NCBI RefSeq assembly: GCF_025370755.1 | Contig: NZ_JAMXFC010000044.1 | Span: forward strand, 1 to 47,037 | DNA from: Laspinema sp. D2d | GTDB lineage: Bacteria > Cyanobacteriota > Cyanobacteriia > Cyanobacteriales > Laspinemataceae | Direction of reading: 5' to 3' | Length of the DNA stretch: 47,037 bases | Part shown: piece after piece, positions 1-47,037 of the stretch | Layout of the letters: every line of letters starts with the position of its first letter | Position numbering within the stretch: the first letter of the stretch is position 1 | Position numbers and translations under genes: made by a program | The notes under the pieces: generated by a model | What the model saw: the letters and a program-made list of their open reading frames with translations, nothing else | What the model was told of the DNA's origin: nothing | Database searches by the model: none

Positions 1-58
1 GGAGATGGGGAGGATGGGGAGGATGGGGAGGATGGGGAGGATGGGGAGGATGGGGAAG
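1..58 (+). repeat. G-rich 9-nt tandem array (GGGGAGGAT type)
   Basis: About six copies of a 9-nt unit read GGGGAGGAT on the plus strand. The array runs off the left edge. It faces a C-rich array at 117-229, so the two form an inverted pair around a short AT-rich core. By analogy with the other arrays in the window it probably follows a plus-strand gene ending just left of the window, but that is inference. Confidence 0.85.
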
Positions 59-91
59 ATTAAGAATTTTGAGGATTAAGAATTTTTTAGT

Positions 92-107
92 AACGACTTC
101 AGTCGTT
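92..107. other. Short perfect palindrome in the array core
   Basis: AACGACT (92-98) and AGTCGTT (101-107) form a 7-bp stem with a 2-nt loop. It lies in the AT-rich core between the G-rich array at 1-58 and the C-rich array at 117-229. It may act with the flanking arrays as a terminator or barrier between genes; there is no direct evidence for function. Confidence 0.5.
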
Positions 108-116
108 TACACACCC

Positions 117-229
117 TCTCCCGTCTCTCCCCCATCTCCCCTATCCTCCCCATCCTCCCCATCTCCCCCATCCTCCCTATCTCCCCTATCTCCCCTATCT
201 CCCCCATCCTCCCCAAAACCCCCCGCCCC
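117..229 (-). repeat. G-rich 9-nt tandem array downstream of kinase stop codon
   Basis: On the plus strand this is a run of ATCTCCCCC/ATCCTCCCC-type 9-mers; read on the minus strand it is the G-rich repeat GGGGAGGAT/GGGGGAGAT. It begins immediately after the TGA stop (232-230) of the minus-strand histidine kinase, so the transcript of that gene would carry the G-rich strand. The same placement is seen at 27637, 28017 and 46879. Confidence 0.85.
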
Positions 230-2575
230 TCAAGCGCAGCGACTTTTAACGCAAGGTTGTTTAGCGGGAATTTGTATTAAAAACTCAGTCCCTTGGCCGG
301 GTTCGGAGTCACATTTGAGGACGCCACCATGTTTATCGACAACAATTTTATAACTAATGGAGAGGCCGAGTCCGGTCCCTTTGCCTACGGGTTTGGTGGT
401 AAAGAAGGGGTCAAATAGGCGTTTTTTAACTTCTTCGGTCATTCCGGGTCCGTTATCGCGAATGCGGATGGAGACTTCGGTGGGGTTGCCGAGGGCATCG
501 GTTTTGGCAATGTCGGTGCTGATTTTAATAATATGGGGTGCGCCTTGATTTTCCAGGGCGTCCATTGCGTTGGTGAGAATGTTCATGAAGACTTGATTGA
601 GTTGTCCGGCGTAACATTCCACTTTGGGGAGTTTCCCGTATTCTTTGACGAGTTCGACCCCGGGATCTTTACCTTTGGGTTTCCAGCGGTTGTGCAAAAT
701 GAGCAGGGTGTTATCAATGCCTTCGTGAATGTCTACGGGCTTCATTTCGGCTTCATCGAGACGAGAGAAGTTGCGCAAGGAGACGACGATTTGACGAATG
801 CGATCGGCCCCCATCTGCATGGAGGCGAGGATTTTAGGCAGATCTTCGAGGAGAAAGTCGAGGTCAATATCTTCGGAGACTTCCAGAACTTCGGGGGCGG
901 GATTAGGGTAAAGGGTTTGATAGACTTCGATCAGGTGGAGCAGGTCTTGGGTGTAGTTGTTGGCATGGACGAGGTTGCCGGTGATGAAGTTAACGGGGTT
1001 GTTGATTTCGTGGGCGATGCCTGCGACCATTTGTCCGAGGCTGGACATTTTCTCGGTTTGGATTAACTGGGCTTGGGTTTGTTTGAGGTTTTGCAGGGCG
1101 ACGCTGAGTTGTTGCGCTTGGGTTTGGGCGGCGAGGGCGGCGGCGTGGGTTTGGGCGTAGAGTTCGGCTTGGTCGATCGCCAGGGCGAGTTGATCGACGA
1201 CGCCTTGGAGGAGTTCGATTTCACTATCGGTCCAGGGGCGGGGTTGGCTATGGCTACAGACGACGGCCCCGAGTTGACCGGAACGGGTTTCTAAGGGGAG
1301 GAGGAGGACGGAGACAATCCCCATTTCTGAGAAGAGGGTGCGGGTTTTGTCGTCTAAGTCGGCGCTGGTATCGAGACGATCGCTGCGTAAGGATTCTAGG
1401 TCCCTAATTTTCTGGGTGAGGGGGCCGCTGAGGGAGGCGGGGTATTCGCACAGGAGATTTTTTTTGTTGAGCGATCGCGATTCATGGGTCACGGTGAGAC
1501 TCGGCTGAAGCGGATGAGGCAGATACCACAAAAAATGACAGCGGTCAATTTGTAACAGGGAGTGAATTTCGGTGACGGCGGTTTCGAGGATGGTGTCGAG
1601 GTCAAGGGAGTTGCGAATCTGACTGGCAAGGCGGAACAGCAAGCCTTCACGACGAGAGAGGAGGGCTTCCCGGGCGCGATCGCGATCGATGGCGAGGGCT
1701 AAAGTGCTCGATACCCAGATTAGGAGGTTTTGGACGGACTCGCTCACCCCATTCTCGATGACGACTGCCATTACGCCACAAATCTGGTCATCAATTACTA
1801 GGGGTTGCAGTAAACAATCCGGGTGGAGTTCACAATTTTCTAAAGTGTCGTTTTTGCCCCGTTCTCTTTGGCGAACCAAGCAGCCGGTATAAGTTTTACG
1901 GGTTTGCGCGACGGTGCCGATTTGGGTTTGTCCTAGAGGAATGCGATCGGGGAACAGTTCCTGGTCTAACAGAATCCCAGCAGTGGACCGCATTTCAAGT
2001 TCTTTAAGCGCGGGATTCAAGGTCCAAACTCCGGCAGAGCTGGCTTCTAAATACTCCACGATCGCCCTCATGATCGGCGGGAACAGGGTTTCTAAAGGTC
2101 CTCCTTTGGCGAGGAGTCGCCCGATTTGAGCGCTGAACTCATAGAGGCGACTGCTATTCAGGGGAGTTTCTTCGAGTTGGTTTGGGGGGGTCACATTTTG
2201 GAAATACACGGATAAACCTTCGGAGTTTGGGTAGGCTTGCATTTTTAAACACCGTCCCAGATAAAATGCCTCAGCGGTGACCGTCCGTGCCTCACCTAGG
2301 GCGCGTCGGTATTCCTCTATCAATTTAGACTGATTCCATTGGCTTAATTCTTGCCAAATATTTCTACCCATTAAAAGATGCCTGGGTTTTCCTAAAATTT
2401 CTTCACCCTGGGGGTTGATTTCGGTAAAATTCCACTCGCGATCTAGTCGAAAATAACCGACATTTTTTAAATCTTCCCCCAAGGCGATCGCGCAGGTATC
2501 GCAACAGGTCCTGATAATCGGGGCATCTGCTAGGGGTTGAAGATCACAGGACTGGATGTTACTCGTTTTATCCAT
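230..2575 (-). CDS. PAS-GAF-GAF sensor histidine kinase
   Basis: This 781-residue protein is a cytoplasmic hybrid-sensor histidine kinase without visible membrane segments. Residues about 30-130 look like a PAS domain (ends near VYFQNVTPP). Two GAF-like regions follow at about 150-300 and 310-470, then a coiled coil and a HisKA-type dimerisation helix with EKMSSLGQMVAGIAHEINNP, where His522 is the expected phosphorylation site. The ATPase domain shows the N box (LNQVFMNILTN, near 660), the G1 box DNGPGM (about 707) and the F/G2 region FFTTKPVGKGTGLGL. Its transmitter closely resembles those at 5250-6758 and 43028-45268. No response regulator is adjacent, so it is an orphan kinase; the ligand is unknown, although GAF domains may bind a bilin or small molecule. 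The start ATG at 2575 overlaps the end of a doubtful upstream ORF by 8 nt. Confidence 0.93.
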   Translation of the reverse strand: MDKTSNIQSCDLQPLADAPIIRTCCDTCAIALGEDLKNVGYFRLDREWNFTEINPQGEEILGKPRHLLMGRNIWQELSQWNQSKLIEEYRRALGEARTVTAEAFYLGRCLKMQAYPNSEGLSVYFQNVTPPNQLEETPLNSSRLYEFSAQIGRLLAKGGPLETLFPPIMRAIVEYLEASSAGVWTLNPALKELEMRSTAGILLDQELFPDRIPLGQTQIGTVAQTRKTYTGCLVRQRERGKNDTLENCELHPDCLLQPLVIDDQICGVMAVVIENGVSESVQNLLIWVSSTLALAIDRDRAREALLSRREGLLFRLASQIRNSLDLDTILETAVTEIHSLLQIDRCHFLWYLPHPLQPSLTVTHESRSLNKKNLLCEYPASLSGPLTQKIRDLESLRSDRLDTSADLDDKTRTLFSEMGIVSVLLLPLETRSGQLGAVVCSHSQPRPWTDSEIELLQGVVDQLALAIDQAELYAQTHAAALAAQTQAQQLSVALQNLKQTQAQLIQTEKMSSLGQMVAGIAHEINNPVNFITGNLVHANNYTQDLLHLIEVYQTLYPNPAPEVLEVSEDIDLDFLLEDLPKILASMQMGADRIRQIVVSLRNFSRLDEAEMKPVDIHEGIDNTLLILHNRWKPKGKDPGVELVKEYGKLPKVECYAGQLNQVFMNILTNAMDALENQGAPHIIKISTDIAKTDALGNPTEVSIRIRDNGPGMTEEVKKRLFDPFFTTKPVGKGTGLGLSISYKIVVDKHGGVLKCDSEPGQGTEFLIQIPAKQPCVKSRCA

Positions 2576-3191
2576 GACAATTCCATTGATGTACGGGAGT
2601 TATACCCGAGGTCCCCAAACTCTGCACCGGCGATCGCAATTGAGCGGATCGACGCTTTCGACACACCCGTTGTCCGCTGCCTTCCTCTATTATTCTTCCC
2701 CAGTCCAAGGAAAACCCTCGCCACACCCTAAAAGCAGCATCTGTAATTCCCGGATCAACTCGGATACAGTCCTGGGAATGGAGAAAACTGACCTCAGAGT
2801 GTAAGGTTTGCTTCACCTGAGAACCGTTTCTATCGAAGACTCCTTCTAAAGGGTATTCCTCTAAAGTTTGACCCCGGTGACTCTCCATCAACTCCCGGAT
2901 ACTTTTGAGTGCAACCCTAGCATCAATCCAAATTGGGGGTTTTTGCTTACCTGATTGGCCTATCCTCGACGGTTTTAGCCCCCAGGGGAGCCCGGAGGAT
3001 GGACACCCCAGCATCGCCCTCCATGCCGGTTGATCAACCTGCACCAAACAACGGACGGCCCAAGGGCTGTAGTGAGTTTGAGTCACCCCTCGTTCGAGCT
3101 CCGTCCAGGCAAAGATCCTGGAAAAGCCGATTGAGACTTGATCCCTCCCGTTATGTTTGATTTGTTTTTGACTTGGCACTGGACCTTTCAT
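2568..3191 (-). CDS. Doubtful hypothetical ORF upstream of the kinase
   Basis: An open frame of 207 codons on the minus strand ends in TAA overlapping the ATG of the kinase gene by 8 nt, which is a spacing typical of translational coupling. The protein matches no family I recognise, is rich in Arg/Ser/Gly, and has no clear domain, signal peptide or membrane segment. The start ATG at 3191 has no good ribosome-binding site. It may be a chance ORF, a degraded gene, or a 5' leader of the kinase. I include it only because of its length and the 8-nt overlap. Confidence 0.2.
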   Translation of the reverse strand: MKGPVPSQKQIKHNGRDQVSIGFSRIFAWTELERGVTQTHYSPWAVRCLVQVDQPAWRAMLGCPSSGLPWGLKPSRIGQSGKQKPPIWIDARVALKSIRELMESHRGQTLEEYPLEGVFDRNGSQVKQTLHSEVSFLHSQDCIRVDPGITDAAFRVWRGFSLDWGRIIEEGSGQRVCRKRRSAQLRSPVQSLGTSGITPVHQWNCHG

Positions 3192-5249
3192 TTGAAGGTA
3201 CCTCTCCCCAAATTAGAAACCGCCAGTCTTTCTGACTGGACTATCGCTTTTTATCCTGGATTGGATTGCTCGGCACTGAGTTAATTTTACGGGAAATTAC
3301 CCCCACTCGATATGGGAAAATTGCGGATTTAAGGATTAACTTTTAAACAGCGCAGATGCAGCAATCCTTGCCAATTTTAGCTAAGGTATTTTCCCCAGCG
3401 CCATATTTATAGTCATTTATATCCAACGGTTTTATTCCCTCTTTCATCCTCTCCTATCATCTAGTATGTCTTTCTGGGTGATATTTTTTAAAGGATTTAA
3501 TAAAAATTAACTTTTTGTAAAACTGACTCGGGCTGGGTCAAGGTTCAAGGGATAGGACAACTCCTGCCTTCCCGAGGCACGTTAATTTTTTATCGAAGAA
3601 AAGCCAAGTTTAAAATACCTAATGATATCAAAAAAAAAGCCTTGATGTCAAGGAATCCTAACGAATAAAGCGGGACCCCAATCTCAGGCGATCGCCCCTG
3701 GCTTGGGTCACTCCGTTAGGGCAACCTAAAAGCCTCTTTTTAGACCTAGGTATCGCTGTGGAACAGGCTTCTCTCCTGCTTTGAATGGGTACAATCTACA
3801 CTCTTGCACCGTTGTTTTTGAGGGTTCCCCCAAATTTTTAACCGATTCAGAGATATTCTGAACCGACCGGATCTGAATGCAAAGAAATGATAAAGAAAAA
3901 AGCACTGTCTGTAAAGGAATCATGAACGATTGTTCTGGCATTATTTCCCGGATTTCACCGGACTGGGGCAGATGAATCAGCCGTTCTTTCTCAGATTTCC
4001 AGCCTCATTCCCCACCCCAAGGCAACTGTCCCAATTTTCTACGGTTAGGGAACCTTTGATGCAGAACAGTAGCCTTTTTAAGGGGAGTCTATGGGGATCA
4101 CTTCGAGTCAATGCATCCGGAACCCATCCTCTACATCCATCGGGGAATCCCATTCCTAAACTCGGTCCTGATCGTTCCCCTTGACTCCGACGAAGACTAT
4201 CCTAAACCGGGTAGTCTTTCGAGGACCGTCTCTTCAGACTTCTCACTTTATTTATCGGCTTTCTTGGGGAACTTTTAAGCCTCTCCTCTCTCCTTAACCT
4301 CATCGGTTTTGCCCCGGATATACTTGAAGGATTGAGCCGGAGTTTCCTAATTTTCGACAGGGCTGATTATCCTAATTTTTCTGGGGAGTTCAGCCTGATG
4401 AATTAGAAGATTTGCTGACTGAATGGCAGTAAATTGTCAAAATTTAACCCCAGGCTTTGGCCTCAATTCTCAGGTTTCAGCCTGAAGTTTTATTCAGTCA
4501 TGAAGGAATAATACTCGATTAAATCAGAGTACCCCTGGGTTGCTGGCTGAGTTCCGAGAGCAGAGTCAGCAGTTTGGCTGAAAAAAATATGGCCCTTCTT
4601 AGACTTCATCTCCCCTTACCCAGGGTCTTTAGAGCAGAATGGTCGTTCGGTTTACAAGCCCCTACAACCTAAAGGATCAGCCCTGTAAGAACTATGAAAA
4701 AATGTAACTTTTGTATTAAGTTTTATGATCGCCAGGGTTGAGATTGGATGAAATAGGAGCCGTTCTTAAAAAAAGTATTAAGAGATACTTAAAAAGTCCA
4801 GAAAGTGATCTATAAAACAAAATAGGAGTCAAGGATCAGTTACAAAGGAGGAAGACATCTTAAGTCGGGTTGTCCAAGAGGTAGGCGAAGTCAAAACTTT
4901 CTCAAAATTCACGAATCACAGATCTCAAGTTGTTAAAGGGATGCTGAGGAGATGAAGAAATGAAAAGGTTGTCACTCGACTGATACCCAGGAGAGTCCCG
5001 AAGGAGAACTCACGAATCAACCGAAATATTGGGAAAACCGAGTTTTCAGCAACCCCGTGTCAAAGAATTTTACGATCGCCCTAGGGGAAGTCCCTCAGTT
5101 AGCACCGCCGGACCCGGAAGGATTAAATGCTTCACCGATTCCCTAGCTAGAATTTGGCCGAGCTAATTAGAGAAATTGTTTAAAGTCAAGCCCGGGGCAA
5201 CATAATACTAGAATTGTGCGAAAATATTAAGCAAAGGATGTTATTCGTT
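3192..5249. other. Two-kilobase region with no convincing gene
   Basis: Short open frames on both strands (for example 3726-3941 minus and 3930-4184 plus) have low-complexity or unnatural composition and match nothing I recognise. Small palindromes are present, such as CCAGTC/GACTGG at 3223-3239 and CCTTGA/TCAAGG near 3640-3655. AAAGGAGG near 4843 is not followed by a start codon at a usable distance. The last few hundred bases probably hold the promoter of the downstream kinase. The stretch may be a decayed gene or may contain untranslated RNA. Confidence 0.5.
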
Positions 5250-6758
5250 ATGTTAACCACACTTCAATCTGAGTATAAAGAACAAGCCGAGATACAGGCA
5301 CTCCAGCAACAACTCGCAGCAAGGGAAATCCGGTTTCGGAATGTTATCGATAAATTGGCGGATGGGATTATCATCGTTGATAGCAAGGGACTGGTCCGCT
5401 TTATTAACCGTGCTGCCGAATGTTTGCTGAAATGTCAAGCGGATGCTTTGCTTGGAAAAGAAGTGTTTGGCACCCGGGTGTTTGAAATCCAGGGGGGTCA
5501 AATCGGGACAGAAATTATTCAGCGGGTTGGAGATAGCGATCGCGATAGCACCAGAGTTGTGCAAACGCAAGTGGAAATTTTGCGCAAAGGCGAAGAAGAT
5601 GCGATCGCAGAAATGCGAATTGTGGAAACCGAATGGGAAGGAGAAAAAGCGCTCATGGCGTCCCTTCGGGATATTACTTCCCGGGTGCGAGCACTGGAAG
5701 CATTGCAAAAATCTGAGGCGCAGCTTAGGGAACAAACTCAACAACTGGAGCGGACCCTGCAGCAACTCAAGCAGACTCAATCTCAACTGATTCAAACGGA
5801 AAAAATGTCAAGTTTGGGTCAAATGGTAGCTGGGGTGGCTCATGAAATTAACAACCCGGTTAACTTTATCTATGGAAATATCGATCACGCCAGTTGCTAT
5901 ATCCAAGATTTAATGGGGTTGATGGCACTGTATGAACAAAACTACCCCAATCCAGCGGAAGAGATTACTCAGTATGCTCAGGAAATTGATCTCGAATTTT
6001 TGAGTCAGGATCTCCCCAAACTCCTCTCTTCGATGAAGTTGGGAACCGATCGCATTCGCGAAATTGTGATGAGCTTGCGGAATTTCTCGCGGTTGGATGA
6101 GGCGCAAATGAAGCGAGTGAATATTCATGAAGGGATTGATAGTACCCTGCTAATTCTGCAAAATCGTCTAAAAGCGCGATCGGGTTTTCCGGGAATTGAA
6201 TTGATTAAAGAGTACGGCAATTTAGAGCAGATTGAATGCTATGCCGGACAACTCAATCAAGTCTTTATGAATATTATCAGCAATTCCATTGATGCGATTG
6301 AAGAAAGTTCTAAGTTTTTAGTGCTGCATTCGGAATTGTCCGACTCCAAGGGAGAAGGATCATCGGCGAGCAGTAAAATCTCACCTAAAATTAGGATTGC
6401 GACTGAATTGGTTGAAAAGACTGCGGGGAGTGGCGATCGCGATGAAACCCGTCTGCTTATTAAAATTTCCGATAACGGGCCCGGGATGAGCGAGGAAGTG
6501 AGGCAACGATTGTTTGATCCATTTTTTACCACAAAACCGGTGGGTAAAGGCACGGGGTTAGGGTTGTCAATTTCTTATCACATTGTGGTTGAAAAACATG
6601 GCGGTCAATTACAATGTATTTCTACGCCTGACGAAGGAACGGAATTTATCATTGATATTCCGATGCAACAGCAAAAACGGAAGTCTTCTGAAGCCCCGGC
6701 AAATCGCTCAGATTTACGACCTCAAACGCGCTTTCAACCGCATCTCAAAGCTTGCTAA
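5250..6758 (+). CDS. PAS-domain sensor histidine kinase
   Basis: This soluble histidine kinase of about 502 residues starts with a short coiled coil. A PAS domain follows (about residues 25-140, with DGIIIVDSKGLVRFINRAAE), then a second coiled coil and a HisKA region with EKMSSLGQMVAGVAHEINNP; the phospho-acceptor is His198 in this numbering. The ATPase domain has LNQVFMNIISN, DNGPGM and FFTTKPVGKGTGLGL, with an insertion rich in Ser/Glu between the N and G1 boxes. An open frame extends up to a TTG at 5214 and another ATG lies at 5238. I prefer ATG 5250 because AAAGGA at 5233-5238 lies 11 nt before it. No response regulator is adjacent. The core is very similar to the kinase at 230-2575. Confidence 0.92.
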   Translation: MLTTLQSEYKEQAEIQALQQQLAAREIRFRNVIDKLADGIIIVDSKGLVRFINRAAECLLKCQADALLGKEVFGTRVFEIQGGQIGTEIIQRVGDSDRDSTRVVQTQVEILRKGEEDAIAEMRIVETEWEGEKALMASLRDITSRVRALEALQKSEAQLREQTQQLERTLQQLKQTQSQLIQTEKMSSLGQMVAGVAHEINNPVNFIYGNIDHASCYIQDLMGLMALYEQNYPNPAEEITQYAQEIDLEFLSQDLPKLLSSMKLGTDRIREIVMSLRNFSRLDEAQMKRVNIHEGIDSTLLILQNRLKARSGFPGIELIKEYGNLEQIECYAGQLNQVFMNIISNSIDAIEESSKFLVLHSELSDSKGEGSSASSKISPKIRIATELVEKTAGSGDRDETRLLIKISDNGPGMSEEVRQRLFDPFFTTKPVGKGTGLGLSISYHIVVEKHGGQLQCISTPDEGTEFIIDIPMQQQKRKSSEAPANRSDLRPQTRFQPHLKAC

Positions 6759-7261
6759 ATTTTGATTTGTTGGGAACCACCTAGCCTGCTTTTGATTTTT
6801 TCCCAGGGTGCCCTATGTTGAATGAGTGGAGGAATTTCAACTCGGCCTAAGTTTTGGCCCGGTTTTGGGTTGGGCTATCTTTATGGGTCTTGAAATCGGC
6901 TAACCTCTGAGCCAGTCTTCCTGTTTAATCAGGAGCATGGGTCATGGGTAAATTTGCTGTTTCAAGATGAATTTTCAAGGTGCAGAAGCAGGCCAGGAGG
7001 AACCCGTAATTCCGAGGCGGCGGAGAGTTCAGAGGGTGTTAAAACTCTCGGGGAATTTACTTAGAAATACTATAACAGATTTTTCAAAAAAATACCATTT
7101 GCGTAAAAAGACTGAAAAAGATTAACTCTCGGACTCAGTTTCGGGAAGGAGGGTTCAAGAAAGTCGGGGATTTCCGGGGCGATCGCCCTTGCTGGAGTTT
7201 GTTGAGTGAACACTCGCAGCAGGGGAGAATGAGGAAATTTTTAAGGGCGATCGCGGGCGGA
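6759..7261. other. Intergenic region between convergent genes
   Basis: About 500 bases lie between the kinase stop and the 3' end of a minus-strand small membrane protein gene. HIP1-type motifs occur near 7180 and 7250. I see no gene, RNA or clear terminator. Confidence 0.5.
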
Positions 7262-7507
7262 TTAATGGGCTTTATTGAAGCGCTTAGAAATCCAACTGGT
7301 CAATCCACTCAACAGCGCACCGGCCATTAAAATGCCAATTGCGGGGTTAAAAACAGGTTGCCAGAGTTGGTGCCAAATGTCGAGGCCCAGATTGACGCCG
7401 GTGGATCGTCCCACGACGGCGATCGCAAACCAAACAAAGCTGAGCAATACAAAAAATACATCGGCGACTAAAAACAGGTTCAGCCAATTTAAAAGTTTTT
7501 CTTTCAT
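7262..7507 (-). CDS. Small two-helix membrane protein, function unknown
   Basis: This 81-residue protein has two hydrophobic segments (about residues 12-33 and 50-68), separated by a loop containing the motif STGVNLGLDIWHQLWQPV, and ends in a basic tail (SKRFNKAH). It begins with the typical MKEKLLNWLNLF amphipathic start. The composition and two-helix layout are those of a real membrane protein of the kind often annotated as hypothetical in cyanobacteria. The gene at 7641-7961 is on the same strand 133 bp upstream and also encodes a small membrane protein, so they may be co-transcribed. I cannot assign a function. Confidence 0.7.
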   Translation of the reverse strand: MKEKLLNWLNLFLVADVFFVLLSFVWFAIAVVGRSTGVNLGLDIWHQLWQPVFNPAIGILMAGALLSGLTSWISKRFNKAH

Positions 7508-7640
7508 GGGCGCTTGGTAGTCCTAATCCTTTAAAACAATTAACCCCATTGCGGCGATCGCACTTCGGTGAATGGTAAGATATCACCGCTAGGGTATCAC
7601 GAGTGGGGTAAGTCCGGGGAATCAGTCGCGAATCCCTCCC

Positions 7641-7961
7641 TTAGATGCGTCGCAGTAACGGAACGACCCTCGGAGAATGGGCGATCGCCCAGACATTGAT
7701 GCTCAGACACAGACTGGCTAGAGCGAGCAAGATATAGGTAGGAGCCATGACTACCCCAATCAGGAACCAACTGAGAACGTGCAAGACCATGACGACGGCA
7801 TAAAAACTAGCGATCGCTGCCATCACGCGAATCTGTAGTTTTTGGGTTCCCAGTCCCATAAAAATCAAAGTTTGTAAGGTTGCTAGTAAGTTGGCCGGAA
7901 CTAAAAATGCGCAAATTGCAATACAGTGGGTTCGAGAAAATTCGCAAATCAGATCAAACAT
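7641..7961 (-). CDS. Small membrane protein, function unknown
   Basis: This 106-residue protein has three or four hydrophobic segments (roughly residues 12-38, 46-72 and 75-96) and a basic C-terminus (LLRRI), typical of an inner-membrane protein. ATG at 7961 (MFDLICEF) is preferred over a TTG two codons earlier. It is followed on the same strand by another small membrane protein gene (7262-7507). No catalytic motif or recognised family. Confidence 0.65.
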   Translation of the reverse strand: MFDLICEFSRTHCIAICAFLVPANLLATLQTLIFMGLGTQKLQIRVMAAIASFYAVVMVLHVLSWFLIGVVMAPTYILLALASLCLSINVWAIAHSPRVVPLLRRI

Positions 7962-8129
7962 TATCAACGTATCAAAAGAGTTTGTGCTAAGTGGAATTTT
8001 TTTAAAATCCCTGGGTTTACTGTAGCATATTGATTTGAAAATGGGACGAATGATAGATAAATTTTATCAAAAATTGAGGTATGGTAAAAATAAGAACCTT
8101 GTAAATTCTTGTAAAGGATAGCGCACCCA

Positions 8130-8240
8130 ATGGAAAATGCAGAAGGAATTTTTAATGTAGTGGCCGGACTGCTGGCCGTAGGAATTTTTGTCGGGGGGAT
8201 GCTGATGATGTTTACCACAGTCTGGACGACCAAGCGGTAA
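8130..8240 (+). CDS. 36-residue single-pass membrane protein
   Basis: ATG 8130 to TAA 8238-8240 encodes 36 residues beginning MENAEGIFNVVAGLLAVGIF and ending FTTVWTTKR. The layout is an acidic N-terminus, one continuous hydrophobic helix (about residues 9-29) and a basic C-terminal end, as in small photosystem or cytochrome b6f subunits. I do not recognise it as any named Psb, Psa or Pet subunit. AAAGGA at 8113-8118 lies 11 nt before the ATG, and a strong hairpin at 8266-8299 follows the stop, so the unit looks like a complete small gene. It could be an accessory subunit of a thylakoid complex; that is inference from form only. Confidence 0.6.
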   Translation: MENAEGIFNVVAGLLAVGIFVGGMLMMFTTVWTTKR

Positions 8241-8265
8241 ATCCCTGAACCGGCAAAAAGCCTCT

Positions 8266-8299
8266 CGGGAGTAGCGGTGCGATCGCCGTTCTACTCCCG
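8266..8299 (+). terminator. Strong hairpin after the 36-residue ORF
   Basis: CGGGAGTAG (8266-8274) pairs with CTACTCCCG (8291-8299), with a further CGG/CCG pairing inside around a CGATCG loop. It lies 25 nt after the stop of the small membrane protein gene. No long T tract follows, so it may be a weak terminator or an mRNA-stabilising hairpin. Confidence 0.5.
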
Positions 8300-8459
8300 T
8301 TAACCCGAATTAAAACAGGTGCATCGGTAAGGGAGAGGGCAGCAAATCCCGATGGAGTTGCGTTGAAAACAAAGGAAAAAAATCCCGGGACTCGGTACCA
8401 CATTCGGGGGCAAAATTGGTTATGATAAGATACAAAACCCCTTAGTGGTTTGTCCCTCA

Positions 8460-9020
8460 ATGCAAAATAGATCTTTCATCAATCAAGTGATGACAGCGGG
8501 AATCCTATCTGTGGCGATCGCGCCTTGGATCCAGCCCCTTGTCAATGCCCGCGAACCCGTTCCATTATTTTTATTGGATACGCAATGTGTCACCAATGGA
8601 CCAGGGCGATCGCAACAAGAAACCTTAGATATATCCATCGGGAGAAAAGTCTATCGGTCTTATTTCTTTTTAGGTCCAGGGAGTCGAGAAGTCTCCGTTA
8701 CTTGTCGAATTGGAGAAGAATCGGGTCAATTTGAATCCCTGTTATTAGAATTTGGAATGCGCGATAATGACCGAGGAAGTCCGCCGAATGCGGTCAATAT
8801 TTATTTAGATGGGGTGCGGCAGGAATCCTATACCTTGACTCCCGGAGAGCAAGTTTCTTTATCTCTGAATCTGACTAATGTCAGTCATGTTGCCATTGAA
8901 ACCGTTTGTTCGAGTCAAACTCGCTATTGTGATCGCGTGTACTTTTTTGAATCTACTCTTTTACCTCGGGTGAATTTAGTCCCTTCCGAGTCTAATTCTG
9001 AGTCTCCCAATCAAATTTAG
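8460..9020 (+). CDS. Exported protein, NPCBM-like fold suspected
   Basis: This protein of about 186 residues begins with a signal peptide (MQNRSFINQVMTAGILSVAI..., probable cleavage after VNA near residue 30). The mature part is beta-rich. It reads like the NPCBM/NEW2 carbohydrate-binding-module fold: an extended strand pattern, then AVNIYLDGVRQESYTLTPGE, then LSLNLTNVSHVAIETVC, with paired cysteines (for example near CSSQTRYC) that may form disulfides outside the cytoplasm. The fold assignment is by eye and uncertain. The frame stays open to a GTG at 8445, but ATG 8460 begins the signal peptide directly. It is convergent with the aldo/keto reductase gene. Confidence 0.75.
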   Translation: MQNRSFINQVMTAGILSVAIAPWIQPLVNAREPVPLFLLDTQCVTNGPGRSQQETLDISIGRKVYRSYFFLGPGSREVSVTCRIGEESGQFESLLLEFGMRDNDRGSPPNAVNIYLDGVRQESYTLTPGEQVSLSLNLTNVSHVAIETVCSSQTRYCDRVYFFESTLLPRVNLVPSESNSESPNQI

Positions 9021-9041
9021 GACAACAGTTTCATCCCCCAA

Positions 9042-9067
9042 ACCGGCGAGGGTGAAACCCCGCCGGT
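9042..9067 (+). terminator. GC-rich hairpin between convergent genes
   Basis: ACCGGCG (9042-9048) pairs with CGCCGGT (9061-9067) and GGG with CCC inside, leaving one bulged base and a TGAAA loop. It lies 22 nt after the exported-protein stop and before the end of the convergent aldo/keto reductase gene. No T tract follows, so terminator activity is inferred. Confidence 0.45.
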
Positions 9068-9136
9068 ATCACCGGATAACCTGACCGAAAAAGCCTTTTA
9101 ATCTGGGTTAAAGGGGGCAACAGACGACCCTTTTTG

Positions 9137-10081
9137 TTATAACCAAGGACGAGTCACTTGTTCCAATTGCGCCACTTCATCTGCCGTTAATTGCCATCCC
9201 ACAGCCCCCGCATTTTGTCGGGCTTGTTCCGCATTTTTTGCCCCAGGAATCGGAATAATACCCCCTTGAGCAATTAACCAATTTAAGGCAACTTGAGCGG
9301 GAGTTTTGCCATAGTTTTGACCGAATTGATGCAATAAATCTAAAACCGGAGAAATTTTCCGCAATCCCTCGGGTTTGAAGCGGGAATCCCACTGGCGAGG
9401 TCCGCTGGGTTGGGGACCTTCGGGGGTATATTTTCCCGTGAGTAATCCTTGTTGGAGGGGACTATAGGCCAAAATAGTGATTCCTAATTCCCGTGCCGTT
9501 TTGATAATTCCCTGCGTTTCTACCTCCCGAGATAATAAAGAATAACGCACCTGATTGACCGCTAAAGGAATTCCACGCTTGGATAAAACAGCATGAGCTT
9601 CTCGCATTTGGGCGGCAGAATAATTGCTGACGCCAATAGTTTGGATTCGGCCTTTTTCGACTTGATCAGCTAAAGCATTCATTAAGGTTTCTTGGCTCAT
9701 TAAAAAGGTAAAAGGCCAATGAACTTGATAGAGGGTGACTTGAGTTAATTGCAGGCGATCGAGACTAGCGGTGAGCGCTTCCGCAACGGACTCAGCCGTA
9801 AACCGCCAGGGTAAAGGACCGTATTTTGTAGCAACTTGAATCGGGGTTTCCGTTTGCCGAATAAATTGACCCAAAAGCTGTTCAGATTTACCTAATCCAT
9901 ACACTTCGGCGGTATCAAAAAAGGTGATTCCTGCGTCGACAGCGGCATGAAATGCTTCCTGAACCTGAGTGGCCCCGTAATCTTTGCCATAGTTCCAAAA
10001 TAAGGTATCTCCCCAGGACCACGCACCAATACCGAGGGTGGGTACGGTTGGCCCATTGTTTCCTAATTGGATGAATTCCAT
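9137..10081 (-). CDS. Aldo/keto reductase
   Basis: This 314-residue NAD(P)H-dependent oxidoreductase belongs to the aldo/keto reductase superfamily (TIM barrel, cytosolic). The catalytic tetrad is visible: Asp56 and Tyr61 in FFDTAEVYG, Lys86 in VATKYG, and His121 in YQVHWPF. C-terminal cofactor-binding motifs follow, including IPIPGAKN and the preceding ALNWLIAQGG. Such enzymes reduce aldehydes or ketones; the substrate here is unknown. The frame is open to 10165, but ATG 10081 (MEFIQLGNNG) matches the family start and avoids overlap with the neighbouring gene that ends at 10129. It lies just downstream of the TPS-CHAT gene on the same strand (47-nt gap). Confidence 0.93.
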   Translation of the reverse strand: MEFIQLGNNGPTVPTLGIGAWSWGDTLFWNYGKDYGATQVQEAFHAAVDAGITFFDTAEVYGLGKSEQLLGQFIRQTETPIQVATKYGPLPWRFTAESVAEALTASLDRLQLTQVTLYQVHWPFTFLMSQETLMNALADQVEKGRIQTIGVSNYSAAQMREAHAVLSKRGIPLAVNQVRYSLLSREVETQGIIKTARELGITILAYSPLQQGLLTGKYTPEGPQPSGPRQWDSRFKPEGLRKISPVLDLLHQFGQNYGKTPAQVALNWLIAQGGIIPIPGAKNAEQARQNAGAVGWQLTADEVAQLEQVTRPWL

Positions 10082-10128
10082 CGTTTTAAAACCCTGAATT
10101 TTGATTGCAATGGTATTGTAATCCAGAA

Positions 10129-13100
10129 TTACCAAGGGCTGCCAATCAGGGTAAACACCGCCCAAAAATAGGGATGTTTGAAATCCCGGGTTTGAGTTTC
10201 GTTGATTCCCTCAGAACGCAGAGAAAAATTTCCCGATTCCGAGTAGAGGCGATCGCCTTCAAAGCGCACTCTTCCCTCCAACATCGCAATCTGTGCCTGT
10301 CGCAATGCTTCGGCTTTAATTGGCGCAGTTTTTAGATTCTGGTAGAACTCTGTCATCAGGGCCAGGGTTCCTTCATCGCTCACGTAAGTCAAACTGGCGA
10401 TCGCGGTTTTTGCCCCAATTCGCACCGCTAATCCGGCAAACCCTAACTCCGCCTCTAAACTGCCGATCGCCGTGCGACAGGCACTTAAAACCAACAAATC
10501 CACCGGCGGATTGTTCCATTCTAAATCCCGCATTTCTTGTAAGTTTAAGGGTCCGTCCCAAAGCTGAATATAAGATTCGCTGGGGTCACCGGGATTAAAT
10601 TGCCCATGAGTAGCTAGATGAACTAACCGAAAGGGTTGAGATGCCCGCTGAAATTTGAGGTTTTCCAAAGTAAATTCTTCGTTTAAAAATTCGCGTCCGT
10701 TCCCTAATGTCTGAATAATCGTTTCTAATTCTAGGGGAACCGCTGGCAAATTGGGTAAGGTACTAAAAGTTGAGGCTCCCATTGCTAAAGCCGGAAAAGT
10801 CCGGATATCCTGATAGCGAGTATCGGTTAAGTTCACACTGGGAATTAAGCCAAGACGATATTTTTCGACTAAAAATTGCTCTCCATCGTGCAAGGCAGCA
10901 ATCGGAAGAGTTCGTAATCCCGCATCCATTGAAAAAGCGATCGTATCAATTTCTTCCGCTTCTAATTCTGAGGCAAGGGGGGCGATTATCCATTGATACA
11001 GTTGTCGTGCCGGAGGTAAATAAGTTTGAGTATTTAAGCGTTTAAGGTCCGTAATTTGGGTCAATAAATTGCGGGCCGTCGATAATAAATTTTCTTGGTT
11101 TGCTTCTTGAATAACCCGGTGAATCGGGTTCCCCTTGGGTGTGATGAGGAACAAATCTAAGCGATCGCCCCGGGACAAAACATAAACAATTGCCGGATTG
11201 GTGCCGGTTTCTTGGGCCACTTGGCGCAATTTTTGGACAATTTCTTCAAAAGAGAGTAATTCCGCCCCCAAATCTTCTTCAAAATAAGTTTCAAATTCCG
11301 ATTGGCGGAGTCCTTCTATTTGTTCGATAGTTGCCCCTAAATTAGGGTTAGTTTGGTTAAGAAAATTATCCAGATTTAATCGGTTCGTTGCGACGCGATC
11401 ATCGGGGAGAATTTTACTATCCAGTTGGCGACTTTCAAGCTGAATCAGCGGTTGTGCTGCTGGGGGTCTTTCTAGCTGAGTTTGTAATAAAGTTTCCGGT
11501 AACTCTTGGGGAGGGGAAGACTCAGGAATCGGTGCCGGGGGACGGATGACTGAGGGTTCTCTGGCAGCAGAAACCAAGGAAATATTCCCTTGAGTAAAGG
11601 AAAAGGGAAAGGACTGCACCGGAGCAATGATATTATTTCCAGCAGTCATAATCGCCGCCAGAGTGCCATTGAGTTGAGCATCACCGATAATAAACGGCGC
11701 TTGGGCGATCGCACTCCCATGACTAATTTTTATCTTTCCCTCCTCACTTAAACCGGCATTGGAAATGCTGGCATCGGGGGAATTTTCCTCCAGTAAAGTA
11801 TCCGTTGCCCGAAAAAAGCGCCCGCTGGTAATTTCAGCAGTTCCCCCAGTTCTCCCCTGAGCGCTAATAGACTGGACTTGTATATCCCCGGGGGCCTTTA
11901 AAATGATATCCCCTGCGGCTTGTTCTGTGGCATTGGTCGCAATTGTACCCGTTTGTATTCCTGGTGCCAAGGGTTGTCCATCAATCCCTTGACAAGACTG
12001 ACAAGCAGCAATTGTGAGATTGCCACCGCCAAATAATCCCGAGGTATTAATCTCTTCAGTGAGAATGCGATCGCGGTTACTGGTGAGGGTAATTTCGCCC
12101 CCAGTTCCTGTAGGGGTCGAGGTATTCAGGATGCCGGTGGTAATTTCTCGTTCTGTCGTAACTTCCAGGGTTCCCCCTGGTGAAGTCACATCCCCCGTGG
12201 TGACAAAATTATTGCTACTATTGAGACTCATTTTCCCGGGATTAGCGGTGACATTTCCTACAGAAATTTGCTCCGTCGCATTCAGTGCTAAAATCGGGGT
12301 TGTCAGATTAACGTTTTCCGCTACTAGAGTGACATCTTGGAGGGCGATCGTCCCGGAACTGTTCACCGTCAGACGATCCACTGTCATCCCCTCAGATGCC
12401 GTAACTTCAGTGGTTTCCTCAATGGCGATCGGCCCTAATGCACCCCCTTCCGCACCCCCCACTTCCCGCGCAAAGATAATACTGCCTGGGGTATTCAGCG
12501 TGAGAGACTGCCCTGCATTTTCCTGACTATTCAGAGTATTATTAAAGGTAATCAAACTGCCGGGAGTCAGGGTGCTTAAGCGAATATCATTCCCCAAAAT
12601 CACTGCACTATTCAGAATAATATTTCTTTGGGCTACAATATCACTGGATAGAGTTAATACATCCGCCACAATATCTAAACTGCGGAGGGGAACTTGACTG
12701 CCAATCGGTTGGTTCACTGCCACAGTTCCTAAGGGCGAATTGACAGTAAGCTGCCGTTCCCCATTGATGGTCCCATTAAAGGTGATATTACTCCCCGCAA
12801 AGGTGACATCGGCATTCAAAAAGATATTGCCAAAGCTGAGTTCTCCTTCCGTTAGCACATCGGCACTCACTAAGGTTGCGCCTGCGGTATCAATCGTCAG
12901 AATGGCATTATCCGAGAGGGTGAGATTTCCGGCGATATCTGTCGCACCTTGTCCTTGAGGCGATCGCAAAGTAACCGGATCGCTGAAGTCCACCACCCCA
13001 GCAATACTAATCAGTCCGGTGCTATTTTCGGACCCCATAATAATCGCACTAAATCCATCCTCTAGGGCCGCTAAATCCGCCACCGTCAGATCCAAAACCG

Positions 13101-15018
13101 TATTTCCCGTATCACTTTCACCGGATAAAACAATAGTTTGATTAGGATTTCTGGGTTGTAGGGTGAGAATTCCAGTGCTAGTAATTGTACCATTCAAATC
13201 AATTTCATTGCCCGTCAGGGTCATATTGCCACTGCCACTGTTGACAATTCCCACCATGACGGTATTGCCTGCATCAAGGCTAATATTGCCATTAACCGTC
13301 GTTCCTAATGATATGACTTCCCCGGCAGTAATAATATTTCCAGTGCGACTCAGCACTGAAATATCCCCCCCATTGGTAGTGAGATTTCCCGTAATAATAT
13401 CGCTAGTCGCTGAGAGAATGGCCGGACCTCCATCGGTGGTAATATTGTTAACAGTAATGCTTCCTCGACTAAAACTTTCACTAGAAGAAAATACCGTATC
13501 GGATATTGTCTGATCCGGGGGAACATTAGCCACATTAGACAGACTGGCTTCCCCAGCGCGCAGAATTACCGAGGGACTGCTCGTGAGAATGGGGAGATCC
13601 GGATCAGAACCCGTCAGGGTGGTATCCGGTTGGGTGATATTAATACTAACCCCGATAATACTCCCCCCCGCCTCCACTTTCAGGGAAGCGCCGGTATAGT
13701 CTCCAAAGCTCACATCCCCATTTGATGTCACAATCGGGTCAAATAGACTGATCAGGGTTCCAGGTTCTCCGGAACGGGTGCGAATTGCAAAATTTCCCCC
13801 GGCTGCAAAGTGAGAATCTCCGGAAATCAGCCCATCACTCACTAAAGTTATATCACCCCCAGCGCGAAAGGGTTCAAATTGAAACTTCACCTGATCCACT
13901 GAGAGGATAGAATCCAAGGCTAAGATATCAACGGCGCGATCGCCTATCAAGGTCAAATTGCCCCCTGTTTGGGCTAAAAAAGGCCGGTCCAGGCTATCTC
14001 GCACCCACACCGTATCCCCAGCCCTCAACTGCATATCCCCGGTGGTTTGTAAGGTGGTTTCCACTAGAGTGAGATTTTGGTGAGCTGATAAAGAGACCGT
14101 TTCTCCGGATACGTGAGATTGTTTCATTACCACATCTCCCGATGCAATTCCCAACCCGGAACCGATTAATTCTACTGTTCCATCAGGGTTGATAAGAACA
14201 TCGGTCACATGAGAAGAATTGCCCCCGGTGAGTAAGGCGGGTAACGCCATCGGTGCGATCGGAAAAGGCGTAGCAATATCCAAACTCAGGAGATGATTCG
14301 GTTGAGACAAACGCACCCAACTCGAACCAGGAACTGTCGCCATTGTCATGCTTCCCTGGGGTGAGGCGACTGTCCCCTGATTCAAAATTGTTCCCCCAAT
14401 CAGGGTTAAATTTTGCCCCGATGCCACAGTTAAATTCCCTGAATTAAGAATAGCCCCGGGCTGCAACGTCTCAAAAACAAAGGCATTAGGAGTTCCCACT
14501 AACTCTCCATAAAAATCCCCCCCCACCGCATTAAACCAACCGTCATCAAACCCTATCCCCGTTGCCGTCGTGGCAAGAAATGAACCGGGGACATTCAGAC
14601 TGGAATTTGGGCCAAATACTATCCCAGCAGGGTTCATTAAATAGAGATGCGACGCACCGCCAGTAACCTGAATCAGTCCATTAATATAAGAAGCATTGCC
14701 GCCATTAATTCGGCCTAAAATATTGACAACTGCGGGATTAGAAATAAAATTAGCAATGTCAGCAGAATTCAGCCCAAACTCACTAAAACTATGGAACAAA
14801 TTTCGGCCATCAGAGGACCGCTGACCCCCAGTGATATCATACCGGGTTCCCTCGGGGGTAACCAGGGTCCCTGTCCCATCCGTTGCCGGGACGATGGGCT
14901 GAGATTGGGCACTCAAAGCCGAGAACAACACTGCCAACGGTAGCATCGAAAGCCCGAGGGAGAGTGTTTTTGGGTATGATTTCCCTGATTTGGGGTGGGT
15001 CACTGTTTTCCGATCCAT
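10129..15018 (-). CDS. Filamentous-haemagglutinin (TPS) domain and CHAT protease protein
   Basis: This giant protein of about 1,630 residues has a signal-like N-terminus (basic, then LGLSMLPLAVLFSALSAQS). A two-partner-secretion haemagglutination domain follows (about residues 45-165; motifs NLFHSFSEFGLN, NILGRINGG, LMNPAGIVFG). A long beta-helical passenger comes next, then a Pro/Gln-rich linker near 1240 and a C-terminal CHAT domain of the caspase-like clan. In numbering from ATG 15027 the expected catalytic pair is His1474 (HLATHGQF) and Cys1517 (LVLSACRTA). TPS proteins usually need a TpsB (Omp85-family) exporter, which is not in the window. TPS-CHAT fusions are known in cyanobacteria; their role is unclear. 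I prefer ATG 15018 to 15027 because AGGGA lies 9 nt before it and directly abuts the other. Confidence 0.9.
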   Translation of the reverse strand: MDRKTVTHPKSGKSYPKTLSLGLSMLPLAVLFSALSAQSQPIVPATDGTGTLVTPEGTRYDITGGQRSSDGRNLFHSFSEFGLNSADIANFISNPAVVNILGRINGGNASYINGLIQVTGGASHLYLMNPAGIVFGPNSSLNVPGSFLATTATGIGFDDGWFNAVGGDFYGELVGTPNAFVFETLQPGAILNSGNLTVASGQNLTLIGGTILNQGTVASPQGSMTMATVPGSSWVRLSQPNHLLSLDIATPFPIAPMALPALLTGGNSSHVTDVLINPDGTVELIGSGLGIASGDVVMKQSHVSGETVSLSAHQNLTLVETTLQTTGDMQLRAGDTVWVRDSLDRPFLAQTGGNLTLIGDRAVDILALDSILSVDQVKFQFEPFRAGGDITLVSDGLISGDSHFAAGGNFAIRTRSGEPGTLISLFDPIVTSNGDVSFGDYTGASLKVEAGGSIIGVSINITQPDTTLTGSDPDLPILTSSPSVILRAGEASLSNVANVPPDQTISDTVFSSSESFSRGSITVNNITTDGGPAILSATSDIITGNLTTNGGDISVLSRTGNIITAGEVISLGTTVNGNISLDAGNTVMVGIVNSGSGNMTLTGNEIDLNGTITSTGILTLQPRNPNQTIVLSGESDTGNTVLDLTVADLAALEDGFSAIIMGSENSTGLISIAGVVDFSDPVTLRSPQGQGATDIAGNLTLSDNAILTIDTAGATLVSADVLTEGELSFGNIFLNADVTFAGSNITFNGTINGERQLTVNSPLGTVAVNQPIGSQVPLRSLDIVADVLTLSSDIVAQRNIILNSAVILGNDIRLSTLTPGSLITFNNTLNSQENAGQSLTLNTPGSIIFAREVGGAEGGALGPIAIEETTEVTASEGMTVDRLTVNSSGTIALQDVTLVAENVNLTTPILALNATEQISVGNVTANPGKMSLNSSNNFVTTGDVTSPGGTLEVTTEREITTGILNTSTPTGTGGEITLTSNRDRILTEEINTSGLFGGGNLTIAACQSCQGIDGQPLAPGIQTGTIATNATEQAAGDIILKAPGDIQVQSISAQGRTGGTAEITSGRFFRATDTLLEENSPDASISNAGLSEEGKIKISHGSAIAQAPFIIGDAQLNGTLAAIMTAGNNIIAPVQSFPFSFTQGNISLVSAAREPSVIRPPAPIPESSPPQELPETLLQTQLERPPAAQPLIQLESRQLDSKILPDDRVATNRLNLDNFLNQTNPNLGATIEQIEGLRQSEFETYFEEDLGAELLSFEEIVQKLRQVAQETGTNPAIVYVLSRGDRLDLFLITPKGNPIHRVIQEANQENLLSTARNLLTQITDLKRLNTQTYLPPARQLYQWIIAPLASELEAEEIDTIAFSMDAGLRTLPIAALHDGEQFLVEKYRLGLIPSVNLTDTRYQDIRTFPALAMGASTFSTLPNLPAVPLELETIIQTLGNGREFLNEEFTLENLKFQRASQPFRLVHLATHGQFNPGDPSESYIQLWDGPLNLQEMRDLEWNNPPVDLLVLSACRTAIGSLEAELGFAGLAVRIGAKTAIASLTYVSDEGTLALMTEFYQNLKTAPIKAEALRQAQIAMLEGRVRFEGDRLYSESGNFSLRSEGINETQTRDFKHPYFWAVFTLIGSPW

Positions 15019-15662
15019 TGCCGCCATTCCCTATAAAATTTGCGATCGCTTTTTAACTAACACTGTAGCCGCTGACACCCTGAGTTTTCTGTAGGGACCG
15101 AAAGAGCATCTCTACCTATCCCTAGAACAATATTGGCACAGTCTGGGTCCACTAACACAGATTTTCGATGACTAGATTATAACTTCCATAGCTGCCTTTA
15201 GCCTGATCACATTTTATCAAAGCTGGCAACTTCATCGTAAAAACTAAAAGTTCTAAAGCCGATGTATTATTTCTGGCCTAGATTTATCAAAATTGTTTTA
15301 TTTTTTATGCTCTAAATAAAGTAGTTAAACTCTAGTTTTTCTATGATTTTCTGATTCCAGAAAATTGGATGCCCCCCAATCCCTTTGAAGTTCAATCTAT
15401 TTGATCTGTAGAATGGAAACTTTTGGAAAAGAAAGAAAGTCATAATATTGCTTTTCTTACTTCTATTTTTGGGATTTATGAACAATGGGTAATATTTATC
15501 CGTGGCAGAGGGCATAATCAAAAAAGGGTGAATGTAGAATCGTCTTGTAGGTACTTCTCTCTCATGGGGAATCCCTTCGTGACTCGCTTAGGTTAGGACC
15601 CAGATACCCACCCAAAAACTATCTTTAAAGCCCTTTCTTATAACTAGGAGACTTAACCAATT
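15019..15662. other. Divergent intergenic region
   Basis: About 640 bases separate the TPS-CHAT gene (minus) from the RTX-cadherin gene (plus). The stretch is AT-rich, and both promoters must lie here. AGGAG near 15645 probably serves the RTX gene start at 15663. A short minus-strand open frame at 15312-15521 has no recognisable content. Confidence 0.5.
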
Positions 15663-17318
15663 ATGCCAGTCATTCAGGGTACACCGTTCGATGATACTTT
15701 ACTCGGAAGCGCCAGTAATAATTTTATTTATGGATGGCAAGGCAATGATGTACTCACGGGCGCAGATGGGGAGGATATCCTCTACGGGGATGACGGAAAT
15801 GATAGTCTGACGGGAGGGAACAGTAATGACTTACTCGCTGGGAGTCAAGGTAATGATGTCTTAGATGGCGGGGATGGCAATGATATCCTCTATGGTGGAC
15901 AGTCTGATGATGTTTTAATGGGAGGATTGGGAGGCGATCGCCTGTTTGGAGATGCAGGATTCGACCTCTTTTATCTCGAATGGGGCGCAGATACCGTCAC
16001 TGGAGGCAAGGATAAAGATAGCTTTACTCTGTTTCCCACCCTAGGCGGTAATACTTTACCAGAAGCGGCGATTATTACGGATTTTAATCCCTTAGAAGAT
16101 GAACTGGAACTTACTGAGGGACTCACCTTTGAAGGGTTGAATATCTTTCAAGGAACGGGATTTTATGCCAAGGATACGATTATCCAGGACCGGAATACCG
16201 GGCGATATTTAGCCATTTTGCTGAATGTGGCAACGCCTAGCTTAATTCAACAGGACGTCACACAGACCCCAACCGAACCGGCAGAAGCAGCAAGCGAACT
16301 CCCCTTGATCACCTTTGCTAGTCCTTCACCGGGACCCTTAACGACTACGCCACCAGGAAATCCCCCAGTAAAACCACCCGGCAATCAACCCGACGATACC
16401 CTACCAGGAAATCAACCTGACGATACCCTACCGGGAAATCAACCTGACGATACCCTACCGGGAAATCAACCTGATGATACCCTACCAGGAAATCAACCTG
16501 ACGATACCCTACCGGGAAATCAACCTGACGATACCCTCCCAGGAAATCAGGCCCCCACTAACATTATCCTCTCCAATACCAGCATTGCCGAAAACAGTGC
16601 CGACGGCGCAATTATTGCCACCTTCTCAACCACCGATGCCGATGCCGAGGATACTCACAGCTACAGCTTATTAGATAATGCCGGTGGACGCTTTAACATT
16701 AATGGCAGTCAACTGATTGTTACCAATAGTGCCTTACTCGATTTTGAGACCACCCAGGCACACAATATTATTCTACAAACCACCGATTCGGAAGGGAATA
16801 CCTTTGACAAACCCTTTACCATTCAGGTTACCGACGTTAACGAGGAAATTCCCAATAATGCGCCGACAGATATCGCCTTATCAAATAGTGTCATGGATGA
16901 AAATAGTGCTAATGGTACTGTTATTGGCATCCTCAGCACTACTGACCCCGATGTCGGGGATACCCACAGTTACTCCTTAGTAGATAATGCAGGCGGCAGA
17001 TTTGCGATCGCCGGAAATCAACTCACCGTCGCCAATGGTGCGTTATTGGATTTTGAGACAGCGGACACTTATAATATTGTGGTGCAAACGACTGATGCTG
17101 CGGGTCAAACCTTTAGCAAAACCTTAGCTGTCACGGTCAATAATGTCAATGAAACTCCAACAGATTTGGCAGTTTCTAATTTAATCGTTGCCGAAAATAG
17201 TGCCAACGGGAATTTAATTGGTACCATCACTCCCACTGACCCCGATACCACTGATACCCTACTTACACCTTACTGGATAATGCCGGAGGTCGTTTTGCTA
17301 TATCCGCAAATCAGTTAA
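15663..17318 (+). CDS. N-terminal fragment: RTX repeats, linker and first cadherin-like repeats
   Basis: This 551-residue open part of the disrupted gene would be a secreted calcium-binding adhesin fragment. Residues 1-110 hold repeated RTX nonapeptides (GGxGxDxLx type, for example GGDGNDILYG). Residues about 110-215 form a beta-rich extension closely matched in the gene at 20160. The six linker units come next, then two full cadherin-like repeats and part of a third (motifs DENSANGTVIGIL, DTHSYSLVDNAGGRFAI). The last 15 or so residues (after DPDTTDT) are out of frame because of the deletion near 17259, and the frame then stops. AGGAG lies 11 nt before the ATG. It may still be translated as a truncated protein. 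Confidence 0.7.
   Translation: MPVIQGTPFDDTLLGSASNNFIYGWQGNDVLTGADGEDILYGDDGNDSLTGGNSNDLLAGSQGNDVLDGGDGNDILYGGQSDDVLMGGLGGDRLFGDAGFDLFYLEWGADTVTGGKDKDSFTLFPTLGGNTLPEAAIITDFNPLEDELELTEGLTFEGLNIFQGTGFYAKDTIIQDRNTGRYLAILLNVATPSLIQQDVTQTPTEPAEAASELPLITFASPSPGPLTTTPPGNPPVKPPGNQPDDTLPGNQPDDTLPGNQPDDTLPGNQPDDTLPGNQPDDTLPGNQPDDTLPGNQAPTNIILSNTSIAENSADGAIIATFSTTDADAEDTHSYSLLDNAGGRFNINGSQLIVTNSALLDFETTQAHNIILQTTDSEGNTFDKPFTIQVTDVNEEIPNNAPTDIALSNSVMDENSANGTVIGILSTTDPDVGDTHSYSLVDNAGGRFAIAGNQLTVANGALLDFETADTYNIVVQTTDAAGQTFSKTLAVTVNNVNETPTDLAVSNLIVAENSANGNLIGTITPTDPDTTDTLLTPYWIMPEVVLLYPQIS
16380..16541 (+). repeat. Six 27-bp coding repeats (GNQPDDTLP linker)
   Basis: Six tandem 27-bp units starting at 16380, 16407, 16434, 16461, 16488 and 16515 encode the 9-residue unit GNQPDDTLP. 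Differences are mostly silent. They form a flexible acidic, proline-containing linker between the RTX part and the cadherin-like repeats. The near-identity points to slippage or recombination in copy number. Confidence 0.9.
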
Positions 17319-17524
17319 CTGTTGCTGATGGTAGTTTACTCGACTACGAAACCGCAACTATCCATAACATCACCCTTCGGACTACTGACGCAGGGGGAAA
17401 TAATTTCGATAAAACGTTCTCCGTCACCGTTAGCGATGTTAACGAAACCATTCCGAACAATGCACCTACCGATATTTCCCTCAGCAATATTACAATTGCT
17501 GAAAATACTGCCAACGGTACGGTA

Positions 17525-18934
17525 TTGGGAGATTTAGCAACGGTTGACCCGGATCCAGGGGATATCCACAGCTACTCGTTAGTAGATAATGCCGGAGGAG
17601 GGTTTGCGATTTCGGGAACGCAAATCACTGTAGCGGATAGTACATTATTAGATTATGAAACGGGAACCAGTCACCCTATCACGGTTCGGACTACGGATGC
17701 AGGAGGTTTAACTTTTGATAAAACCTTTACCTTATCGGTGCCGAATTTGAATGAAACGCCAACGGATATGGCGGTGTCGAATACGGTGGTGAATGAGAAT
17801 AGTAGCAATGGGACAGCGATCGCGAATCTTACCACCACCGACCCGGATACCGCAGACACTTACACTTATTCACTGGTGGATAATGCCGGAGGACGGTTTG
17901 CACTTTCAGGGAATCAGCTAACCATTGCCAATGGTACATTATTAGACTATGAAACAGCAACCAGTCATCCGATTATCCTGCGCAGTACCGATGCGGGGGG
18001 TCTAAGTATTGATAAAAACTTTGTCATTACGCTAAATAATGTCAATGATCCGCCAGTATTGGTCATGAACTCACCTCTGAGTGTGACTCAACGGGGGATA
18101 ACTTCGATTACGAATAGTTTACTCCAAGTCACTGACCAAGATAATACTCCAGATCAACTCACTTATACTCTAGTTACTGCACCGACCACTGGACAGCTTA
18201 AGCTTGATAGTATCCCCCTATTTGTCAATGATACTTTTACCCAAGCTGACATTGATAGCACCCGAGTCAGCTATACTCACGGCTTAATTCAACTGATAAA
18301 TAATAGTATTTCTGACTACTCTCCCCAAATATCGGGGGCTAATGTGGTTTGGCAAAGCTATGATGACACACACTACAAAATATACTTTTACGATAGAAAT
18401 AGCGTCACTCAACTGACCAATAATAGCACTCAGGACAACTTTCCGGAAATATCCGGGTCTAACATAGTTTGGCAAGGGTTTGATGGCACAGACTTTGAAA
18501 TCTACTTTTACGATGGAAATAGTACCACCCAACTGACCAATAATAGCACTCAGGACCGCTTTCCCCAAATATCCGGGTCTAACGTGGTTTGGCAGGGCGT
18601 TGATGGCACAGAAACAGAAATCTACTTTTACGATGGAAATAGCACCACCCAACTGACCAATAATAGCACTGATGACATTAATCCCCAAATATCAGAGTCT
18701 AATGTGGTTTGGCAGAGGTCTGATGATACAGACTATGAGATCTACTTTTACGATAGAAATAACGCCACCACGAGCCAACTGACCAATAATAGCATTGATG
18801 ACTCCCAGCCCCAAATATCTGGGTCTCACCTGGTTTGGACAGGTTCTGATGGCACAGATGACGAGATTGGCATTGCACATCTATGGTATGATGAGGAGGT
18901 AGCCTCTACCTCTAGAAAATATGATTTGTCCTAA
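17525..18934 (+). CDS. C-terminal fragment: cadherin-like and TolB-like repeats
   Basis: This 469-residue open frame continues the disrupted gene after the frameshift. The frame is actually readable from about 17261; 17525 is only a TTG with no support as a real start. It contains the end of the fourth cadherin-like repeat, a fifth (NENSSNGTAIANLTTTDPD), a cadherin/CSPG-type domain start (SVTQRGITSITNSLLQVTD, QADIDSTRVSYTH) and then TolB-like repeats. The final 22 residues (after DGTDDEI) are encoded by the left end of the inserted IS element. It is probably not expressed as such. Confidence 0.5.
   Translation: MGDLATVDPDPGDIHSYSLVDNAGGGFAISGTQITVADSTLLDYETGTSHPITVRTTDAGGLTFDKTFTLSVPNLNETPTDMAVSNTVVNENSSNGTAIANLTTTDPDTADTYTYSLVDNAGGRFALSGNQLTIANGTLLDYETATSHPIILRSTDAGGLSIDKNFVITLNNVNDPPVLVMNSPLSVTQRGITSITNSLLQVTDQDNTPDQLTYTLVTAPTTGQLKLDSIPLFVNDTFTQADIDSTRVSYTHGLIQLINNSISDYSPQISGANVVWQSYDDTHYKIYFYDRNSVTQLTNNSTQDNFPEISGSNIVWQGFDGTDFEIYFYDGNSTTQLTNNSTQDRFPQISGSNVVWQGVDGTETEIYFYDGNSTTQLTNNSTDDINPQISESNVVWQRSDDTDYEIYFYDRNNATTSQLTNNSIDDSQPQISGSHLVWTGSDGTDDEIGIAHLWYDEEVASTSRKYDLS
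18291..18868 (+). repeat. Five 120-bp TolB-like coding repeats
   Basis: Units begin at 18291, 18411, 18531, 18651 and 18777, with spacings of 120, 120, 120 and 126 bp. Each encodes about 40 residues of the form QLTNNSTQD..PQISGSNVVWQG followed by DGTDxEIYFYDGN. The pattern resembles beta-propeller TolB/PD40-type blades. The array interrupts a cadherin/CSPG-like domain between YTH and GTSLNDSLMF, and its last unit is cut by the IS1 element. Confidence 0.85.
18869..18892 (+). repeat. IS1 left terminal inverted repeat
   Basis: This 24-bp end matches the reverse complement of 19635-19658 with a single mismatch (18872 against 19655). The 8-bp target copy ACGAGATT lies directly to its left at 18861-18868. 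Confidence 0.95.
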
Positions 18935-19277
18935 GTGTCAGTCCAGCAATATCAGTAAAAATGGCGTGAAGAGAGGAAAACAGAACCATATATGTAAGGA
19001 TTGTGGTCGTCAATTTATCGATGTCTATTCTCCAACAGGGTATCCCGAAGAAGTTAAACGACACTGTTTACATCTCTATGTTGAAGGGAATGGGTTTCGA
19101 CGGATAGAAAGACTAACTGGAGTTTGTCATAACACGGTTATCAATTGGGTTAAAGCTGCGGCTAAGAGTTTACCACAAGACCCAGATTATGAAGAAATAC
19201 CTGAAGTTTCCCAAGTTGATGAATTACAGACTTATGTGGGTAAAAAAAACATAAAGTCTGGGTCTGGACCGCTGTAG
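18921..19277 (+). CDS. insA: IS1-family transposase, InsA-like N-terminal part
   Basis: This 118-residue ORF begins with a zinc-ribbon-like region (CPKC at residues 3-6 and CKDC at about 26-29). A helix-turn-helix follows (GFRRIERLTGVCHNTVINWVK), as in IS1 InsA. InsA binds the terminal repeats and, alone, usually represses transposition. The heptamer A AAA AAC at 19244-19250 is positioned so that a -1 slip enters the InsB frame (next codons CAT AAA GTC TGG), giving the InsAB' transposase. Without slippage the ORF ends about 27 nt later. The ORF begins 52 nt inside the left end, as expected for the family. Confidence 0.88.
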   Translation: MICPKCQSSNISKNGVKRGKQNHICKDCGRQFIDVYSPTGYPEEVKRHCLHLYVEGNGFRRIERLTGVCHNTVINWVKAAAKSLPQDPDYEEIPEVSQVDELQTYVGKKNIKSGSGPL

Positions 19278-19588
19278 AAAAAAGGTTTCCCGGTATTTTA
19301 GCTTTTGTGGTCGGGGATAGATCCAAAGAAACATTTAAACCGTTATGGAAAATTATTGGAGGTTGGGGGTGTTTCTTCTATGTAACGGATGGCTATGCAG
19401 TTTATCCTCAATTTATTGATGAACTTGACCATATAGTTAGCAAGCCCTCCATGACTCGGGTAGAAGGAGAAAACACGTGATTAAGACATTATCTAGCCCG
19501 TAAATACGAGAAAAACTTTATGTTATTCAAAATCTGTAGAAATGTTAACGATTTCTATCAGATTGCTTCTGTACTACCTGAAACATAG
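19250..19588 (+). pseudogene. insB: IS1-family transposase, InsB-like catalytic part with internal stop
   Basis: Reading in the -1 frame after the slippery site gives KVWVWTAVEKRFPGILAF, VVGDRSKETFKPLW and SKPSMTRVEGENT, characteristic of the IS1 DDE catalytic part. A TGA at 19478-19480 then interrupts the expected ENTRLRHYLAR motif, consistent with a CGA-to-TGA change. The frame continues with LRHYLARKYEKN and ends at TAG 19586-19588. The transposase is therefore truncated and probably inactive unless the stop is read through. Confidence 0.85.
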
Positions 19589-19634
19589 GACTATACCCCT
19601 CCCCAATTGAAGGAATTGAACCCTGTCCAATGGA

Positions 19635-19658
19635 ATCATACCATAGATGTGCAACGCC
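19635..19658 (+). repeat. IS1 right terminal inverted repeat
   Basis: This is the reverse complement of the left end with one mismatch. It is followed directly by the second target copy ACGAGATT at 19659-19666. The host gene frame resumes at 19667. Confidence 0.95.
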
Positions 19659-19777
19659 ACGAGATTTTCTTCTCTCTTATGGCTGGTACATCATTGAATG
19701 ATAGCTTGATGTTTACGGTATCCGATGGCATCGGTGGGGTGTTGGGGGCTACAAGCTTTAATGTCAATGTGATCTAG

Positions 19778-20159
19778 AGGCGTTATCTCTGATCGCCTCC
19801 CCAAGTTCTCTATCCCTAACTCACCTATCCTACAATAAAACTGCGATCGCCCTCTATATTTATCACCGAGGCGATCGCATTTTTGTAACTCAAGCACCAT
19901 TCCGGGACGCTTCTAGTTAGTCTCACTTAACCGAGAAAACCAGACAGGGGACCATCGCCAGTCTGAGGCACTCCCCCTCAATCCAGAATCTAAATAGATA
20001 ACAATACGGATGACATGGGAGGAGGCGATCGCGCATAACTGAGAAAGTACGAGTCAGGGTTAGATTTTCATTCTTTCAGGGATGGAACCAGATCCGGGCG
20101 ATCGGCAACTTATTGACTAAAGCACACTTTTTCGAGTCAGGAAGGGCAACTCAAACACT
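19778..20159. other. Intergenic region between the two RTX genes
   Basis: This stretch of about 380 bases holds the terminator-like hairpin at 19842-19884, several HIP1-type motifs and the presumed promoter of the RTX/Calx-beta gene. I see no gene in it. Confidence 0.5.
19842..19884 (+). terminator. Terminator-like hairpin with T tract
   Basis: TGCGATCGCC (19842-19851) pairs with GGCGATCGCA (19870-19879), and a run of T follows at 19880-19884. It lies 65 nt after the ancestral stop codon of the RTX-cadherin gene, so it probably ended that transcript. The stem is built from two HIP1-type octamers. Confidence 0.65.
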
Positions 20160-23100
20160 ATGACAGTCATTCAAGGTACAGCGTTCGATGATAGCTTACT
20201 CGGAACCCAGGGCGATGATTTTATCTATGGGTGGCAAAGCAATGATGTTCTTGATGGTGCAGAAGGAGACGATATCCTTTACGGGGATGAAGGAAATGAT
20301 AGTCTCACGGGGGGGAATGGCAATGACTTACTCGCAGGGGGTCAAGGCAATGATGTCTTAGATGGTGGGGAAGGTAACGACATCCTCTATGGTGGAGAGG
20401 GGGATGATATTGTAATTGGAGGATTGGGAGGCGATCGCCTGTTTGGAGATGCTGGAATTGACCGATTTATCCTCGAATTCGGTGCTGATACCGTCACCGG
20501 AGGGAAAGATGGCGATATCTTCATCCTCTCACCCACCCTCGGGGGTCCAACTTTGGCAGAAGCAGCCATTATCAATGACTTTAGCACCCTGGAAGACTCA
20601 CTCGACCTAATGGGTGGACTCACCTTTGAAGGATTAAATGTTTTTCAAGGCACGGGAACCTATAGCAACGATACCATTATTCAAGACCGCAGCAATGGCC
20701 GCTACTTGGCAATTTTGCTGAATGTCCCAACTCCCAGTTTTGTTGACAACTTTATCCCAGAAACCCCGCCAGTAGCAGAAGCAGAAGCAGAAGCGCCAGC
20801 ACCAGAAACCCTCAGCGAACAACCCTACATCATCTTTGCCAGTCCGGCACTCATTAAACCATCGGGAAGTACCACACCGGGAAACACTACACCCCCGGGG
20901 AACACTACACCGCCAGGAAATACGCCACCAGATACTAATACGCCACCAGATACTAATACGCCACCAGATACTAATACGCCACCAGATACTAATACACCAC
21001 CAGATACTAATACACCACCAGATATTAATACACCACCAGATACTAATACGCCACCAGATACTAATACGCCACCAGATACTAATACGCCACCAGATACTAA
21101 TACACCACCTGCTGAATCTACTGCGGGTACTCTGGAATTTAGTGTCACCAACTTTTCTGTCAATGAAGATGGCAGCGCCGTGGTTAGCGTCACGGTACAG
21201 CGCACGGGAGGCAATACGGGGTCAGTTGGTGCTAGGGTTACATTGATTAATGGTACAGCAACTGCTCCGGGTGACTATAATAATGCTCCCTTAACAGTTA
21301 ACTTTGGTGATGGTGATACGACTTCCAAAATTATAACGATTCCCATCGTTGACGACGCTTTGATAGAAGGTACAGAAACGGTTAATTTAACCTTGGCTAG
21401 TCCTACGGGTGGAGCCAGTATTGGCGCGCAAAGTACCGCGACCCTAGAGATTTGGGATAATGAATTGCCTTCTCCTGGTATCCTGCAATTTAGTGCTGTC
21501 GATTTTTCAGTCAATGAGGATGGCACCCCCGTAGTGGCAGTGACAGTGACTCGCGGCGGTGGCAGCAAAGGAGCAGTTAGCGCTCAAATTATCCCCGTTG
21601 ATGGTACAGCGATCGCTCCTGATGATTATAGTAATGCTCCGGTTACCGTTAACTTTGCTGATGGTGACAATACACCAAAAACTGTCCCGATCGCCCTGGT
21701 CGATGATATCTTAGTGGAAGGAGACGAAACGGTTAATTTAAGTTTATTTAGTCCCACTGGCGGCGCAATATTGGGCAGTCAAAATACGGCAACTTTAACC
21801 CTTAACGATAACGAACAAGCAGCAGCGGTTCAATTTAGCAATTCTACTTATCTCGTGAGCGAAAATGGGGGAACTGCCACCATTACGGTGACCCGCAGCA
21901 ATGGCAATGGTATCGTTAGCATTGACTATGCCACCAGCCAGCCTACAACTGGAATTGCTGCTACTGCGGGATCTGATTATAGCGCCACCAGTGGCACTCT
22001 CACTTTTAATTCCGGAGAAACAACCAAAACCATTACTGTCCCCATTCTCGATGATACAGTAGTGGAACAGACGGAGACGGTACAGTTAACCCTGTCAAAT
22101 CCTACAGGTAGCGCACAATTGGGAACACAGGCAACCGCAACCTTAGAGATAGCTGACGATGAAGCGGGGATAATAGAATTCGCCAGTGCTACCTTTAGCG
22201 GTACAGAAGGCAATAGTGGCAGTCCGCTCAACAAAGGGGTTGCCACAGTCAAGCGATCGGGTGGCAGTGATGGCGCAGTCACCGTGCAGGTGGTGTTAGA
22301 CAATCCATCGGGGACGGCAACTGCACCGGATGATTATACTAATAATCTGCCCATTACCCTCAATTGGGCGGATGGGGATACGGCTGAAAAAGAAGTGACC
22401 CTCCCCATTGTTGAAGATGGGATCGATGAGTTCAATGAAACCATTAATCTCAAGTTGCTCGATGCCTCTGGCGGCGCAACTCTGGGAACGCAACAAACAG
22501 CGATTTATACCCTTGTTAATGACGATAGTAATCTCCCCACCGCTGCCAACTTAGTTGCACCCATCCTTACGGTAGGGGGCGGTGCAACCTATAATTTTAC
22601 AGTAGACTATGCTGATGATGTGGCAGTGGATATCAGTAGTTTAGATAGTTCCGATGTTGTCGTCACCGATCCCAATGGGGTTACAATTCCCGTAACTTTT
22701 GTCAGCGTCACCCCTACGGGCAACGGTACACCACGCACGGCGACTTATCAAATTGCTGCGCCGGGAGGCAGTTGGGATGCGGCAGATAATGGCAGTTATG
22801 CCGTCAATTTGGCGGCGACTCAAGTATTAGATAATACCGGCAATGCGGCAGCAGCGATTAATCTGGGGAGTTTTACCGTCAATGCACCGCCGATTGTACC
22901 TGTGGTGACAGTGGCAGCAAGTCAAGGAACCACCCTAGAAGATAGCGCTACGGCATTAGTTTACACCTTGACACGCACTGAAAGTATTAACACGCCGCTT
23001 TCCAGTCCGTTGACGGTTAATTATACGATTGGCGGAACAGCAACGACTGCCGATAGTGATTTTACCCCACCCAGTGTCACTGTTACGTTTGCTCCAAATT

Positions 23101-24914
23101 CTCCGACTGTGACAGTGAGTGTTACACCAACATCCGATCTAAAGATTGAAGCGGATGAAACTATTAATCTAACCCTAAATACCAATTCCGCTTACACCAT
23201 TGGCAGCGAAAACACTGCCATAGGAACTATTGAAAATGATGATACCGTAGAAGTTACGAATACCAATGACAGCGGTGCGGGATCGTTACGACAAGCAATG
23301 CTGGTCGCGAATGCAACGCCGGGACCCAATACTGTTACTTTCAACAACACGACTCCCCAAACCATAACGATTACTTCTGCGGCTCTACCTAATATCACCG
23401 ATCCCCTGACGATTAGCGGCCCTGGCGCACATCTGCTGACGATTAGTGGGAATAATGCTTACCGCGTTTTTACTGTCAACAGCGATGGCGTTACCGTAAA
23501 CTTCAAGGGTATTAAGATCGTTAACGGCAGATCTGACCAGGGTGGTGGCCTCTATCAAATTGGAAATAACACCGTAAATGTTATCAATAGTACAATTGCG
23601 GCAAATTTTAGCACAGATAATGGGGGTGGAATTAGTAGCTCTTCAGGGACACTAAATATTATAAATAGCACAATCTCAAGCAATACCACTGGCTCGGTTG
23701 GCGGGGGGATTTTTAGCAGCAGTGTGGTCAATATTATCAACAGTACAGTTTCAGGGAATTCGACGAATGGAGCGGGTTTTCCTCCGGGGGGTGGAGGTCT
23801 TTTTTTAATCGGTACTGGTTTCATTAAAAATACCACTTTTTCTAACAATACAACCACTGGATATGGGGGGGGCATATTCATTTTTCTTAACAGCACCTTA
23901 AATGTTACTAACAGTAGTATTATTAGGAACTTCTCAAGTGGAATCGGGAGCTTGGCAGGAGGAGGAATTATCTTGGATGGAACAGTAACAGTTAAAAATA
24001 CACTGATAGCAGAGAATAGCGCTTCTAATGGAGAGCGTGATGTTGAGTTTGGTGAGGGGAATTTTATTTCCCAAGGCTACAATTTGATTGGTAGTGTCGG
24101 CGGTAATAACTTTTCCAGCAATACCACAGGCGATCGCTATGGCGACCCTAATAATACTACCACACCCAACTCAGGGGCTACCGAGTCTTCTACGGCGATC
24201 AATCCAATGCTTGGCTCTCTCCAAGATAATGGCGGCCCGACTTTTACTCACGAAGTTCTCGCGGGCAGTCCAGCGCTAAATGCTGGGGATCCCAATACAA
24301 CGGGCCCAGATCAGCGCGGAATTTCGCGTAGTGGAGTACCGGATATTGGTGCGTTTGAAAGAAATTTAAACCTGCGTTTGGGAACTTCTGGAAATGATAC
24401 TCGGACAGGTCAGAGTAGCGGCAGCCCGTTTTTCTTTCCATCTGCCGAAATTTTTTTCGGGGGTTTAGGAAATGATACTTTGACAGGAAATGGTAACAAT
24501 GATACGTTTATGTATAGCAGTCCCGGTGAGGGGGTGGATACTATTACCGATTTTAATAGCGGTGACAAATTCCAGTTTACTGCTGCTAGTTTTGGGAATC
24601 TCAATGCCTCTAGTTTATCAGCAATTACAGTAAGTTCCGCAGCAGATGCGATCGCAACTCACGAGTTAATTATTATCAATACTCCTGGGGTGACAACGAA
24701 AGATTTAGCCAATACTGCTTTATCTAATCAAACCGGGACAGAAAGTGCCGGTGCAGGGGGTGCCGGTGGCGCAGTTTTCTTTGTCTATACCAATGGCTCG
24801 GGTCAGCGGGTCTTAGGTTACGATCCCGATGTGAATAGTACCGGGGGTGGTGCGTTCGATATCGCTAATTTGGGTGCTTATATCCCTGGGGTTGGCGAGT
24901 TTACGTTTGTGTAG
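20160..24914 (+). CDS. RTX / Calx-beta / beta-helix surface protein
   Basis: This 1,584-residue protein is probably secreted and calcium-binding. Domains in order: N-terminal RTX nonapeptides (1-110, GGEGNDILYG type); an extension shared with the gene at 15663; a TPPDTN linker (about 230-315); four Calx-beta domains (about 315-790, each ending in a VDD..VEG.ETV.L motif); an Ig-like region (DLSSLDSSDVVV-type, with GGSWDAADNGSYAVNL); a fifth Calx-beta; a right-handed parallel beta-helix (about 1040-1350, rich in NxTxxxN..GGG); the motif GSPALNAGDP...GAFE; and C-terminal RTX units (GGLGNDTLTGNGNNDTF). Type I secretion is the usual route for such proteins, but no exporter genes are in the window. 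It may act in adhesion, the sheath or gliding; that is inference. Confidence 0.92.
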   Translation: MTVIQGTAFDDSLLGTQGDDFIYGWQSNDVLDGAEGDDILYGDEGNDSLTGGNGNDLLAGGQGNDVLDGGEGNDILYGGEGDDIVIGGLGGDRLFGDAGIDRFILEFGADTVTGGKDGDIFILSPTLGGPTLAEAAIINDFSTLEDSLDLMGGLTFEGLNVFQGTGTYSNDTIIQDRSNGRYLAILLNVPTPSFVDNFIPETPPVAEAEAEAPAPETLSEQPYIIFASPALIKPSGSTTPGNTTPPGNTTPPGNTPPDTNTPPDTNTPPDTNTPPDTNTPPDTNTPPDINTPPDTNTPPDTNTPPDTNTPPDTNTPPAESTAGTLEFSVTNFSVNEDGSAVVSVTVQRTGGNTGSVGARVTLINGTATAPGDYNNAPLTVNFGDGDTTSKIITIPIVDDALIEGTETVNLTLASPTGGASIGAQSTATLEIWDNELPSPGILQFSAVDFSVNEDGTPVVAVTVTRGGGSKGAVSAQIIPVDGTAIAPDDYSNAPVTVNFADGDNTPKTVPIALVDDILVEGDETVNLSLFSPTGGAILGSQNTATLTLNDNEQAAAVQFSNSTYLVSENGGTATITVTRSNGNGIVSIDYATSQPTTGIAATAGSDYSATSGTLTFNSGETTKTITVPILDDTVVEQTETVQLTLSNPTGSAQLGTQATATLEIADDEAGIIEFASATFSGTEGNSGSPLNKGVATVKRSGGSDGAVTVQVVLDNPSGTATAPDDYTNNLPITLNWADGDTAEKEVTLPIVEDGIDEFNETINLKLLDASGGATLGTQQTAIYTLVNDDSNLPTAANLVAPILTVGGGATYNFTVDYADDVAVDISSLDSSDVVVTDPNGVTIPVTFVSVTPTGNGTPRTATYQIAAPGGSWDAADNGSYAVNLAATQVLDNTGNAAAAINLGSFTVNAPPIVPVVTVAASQGTTLEDSATALVYTLTRTESINTPLSSPLTVNYTIGGTATTADSDFTPPSVTVTFAPNSPTVTVSVTPTSDLKIEADETINLTLNTNSAYTIGSENTAIGTIENDDTVEVTNTNDSGAGSLRQAMLVANATPGPNTVTFNNTTPQTITITSAALPNITDPLTISGPGAHLLTISGNNAYRVFTVNSDGVTVNFKGIKIVNGRSDQGGGLYQIGNNTVNVINSTIAANFSTDNGGGISSSSGTLNIINSTISSNTTGSVGGGIFSSSVVNIINSTVSGNSTNGAGFPPGGGGLFLIGTGFIKNTTFSNNTTTGYGGGIFIFLNSTLNVTNSSIIRNFSSGIGSLAGGGIILDGTVTVKNTLIAENSASNGERDVEFGEGNFISQGYNLIGSVGGNNFSSNTTGDRYGDPNNTTTPNSGATESSTAINPMLGSLQDNGGPTFTHEVLAGSPALNAGDPNTTGPDQRGISRSGVPDIGAFERNLNLRLGTSGNDTRTGQSSGSPFFFPSAEIFFGGLGNDTLTGNGNNDTFMYSSPGEGVDTITDFNSGDKFQFTAASFGNLNASSLSAITVSSAADAIATHELIIINTPGVTTKDLANTALSNQTGTESAGAGGAGGAVFFVYTNGSGQRVLGYDPDVNSTGGGAFDIANLGAYIPGVGEFTFV
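20922..21101 (+). repeat. Ten 18-bp coding repeats (TPPDTN linker)
   Basis: Ten tandem copies of the 18-bp unit ACGCCACCAGATACTAAT encode TPPDTN; one copy carries Ile in place of Thr. Some units differ only at the silent third base of the Thr codon. They make a proline-rich spacer between the RTX part and the Calx-beta domains, matching the position of the different linker in the paralogue at 15663. Confidence 0.92.
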
Positions 24915-24924
24915 GTTTTAACGG

Positions 24925-25053
24925 GGACCAGGAGGCAGTTGGGATACCGCAGACAATGGCACTTATATTGTACTGTTACAACTCAATCAAGTCACGGATA
25001 CCAGTGGGAATGCCTTGCCCCGTGGGATTTTCGGCAGTTTTATCGCATCGTGA
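24925..25053 (+). pseudogene. Relic 3' end of another surface-protein gene
   Basis: Eleven bases after the RTX gene stop, 42 codons ending in TGA read GPGGSWDTADNGTYIVLLQL and on through VTDTSGNALPRG...GSFIAS. This matches the Ig-like segment inside the upstream gene (GGSWDAADNGSYAVNLAATQ ... DNTGNAAAAINLGSF). It has no start codon or signal. It is most likely the last part of a deleted paralogue or of an older, longer form of the upstream gene. Confidence 0.75.
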
Positions 25054-25111
25054 ATGCTCTAATTGATATCGGGTCCTCTGAGTATTTAGTCGGTTGAGTC
25101 AATTCAGGGAA

Positions 25112-25142
25112 TGGGAGAGGGTGGCGATCGCTTTCTCTCCCA
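25112..25142 (+). terminator. Hairpin downstream of the surface-protein genes
   Basis: TGGGAGAG (25112-25119) pairs with CTCTCCCA (25135-25142) around a loop containing GGCGATCGC. It lies about 60 nt after the relic and may terminate the RTX transcript. No T tract is present. Confidence 0.45.
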
Positions 25143-25307
25143 CTCTGGAAGCAGGCCAATAATTATCTAAAACTCGGCTAAAAGTCAAGCCATTGCACAT
25201 TAAATCTTAACCTAATTTTAGGGCAGAATTCGCCCTCTATCTCTTTGGCAGGGATTATCCTAACATGATGAAAGCGTAAGCTGTTGTTAGATAAATCGCA
25301 ATTCGTT

Positions 25308-26741
25308 ATGGCAACTGGCAATATCCCCGATTCCCCATCCGCCCCATATCCGGAAACCCTCAAGCCCAGAATTGACCTAGCAACCATGTTTCGCCTGGGT
25401 TTATTTCAAATGGGTCTAGGCATCATGTCCCTATTAACCCTAGGGGTAATTAACCGGGTAATGATTGAAGAGCTCAGAGTCCCAGCCTTAATTGCCGCCG
25501 GGGCGATCGCCATGCACCAGTTTGTTAGTCCAACTCGCATCTGGTTTGGTCAGATGTCGGACTCTAAACCCTTATGGGGTCATCATCGCAGCGGCTACGT
25601 TTGGATTGGTGCAGCCCTCTTTACCGCCATTTCCTTTATTGCCGTGCAAATTGTGTGGCAACTCGGCAGCAGTTTAGAGGCCACCGGCTGGAGTCCGACA
25701 ACCTACCTCTGGGCGGGAGTTCTGGCCCTAGCCTTCGGGATTTACGGTCTGGCCCTGAGTGCCAGTTCGACGCCCTTTGCGGCCCTCCTGGTGGATGTCT
25801 CTGATGAGGATAATCGGCCTAAATTGGTGAGTATCGTCTGGTCGATGCTGATGGTCGGCATTATCGTTGGGGCGATCGTCAGTAGTGGTTTACTCAAACA
25901 AATCACCCTAGATACCCCCATCGAACAGCTACAGGCATCGGTCAACCGTTTGTTTCTGATTGTTCCAGCAATTGTGCTCGTCCTCACGGGGATTGCCACT
26001 GTGGGAGTGGAGAAAAAATATTCCCGCTTTGGTACGCGGTCAAATAAGGGAGACCGAGACGACCAAATTGGCTTGGGTGAGGCCCTGCGCGTTTTGACCG
26101 CCAGTCGCCAAACGGGGATATTTTTCACCTTTTTGCTGGTGATGAGCATCAGTTTGTTCATGCAAGATGCTGTCATGGAACCCTACGGTGGGGAAGTCTT
26201 TGGAATGCCGATCGCAGAAACCACCCAACTGAATGCCTTCTTCGGAATGGGGACTCTGATTGGGATTGCATCCACAGGTTTTTTAGTCGTTCCGCGCCTG
26301 GGTAAGCAAAATACCACCAAATTAGGCTGTATTTGTGCTGCCGTCTGTTTGGGACTGATTATCATGGCTGGATTTACGGAAAAACCAGAAATGTTAATGG
26401 GGTCCCTTCTCTTATACGGTTTAGCATCAGGTATTATTACCACGGGTGCCATTAGTTTGATGCTGGATCTAACTGCCGCAGAAACTGCCGGAACCTTTAT
26501 CGGGGCCTGGGGATTAGCGCAGGCGATCGCCCGAGGACTGTCTACCCTTGCGGGTGGTGCGGTTTTGGATGTGGGGCGCTTGCTCTTTGGTGTACCCGTT
26601 TTGTCCTATGGTCTGGTGTTTGCCACCCAAGCTGTAGGGATGATTCTAGCAGTTGTCCTCCTGCGACGAGTCAATATTCACGAGTTCCGCGAGAATGCTA
26701 AAGATGCGATCGCGGCAGTGATGGCCGGTGAATTAGACTGA
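25308..26741 (+). CDS. PucC/BCD-family MFS protein (chlorophyll/light-harvesting related)
   Basis: This integral membrane protein of about 477 residues has roughly 12 hydrophobic segments. The N-terminal part (MFRLGLFQMGLGIMSLLTLG, NRVMIEELRVPA, then SPTRIWFGQMSD and HHRSGYVWIG) is characteristic of the PucC/LhaA/BCH2 subfamily of the major facilitator superfamily. These proteins support assembly of light-harvesting complexes in phototrophs, and cyanobacterial homologues have been linked to chlorophyll delivery. It is expected in the plasma or thylakoid membrane. The frame is open to 25284, but ATG 25308 (MATGNIPDS) gives the natural start. The substrate is not shown by sequence alone. Confidence 0.88.
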   Translation: MATGNIPDSPSAPYPETLKPRIDLATMFRLGLFQMGLGIMSLLTLGVINRVMIEELRVPALIAAGAIAMHQFVSPTRIWFGQMSDSKPLWGHHRSGYVWIGAALFTAISFIAVQIVWQLGSSLEATGWSPTTYLWAGVLALAFGIYGLALSASSTPFAALLVDVSDEDNRPKLVSIVWSMLMVGIIVGAIVSSGLLKQITLDTPIEQLQASVNRLFLIVPAIVLVLTGIATVGVEKKYSRFGTRSNKGDRDDQIGLGEALRVLTASRQTGIFFTFLLVMSISLFMQDAVMEPYGGEVFGMPIAETTQLNAFFGMGTLIGIASTGFLVVPRLGKQNTTKLGCICAAVCLGLIIMAGFTEKPEMLMGSLLLYGLASGIITTGAISLMLDLTAAETAGTFIGAWGLAQAIARGLSTLAGGAVLDVGRLLFGVPVLSYGLVFATQAVGMILAVVLLRRVNIHEFRENAKDAIAAVMAGELD

Positions 26742-26829
26742 AGCACCGGGGAATTCAAGCGCCTATCGCTCATTTCCCTGGATTCAATCGGCTATTAGCA
26801 ACTGAAAATTCGCAATTTATCAAAAACCA

Positions 26830-27636
26830 ATGACTGATTTTTGGGATCAAGTTCTACACTTTGCGGAGACGACCGCGAATAAGGTCGGTAAAGAGCTAAT
26901 GGCTGATTTCGGCCAAGTGCAGGCAGTAGAAAAAGCCGATGGCAGCTTAGTCACGCAATCGGACAAATGGGCCGATCGGGAACTATGCGATGCGATCGCC
27001 AATCGCTTCCCGGATCATGGGGTCCTCAGCGAAGAATCCGCACATATCTTTCCCGATACCGAATGGTGTTGGATTATCGACCCCCTAGACGGCACCACCA
27101 ATTTTGCCCGCCGTATCCCCATCTGGGGGGTTTCTCTCGGCCTGCTTTATCGCGGGACCCCCGTCTTTGGGTATGTCCATTTACCCCCCCTCCATCAATC
27201 ATTCCACGGGTTCTGGTCCGGCACAACGGGACTGAAATTACCCCAAGGAGCCTTTGTTGATCGCCGCCGAATTCACAGCAGTTCCGATCCACTGGATGCT
27301 AACCAATTTTTTAGCTTCTGTTCCCGCAGTATTGGCAACTATCAACCTGATTTCCCCTGCAAAATTAGAATGTTAGGCGTTGCCAGCTACAATTTCCTCA
27401 CCGTCGCTGCCGGGATTACCCTCGGCGGAGTAGAAGCAACCCCCAAAATTTGGGATATTGCCGGAGTTTGGCCGATCGTCCAAGCTGCCGGTGCCCTCTG
27501 GCATCCCCTAGAAACCGAACCCATTTTTCCCCTAACCCCCGGCACCAATTACGGAGATCGCTCCTTCCCCACTCTCGTCACCGCACAACGGGATCTCCTG
27601 CCTGTTTTTGAACCCTTTGTTAAATCTTTGGGGTAG
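26830..27636 (+). CDS. Inositol monophosphatase family protein
   Basis: This 268-residue enzyme belongs to the Mg2+-dependent, Li+-sensitive phosphatase superfamily. Metal and catalytic motifs are present: GVLSEES (64-70), DPLDGTTNF (84-92) and WDIAGVWPIVQAAG (208-221, Asp209). Possible substrates include myo-inositol phosphate, histidinol phosphate (HisN-type) or related sugar phosphates; the sequence alone does not decide. It lies 88 nt after the PucC-like gene on the same strand, which may mean co-transcription. A G-rich 9-nt array starts directly after its TAG stop. Confidence 0.9.
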   Translation: MTDFWDQVLHFAETTANKVGKELMADFGQVQAVEKADGSLVTQSDKWADRELCDAIANRFPDHGVLSEESAHIFPDTEWCWIIDPLDGTTNFARRIPIWGVSLGLLYRGTPVFGYVHLPPLHQSFHGFWSGTTGLKLPQGAFVDRRRIHSSSDPLDANQFFSFCSRSIGNYQPDFPCKIRMLGVASYNFLTVAAGITLGGVEATPKIWDIAGVWPIVQAAGALWHPLETEPIFPLTPGTNYGDRSFPTLVTAQRDLLPVFEPFVKSLG

Positions 27637-27785
27637 GGGAGATGGGGAGGGTGGGGGAGATGGGGGAGATGGGGGAGATGGGGGAGATGGGGAGGATGGG
27701 GGAGATGGGGGAGATAGGGGAGATAGGGGAGATAGGGAGGATGGGGGAGATAGGGGAGATGGGGAGGATGGGGGAGATAGGGAGG
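27637..27785 (+). repeat. G-rich 9-nt tandem array after the phosphatase stop
   Basis: About sixteen 9-nt units of types GGGGGAGAT, GGGGAGGAT and AGGGGAGAT begin at the base after the TAG stop (27634-27636). The sense strand of the gene is the G-rich strand. It pairs as an inverted repeat with 27900-28017 across a 114-bp core. Confidence 0.9.
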
Positions 27786-27815
27786 AACTCTGGTGTCATA
27801 GTTCTACCCTGACAC

Positions 27816-27875
27816 GCAATCTGGAGACTCTGACGCCTGCCTGCTTCCAGACTGGAGGCTTTGCCTCCAGATTGC
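27816..27875. other. Alternative hairpins in the core between the arrays
   Basis: CTGGAGGC (27852-27859) pairs with GCCTCCAG (27863-27870) in a tight hairpin. GCAATCTGGAG (27816-27826) can instead pair with CTCCAGATTGC (27865-27875). The two structures are mutually exclusive. The core sits midway between inverted arrays that separate two convergent genes, so it may form part of a two-way terminator. Confidence 0.55.
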
Positions 27876-27899
27876 TTGACTCGCTTAAGCTAAGTCATG

Positions 27900-28017
27900 A
27901 GCCATCTCCTACTATCCTCCCCATCTCCCCTATCTCCCCTATCTCCCCTATCTCCCCTATCTCCCCCATCCTCCCCATCTGCCCCATCCTCCCCATCTGC
28001 CCCATCTCCCCTCATCC
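27900..28017 (-). repeat. G-rich 9-nt tandem array after the ChaN-like gene stop
   Basis: On the plus strand this reads as C-rich 9-mers (ATCTCCCCT, ATCCTCCCC, ATCTGCCCC). On the minus strand, the sense strand of the ChaN-like gene, it is G-rich and begins at the base after that gene's TGA (28020-28018). It is the inverted partner of 27637-27785. Confidence 0.9.
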
Positions 28018-28923
28018 TCAGTGTTCCCAAAAATAGTCCGCAATGGGCCGATCGCCTGCTGAGGGGAGTTCTTCAGGAATATTAAATAACACCGATCGCT
28101 GGACAAAAGGTTCCTTTCCTAGGCGATCGCCCACTCGTCTCTCCACCCGACTGGGAATCCCATATCCATACACAATATGCCCTTGTCCCGCTAAAACAAC
28201 CACCTGAGTCTGAGGATTTCCTGTTACAAATTCCGTAATGGTTTCAGCCATTGTTTCATCCCACAAAACTTGCGCTAAAAAGAAATTCTCAAACTTCAAA
28301 CTTGACCCCTGTGCCGCTGCTTGATGTTGTTCAAACACTTCACGTATCATCTGCTGATAGTTCAGGTTATCGGTCTTAATTTCGGTAAAGGGGGGAATAT
28401 ATTCCCGGTCTTGTATGCTTAACCCTTCTAACCCATTCCCCGCTACTGTTCGGGTAACTTCCATCGGTGCATTTAACGCTAAAAGTGGCAAGTTATGTTC
28501 TTTAGCAAATCGCACAATCTCGGCATAATACTCCCAAGGAAATCCCCAGCGTTTCTCGTATTCTGTTTCTGCAATCAGTTCAATTTCTGTGATTTCTCCC
28601 TGTAAATAACGGTTGATTGCCCCTTGATAGGGACGCTGGAACATTTCCATCGCGATCGCCATATTGGGATTCTTCCGATGTAAGGCGCGGATAATCTCCA
28701 ACTGTGCTTGATGATCCGCTTCACTATCGTGAGTTTCCCCTAAATAAACCACATGGGCTTTACCTAATTCAGGCAGCACCTGTTCCGGGGGTAATAGTCG
28801 AGAAAAAAGACTATTAAGTTCAGGGATTCCAGGGGTGATTTCCACCCCTTGGACTGATAAAGTACAAGCTAAAATAATCCCCAACGAGCAAGTACCGAGT
28901 TTAATCAGGTCAGTTTTTTTCAT
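28018..28923 (-). CDS. ChaN-family lipoprotein
   Basis: This protein of about 301 residues has a lipoprotein signal (MKKTDLIKLGTCSLGIILAC, lipobox ILAC with Cys20 as the likely lipidated residue). The rest belongs to the ChaN/haem-binding-uptake (Tiki-like) family: VYLGETHDSEADH (the GExH signature) near the N-terminus, AMEMFQRPYQGAINRYL in the middle, and VVLAGQGHIVYGYGIPSR near the C-terminus. ChaN of Campylobacter binds haem and is linked to iron uptake; here the role is inferred only from the family. ATG 28923 is preferred to the TTG one codon earlier. The gene starts 3 nt after the stop of the LemA gene, so the two form an operon. Confidence 0.88.
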   Translation of the reverse strand: MKKTDLIKLGTCSLGIILACTLSVQGVEITPGIPELNSLFSRLLPPEQVLPELGKAHVVYLGETHDSEADHQAQLEIIRALHRKNPNMAIAMEMFQRPYQGAINRYLQGEITEIELIAETEYEKRWGFPWEYYAEIVRFAKEHNLPLLALNAPMEVTRTVAGNGLEGLSIQDREYIPPFTEIKTDNLNYQQMIREVFEQHQAAAQGSSLKFENFFLAQVLWDETMAETITEFVTGNPQTQVVVLAGQGHIVYGYGIPSRVERRVGDRLGKEPFVQRSVLFNIPEELPSAGDRPIADYFWEH

Positions 28924-28926
28924 CAA

Positions 28927-29694
28927 TTAATCAATTTTAGGAACATCGCGACTTTCTGCAGCAAAAAAGGGTTTTTGGCTAAACCCTGTCAAGCCTGCAA
29001 TCAAAGAATTGGGGAAAGCCCGCACCTTTTGATTATAGACTTGCACGGCTTCATTGTAACGCATTCGTTCCACAGCAATCCGATTTTCTGTGCCAGCAAG
29101 TTCATAACTAAGATTCTGGTATGCCTGAGAGGATTGCAATTGAGGATTAGTTCCAAGAGATTGATTAAAGCGATTAATCGCCACATTAATTTCAGCGATC
29201 GCCGCCTGTTTTGCCGGTAAATTTTGTGCTTGCAGATAACTTTCTCGCGATCGCATCAACAGGGCGATCGTTTCTTGTTCCGCCTCCGTTTGGACTCGCG
29301 CCAAACTCACCAAATTAGGAATTAAATCCGCCCTACGCTGAAACTGATTTTCAACCTGCGCCCAACTTGCCTCCACATCAGAGGCACTGCTTGACAGAGA
29401 ATTATAGGTAAAAATTCCCCAAAGGGCGATCGCGACTGCCACCCCTGCCGCCACCTTTGTCAGGGTTTTTTGGTTTTTCTCTACTTGCTGTGCCTGTTGC
29501 GCCTCAATTCGGCGTTTTTCCCGCACCTCTTGAATCGCTTTATTGATAAACTCTGGCGGAATTTGTACATCGGCCCCCGCCGCTTGCAATTGCTCCTGAG
29601 AATAGCTATTTTGAGAGCTAGAATAGTACCGAGAAGCCAGTTCTAGCACTTCCTCAGCCATATCTTCAGGAATTTGAGAATTAGAATCCTTCAT
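28927..29694 (-). CDS. LemA family protein with N-terminal extension
   Basis: This protein of about 255 residues carries a LemA domain from about residue 80: a transmembrane segment (VAAGVAVAIALWGIFTYNSL), then VEASWAQVENQFQRRADLIP, the LemA hallmark, and a helical C-terminal part with NPQLQSSQAYQNLSYELAGTENR. Unlike most LemA proteins, about 75 residues precede the membrane segment; this part resembles the N-terminus of the 2TM protein at 42005-42487. The open frame reaches 29712 but ATG 29694 (MKDSNSQIP) is the natural start. LemA genes often sit beside TPM-domain genes, and three of these lie divergently upstream. The function of LemA is poorly known. Confidence 0.92.
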   Translation of the reverse strand: MKDSNSQIPEDMAEEVLELASRYYSSSQNSYSQEQLQAAGADVQIPPEFINKAIQEVREKRRIEAQQAQQVEKNQKTLTKVAAGVAVAIALWGIFTYNSLSSSASDVEASWAQVENQFQRRADLIPNLVSLARVQTEAEQETIALLMRSRESYLQAQNLPAKQAAIAEINVAINRFNQSLGTNPQLQSSQAYQNLSYELAGTENRIAVERMRYNEAVQVYNQKVRAFPNSLIAGLTGFSQKPFFAAESRDVPKID

Positions 29695-29993
29695 CGTTCC
29701 CCCTCTACCCAATTCATAACAAAATGTTAAATTCTCTTCTAATTTATCTCAATCAATGCCAGGATGTAGCGAGGTCATGTAACTCTTCCTTATAAGTCCA
29801 GGAGTGATGCAACAAGTCTGATTGAGTGAAAGAAGGGCCAAGTCCCACTATTTCTTATAATTCCCGCCTCATGGGATGACTGGGTTCTTGGGTCCCAAGT
29901 CAAGTAGTCTCCCCCATTTTTATAAATTATAAATTGACCTCTTGTAATTTCCCGATATTTCAAGCAGTTAATAAAAATTTGAGGATTGAAATT

Positions 29994-31319
29994 ATGATGC
30001 AATTTCTCAGAATTATCTTGAAAAATTTCAGAATTAGACTCATTCAAGGAAGAATATTTTGGACTATTTTACTCTGCTTATCCTTAATTGGCTTTCCCCT
30101 CATCAGTCACGCTGTCACCCTGCAAAAGAGTCCGACCCCGCAACATCAAAATGGGAGTAGGCTAACTGATAAGACGAATATCCTCAGAGACAGTATCAAA
30201 AACCCACTCAATATCTGGCAGGAAAATCTTGAAGCAAACAGTCGATTTAACCCTTCAGTTCCCATCATACCGTTTGGGGTAGCTTCTATTGTTGCTTTGG
30301 GACTTTCTTTATTCAGTTACGGGAAAGCTAAACCGATCGCACGCCGACCCCTTGCGGTGAATCCCCAAGGGCGATCGAAAGTCAGAGGTAAATTAAATGA
30401 CCCCTTCAATCAAGGATTTTCTATCTGGAGTTATCTCACCTTATTTAGTTTTGGCTTTTTCCTAATTTTTGTAACTCTCATGGGGGACTCATCCGGTATT
30501 CTATGGCAAGGTTTTGGAATCACCACTTTAGGAAGCAGTTTCCTGGTGGGAATGGCAAATTTATGGGTTTTTATATATAGAAAAATTTTTCTTAAATTTG
30601 TTACTTTTTTCCCTATAATAACGGTAAAAATCATCGCGGCTTTTCTCTCGATAATTGTCTTTCCGATTATTGGTCTGTTACCGATAATTTTAGGGTTTGC
30701 TACAATAAAAATCATTATTGATATAATTCCTATGTTTCCGACCTATTTAACGGAAAATATGGGATTATTTATCCTTATATCTCTAGTAATTTCTGGTTTG
30801 TTTAGCTATATGACTGTACCCGGGCTAAAAGCTAGATTTCGGTCTAAGTTTTTCGCCAACTGTAAGCAGTGTAAAACCCCTTTAAGAAAATTTAACAATC
30901 AGAGCATTTTGAATGCACGCTTAACACCAACCCAACAGATTGCTAAATGGCTAGGCAGTACCAAATTTGAAGGATGGCATTGTTCTAAATGTTATCCCCA
31001 TGATTTATCCCAATTTCATCTCAAGCGCTATTGTCTTGATGAGGATTGCTTTCATGAATGTCCTGATTGTCAAGAATTCACCATGACAGTTCTACAAGAA
31101 AAAAACCTTTGGGTAAATTTTAGACTTTGCCAGATTACTTATGAATGTCAATTCTGTCATAAGCGCGAGAATACCTACCCAAAAGTTCCTGAAAGGAGGG
31201 CTAGTAGTCGCGATGGAGGAAGTTTTGGAGGAGGTTTTGGAGGAGGTTTTGTAGAATTTTTAAATGACATATTTGGTGGGGGTAGTAGTGGCGGTGGCGG
31301 GGCTGGTGGATTTTTTTAA
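29994..31319 (+). CDS. TPM-family paralogue with most of the TPM domain missing
   Basis: This protein of about 441 residues has a signal peptide or anchor (ending FPLISHA), then a short stretch aligning with the start of the TPM domain of its neighbours (GSRLTDKTNILRDSIKNPLN, against GGWVTDMANILSESTETQLN). The rest of that domain, about 90 residues, is absent. Several membrane helices follow (about residues 85-105, 145-165, 175-195, 210-245 and 255-280), then four cysteine pairs (CKQC, CSKC, CPDC, CQFC) like zinc-ribbon halves, and a Gly-rich tail ending SSGGGGAGGFF. GAGG 9 nt before ATG 29994 supports that start over 29934. It is the first of three tandem paralogues and may be a regulator, a decaying copy or a membrane partner. 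Confidence 0.8.
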   Translation: MMQFLRIILKNFRIRLIQGRIFWTILLCLSLIGFPLISHAVTLQKSPTPQHQNGSRLTDKTNILRDSIKNPLNIWQENLEANSRFNPSVPIIPFGVASIVALGLSLFSYGKAKPIARRPLAVNPQGRSKVRGKLNDPFNQGFSIWSYLTLFSFGFFLIFVTLMGDSSGILWQGFGITTLGSSFLVGMANLWVFIYRKIFLKFVTFFPIITVKIIAAFLSIIVFPIIGLLPIILGFATIKIIIDIIPMFPTYLTENMGLFILISLVISGLFSYMTVPGLKARFRSKFFANCKQCKTPLRKFNNQSILNARLTPTQQIAKWLGSTKFEGWHCSKCYPHDLSQFHLKRYCLDEDCFHECPDCQEFTMTVLQEKNLWVNFRLCQITYECQFCHKRENTYPKVPERRASSRDGGSFGGGFGGGFVEFLNDIFGGGSSGGGGAGGFF

Positions 31320-31411
31320 TAGCAATGACCGCAACTCCGTTTCTTCTGATTTTCCACTCGGGTGCAAATCTTTCTAATCAATCAACCTATTTAAATCGTA
31401 AAAATCAAGCC

Positions 31412-33055
31412 ATGTTAACTCATTTTTCTCGTAACAAAACAAAGATCTGGGGAATATTATTTGGATTATCCCTAATTTTATTTCCCTTGCTCACTCACGC
31501 TTTTTCAGTACAAGATGTGCCAAATCCCCGGCAACAATCGGGGGGATGGGTGACGGATATGGCGAATATCCTCAGCGAGAGTACCGAAACTCAACTGAAT
31601 CAGATGATATCGGAATTAGAGGCAACCACGGGGGCAGAAATTGCCGTGGTGACGGTCCCTGAAACCGCCCCCTTTCCCACTCCAAAAGACTTTACTACAG
31701 CACTATTTAATGAATGGAAAATTGGGAAAGAAGGCGTAGATAATGGCGTTCTATTTTTAACTTCCGTCGGAGATAGAAGAATTGAAATTGAAACGGGATA
31801 TGGTGTCGAGGGACTCTTGCCGGATGCCAAAGTAGGTAATATTATTACGACTCAAATCACGCCAAAACTGCGCGAAGGAGATTGGGATGGAGGCATATTA
31901 GCGGGAACCCTAGCCTTAGTCACCGAGTTATCTGGAAATCCCCCAGTCAAAGAGTTTTCAGAACCCTCTTCTCCAACGCCATTGCTGGGGATTACTTCTT
32001 TGGTAGCTTTTATCTTCTCTTTCGGTGGCTATAAAAAAGTCCAATCCATGATAGAACAACCGCTATCCCTAGAACCCAAAGGGCGATCGCTGGTCATTGG
32101 TAAGTTCGATAACCGCCTCCCAACAGGAGTTTCGGCGTGGATTTATGCGGCTGTCTTTAGTCTCTCTTTCGGTCTAATTTTGCTTATCCTCATCGGTGAT
32201 CCTTCAGGGATGCTGTGGCAAAGATTGGCGATCGTTTCCGTGGGAGTTGGTTCTTTATTGTTGATAGTGGATCTATGGCGGGTGATGTATCACTACGTCA
32301 CAACTAATGTTCTAGTCAATACGCAATTTTTCAATTCAAAAATCATCGCTGGTTTCCTAACTTTTGTGTTATTTGATGTCGCGCTTGTATTAATTATTCC
32401 CATCGGGATAACTACAATTTATGGAATTAGTCAGGCTATTTCCATGCCTTTATCTGGTTTCCCAGAATTGAGCGGATTATTCCTATTTCTCTGGGTGCTA
32501 GTTTCTATGGTAGTGAGCTATATTGTTTCTCGGGGGATTATCGCCCTCTTACGAGTCAAACTGCCGGTAAAATGCCAGAAATGTGAAATTCCCTTAACTA
32601 AACTAAAGCGAGATATTCTCTGCGATCGCTTCACTCCCCCGCAACAAGTCGCCCAACGATTAGGCAGTACCCGATTTGAAGGGTGGCATTGTTCCCACTG
32701 TTATCCTAATGATTCATCCAGCTTTCATCTCAGACGCTATCTACTTAATCAGCATCGCTTTAGTGAATGTCCCCATTGTCAAGAATTTACGATGATTGTT
32801 GTTGAACAAAATACCTTGCAACAAGCTACTTATCAACAAGGGGGAATTCTCCAGATTATTTATGAATGTCAATCTTGCAATTATCGTGAGGATAACGAGC
32901 AAAAAACTCCCCGCTTAACAAGACACAGTAGCAGTGGTTATGGGGGGAGTTATGGCGGTGGGGGTGGCAGTTTTGGTGGCGGTGGTGGCGGTGGTGGCGG
33001 TGGTGGGTTTGGCGGTGGCAGCAGTGGCGGTGGTGGTGCGGGGGGAAATTTTTAA
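31412..33055 (+). CDS. TPM-domain (YgcG-like) membrane protein with cysteine-rich module
   Basis: This protein of about 547 residues starts with a signal peptide (FGLSLILFPLLTHA). A full TPM domain follows (about residues 40-175; motifs GGWVTDMANILS, GAEIAVVTVPETAP, NGVLFLTSVGDRRIEIETGYG and VEGLLPDAKVG). Several membrane helices come next (about 185-400), then cysteine pairs CQKC, CSHC, CPHC and CQSC, and a long Gly tail ending SSGGGGAGGNF. TPM proteins are linked to envelope functions, and plant TLP18.3 acts in photosystem II repair as an acid phosphatase; the role here is not known. The start ATG 31412 is chosen because the upstream extension lacks signal character. It lies 92 nt after the first paralogue. 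Confidence 0.88.
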   Translation: MLTHFSRNKTKIWGILFGLSLILFPLLTHAFSVQDVPNPRQQSGGWVTDMANILSESTETQLNQMISELEATTGAEIAVVTVPETAPFPTPKDFTTALFNEWKIGKEGVDNGVLFLTSVGDRRIEIETGYGVEGLLPDAKVGNIITTQITPKLREGDWDGGILAGTLALVTELSGNPPVKEFSEPSSPTPLLGITSLVAFIFSFGGYKKVQSMIEQPLSLEPKGRSLVIGKFDNRLPTGVSAWIYAAVFSLSFGLILLILIGDPSGMLWQRLAIVSVGVGSLLLIVDLWRVMYHYVTTNVLVNTQFFNSKIIAGFLTFVLFDVALVLIIPIGITTIYGISQAISMPLSGFPELSGLFLFLWVLVSMVVSYIVSRGIIALLRVKLPVKCQKCEIPLTKLKRDILCDRFTPPQQVAQRLGSTRFEGWHCSHCYPNDSSSFHLRRYLLNQHRFSECPHCQEFTMIVVEQNTLQQATYQQGGILQIIYECQSCNYREDNEQKTPRLTRHSSSGYGGSYGGGGGSFGGGGGGGGGGGFGGGSSGGGGAGGNF

Positions 33056-33150
33056 CGGGTAGCCTAGTCACCCTTTCTCTTAATGTTTGCCCCCTTTTTA
33101 GAACCAAATTACCCTAAATTTAAACCTGAAAACTGGAGTAAAATTAACCG

Positions 33151-34812
33151 ATGGTTACTCGAAATACTGGGATGAAGCGAATGCTTTGGGGAATATTACT
33201 CGGATTTTTCTTTATTCTATTACCCCTCATCAGTCATGCCCTAACGGTTCAAGATGTTGCAAATCCCCGGCAAGAATATGGCGGATGGGTGACGGATATG
33301 GCAAATATTCTCAGCAATGAGACGGAAAATCAACTCAATCAGATGATATCGCAATTAGAGGCAACTACCAGAGCAGAAATGGCGGTAGTGACAGTGCCAA
33401 CAACGGCTCCCGCCTCTAGTCCGAAGGTATTTACAACGGACCTATTTAATCACTGGGGAATTGGCAAAGCAGACGCAGATAATGGAGTGCTATTTTTAAC
33501 AACTATAGGTGAGCGACGGGTGGAAGTGGAAACTGGATATGGACTTGAGGGTATGCTGCCAGATGAGCAAGTTGGGAATATTCTTAAAACTCAAGTGACT
33601 CCTCGATTCCGATCGGGAGATTTTGAGGGGGGAATTCTAGCGGGAACCCAGGCATTAATCGCTATCATCTCTGCACAATCGCCACCTGTAATCAGTGGAA
33701 TTGAAACCGAAACTTTTCCAAGGGATTGGACACCCTTTCTATTAGGGGGAGGGGGCGGATTAGCGGCGATCGCTGGAGGGACCGCCTATTGGAAAAGGCG
33801 GCGAATTTTGATAGACCCTACCGGGCGATCACGCTCAAAAAAACTTTTTGAAAACCCGCAACGCCTTTATTGTAAGCAGTGCAAACACGCTCTAAAACCC
33901 CTAGAAAAACCGGAAATTGACTCCCATTTAACGGGTCCGGAACGGGTTGCCCAACAATTAGGAAGTGTTCAATTTAAGGGAGTATTCTGTGCAACCTGCT
34001 ATCCCAGTTACCCCATAGGTGGCGTTCAGATTCTCAGTTATGAGACTCAGTTATCTAATGTTATCCATTGTCCCACTTGTCAAGAATTAACCGTCACCCG
34101 CCAAGTGACAAAAACTGTGGAACAACCCACCTGGAATAAAACTGGGAAACAATGGATCATGACAGATTGCCACTGTTGCGATCGCCACGAAGAACTCCTC
34201 GAAGAGATTCCCCGCCTGGAACCCCCTTGCAATGCTGTATTCCTGCCACCTACCGGGCGATCGCGAGTTCAGGACCAACCGTGCTTTACAGGACCTCGGG
34301 AGGGCGATCGCCCTGCTCATTGTCAGGTTTGCCGCTATCCTCTCAACAAAATCCAGGGTTACCCATTGCAATGCTTCCTCACAACAGCGGAAACCACAGC
34401 TCAAACCCTGGGTAGTGTTTACTTTATCGGGTGGCAATGTCCGAATTGTTACCCCCAATCCTGCAATCCCCTGGTTCACATTCGCGGTTATATTCAAAAC
34501 TCGGCTATTTTGGAATGTGCCCTGTGTCAAGAATTAACGGTTACTCGCACGGAACAAGTGATTGAGCAACCGACAATTTGTAATACAGGCAGTCAAGAGA
34601 TTCGCGATCGCTGCCACTGTTGCGGTAACGAAAGTATCCAATACATTCTCCTTCCCGCCTTGCCTCCCCCGCCTCCAGTTTGTACTTCTGATAGCAGCAG
34701 TACCACCAGTGCAGATAACTCCAGCAGTTACAGCAGTAGTGATAGCAGCTACAGCAGTAGTGACTTTGGCGGAGGAGAAAGTGGTGGTGGGGGTGCCGGG
34801 GATGATTGGTAG
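33151..34812 (+). CDS. TPM-domain (YgcG-like) protein with duplicated cysteine-rich module
   Basis: This 553-residue protein has a signal peptide (GILLGFFFILLPLISHA) and a full TPM domain (about 35-170; GGWVTDMANILSNETENQLN, NGVLFLTTIGERRVEVETGY). A single membrane helix follows (about 190-210, LLGGGGGLAAIAGGTAYW). Two copies of a cysteine-rich module then replace the multi-helix region of the neighbours: first CKQC, CATC, CPTC, CHCC; second CQVC, CPNC, CALC, CHCC. Each copy includes C..CQELTVTR. The tail is Ser- then Gly-rich and ends SGGGGAGDDW. The modules suggest metal-binding ribbons. It follows the second paralogue by 95 nt, so the three may be one transcript. Confidence 0.88.
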   Translation: MVTRNTGMKRMLWGILLGFFFILLPLISHALTVQDVANPRQEYGGWVTDMANILSNETENQLNQMISQLEATTRAEMAVVTVPTTAPASSPKVFTTDLFNHWGIGKADADNGVLFLTTIGERRVEVETGYGLEGMLPDEQVGNILKTQVTPRFRSGDFEGGILAGTQALIAIISAQSPPVISGIETETFPRDWTPFLLGGGGGLAAIAGGTAYWKRRRILIDPTGRSRSKKLFENPQRLYCKQCKHALKPLEKPEIDSHLTGPERVAQQLGSVQFKGVFCATCYPSYPIGGVQILSYETQLSNVIHCPTCQELTVTRQVTKTVEQPTWNKTGKQWIMTDCHCCDRHEELLEEIPRLEPPCNAVFLPPTGRSRVQDQPCFTGPREGDRPAHCQVCRYPLNKIQGYPLQCFLTTAETTAQTLGSVYFIGWQCPNCYPQSCNPLVHIRGYIQNSAILECALCQELTVTRTEQVIEQPTICNTGSQEIRDRCHCCGNESIQYILLPALPPPPPVCTSDSSSTTSADNSSSYSSSDSSYSSSDFGGGESGGGGAGDDW

Positions 34813-34872
34813 ATTGAAGTTGTGCGATTGGTCCCAACTAGAAACCCAGTTTTTTGAAGGATGACCCAGAAT

Positions 34873-34906
34873 TTCCAGAAACTGGGCAAAAACTCGGTTT
34901 CTGGAA
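34873..34906 (+). terminator. Hairpin after the TPM gene cluster
   Basis: TTCCAGAAAC (34873-34882) pairs with GTTTCTGGAA (34897-34906) in a 10-bp stem. It lies about 60 nt after the last TPM gene and 66 nt before the invertase start. No T tract follows it directly, so it is only a likely terminator. Confidence 0.5.
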
Positions 34907-34972
34907 TCAGAGGAGTGCGGAGCATGGATGCTATAATAAAATGTTTATTAATGCAGGACACTCAGGGAATTA

Positions 34973-36334
34973 ATGGGTACAGACAGCACTATCCTCGATG
35001 AAGCATGGCAAGTTCTTGAAAAATCGATTATTTATTATAACGGTCATCCCGTCGGAACCGTTGCTGCTTCAGATCCCAGCGCTGAAGCACTCAATTACGA
35101 TCAGTGTTTTATCCGGGATTTTGTCTCCTGTGCACTGGTGTTTTTAATCAAAGGCGAAACCGAAATTGTTCGCAATTTTCTGGTCCAAACCTTAAAATTA
35201 CAAATTAAAGAAAGACAACTGGATTTTTTGGAAGCGGGTCGAGGATTAATGCCTGCTAGTTTCAAAGTAGTCCACGGCAAACATGAAGAATATTTACTCG
35301 CCGACTTTGGCAACCATGCGATCGGGCGAGTTACGCCGGTAGATTCTTGTTTGTGGTGGATTTTTGTCTTGCGCAATTATATTAATACCACCGGCGAATT
35401 GTCGATCGCCCATCAACCGGATTTTCAAAAAGGTATCCGGTTAATTATGGAGTTATGTTTGGTGGCTCGCTTCGATATGTACCCCACCCTCTTAGTTCCT
35501 GATGGCGCTTGCATGATTGATCGACGGATGGGCATTGATGGACATCCGTTGGAAATTCAATCTTTATTTTACTATGCCTTGCGATCGGCCAAAGAACTCC
35601 TGCTGAACAATGTAGAAAACTCCTACATTAATCAAGCCGTCGAGAAACGATTAGAGTCGCTCAAAATTCATTTGCGCCAACATTATTGGCTAGACCTCGA
35701 TCGCGTTAATGCGATTTACCGCTACAAAGGGGAAGAGTACGGGGAAACCGCCCTCAATCAATTTAATATTTATTCCGACTCCATTCCCTACGATCGCCTG
35801 AGTCGGTGGTTGCCCGAAGGCGGAGGCTATCTCGCCGGAAACCTGGGACCTTCTCAACTCGATTGCCGATTTTTTGCCCTAGGTAACTTAATGGCAATTT
35901 TATCCGGCTTAACCACCCCAGAACAATCCCTAGAAGTCATGACTCTGATTGAAAAGCGCTGGGAAAATCTAGTGGGACAAATGCCCATGAAAATTTGTTT
36001 TCCCGCTTTGGAAGGGCGGGACTGGGAAATGATGACCGGATGTGACCCCAAAAATCGGGCTTGGTCCTATCATAATGGGGGAAGTTGGCCCGTCTTGCTG
36101 TGGATGTTAACCGCAGCAGCCCTGCATACCGGGAAACCAGAGATTGCCCGCAAAGCCATTCAAATTGCTTCAAAACGCTTACACAAAGATGAGTGGCCGG
36201 AATATTATGATGGGACCACGGGCAGACTCATCGGGAAAGAAGCTAGAAAATATCAAACTTGGACGATCTCTGCCTTTTTATTGGCGCAAGAAATGATTGA
36301 AAATCCTGAGCATTTATCAATGATGGTGTTTTGA
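34973..36334 (+). CDS. Neutral/alkaline invertase (GH100)
   Basis: This 453-residue cytosolic enzyme is expected to hydrolyse sucrose to glucose and fructose. It shows the GH100 pattern: [12 protein letters not shown] (39-50), [28 protein letters not shown] (115-130), [21 protein letters not shown] (about 176-196; Asp183 is a likely catalytic acid) and [11 protein letters not shown], with DEWPEYYDG near 407-415 carrying the probable second acidic residue. Catalytic roles are inferred from the family. The length fits cyanobacterial members. AGGGA lies a few bases before ATG 34973. The enzyme would act in sucrose use together with a sucrose synthesis pathway not seen here. Confidence 0.93.
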
Positions 36335-36378
36335 GGGGACATCTGCATCGCCCAGAGTCAGTAGACTCAGGATGGGAA

Positions 36379-36402
36379 GGAGTGGGGCAACTGCCCCACT
36401 CC
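36379..36402 (+). terminator. Strong GC-rich hairpin after the invertase gene
   Basis: GGAGTGGGGC (36379-36388) pairs with GCCCCACTCC (36393-36402) with a 4-nt loop, a perfect 10-bp stem 45 nt after the stop. There is no T tract. A second hairpin follows at 36436-36454. Confidence 0.6.
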
Positions 36403-36435
36403 CCAGGGGGGAGATAGATCAGGGATACCCACAGG

Positions 36436-36454
36436 GGTGAAGTCCCCCTTCACC
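36436..36454 (+). terminator. Second hairpin in the invertase-comB spacer
   Basis: GGTGAAG (36436-36442) pairs with CTTCACC (36448-36454) around TCCCC, with the weakly T-rich TCAATTTCT after it. It may reinforce termination after the invertase gene or form part of the leader of the ComB gene. Confidence 0.4.
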
Positions 36455-36540
36455 TCAATTTCTAAGAATATTTATCAAGAATAGCCCCCAAACCCATAAA
36501 ATAAGAACTCGGCAGTTTACCAAGCAGGTGTTTTCAAGCA

Positions 36541-37272
36541 GTGAAGCTCTTTGTCTACCACACTCCTGAACTGACCCCCACCGATAGCGTGCCCGATTGC
36601 GCGATCGCGGTTGACGTTTTACGCGCCACCAGCACGATCGCCACGGTACTCCATGCCGGTGCTGAAGCCGTGCAAGTGTTTAGTGATATGGATCAGCTCA
36701 TGCAACTGAGCGAAGATTGGCCCGCTGAAAAACGCCTGCGTGCTGGGGAACGCGGGGGGGCCAAAGTTGAAGGGTGCGATTTGGGAAACTCTCCCTTAGA
36801 TTGCACCCCTGAACGAGTCAAAGACTGTCGTTTGTTCATCAGTACCACCAACGGCACAAGGGCGCTGCAACGGATTGAAGCGGCCCCATCGGTACTCGCC
36901 GCAGCGTTAATTAATCGCCAAGCGGTGGTTAACTATCTGCTAGAAACCAATCCAGAAACCGTTTGGATTGTCAGTTCCGGTTGGGAAGGTAGCTATTCCC
37001 TAGAAGATACCGTCTGTGCCGGGGCGATCGCCGATGGGTTACTTACAAAGGGCAACTTCTCCCCCAAGGAACTTGCTGGAAATGACGAGGCGATCGCTGC
37101 CTTAGCCCTCTATCGTCACTGGCAAGACGATTTATTAGGGTTAATGCATCACGCCAGTCACGGCCAACGCCTGCTCCGTCTCAACTGTCATGAAGATCTA
37201 AAATACTGTTCCCAAACCGATATTTTAGAGATAGTTCCCCGACAAAAAGAACCGGGGGTTTTGGTTAAATAA
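36541..37272 (+). CDS. comB: 2-phosphosulfolactate phosphatase family protein (ComB)
   Basis: This 243-residue enzyme belongs to the ComB family, which removes phosphate from 2-phosphosulfolactate using Mg2+ in the archaeal coenzyme M pathway. Family motifs: [17 protein letters not shown] (21-37), [16 protein letters not shown] (about 70-85), STTNGTRAL (about 101-109) and [19 protein letters not shown] (about 141-159). The family occurs widely in cyanobacteria, which do not make coenzyme M, so the true substrate here is uncertain. The start is a GTG at 36541. A clear terminator follows at 37301-37331. Confidence 0.88.
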
Positions 37273-37300
37273 ACTGTTCATTTTCAAGATATTAATGGGT

Positions 37301-37331
37301 AGGGTTGGCAATGCCAACCTTGCTTTTTTTA
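37301..37331 (+). terminator. Rho-independent terminator after comB
   Basis: GGTTGGC (37303-37309) pairs with GCCAACC (37313-37319) with an AAT loop, and the stem can extend by one or two pairs. A run of seven T follows at 37324-37330. It is well placed to end the comB transcript before the convergent Mut7-C gene. Confidence 0.85.
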
Positions 37332-37347
37332 TGTTTATTCATTTCAG

Positions 37348-38085
37348 CTAAATCTTCCCTTTTACGCTATCAATAAATTCCTGCATCTTTTCATAATGAG
37401 ACCCTTTCCAATAAATTTTATCACAAGAACAACAGCGCCGAAATTCATCATAATGTTCTCGGGTTTTCGGTTCCAAACGCTCTAAAATACTTTGTTTAGT
37501 AACGGTTTCCAGTAACCCATTGCAGTGAATGCAACGACTAAACGGCATAATAGCATCCAACAACTCAAACCGGCGCAAAACTTCTTCCAGACGCTCATGA
37601 GGATTAGTCGATCGCACCCAATACCCGTGAGTAACAATCCCGCGCTTGAGCAACCCGATATCCCGCGTCAGCAAAATGCGATTTTCTGTACTGGAAACCC
37701 GCGCTAACTCTTCATCGGGATAGTCATTGCGATAAAGAGTATCAAACCCCAACATTCGCAAAAATCCCGCCAATTTTCCTAAGTGAATATCCAACACAAA
37801 ACGCGGTTCAGGTTCGGGACGCAACCTCACCCGAGGCGAAAGTTCAACCGATTGAGAAATTGGATAGATATCGCAGCGATCGCCATCTTGCATCTGATAA
37901 GAAAAATCGACCGACTTGCCATTAACGGCGATCGTCTCAACTTCCGGATGGGGAATCCCAAACGATTCAATAGAATCTTTAATCGAGGGATGGTTTTTAA
38001 ATTCATGCGTCAGGGTCACATTTTTGCTGTCCCTGGGTAGAAAGTCGTTCAGTTCCCCATGAAAACAAAATTCAGCGCGGTTCAT
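37348..38085 (-). CDS. Mut7-C RNase-domain protein with ubiquitin-like N-terminus
   Basis: This 245-residue protein has two parts. Residues about 1-85 form a Mut7-C ubiquitin-like domain (MNRAEFCFHGELNDFLP ... VEVTIAVNGKSVDFSY-type, ending DGDRCDIYP). Residues about 95-245 form a Mut7-C domain, a PIN-like RNase fold (FVLDIHLGKLAGFLRMLGFD, NRILLTRDIGLLKRG) with a zinc ribbon at the end (CIHCNGLLE and CCSCDKIYWKGSHYEKM). The family is predicted to act in RNA processing or a toxin-like role; no partner antitoxin is seen. The frame extends to 38145, but ATG 38085 begins the recognised domain directly. Confidence 0.9.
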   Translation of the reverse strand: MNRAEFCFHGELNDFLPRDSKNVTLTHEFKNHPSIKDSIESFGIPHPEVETIAVNGKSVDFSYQMQDGDRCDIYPISQSVELSPRVRLRPEPEPRFVLDIHLGKLAGFLRMLGFDTLYRNDYPDEELARVSSTENRILLTRDIGLLKRGIVTHGYWVRSTNPHERLEEVLRRFELLDAIMPFSRCIHCNGLLETVTKQSILERLEPKTREHYDEFRRCCSCDKIYWKGSHYEKMQEFIDSVKGKI

Positions 38086-38203
38086 AGAAATTTTAAAATT
38101 GCTTAATTTATCAATAATTTTAGCAAATCCAATCCGACCCGCCATGCCAACCCGATAACTTGAGTTAAAATGAGGGATAGAAATGGAGTTGAGGGAGCCG
38201 ACG

Positions 38204-38875
38204 ATGATAATTTCGCACAGTCAAGTCTCACCCCAAATAGAATATCCTGATGAAGATGGTAAACCAATGGCCGAAAGCGATCCAGCACGCGATTATCTGA
38301 TTTATACGGTTGAAACACTGGACATCCATTTTCAAAAGCGTCAGGATATCTACGTTTCGGGAAATCTGTTGATCTACTATGAAGAGGGAAAACCAGAATG
38401 TGTCGTTTCTCCCGATGCCTTTGTCGTCTTTGGCGTAGAAAAACGCAAACGGCGCTCTTATAAAACGTGGGAAGAAAATGATAAAACACCGAGTTTTGTC
38501 TTAGAGATTACGTCCAGAAGCACGCGCAGTCAAGACCAAGGAGCCAAAAAAGGGATTTATGCTTTTTTGGGAGTCTCTGAGTATTTCCAATACGATCCAA
38601 CCGGGGATTATCTGCGTCCTCGACTCCAGGGATTAAGATTAAAAGACGGTAATTACTTTCCCTTAGAAGTAACTACCTTAGCTGATGGAACTCACACGAT
38701 AGGGAGTGAAGTGTTAGAATTAGAATTGCGATTGTTGCCTGGAGGCGAACTGCGGTTTTATAATCCCGCAACTGAGGAACTCCTCCTAAGTCATCGGGAA
38801 GAAGCGCAGGCGCGACAAGCAGCAGAAGCCCGAATTGCTGAACTTGAAGCGCGTCTGCGAAGTTTAGAACAATAA
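38204..38875 (+). CDS. Uma2 family (DUF820) putative endonuclease
   Basis: This protein of about 223 residues has the Uma2 fold of the PD-(D/E)XK superfamily, common in many copies in cyanobacteria. The likely metal site is the pattern VSPDAFVVFG (Asp), followed by PSFVLEITSRSTRSQDQGAKK (Glu and Lys), then YAFLGVSEYFQYDP. A coiled coil with Ala/Arg/Glu repeats ends the protein (AQARQAAEARIAELEARL). The cellular role of the family is unknown. ATG 38204 is preferred to 38183 because GAGGGAG lies about 6 nt before it. Confidence 0.9.
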   Translation: MIISHSQVSPQIEYPDEDGKPMAESDPARDYLIYTVETLDIHFQKRQDIYVSGNLLIYYEEGKPECVVSPDAFVVFGVEKRKRRSYKTWEENDKTPSFVLEITSRSTRSQDQGAKKGIYAFLGVSEYFQYDPTGDYLRPRLQGLRLKDGNYFPLEVTTLADGTHTIGSEVLELELRLLPGGELRFYNPATEELLLSHREEAQARQAAEARIAELEARLRSLEQ

Positions 38876-38952
38876 CTAAGATTTTTAAAGGGTATATCGC
38901 GCACCTAAACCATTCTAACAATGAGTCGGGGTAGACATAGCTGAGTGGATAT

Positions 38953-40284
38953 TTAGCCAGCGGGATGTTGATTAAAACCCTCCATTAAATGAGTAGCAAT
39001 CCGTTGGGAAGCACCGGGTTCTCCCATGCGACGCTGACCATTTTCACCGATGAGTTGCAGCAAGTCCGGGTCCCGTAAGAGTTGCTGGATGACTTCGGCG
39101 ACTTGATCCGGGCGCTTGACGAGGGTTACAGAGGGTCCCAGGAGGCGGCTTTGCGCTTCCGCAAAGGCGGGGGTGAACTGGGGACCTTTTCCGGGGAGGG
39201 CGATCGCCGGTTTGCCTAATCCCACAAATTGCTCGGTTGCCGTTCCTGCCATTGCGATCGCTACATCGCCGTAACGCAAGCATTCCACAAATCCAGTCTG
39301 AGTCAGCAACAATCGGGCGGTTTTCTGGGTAAAGGTGAGGGCACCGGATGCTTGTAAGGAGGCGATCGCCTGATCAATTTCTGATGGTCCTGGATTATCT
39401 CCAATCCCATCCAGGAGAGAGGAGTGGCGATGCCATCCGTAATTTTCCAACTCCTGGGAGAAATGTTCGATATTTAATCCGGGGGCGATCGCTGCCAGAA
39501 TCACCGGATGGCGCTTGTTGAACGTTTCCACCACCGATGCCAGTCCCCAAAGGATTTGCTGCCAATTCCCATAAGCTTCCGGTGCTCTGGATCCGGGTAA
39601 TAGGGTGACTACGAGCGATCTCTGGGTTTCCTTCAGTTCCGCATCCGGGTCATAAAAAATTGGGGCGGTAGCATCCACCTCCAAATCATCCATCATTGGA
39701 TTCCCTAAGTCATAAGCGGGAATCGAAAATTGCTGTAAGGTTTCTGTAGTCAGGGCATCCCGAGGAAAAACCGCCCGACAGCGTTTATTCCGCATCAAAG
39801 CGCGTTCCCAGGGTAAATAGACCGAACCGGACCAACTTTCCAACCGTTCAAACCAGGTGCGACGAGGTAACACGCCCGCCTCATCCCGGAGATAATATTC
39901 AGACTTGGCAGTGCCGATAAAGGCGTAGGGAAGCCCACTCAATCGCGCAAATAGCAAGGGGACAATATCCCCAACCGCTAAAACGGCATCCCCTTGTTTC
40001 GCCCATTGTCGAATCGCTTGATATTGTTTCCAAGTTAACCCGAGTAATCCGTGGGAGATATCACCTAACAACTGGCGTCCATCCATGTAGACAAATCCCC
40101 CGGATGGCATGGGTTTAACGGGACCGACAATTTCAACCTCCGGCAGTTGTAGGTAGGCACGTCCGTCCCCGACGAGGGGGAGTGCCGCTAAATCTGGAGA
40201 ATGCGGATGCTGCTGGAGTTGGCGCAATACCCGCAGGGCGATCGCATCTTCTCCATGACCATTACTCAGACAGAGTATTTTCAA
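38953..40284 (-). CDS. Lipid-A-disaccharide synthase-related protein
   Basis: This 443-residue protein belongs to the LpxB-related glycosyltransferase group with a GT-B fold, common in cyanobacteria. Visible features: N-terminal MKILCLSNGHGEDAIALRVL (nucleotide-sugar GT-B start), GDIVPLLFARLSGLPYAFIG, YLPWERALMRNKRCRAVFPRD, VTLLPGSRAPEAYGNW (LpxB-type LPGSR) and AMAGTATEQFVGLGKPAIALPGKGPQ (acceptor/donor region). True LpxB joins UDP-diacylglucosamine and lipid X in lipid A synthesis; this branch is distinct and its substrate is not established. The start ATG lies 116 nt from the divergent tmRNA gene. Confidence 0.9.
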   Translation of the reverse strand: MKILCLSNGHGEDAIALRVLRQLQQHPHSPDLAALPLVGDGRAYLQLPEVEIVGPVKPMPSGGFVYMDGRQLLGDISHGLLGLTWKQYQAIRQWAKQGDAVLAVGDIVPLLFARLSGLPYAFIGTAKSEYYLRDEAGVLPRRTWFERLESWSGSVYLPWERALMRNKRCRAVFPRDALTTETLQQFSIPAYDLGNPMMDDLEVDATAPIFYDPDAELKETQRSLVVTLLPGSRAPEAYGNWQQILWGLASVVETFNKRHPVILAAIAPGLNIEHFSQELENYGWHRHSSLLDGIGDNPGPSEIDQAIASLQASGALTFTQKTARLLLTQTGFVECLRYGDVAIAMAGTATEQFVGLGKPAIALPGKGPQFTPAFAEAQSRLLGPSVTLVKRPDQVAEVIQQLLRDPDLLQLIGENGQRRMGEPGASQRIATHLMEGFNQHPAG

Positions 40285-40357
40285 ATCTCACTTCCTCCAT
40301 TGATTGCTCTCCCAACCCGCCCTTGGGTCAAAGTGACAAATTAATTTGTTAAACCTG

Positions 40358-40385
40358 TTGTCATCCCCAAAATTTTGATTATAAT
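40358..40385 (+). promoter_or_regulatory. Sigma70-type promoter for tmRNA
   Basis: TTGTCA (40358-40363) and TATAAT (40380-40385) are separated by 16 nt. Transcription would start near 40392-40394, a few bases before the mature 5' end at 40401, consistent with 5' processing by RNase P. Confidence 0.75.
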
Positions 40386-40400
40386 AGAAGAACAGTACAC

Positions 40401-40788
40401 GGGGCCTTACTGGATTCGATTCGGTAGTGAACGCTGCTCCGTGATTCAGGCCGAGAGTGAGTTGTCTCTCGTCAATCCCCAACTCAAAAAAAAAGTAAAT
40501 GCGAACAACATCGTTCCTTTCGCTCGTAAAGCGGCCACTGTTGCTGCCTAACAACCTCTAGCAGGTTTGAGCGGTCTGTAGCTTGACTCCGTTAAAGGCT
40601 GCGGACAAACCCTCAACGGATGCTCTAGTAAGGTTTCTCTGGTTACTTGCTAGTTAAGACTTAACCTGAGTATCCTGTCATCCGGGATAATGGATGGTCC
40701 CCGCCCAGAGGGTTAAATGGGCTATGCCTGTGAATGAGCGGTAAGTTAATAACTATTGAAGACACGGGTTCGATCCCCGTAGGCTCCA
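40401..40788 (+). ncRNA. ssrA: tmRNA (transfer-messenger RNA)
   Basis: This RNA of about 388 nt begins GGGGCCTTACTGGATTCGAT and ends in a tRNA-like T arm (GGGTTCGATCCCC) and the 3' acceptor strand AGGCTCC, which pairs with the 5' GGGGCCT. The tag reading frame starts at GCG 40501 and ends at TAA 40549-40551, encoding ANNIVPFARKAATVAA, the typical cyanobacterial degradation tag. The stretch after the tag frame is rich in pairing arms, as expected for the pseudoknots. The 3' CCA is not encoded. tmRNA rescues stalled ribosomes and tags the nascent peptides for proteolysis with SmpB. Confidence 0.97.
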
Positions 40789-40797
40789 TAATCATCA

Positions 40798-40847
40798 AAA
40801 AAATCAACCCATCTGATACAATCATGTAAAGGATGGGTTGATTTTTT
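40798..40847 (+). terminator. Terminator of tmRNA with T tract
   Basis: AAAAAATCAACCCATC (40798-40813) pairs perfectly with GATGGGTTGATTTTTT (40832-40847) around an 18-nt loop, and the right arm ends in six T. It lies 9 nt after the tmRNA. Its last T touches the ATG of the next gene (40848). Confidence 0.85.
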
Positions 40848-41867
40848 ATGAACTCTAAAATAGCGATGGTTATCTGTGAAAACCCTAGATGTAGTCAGGA
40901 ATTTACCAAGCCTTTAGCAGAGTTTAAACGCAGTGAAAGGCTGGGGCGACAGCACTTTTGTTCGCTCAAATGCTATGCCAAGTTTAAAGGAATTAAAAAT
41001 TTTAAAGATAAAATAAATACGAATTATGATGGATTAAAGACAGGAAGCGAGCAAGATGATTTATCTCCCTTTCGCCATCCTCTGAAAATTATTAGGAAAT
41101 CGGTTAAGCAGCGCAAGATAGAGTCTTCAATAACCTTAGAAGACCTCAAACTGATTTGGGACCAACAAGGCGGAATTTGCCCTTATACGGGATGGGATTT
41201 GGTGCTGTTCCCTTGCACAACAGATTACCACTCCCGTCCTTTAACAACAAATCGAGCGAGTGTAGATCGGATTGATTCCTCGAAAGGGTACAGTTTGGAT
41301 AATATTCAATTTGTGGCTGTTATGGCTAATTTTGCTAAAAATCTCTTTACCGAAACTGAGCTTTTAGAGTTTTGTCAGGCCGTTTATCAAACTTATCACA
41401 GTCAAGGGGGGACTATCGAAAACATTCCCGGGGGACAAGATAGGGAATTAGAATTTCTCCCTCAATCGAATCCTCTTATATTTGAATCTCCCCGGGGTAG
41501 TAAGCGAATTGACAGTTATTCTCCGTTTCGGCAGCATTTGAATTTAGCTCGAATGCACGCTCGGATGAAGGGACGGGAGTGCAGTCTGACTTTGGAAGAT
41601 TTAAAGCAACTGTGGGAAAGGCAGGGGGGACGATGTGTTTATACGGGATGGGAATTAGAGAATCCCCCGAGTACGAATGGGAGGTTACGGTGCGATCGCC
41701 ATCCCCGAAGGGCAAGTTTAGACCGAATTGATTCAACCCAGGGATATCGGTTGGGAAATGTTCAGTTTGTTTCAGTGATGGCGAATTATGCGAAGCGGGA
41801 TTTTGAGGAAAAACAATTGTGGAAATTTTGTGTATCTGTGGTAAAATATTGTCGTCAAAAAGAGTAA
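40848..41867 (+). CDS. Double HNH-type nuclease-like protein with cysteine-rich N-terminus
   Basis: This protein of up to 339 residues starts with a zinc-finger-like region (CENPRC ... HFCSLKCYAKFKG, about 10-47). Two copies of an HNH-like module follow. Copy 1 (about 90-180) has GGICPYTGWDL and RASVDRIDSSKGYSLDNIQF. Copy 2 (about 240-330) has GGRCVYTGWELE and RASLDRIDSTQGYRLGNVQF. Each ends in a VMANxAK helix. The copies are an internal duplication. Such modules occur in HNH nucleases, some of them mobile. The start is uncertain: ATG 40848 abuts the tmRNA terminator with no ribosome-binding site, and ATG 40866 is an alternative. Target and role are unknown. Confidence 0.82.
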   Translation: MNSKIAMVICENPRCSQEFTKPLAEFKRSERLGRQHFCSLKCYAKFKGIKNFKDKINTNYDGLKTGSEQDDLSPFRHPLKIIRKSVKQRKIESSITLEDLKLIWDQQGGICPYTGWDLVLFPCTTDYHSRPLTTNRASVDRIDSSKGYSLDNIQFVAVMANFAKNLFTETELLEFCQAVYQTYHSQGGTIENIPGGQDRELEFLPQSNPLIFESPRGSKRIDSYSPFRQHLNLARMHARMKGRECSLTLEDLKQLWERQGGRCVYTGWELENPPSTNGRLRCDRHPRRASLDRIDSTQGYRLGNVQFVSVMANYAKRDFEEKQLWKFCVSVVKYCRQKE

Positions 41868-41950
41868 AAACAGGAAAGCACCGCTTAATTTACGACTTCA
41901 AAGACTGTTCTCCTCACCAACTCTGTATAATTTTTCGATAAAAGAAAATT

Positions 41951-41969
41951 GGGTGGGAATTACCCACCC
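41951..41969 (-). terminator. Terminator for the 2TM protein gene
   Basis: GGGTGGG (41951-41957) pairs with CCCACCC (41963-41969) with a 5-nt loop. On the minus strand a T-rich tail (AATTTTCTTTTATC) follows, so it probably terminates the gene at 42005-42487. It may also stop the convergent HNH-gene transcript. Confidence 0.75.
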
Positions 41970-42004
41970 GATAAAACTCTACTTTGAGCAACTTTTGGAA
42001 GCAT

Positions 42005-42487
42005 CTATAAGAGTCCTTCTTGGGGTTTGAGCCATTTATTTAAGGTGGTATGGATGGTGTGCCCTATTTGCTGCTTCAATCGCCAAGCGGCAAATGCCTT
42101 ATCATACTCTTCTCCATTCAATTGGTAGGTTTTCCATCCTTTCAGGGCAAGGAACAATCCCCACAGAAATAGAATCGGCAAACTCCAGGTCAGGGTATGA
42201 GCCGTCAGGAGATTCAAGACCACTAAAAATGAGTTGGCAATTCCATAACGAACGAGATTATTTTTGAACTTAGTCTGGCGATAAAGGTCAAAACCGCGCC
42301 GTTCTTTCAGTTGACCTTGGTTAACCAACCATTCTTGTTCAGCATGGGCAATATTTTCCGGTGGAATGCCAAGTTCTTTGGCGATTTCTACGAGTTGAAC
42401 TCGGGAAAACTCTTCGGATTCGGTTTGGCGGGTGATCGCCAGGTGAAGGATTTGCTGAACGGCTTCTGGGGTATAAGATTCAGGCAT
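42005..42487 (-). CDS. 2TM domain-containing protein
   Basis: This 160-residue protein has an N-terminal soluble module (residues about 5-62: YTPEAVQQILHLAITRQTES, then LVEIAKELGIPPENIAHAEQ and an EWLVNQG segment). The 2TM domain follows (about 65-140): two hydrophobic helices (near NSFLVVLNLLTAHTLTW and PILFLWGLFLALKGWKTYQL) with basic residues around them. The soluble module resembles the extension of the LemA protein at 28927-29694. It probably sits in the inner or thylakoid membrane; no function is established for the family. It ends close to a good terminator. Confidence 0.85.
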   Translation of the reverse strand: MPESYTPEAVQQILHLAITRQTESEEFSRVQLVEIAKELGIPPENIAHAEQEWLVNQGQLKERRGFDLYRQTKFKNNLVRYGIANSFLVVLNLLTAHTLTWSLPILFLWGLFLALKGWKTYQLNGEEYDKAFAAWRLKQQIGHTIHTTLNKWLKPQEGLL

Positions 42488-43027
42488 CGCAGTTAGTTTC
42501 TATAGGAGGAATCAGATCAGAGAATTCTCAAAACTCTTTTTCCTGTTATTTTAGCGAATCTGAAAACCGAACGGGTCTTTTTTTGAGTACGGATGACTCC
42601 CCTATCGAACTGGGGATCATGTGTTCTTCAGGGCCGCCTAGAGCATCCGTACAGGATCCGGTAAGACCTGGATATTTCACAAAATATTGACTAATTAGGA
42701 CCAAATTAGCGCCAAAATCTGGGTTTTGGGCGGGTTTATTTGAGCCTGCCTCACAGGTCCGCGTCTTGAACGGGACCCGAAACAGTCCAAAGCGCGATCG
42801 CATCCCCCATACGGAAATCCACCCGCGATCGCTGCATAAGCGCCTAGAATAAAACAATCCAATTTAACATTTTTTTTTCCAGTTGCTCATTGCTGACAAC
42901 CTCTAACCTTTCAGCAGATCATCCCCAGTTTTTCTGTAAAACTGATAGCAACTGCCTCAGACTCATCCCCTCTAATCCGTGATCTTAACTTTAAAAAAAC
43001 GATTGAAGCTGGCCCTAACCCTTAACA
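42488..43027. other. Intergenic region with a possible structured RNA
   Basis: About 540 bases between two divergent genes. A 9-bp inverted repeat GTACGGATG (42587-42595) / CATCCGTAC (42644-42652) encloses smaller pairings, including CCCC/GGGG near 42598-42616, suggesting a structured element. A minus-strand frame at 42546-42857 matches nothing I recognise and is probably chance. HIP1-type motifs occur near 42795-42830. Confidence 0.45.
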
Positions 43028-45268
43028 ATGCCTGAACCCTATCACCCTGCTAACCCTTCCATGTCCATCAATCATTCCCTGATGTATTCCGCTGCCCTGG
43101 AACGGGCAATTGACCCCAACCCACCCATCGTTTCCCCGGAAACATCCTTGGAAGAAGTCCTTGCCTTAATGAGTCATGTTAGAAGTAGCTGTCCCTTGCC
43201 TTCCCCCACGGACTCCCTTCAACCCAATATCTTGCATTCCGTGAGGGCAAGTTGTGTCTTAGTCCTAGAAGGTGCACCGACGGTTTCTGAACAACTGAAT
43301 GCGATTCGAGATACTGGAAAACTCCCCGATCGCCAAAACCGAATTCTGGCTAGTAAAGTGGGAATTTTTACCGAACGAGATATCGTCAAAATGACCGCCG
43401 CTGGAGTTAATTTAAAAACGGTCAAAATCTCCACTGTCATGACCTTCCCGGTGGTGACCCTCACCGAATCCCAATCCCATGATATTTTTACCATTTTGTC
43501 TGTTTTTAGACAGCATCAAATTCGCCACCTTCCCCTAATTGATAACCAGGGCTATATCTTAGGAATTCTCACCCCAGAAACGATTCGACAAGCTTTACAG
43601 CCGGTCCGTCTTTTAACTCAATTACGAGAAGTTAAAGACATTATGAGTCCGAATGTAATTCAAGCCCCCATAAATGCTTCGGTGCTGGAATTAGCTAAAT
43701 TAATGGCCGATCGCCGGGTAAGTTGTGTCGTCATTTGTCAGGATGCTTCCGAGACTGAAATAACCTATTCCCGAGCTAAAATTCCCGTAGGAATTGTCAC
43801 AGAGCGCGATTTAGTCCAATTTCAAGCCCTGCAACTGGATTTAGGAAAAATGCAGGCCAAAGATGTCATGAGTTCCCCTTTATTTTCCCTCAGTCCCCAG
43901 GATTCTGTGTGGTTTGCCCATGAAGAAATGCAGCGCCGACGAGTGCGCCGGTTAGTAGTTTCTAGTGCGGAAGGATATCTCTTGGGACTGGTTTCCCAAA
44001 CCAGTTTATTGCAAGCCTTACATCCTACTGAAATGTATGGGGCAATTGAAACGTTACAGGAAGTGGTCGAAAATAGAACCAAAGAATTAAAAGAAGCCAA
44101 CGAGCAATTACAACGAGAAATAGAGGAGCGAAAACGGGCCGAAATTGCCCTGCAAACCGCCCATGATAATTTACAAAAATTGGTAGAAGAACGCACCGCA
44201 GAACTTCGCGCCACTAATGCCAAACTGGAACAAGATATTCGCGATCGCCAGCGAGTTGAAGCCGCCCTGCGCGAGTCGGAAGCCCAGTTGCGGCAGCAAG
44301 CCCACGAATTAGAAGCCGCTATGCGATCGCTCCAACAAACCCAATTCCAACTCATCCAAGCCGAAAAAATGTCCAGCCTGGGACAATTAGTCGCTGGGGT
44401 TGCCCATGAAATTAACAACCCCGTTAACTTTATTTATGGCAATCTCTCCCATGCCACACAGTACATTCAAGACCTCTTGGAATTGATTAATTTGTATCAA
44501 ATTCATTTCAATCAAACCGTTCCTGAAATTGAAAATAAAATCGAAGATATTGATTTAGATTTTTTAGTGAGTGACCTGCCCAAAATGATTGCTTCCATGC
44601 AGATTGGAGCCGATCGCATCCGGTCAATTGTTTTATCCTTACGCAACTTTTCTCGTCTCGATGAAGCGGATAGAAAGCGGGTCGATATTCATGAAGGACT
44701 GGATAGTACCCTGTTGATTTTACAACATCGACTCAAAGGCCATCCGACACGGCGAGAAATTATCATCCTAAAAGAGTACGGAAATTTGCCTAAAGTGGAT
44801 TGTTATGTTGGTCCACTCAACCAAGTATTTATGAACATTATCACCAACGCGATCGATGCTCTGGATATGGGACATAGCCTCAACGAGCGATCAAATGGTA
44901 AAACGTCGTTGCGATCGCCTTTATCCTCCGTTCCCGCCACCTCCCCCACCATCCGAATTCGGACCCAAGTTGACGAGCGCGATCGCATTAGTATCTCCAT
45001 TGCAGATAATGGTCCAGGCATGACCGAAACCGTGCGTCGTCGCTTATTTGAACCCTTTTTTACCACCAAACCTGTTGGTAGTGCCACCGGGTTAGGATTA
45101 TCCATTAGTTATCAAATTGTGGTGGAAAAACATAAAGGACAATTGCATTGCCATTCAACCCCCGGACATGGCACCGAATTTATGATTGAGATTCCTCCTT
45201 TTCAACCCTATGGCGAACCGCCCCTATTTGAGCCAGCCACTGAGAAGACCCGATCGCCAGACTCCTAA
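43028..45268 (+). CDS. CBS-domain sensor histidine kinase
   Basis: This 746-residue cytosolic kinase carries four CBS domains (about 30-133, 135-195, 205-280 and 285-342; motifs VGIFTERDIVKM, YILGILTPETI, PVGIVTERDLVQ and YLLGLVSQTSL). CBS pairs usually bind adenine nucleotides, so an energy-sensing role is plausible but not shown. A long coiled coil follows (about 345-450), then the HisKA motif EKMSSLGQLVAGVAHEINNP with His460. The ATPase domain has LNQVFMNIITN, DNGPGM and FFTTKPVGSATGLGL; the third Gly-rich box is slightly altered (GSATGLGL rather than GKGTGLGL). No response regulator is adjacent. The transmitter is closely related to those at 230-2575 and 5250-6758. Confidence 0.92.
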   Translation: MPEPYHPANPSMSINHSLMYSAALERAIDPNPPIVSPETSLEEVLALMSHVRSSCPLPSPTDSLQPNILHSVRASCVLVLEGAPTVSEQLNAIRDTGKLPDRQNRILASKVGIFTERDIVKMTAAGVNLKTVKISTVMTFPVVTLTESQSHDIFTILSVFRQHQIRHLPLIDNQGYILGILTPETIRQALQPVRLLTQLREVKDIMSPNVIQAPINASVLELAKLMADRRVSCVVICQDASETEITYSRAKIPVGIVTERDLVQFQALQLDLGKMQAKDVMSSPLFSLSPQDSVWFAHEEMQRRRVRRLVVSSAEGYLLGLVSQTSLLQALHPTEMYGAIETLQEVVENRTKELKEANEQLQREIEERKRAEIALQTAHDNLQKLVEERTAELRATNAKLEQDIRDRQRVEAALRESEAQLRQQAHELEAAMRSLQQTQFQLIQAEKMSSLGQLVAGVAHEINNPVNFIYGNLSHATQYIQDLLELINLYQIHFNQTVPEIENKIEDIDLDFLVSDLPKMIASMQIGADRIRSIVLSLRNFSRLDEADRKRVDIHEGLDSTLLILQHRLKGHPTRREIIILKEYGNLPKVDCYVGPLNQVFMNIITNAIDALDMGHSLNERSNGKTSLRSPLSSVPATSPTIRIRTQVDERDRISISIADNGPGMTETVRRRLFEPFFTTKPVGSATGLGLSISYQIVVEKHKGQLHCHSTPGHGTEFMIEIPPFQPYGEPPLFEPATEKTRSPDS

Positions 45269-45591
45269 GTGCTAAAATAGCGACTGCTGCTTACCCGTTC
45301 AAATTTTCAAAGAATAGGGGTTTAAAGTCACGACAATCTATGATACAATAAAGGGTTTTGAACTGTTTTAAACCTCAGCCCACAGAATCAGTCCATTGTC
45401 CTCAAGTTTAAATCATTTTAATCCTTGAATCAGCAATGATAAGATATAAAACTTATTAGAAAATGTCTGCACCTAACGGTTCAAGGTCGGCATTCAAAGT
45501 GGCATTTGGGACCCGGAGCAATACCCTCCTGGCCCGAAGCCATGCCAAACGATAAGAACCAAAACTGACGCGCCAAAACAGAGGAACATTC
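45269..45591. other. Intergenic region upstream of serS
   Basis: About 320 bases that should hold the serS promoter and leader. AT-rich stretches near 45430-45450 include TTGAAT and TATAAA, but their spacing is too short for a confident promoter. I see no T-box-like element, which would be unusual in cyanobacteria anyway, and no small gene. Confidence 0.45.
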
Positions 45592-46878
45592 GTGCTCGAT
45601 ATCAAGCAAATCCGGGAAAATCCACAAACCATACAGGAACGCCTGAACCGGCGAGGTGAAGGCTATGATTTACAGCCCATATTAGAGTTAGATCGCAAAG
45701 TGCGAGAATTAGAGACCCAGAGATCGCAACTTCAAGCCCGCAGTAACGAAATTGGCAGACTGATCGGACAACAGATGAAATCCGGCAGCAAACCGGATGA
45801 CCCCGCCATTCAAACCTTAAAAGAAGAAGGCGACCTGTGGAAAACTGTACGGAGCAGCGACCTCGAACCCCGAGAAAGAGAACTCAAAGCCGAACTCGAC
45901 AACCTCCTCTTAAACCTCCCCAACCTCCCCAGCGAATCCACTCCTGTGGGGAAAAGCGAAACCGAAAACGTCGAAGTGCGTCGCTGGGGTGACGAATATC
46001 TGCCGAAACATGACCAAATTCGCCCCCACTGGGAAATTGGCGAACAAATGGGGATTATCGACTTTGAACGGGGAGTAAAAATTGCCCAAAGTCGATTTAT
46101 CAGCCTAATTGGGGCCGGTGCCGCCTTAGAACGAGCTTTAATTAGCTTTATGCTCGATCGCCACATCCGCCACGGTTATATAGAAGTCATGCCGCCGGTT
46201 CTCATTAATAGCACCTCCCTGCGTGGGACCGGCCAACTTCCGAAATTTTCAGAAGAAAGCTTTCAATGTAGTGAGGATGACCTCTGGCTGGCCCCCACCG
46301 CCGAAGTCCCCGTCACCAATCTCTATCGTGATGATATTCTCGCACCGGAGAATTTACCGATTAATCACTGTGCCTATACCCCTTGTTTTCGCCGGGAAGC
46401 GGGGGCCTATGGCAAAGATACCCGAGGATTGATTCGACTCCATCAATTTAATAAAGTGGAACTGGTCAAAATCGTGGCTCCAGAGACCTCTGAAGAGGAA
46501 CATCAAGCCCTGGTAAAGGATGCCGAAGCCATTCTACAAGCATTGCAACTGCCGTATCGGGTATTGGAACTCTGCACCGGAGATATCGGCTTTGGGGCGC
46601 AAAAGTGCTACGACTTAGAAGTCTGGTTACCCTCTTCGGGCAAATATCGGGAGATTTCTAGTTGTTCTAACTGTGGAGATTTCCAAGCTAGACGCGCCTC
46701 TATTCGCTTCAAAGAAGCAGGGAAAAAGGGCACTCAATTTGTCCATACCTTGAATGGATCCGGTTTGGCTGTGGGACGAACAATGGCAGCAATTTTAGAA
46801 AACTATCAGGATCCAGATGGTACAGTTCGGATTCCCGAAGTGCTGCAACCCTATCTCGGAGGGAAAACGGTCTTGTAG
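45592..46878 (+). CDS. serS: Seryl-tRNA synthetase
   Basis: This 428-residue cytosolic class II synthetase charges tRNA-Ser (and tRNA-Sec where present) with serine using ATP. The N-terminal coiled-coil arm (about 30-105) is visible in [19 protein letters not shown]. The catalytic core holds [13 protein letters not shown] (serine-binding TAE), motif 2 around [22 protein letters not shown] (about 265-286), the [20 protein letters not shown] region and motif 3 [20 protein letters not shown]. The length is that of standard bacterial SerRS. The start is GTG 45592, with GAGGA 6 nt before it. A G-rich 9-nt array begins at the base after its TAG stop. Confidence 0.97.
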
Positions 46879-47011
46879 GGAGATGGGGGAGATGGGGGAG
46901 ATAGGGGAGATAGGGGAGATAGGGGAGATAGGGGAGATGGGGGAGATGGGGGAGATAGGGGAGATAGGGGAGATAGGGGAGATAGGGGAGATAGGGGAGA
47001 TAGGGGAGATA
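46879..47011 (+). repeat. G-rich 9-nt tandem array after the serS stop
   Basis: Roughly fourteen 9-nt units of types GGGGGAGAT and AGGGGAGAT start at the base after the serS TAG (46876-46878), on the sense strand. The array is very homogeneous. It runs into a strong hairpin at 47012-47036. Confidence 0.92.
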
Positions 47012-47036
47012 GGGGCGGTTCTTCCCCAACCGCCCC
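47012..47036 (+). terminator. GC-rich hairpin at the end of the serS array
   Basis: GGGGCGGTT (47012-47020) pairs with AACCGCCCC (47028-47036) around CTTCCCC, a perfect 9-bp stem at the right window edge. It may terminate the serS transcript; whether a T tract follows cannot be seen. Confidence 0.6.
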
Positions 47037-47037
47037 C

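Follow-up and report, generated by a model that had tools for sequence, protein, structure and literature searches.

The window analysed here, a stretch of 47,037 nucleotides, is an entire contig (C47) of the genome of Laspinema sp. D2d (G000; 6.63 Mb in 83 contigs), and its outer arrays therefore touch the contig ends. We found that it contains five arrays of a 9-nt unit, RGGGRRGAT, which occurs in two main forms, referred to below as GA (GGGGGAGAT/AGGGGAGAT) and AG (GGGGAGGAT/AGGGAGGAT). Four of the five arrays form two facing inverted pairs, A (1-60/134-214) and B (27636-27782/27904-28012). The adjoining genes, checked against Pfam, are serS, an inositol-monophosphatase-family gene, a ChaN-family gene and a gene for a GAF-domain histidine kinase. 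The features are arranged as follows:

1-60 (+): left arm of pair A, six G-rich 9-nt units (five GGGGAGGAT, one GGGGAAGAT), at the contig start
61-125 (no strand): spacer of pair A, containing the palindrome GTAACGACTTCAGTCGTTTAC
126-229 (-): right arm of pair A with a G-rich lead-in; nine strict units at 134-214 (five of GGGGAGAT type, four of GGGAGGAT type)
230-2575 (-): histidine kinase gene; the right arm of pair A lies in sense to it, the first unit about 16 nt past the stop
26830-27636 (+): inositol-monophosphatase-family gene
27636-27782 (+): left arm of pair B, 15-16 units, mainly GGGGGAGAT/AGGGGAGAT, beginning at the last base of the phosphatase stop codon
27783-27903 (no strand): spacer of pair B, with short stem-loops inside
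27904-28017 (-): right arm of pair B, mixed units, in sense to the ChaN-family gene; 6 nt from TGA to the first unit
28018-28926 (-): ChaN-family gene
45592-46878 (+): serS
46878-47015 (+): serS array, about 15 units (14 counted), all of GGGGAGAT type, directly 3' of the stop; the partner arm lies outside the contig
47012-47036 (+): GC-rich hairpin GGGGCGGTT/AACCGCCCC at the contig end, overlapping the last G run of the serS array

The four arrays named in the original prediction are all present, and in each the G-rich strand is the sense strand of the adjoining gene, as had been stated. Their start at the base right after the stop codon is accurate for the phosphatase array, which takes in the last base of TAG, and for serS, where GGAGAT follows straight after TAG. 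At the ChaN-family gene TGA is followed by GGATGA and only then by the array, and for the kinase the wording "directly abuts" is true only loosely, as the bases between TGA and the first true unit are G-rich without being the repeat. The fifth array (1-60, +) and the facing inverted pairs had been missed; some arrays are indeed single elements, as the original prediction took all of them to be, but many are arms of inverted pairs. Elsewhere in the window, a full-length model match to tmRNA at 40401-40791 (+) is the sole Rfam match at gathering score. Further tandem repeats lie within window ORFs at 16376-16549 (27-nt period), 18314-18858 (120), 20919-21109 (18) and 32953-33038 (3-15), and these are likely protein repeats.

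The placement of the arrays was analysed in a sample of 2,237,136 bases (34% of G000) taken in stretches, namely nearly all of C2-C4, most of C6-C11, the first 20 kb of C12-C45 (or all of the contig, if shorter), and C1, C5 and C47. Contig starts are probably array-enriched in this sample, because assemblies break at arrays. Genes were called with our own codon-pair script, which is unvalidated and misses some genes (1504 genes, 76% coding), and three or more units were counted as an array, shorter runs being left uncounted. Over G000 as a whole, a 22-nt pattern gave 604+535 matches and its reversed control 0+0. The sample holds 77 arrays. A sense gene precedes 38 of them, and in 34 of these cases the array begins no more than 20 nt from its stop codon (30/34 when the window's own arrays are left out, 33/38 under a slightly different gene assignment). 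For 58 arrays the gap has a called gene on either side, and 29 of the 58 are in sense and no more than 20 nt from a stop. Randomizing position and strand within the same gap gave a mean of 3.2 and a maximum of 10 (1000 shuffles), and placement in any gap a mean of 1.5 and a maximum of 5 (300 shuffles); an opposite-sense array lies this close to a stop in 1/58 cases. The table of stop distance and strand over this 2.24 Mb and the shuffles (0/1000 as high, in a third of the genome) thus bear out the claim of an exact, directional placement beyond chance, and the proposal of a 3'-UTR element fits the stop-side, sense placement.

Convergent gaps are over-used by arrays (14 vs. 5.4 expected) and divergent gaps under-used (9/58 vs. 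17.6 expected). Exceptions include four of the 38 sense arrays, found 89-537 nt from a called stop, and six of the 77 arrays inside called genes, five of them antisense; some of these ill-fitting arrays may be gene-calling errors. Array-free gene ends show no general sense-strand G bias after the stop, a unit being present in the first 40 nt at eight genes and in the opposite sense at six. An adjacent array is found at only about 2% of the sampled gene ends (29/1466). Array-adjacent genes end in TAG or TGA in 21/29 cases, compared with 571/1423 other genes (Fisher p 0.0008), and the serS stop is TAG in G000 and TAA in all seven same-genus relatives; judging from these codons, arrays seem to run into the stop. 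In relatives, the start is no more than 20 nt from a stop for 8 of 13 sense arrays from 20 G005 loci and for 14 of 22 from 26 Laspinema/HE19 loci. In other groups the rule is weak or undecided, with 2/8 sense arrays in Nostocaceae, 3/4 in Spirulina and 3/9 in other cyanobacteria, and nulls that are not clearly beaten.

Read from the gene outward, the common order is stop codon, 0-20 nt, G-array, spacer, C-array and next gene. The C-arm is present at 19 of the 29 stop-adjacent arrays and absent from 10. Opposite-strand neighbours no more than 300 nt apart face each other in 23/23 cases in G000, where four further neighbours are on the same strand, and the G005 loci, before the removal of duplicates, hold 20 facing, 0 back-to-back and 5 same-strand entries. 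The 19 stop-adjacent pair entries of G000, in which three convergent elements are entered from both sides, have median arms of 89 and 80 nt and spacers of 20-148 nt, and their arm lengths are uncorrelated within pairs (rho 0.07, 19 entries). For window positions 27637-28017 the predicted RNA fold reaches -283.4 kcal/mol (z -13.5; 0/100 shuffles as good), and over the 19 entries the predicted fraction of the G-arm paired to the C-arm is 0.30-0.97. The RNA G-quadruplex suggested in the original prediction is energetically possible for the G-arm alone, which gains 8 to 92 kcal/mol in a quadruplex-aware fold. With both arms present, some quadruplex is kept in the best fold of 6/19 entries but is absent from that of the other 13/19, because the G-arm pairs with the C-arm. 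As for unit number, 10/77 arrays have four units and 26/77 have eight or nine. Adjacent units are alike in 255 of 543 cases (0.47 vs. 0.41 expected), and arms often mix unit types. At C3 125901-125962 and C2 239552-239712 of G000 the unit variants largely alternate, amounting to an 18-nt higher-order unit.

A feature new here is that the two arms of a pair tend to lean to opposite unit variants (GGGGGAGAT vs. GGGGAGGAT or GGGGGGGAT) when they are close. The GA-unit share of one arm is negatively correlated with that of the other in G000 (rho -0.71, p 0.0001, n=23), in the 3-contig relative G005 (rho -0.68, p 0.008, n=14) and in G002 (rho -0.77, p 0.014, n=9), the G002 loci having been fetched by a pattern favouring GA in the C-arm; three HE19/D2a pairs gave rho -0.87, which is not significant. 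Ten of the G005 stretches were chosen as facing neighbours from lists showing unit types, like and unlike together, and seven of the ten proved to be pairs as defined here. The relation depends on the spacer (G000 and G005 together: rho -0.83, n=16, at up to 60 nt; rho -0.12, n=13, above 120 nt) in a test devised after the data had been seen. The unit match between arms in G000 is 0.17 for short spacers, compared with 0.42 for swapped arms, and 0.41 vs. 0.42 for long ones; the G005 values are 0.29 vs. 0.48 (4 pairs) and 0.39 vs. 0.43 (8 pairs), respectively. Between spacer length and unit likeness, rho is 0.47 in G000 (p 0.02) and 0.28 in G005 (p 0.33). Keeping one pair per spacer cluster in G000 (20 clusters) leaves rho at -0.67, and neighbouring arrays more than 300 bp apart are without relation (rho -0.10, n=34). 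At the phosphatase/ChaN site, G005 and G006 carry mostly AG units (GGGAGGAT type) on the phosphatase side and GA units on the ChaN side, and G002 has the reverse (GGGGAGAT type on the phosphatase side). As the polarity at one site flips between species, the unlike state can be remade and is not only inherited. A facing pair of Nodosilinea nodulosa PCC 7104 (L118, 3621-3895), with 12 GA units and 11 GGGGGGGAT-type units, is unlike again.

Own arms pair less well than swapped ones, by 6.5% as RNA (p 0.005) and by 8.3% as DNA (p 0.008), in a set of 17 entries from which twice-entered elements were imperfectly removed; the RNA value indicates that exact RNA pairing is not being improved. The longest exact inverted repeat is 19.3 for own and 21.4 for swapped arms in G000 (p 0.07), 15.6 and 16.9 in G005 (p 0.22; 7 pairs), 12.6 and 17.0 in G002 (p 0.017), and 11.8 and 20.3 in eight Laspinema/HE19 pairs overlapping G002 (p 0.009), so that the exact-match effect is weak in G000 and G005, the sets not fetched by unit-type pattern. 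The simplest cause of unlike arms would be the avoidance of long exact inverted repeats in DNA. We rejected several other candidates. The difference between the RNA and DNA losses is too small alone to argue that RNA pairing is kept while DNA pairing is spoiled. A replication-strand cause finds no match in the unit types by strand along the G005 chromosome, which by eye show no consistent split into two halves. Inheritance from one seed element disagrees with the paucity of spacer links (3 among 23 pairs), with the relation that persists by cluster and with its absence beyond 300 bp, yet shared descent may explain some cases; a clustering by shared 8-mers lumped 20/23 pairs and was discarded as uninformative. 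Finally, a short-read assembly artefact may affect G000, several of whose contigs begin in arrays, but the same relation is seen in the 3-contig G005.

The array pattern is present in 7/7 same-genus genomes searched (21 to 1152 matches); in 31 further relatives searched it is rare or missing, with matches in 10 of them and never more than 32. Among the matches listed for an exact 27-mer (80 of 101 loci), the named genomes include Laspinema, Oscillatoria, Nostoc, Spirulina and others; this 27-nt triplet also appears there in Arsenophonus (L083) and in an Akkermansia MAG (L078). G002 and Laspinema olomoucense D3b have the same arrays (L332 vs. L056). The phosphatase/ChaN stop-to-stop distance in eight same-genus genomes, G000 included, is 59, 114, 167, 215, 317, 322, 381 or 472 nt, the shortest being a simple hairpin of -24 kcal/mol in G001 and the longest, in G004, containing a run of N; G000 has 381 nt. 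Given that one site spans a 59-nt hairpin and 381 nt, arrays probably grow in place. In G003 (L268) this gap carries TTGGTCA-type heptamer arms and in G008, of another genus (L271), TAATTGA-type arms, as though the sequence had been exchanged while the two-armed form stayed. In G003 a 26-nt heptamer pattern matches 84 times, and in G000 we found just one heptamer array per pattern searched. At serS the relatives have anything between an incomplete single unit and about ten units.

Orthologous gene ends were compared starting from 20 G005 stretches, 15 G002 loci and 13 of 16 D3b loci among the matches listed. Counting duplicates, 28 of their array rows have a sense gene next to them, and 12 of these matched the G000 sample, 10 being distinct (nine from G005, one from G002). 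In G000, 9/10 of these ends have an array and 1/10 has a one-unit seed, compared with 29/1466 gene ends overall. These arrays have therefore long been at their sites, where their length and unit composition vary, and spread by copying to gene ends, which the original prediction offered as an alternative, is unneeded at the sites compared.

T-tract terminators were sought with a simple detector (hairpin + T-tract), the tandem array-free gaps being 400 drawn at random. A T-tract hairpin was scored in 1/19 paired gaps, 5/10 single-array gaps and 388/693 array-free gaps; after letter shuffling, 4/19, 1/10 and 221/693 were still positive, respectively, hence the detector is lax. In array-free gaps matched for non-array length a mean of 6.9/19 had a T-tract hairpin, and 0/200 resamples were as low as 1. 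The Rho RNA-binding domain PF07497 gave no match in G000 and was found in 9/14 control genomes; to our knowledge, cyanobacteria are without Rho. In Synechococcus elongatus, according to the available part of a published report, only 22% of transcription units end at canonical-like intrinsic terminators, the majority being ended by none of the known pathways (PMC13289151).

Variants of the palindrome GTAGTAACGACTTCAGTCGTTAC lie in several of the spacers; its layout of GTAG plus stem resembles that of GTAG-tagged REPs. The palindrome and its variants are dispersed, occurring at window positions 61-125 and in the same-genus loci L250-L256 and L265-L270, with several copies in L267. The G000 sample contains 15 GTAGTAACGAC halves, of which 4 lie within 60 nt of an array. 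GTAG-stem-loop matches number 99, against 75 in the reversed control, and 16 of the 99 have the stems AACGAC/AACGACT (overlapping matches counted apart). Two pairs have an identical 20-nt spacer in common, and there are three spacer links in all among the 23 pairs. The spacers of C21, C27 and C36 look related by eye, the formal link being only C21-C27.

We tentatively favour, at a little under an even chance, the explanation that the elements are 3'-end stem-loops which make or guard mRNA ends and have been lengthened by unit gain. The starting point would be a short stem between the stop codon and the next gene, with a G-rich 5' arm and a C-rich 3' arm, which in several cases may have surrounded the small dispersed palindrome. 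Gain of 9-nt units in place would lengthen each arm, and in RNA the G-array and the C-array would pair, giving a highly stable hairpin immediately 3' of the stop. The probable task of such a hairpin would be to generate or shield the 3' end of the mRNA, acting in both directions where two genes converge, in an organism without a detected Rho domain and at sites mostly without a T-tract terminator. That close arms tend to be unlike would be explained most simply by an instability of long exact inverted repeats in DNA. Several findings count against a 3'-end role: the small share of gene ends that carry an adjacent array, the 10/29 arrays that are single-armed, five of them with an ordinary T-tract hairpin, the fast turnover of length and unit content, expected of neutral repeats too, the poorer RNA pairing of own arms and the frequent mixture of units within arms. 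A second possibility, quite real but ranked behind the stem-loop explanation, is that of neutral G-rich tracts, prone to slippage, which came up once at a large number of gene ends and have persisted there while their length drifts. The stop codon would then merely bound the spread of an array, tolerated because 3' UTRs are little constrained. Neutral tracts agree with the rapid change of length and units at fixed sites, with the excess of TAG/TGA and the serS stop, TAG here and TAA in the seven same-genus relatives, which look as if the repeat had entered the stop, and with the range from 21 to 1152 pattern matches among same-genus relatives. However, neutral drift does not predict that arrays start at the stop and not at some other point of the gap, that all 23 opposite-strand neighbours face each other, that paired gaps are without T-tract terminators, or that nearby arms are unlike.

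An RNA or DNA G-quadruplex, with a single post-stop G-array folding in the transcript to act in termination or stability and an incidental C-arm, seems unlikely to us. The energy gained by G-arms alone, the quadruplex retained in six pair entries, the existence of single arrays (10/29) and the in vitro quadruplexes reported for related heptamer repeats in the part of the source available (PMC4692102) speak for it; yet the 13 entries whose best fold is free of quadruplex once both arms are present, the lack of a four-unit preference and the similar frequency of T-tract hairpins in single-array and array-free gaps (5/10 vs. 388/693) do not. Less probable still is a mobile element, that is a small palindrome with G-rich ends which inserts after stops and spreads by copying. 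The GTAGTAACGACTTCAGTCGTTAC variants in several spacers, with the layout of GTAG-tagged REPs as given in the available part of that source (PMC3733652), and the 20-nt spacer identical in two pairs would suit insertion, but the orthologous sites compared already hold an array or seed (10/10), spacer links are just 3 among 23 pairs and just 4/15 palindrome halves lie near an array. The interpretation given in the original prediction is partly supported, and the observation behind it is real and general.

Returning to the 3'-end stem-loops, a more specific and more doubtful proposal is that they are two-armed 3'-end hairpins lacking a U-tract, in cyanobacteria without Rho, whose arms are kept unlike in such a way that the RNA pairs and the DNA avoids a long exact palindrome. 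This would be distance-dependent, would allow the polarity to flip, and might lie behind some of the unexplained 3' ends of cyanobacterial mRNAs. The repeat family occupies the very places at which an mRNA needs its end, most of them devoid of a T-tract terminator, and mapping these sites by 3'-end sequencing would directly test one non-canonical way to end or protect messages. The unlike-arms rule offers a signature, open to counting, of whatever may allow long inverted repeats to persist in the genomes of bacteria.

Among known systems, the short tandem intergenic repeats of filamentous cyanobacteria (STRRs) are composed of heptamers. The repeats described here are likewise short, tandem and intergenic in a filamentous cyanobacterium, but differ in the 9-nt unit and in the strict stop position, and we know of no strict stop-codon position for STRRs. 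Intrinsic terminators share the GC-rich hairpin directly 3' of the stop; unlike them, 18/19 paired gaps here are without a T-tract hairpin, and the stems are far longer. REP/BIME elements are small stem-loop repeats and, as far as the available part of the source goes, plausibly transcribed RNA elements downstream from coding regions (PMC3733652). GTAG-tagged REPs, as presented there, resemble in layout the GTAG-plus-stem spacer palindrome, whereas the arms here are tandem arrays with the medians given above and not GTAG- or CGTC-tagged palindromes of 20-40 nt. The 9-nt repeat is named in none of the titles and abstract openings listed in the literature searches, subscription papers lying outside their scope. 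The nearest described repeats are the G-rich heptamers GGGAATC of Xanthomonas and GGGGA(C/T)T of Nostoc sp. PCC 7120 (Rehm et al., 2015; PMC4692102). In the available part of that report they prefer the sense strand within 50 bp of the stop, form facing inverted pairs in Xanthomonas (70 and 75 cases) and few in Nostoc, and mostly keep their gene neighbours in related species while their length changes (PMC4692102). The G000 repeats are similar in being dispersed, intergenic, G-rich and tandem, with a stop-side sense bias, facing pairs, kept neighbours and varying length. They differ from the heptamers, as these are described in that part of the report, in the unit (9-nt RGGGRRGAT instead of 7-nt GGGNATC or GGGGA(C/T)T), in the lack of a four-unit preference, in starts bunched within 20 nt of the stop, in inverted pairs that are common here in contrast to Nostoc, and in unlike arms, which that part does not mention (PMC4692102). 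By comparison with the text available, the G000 repeats stand apart as a variant of these heptamer repeats in their 9-nt unit, their tight start, their unlike arms and their lack of a preference for four units.
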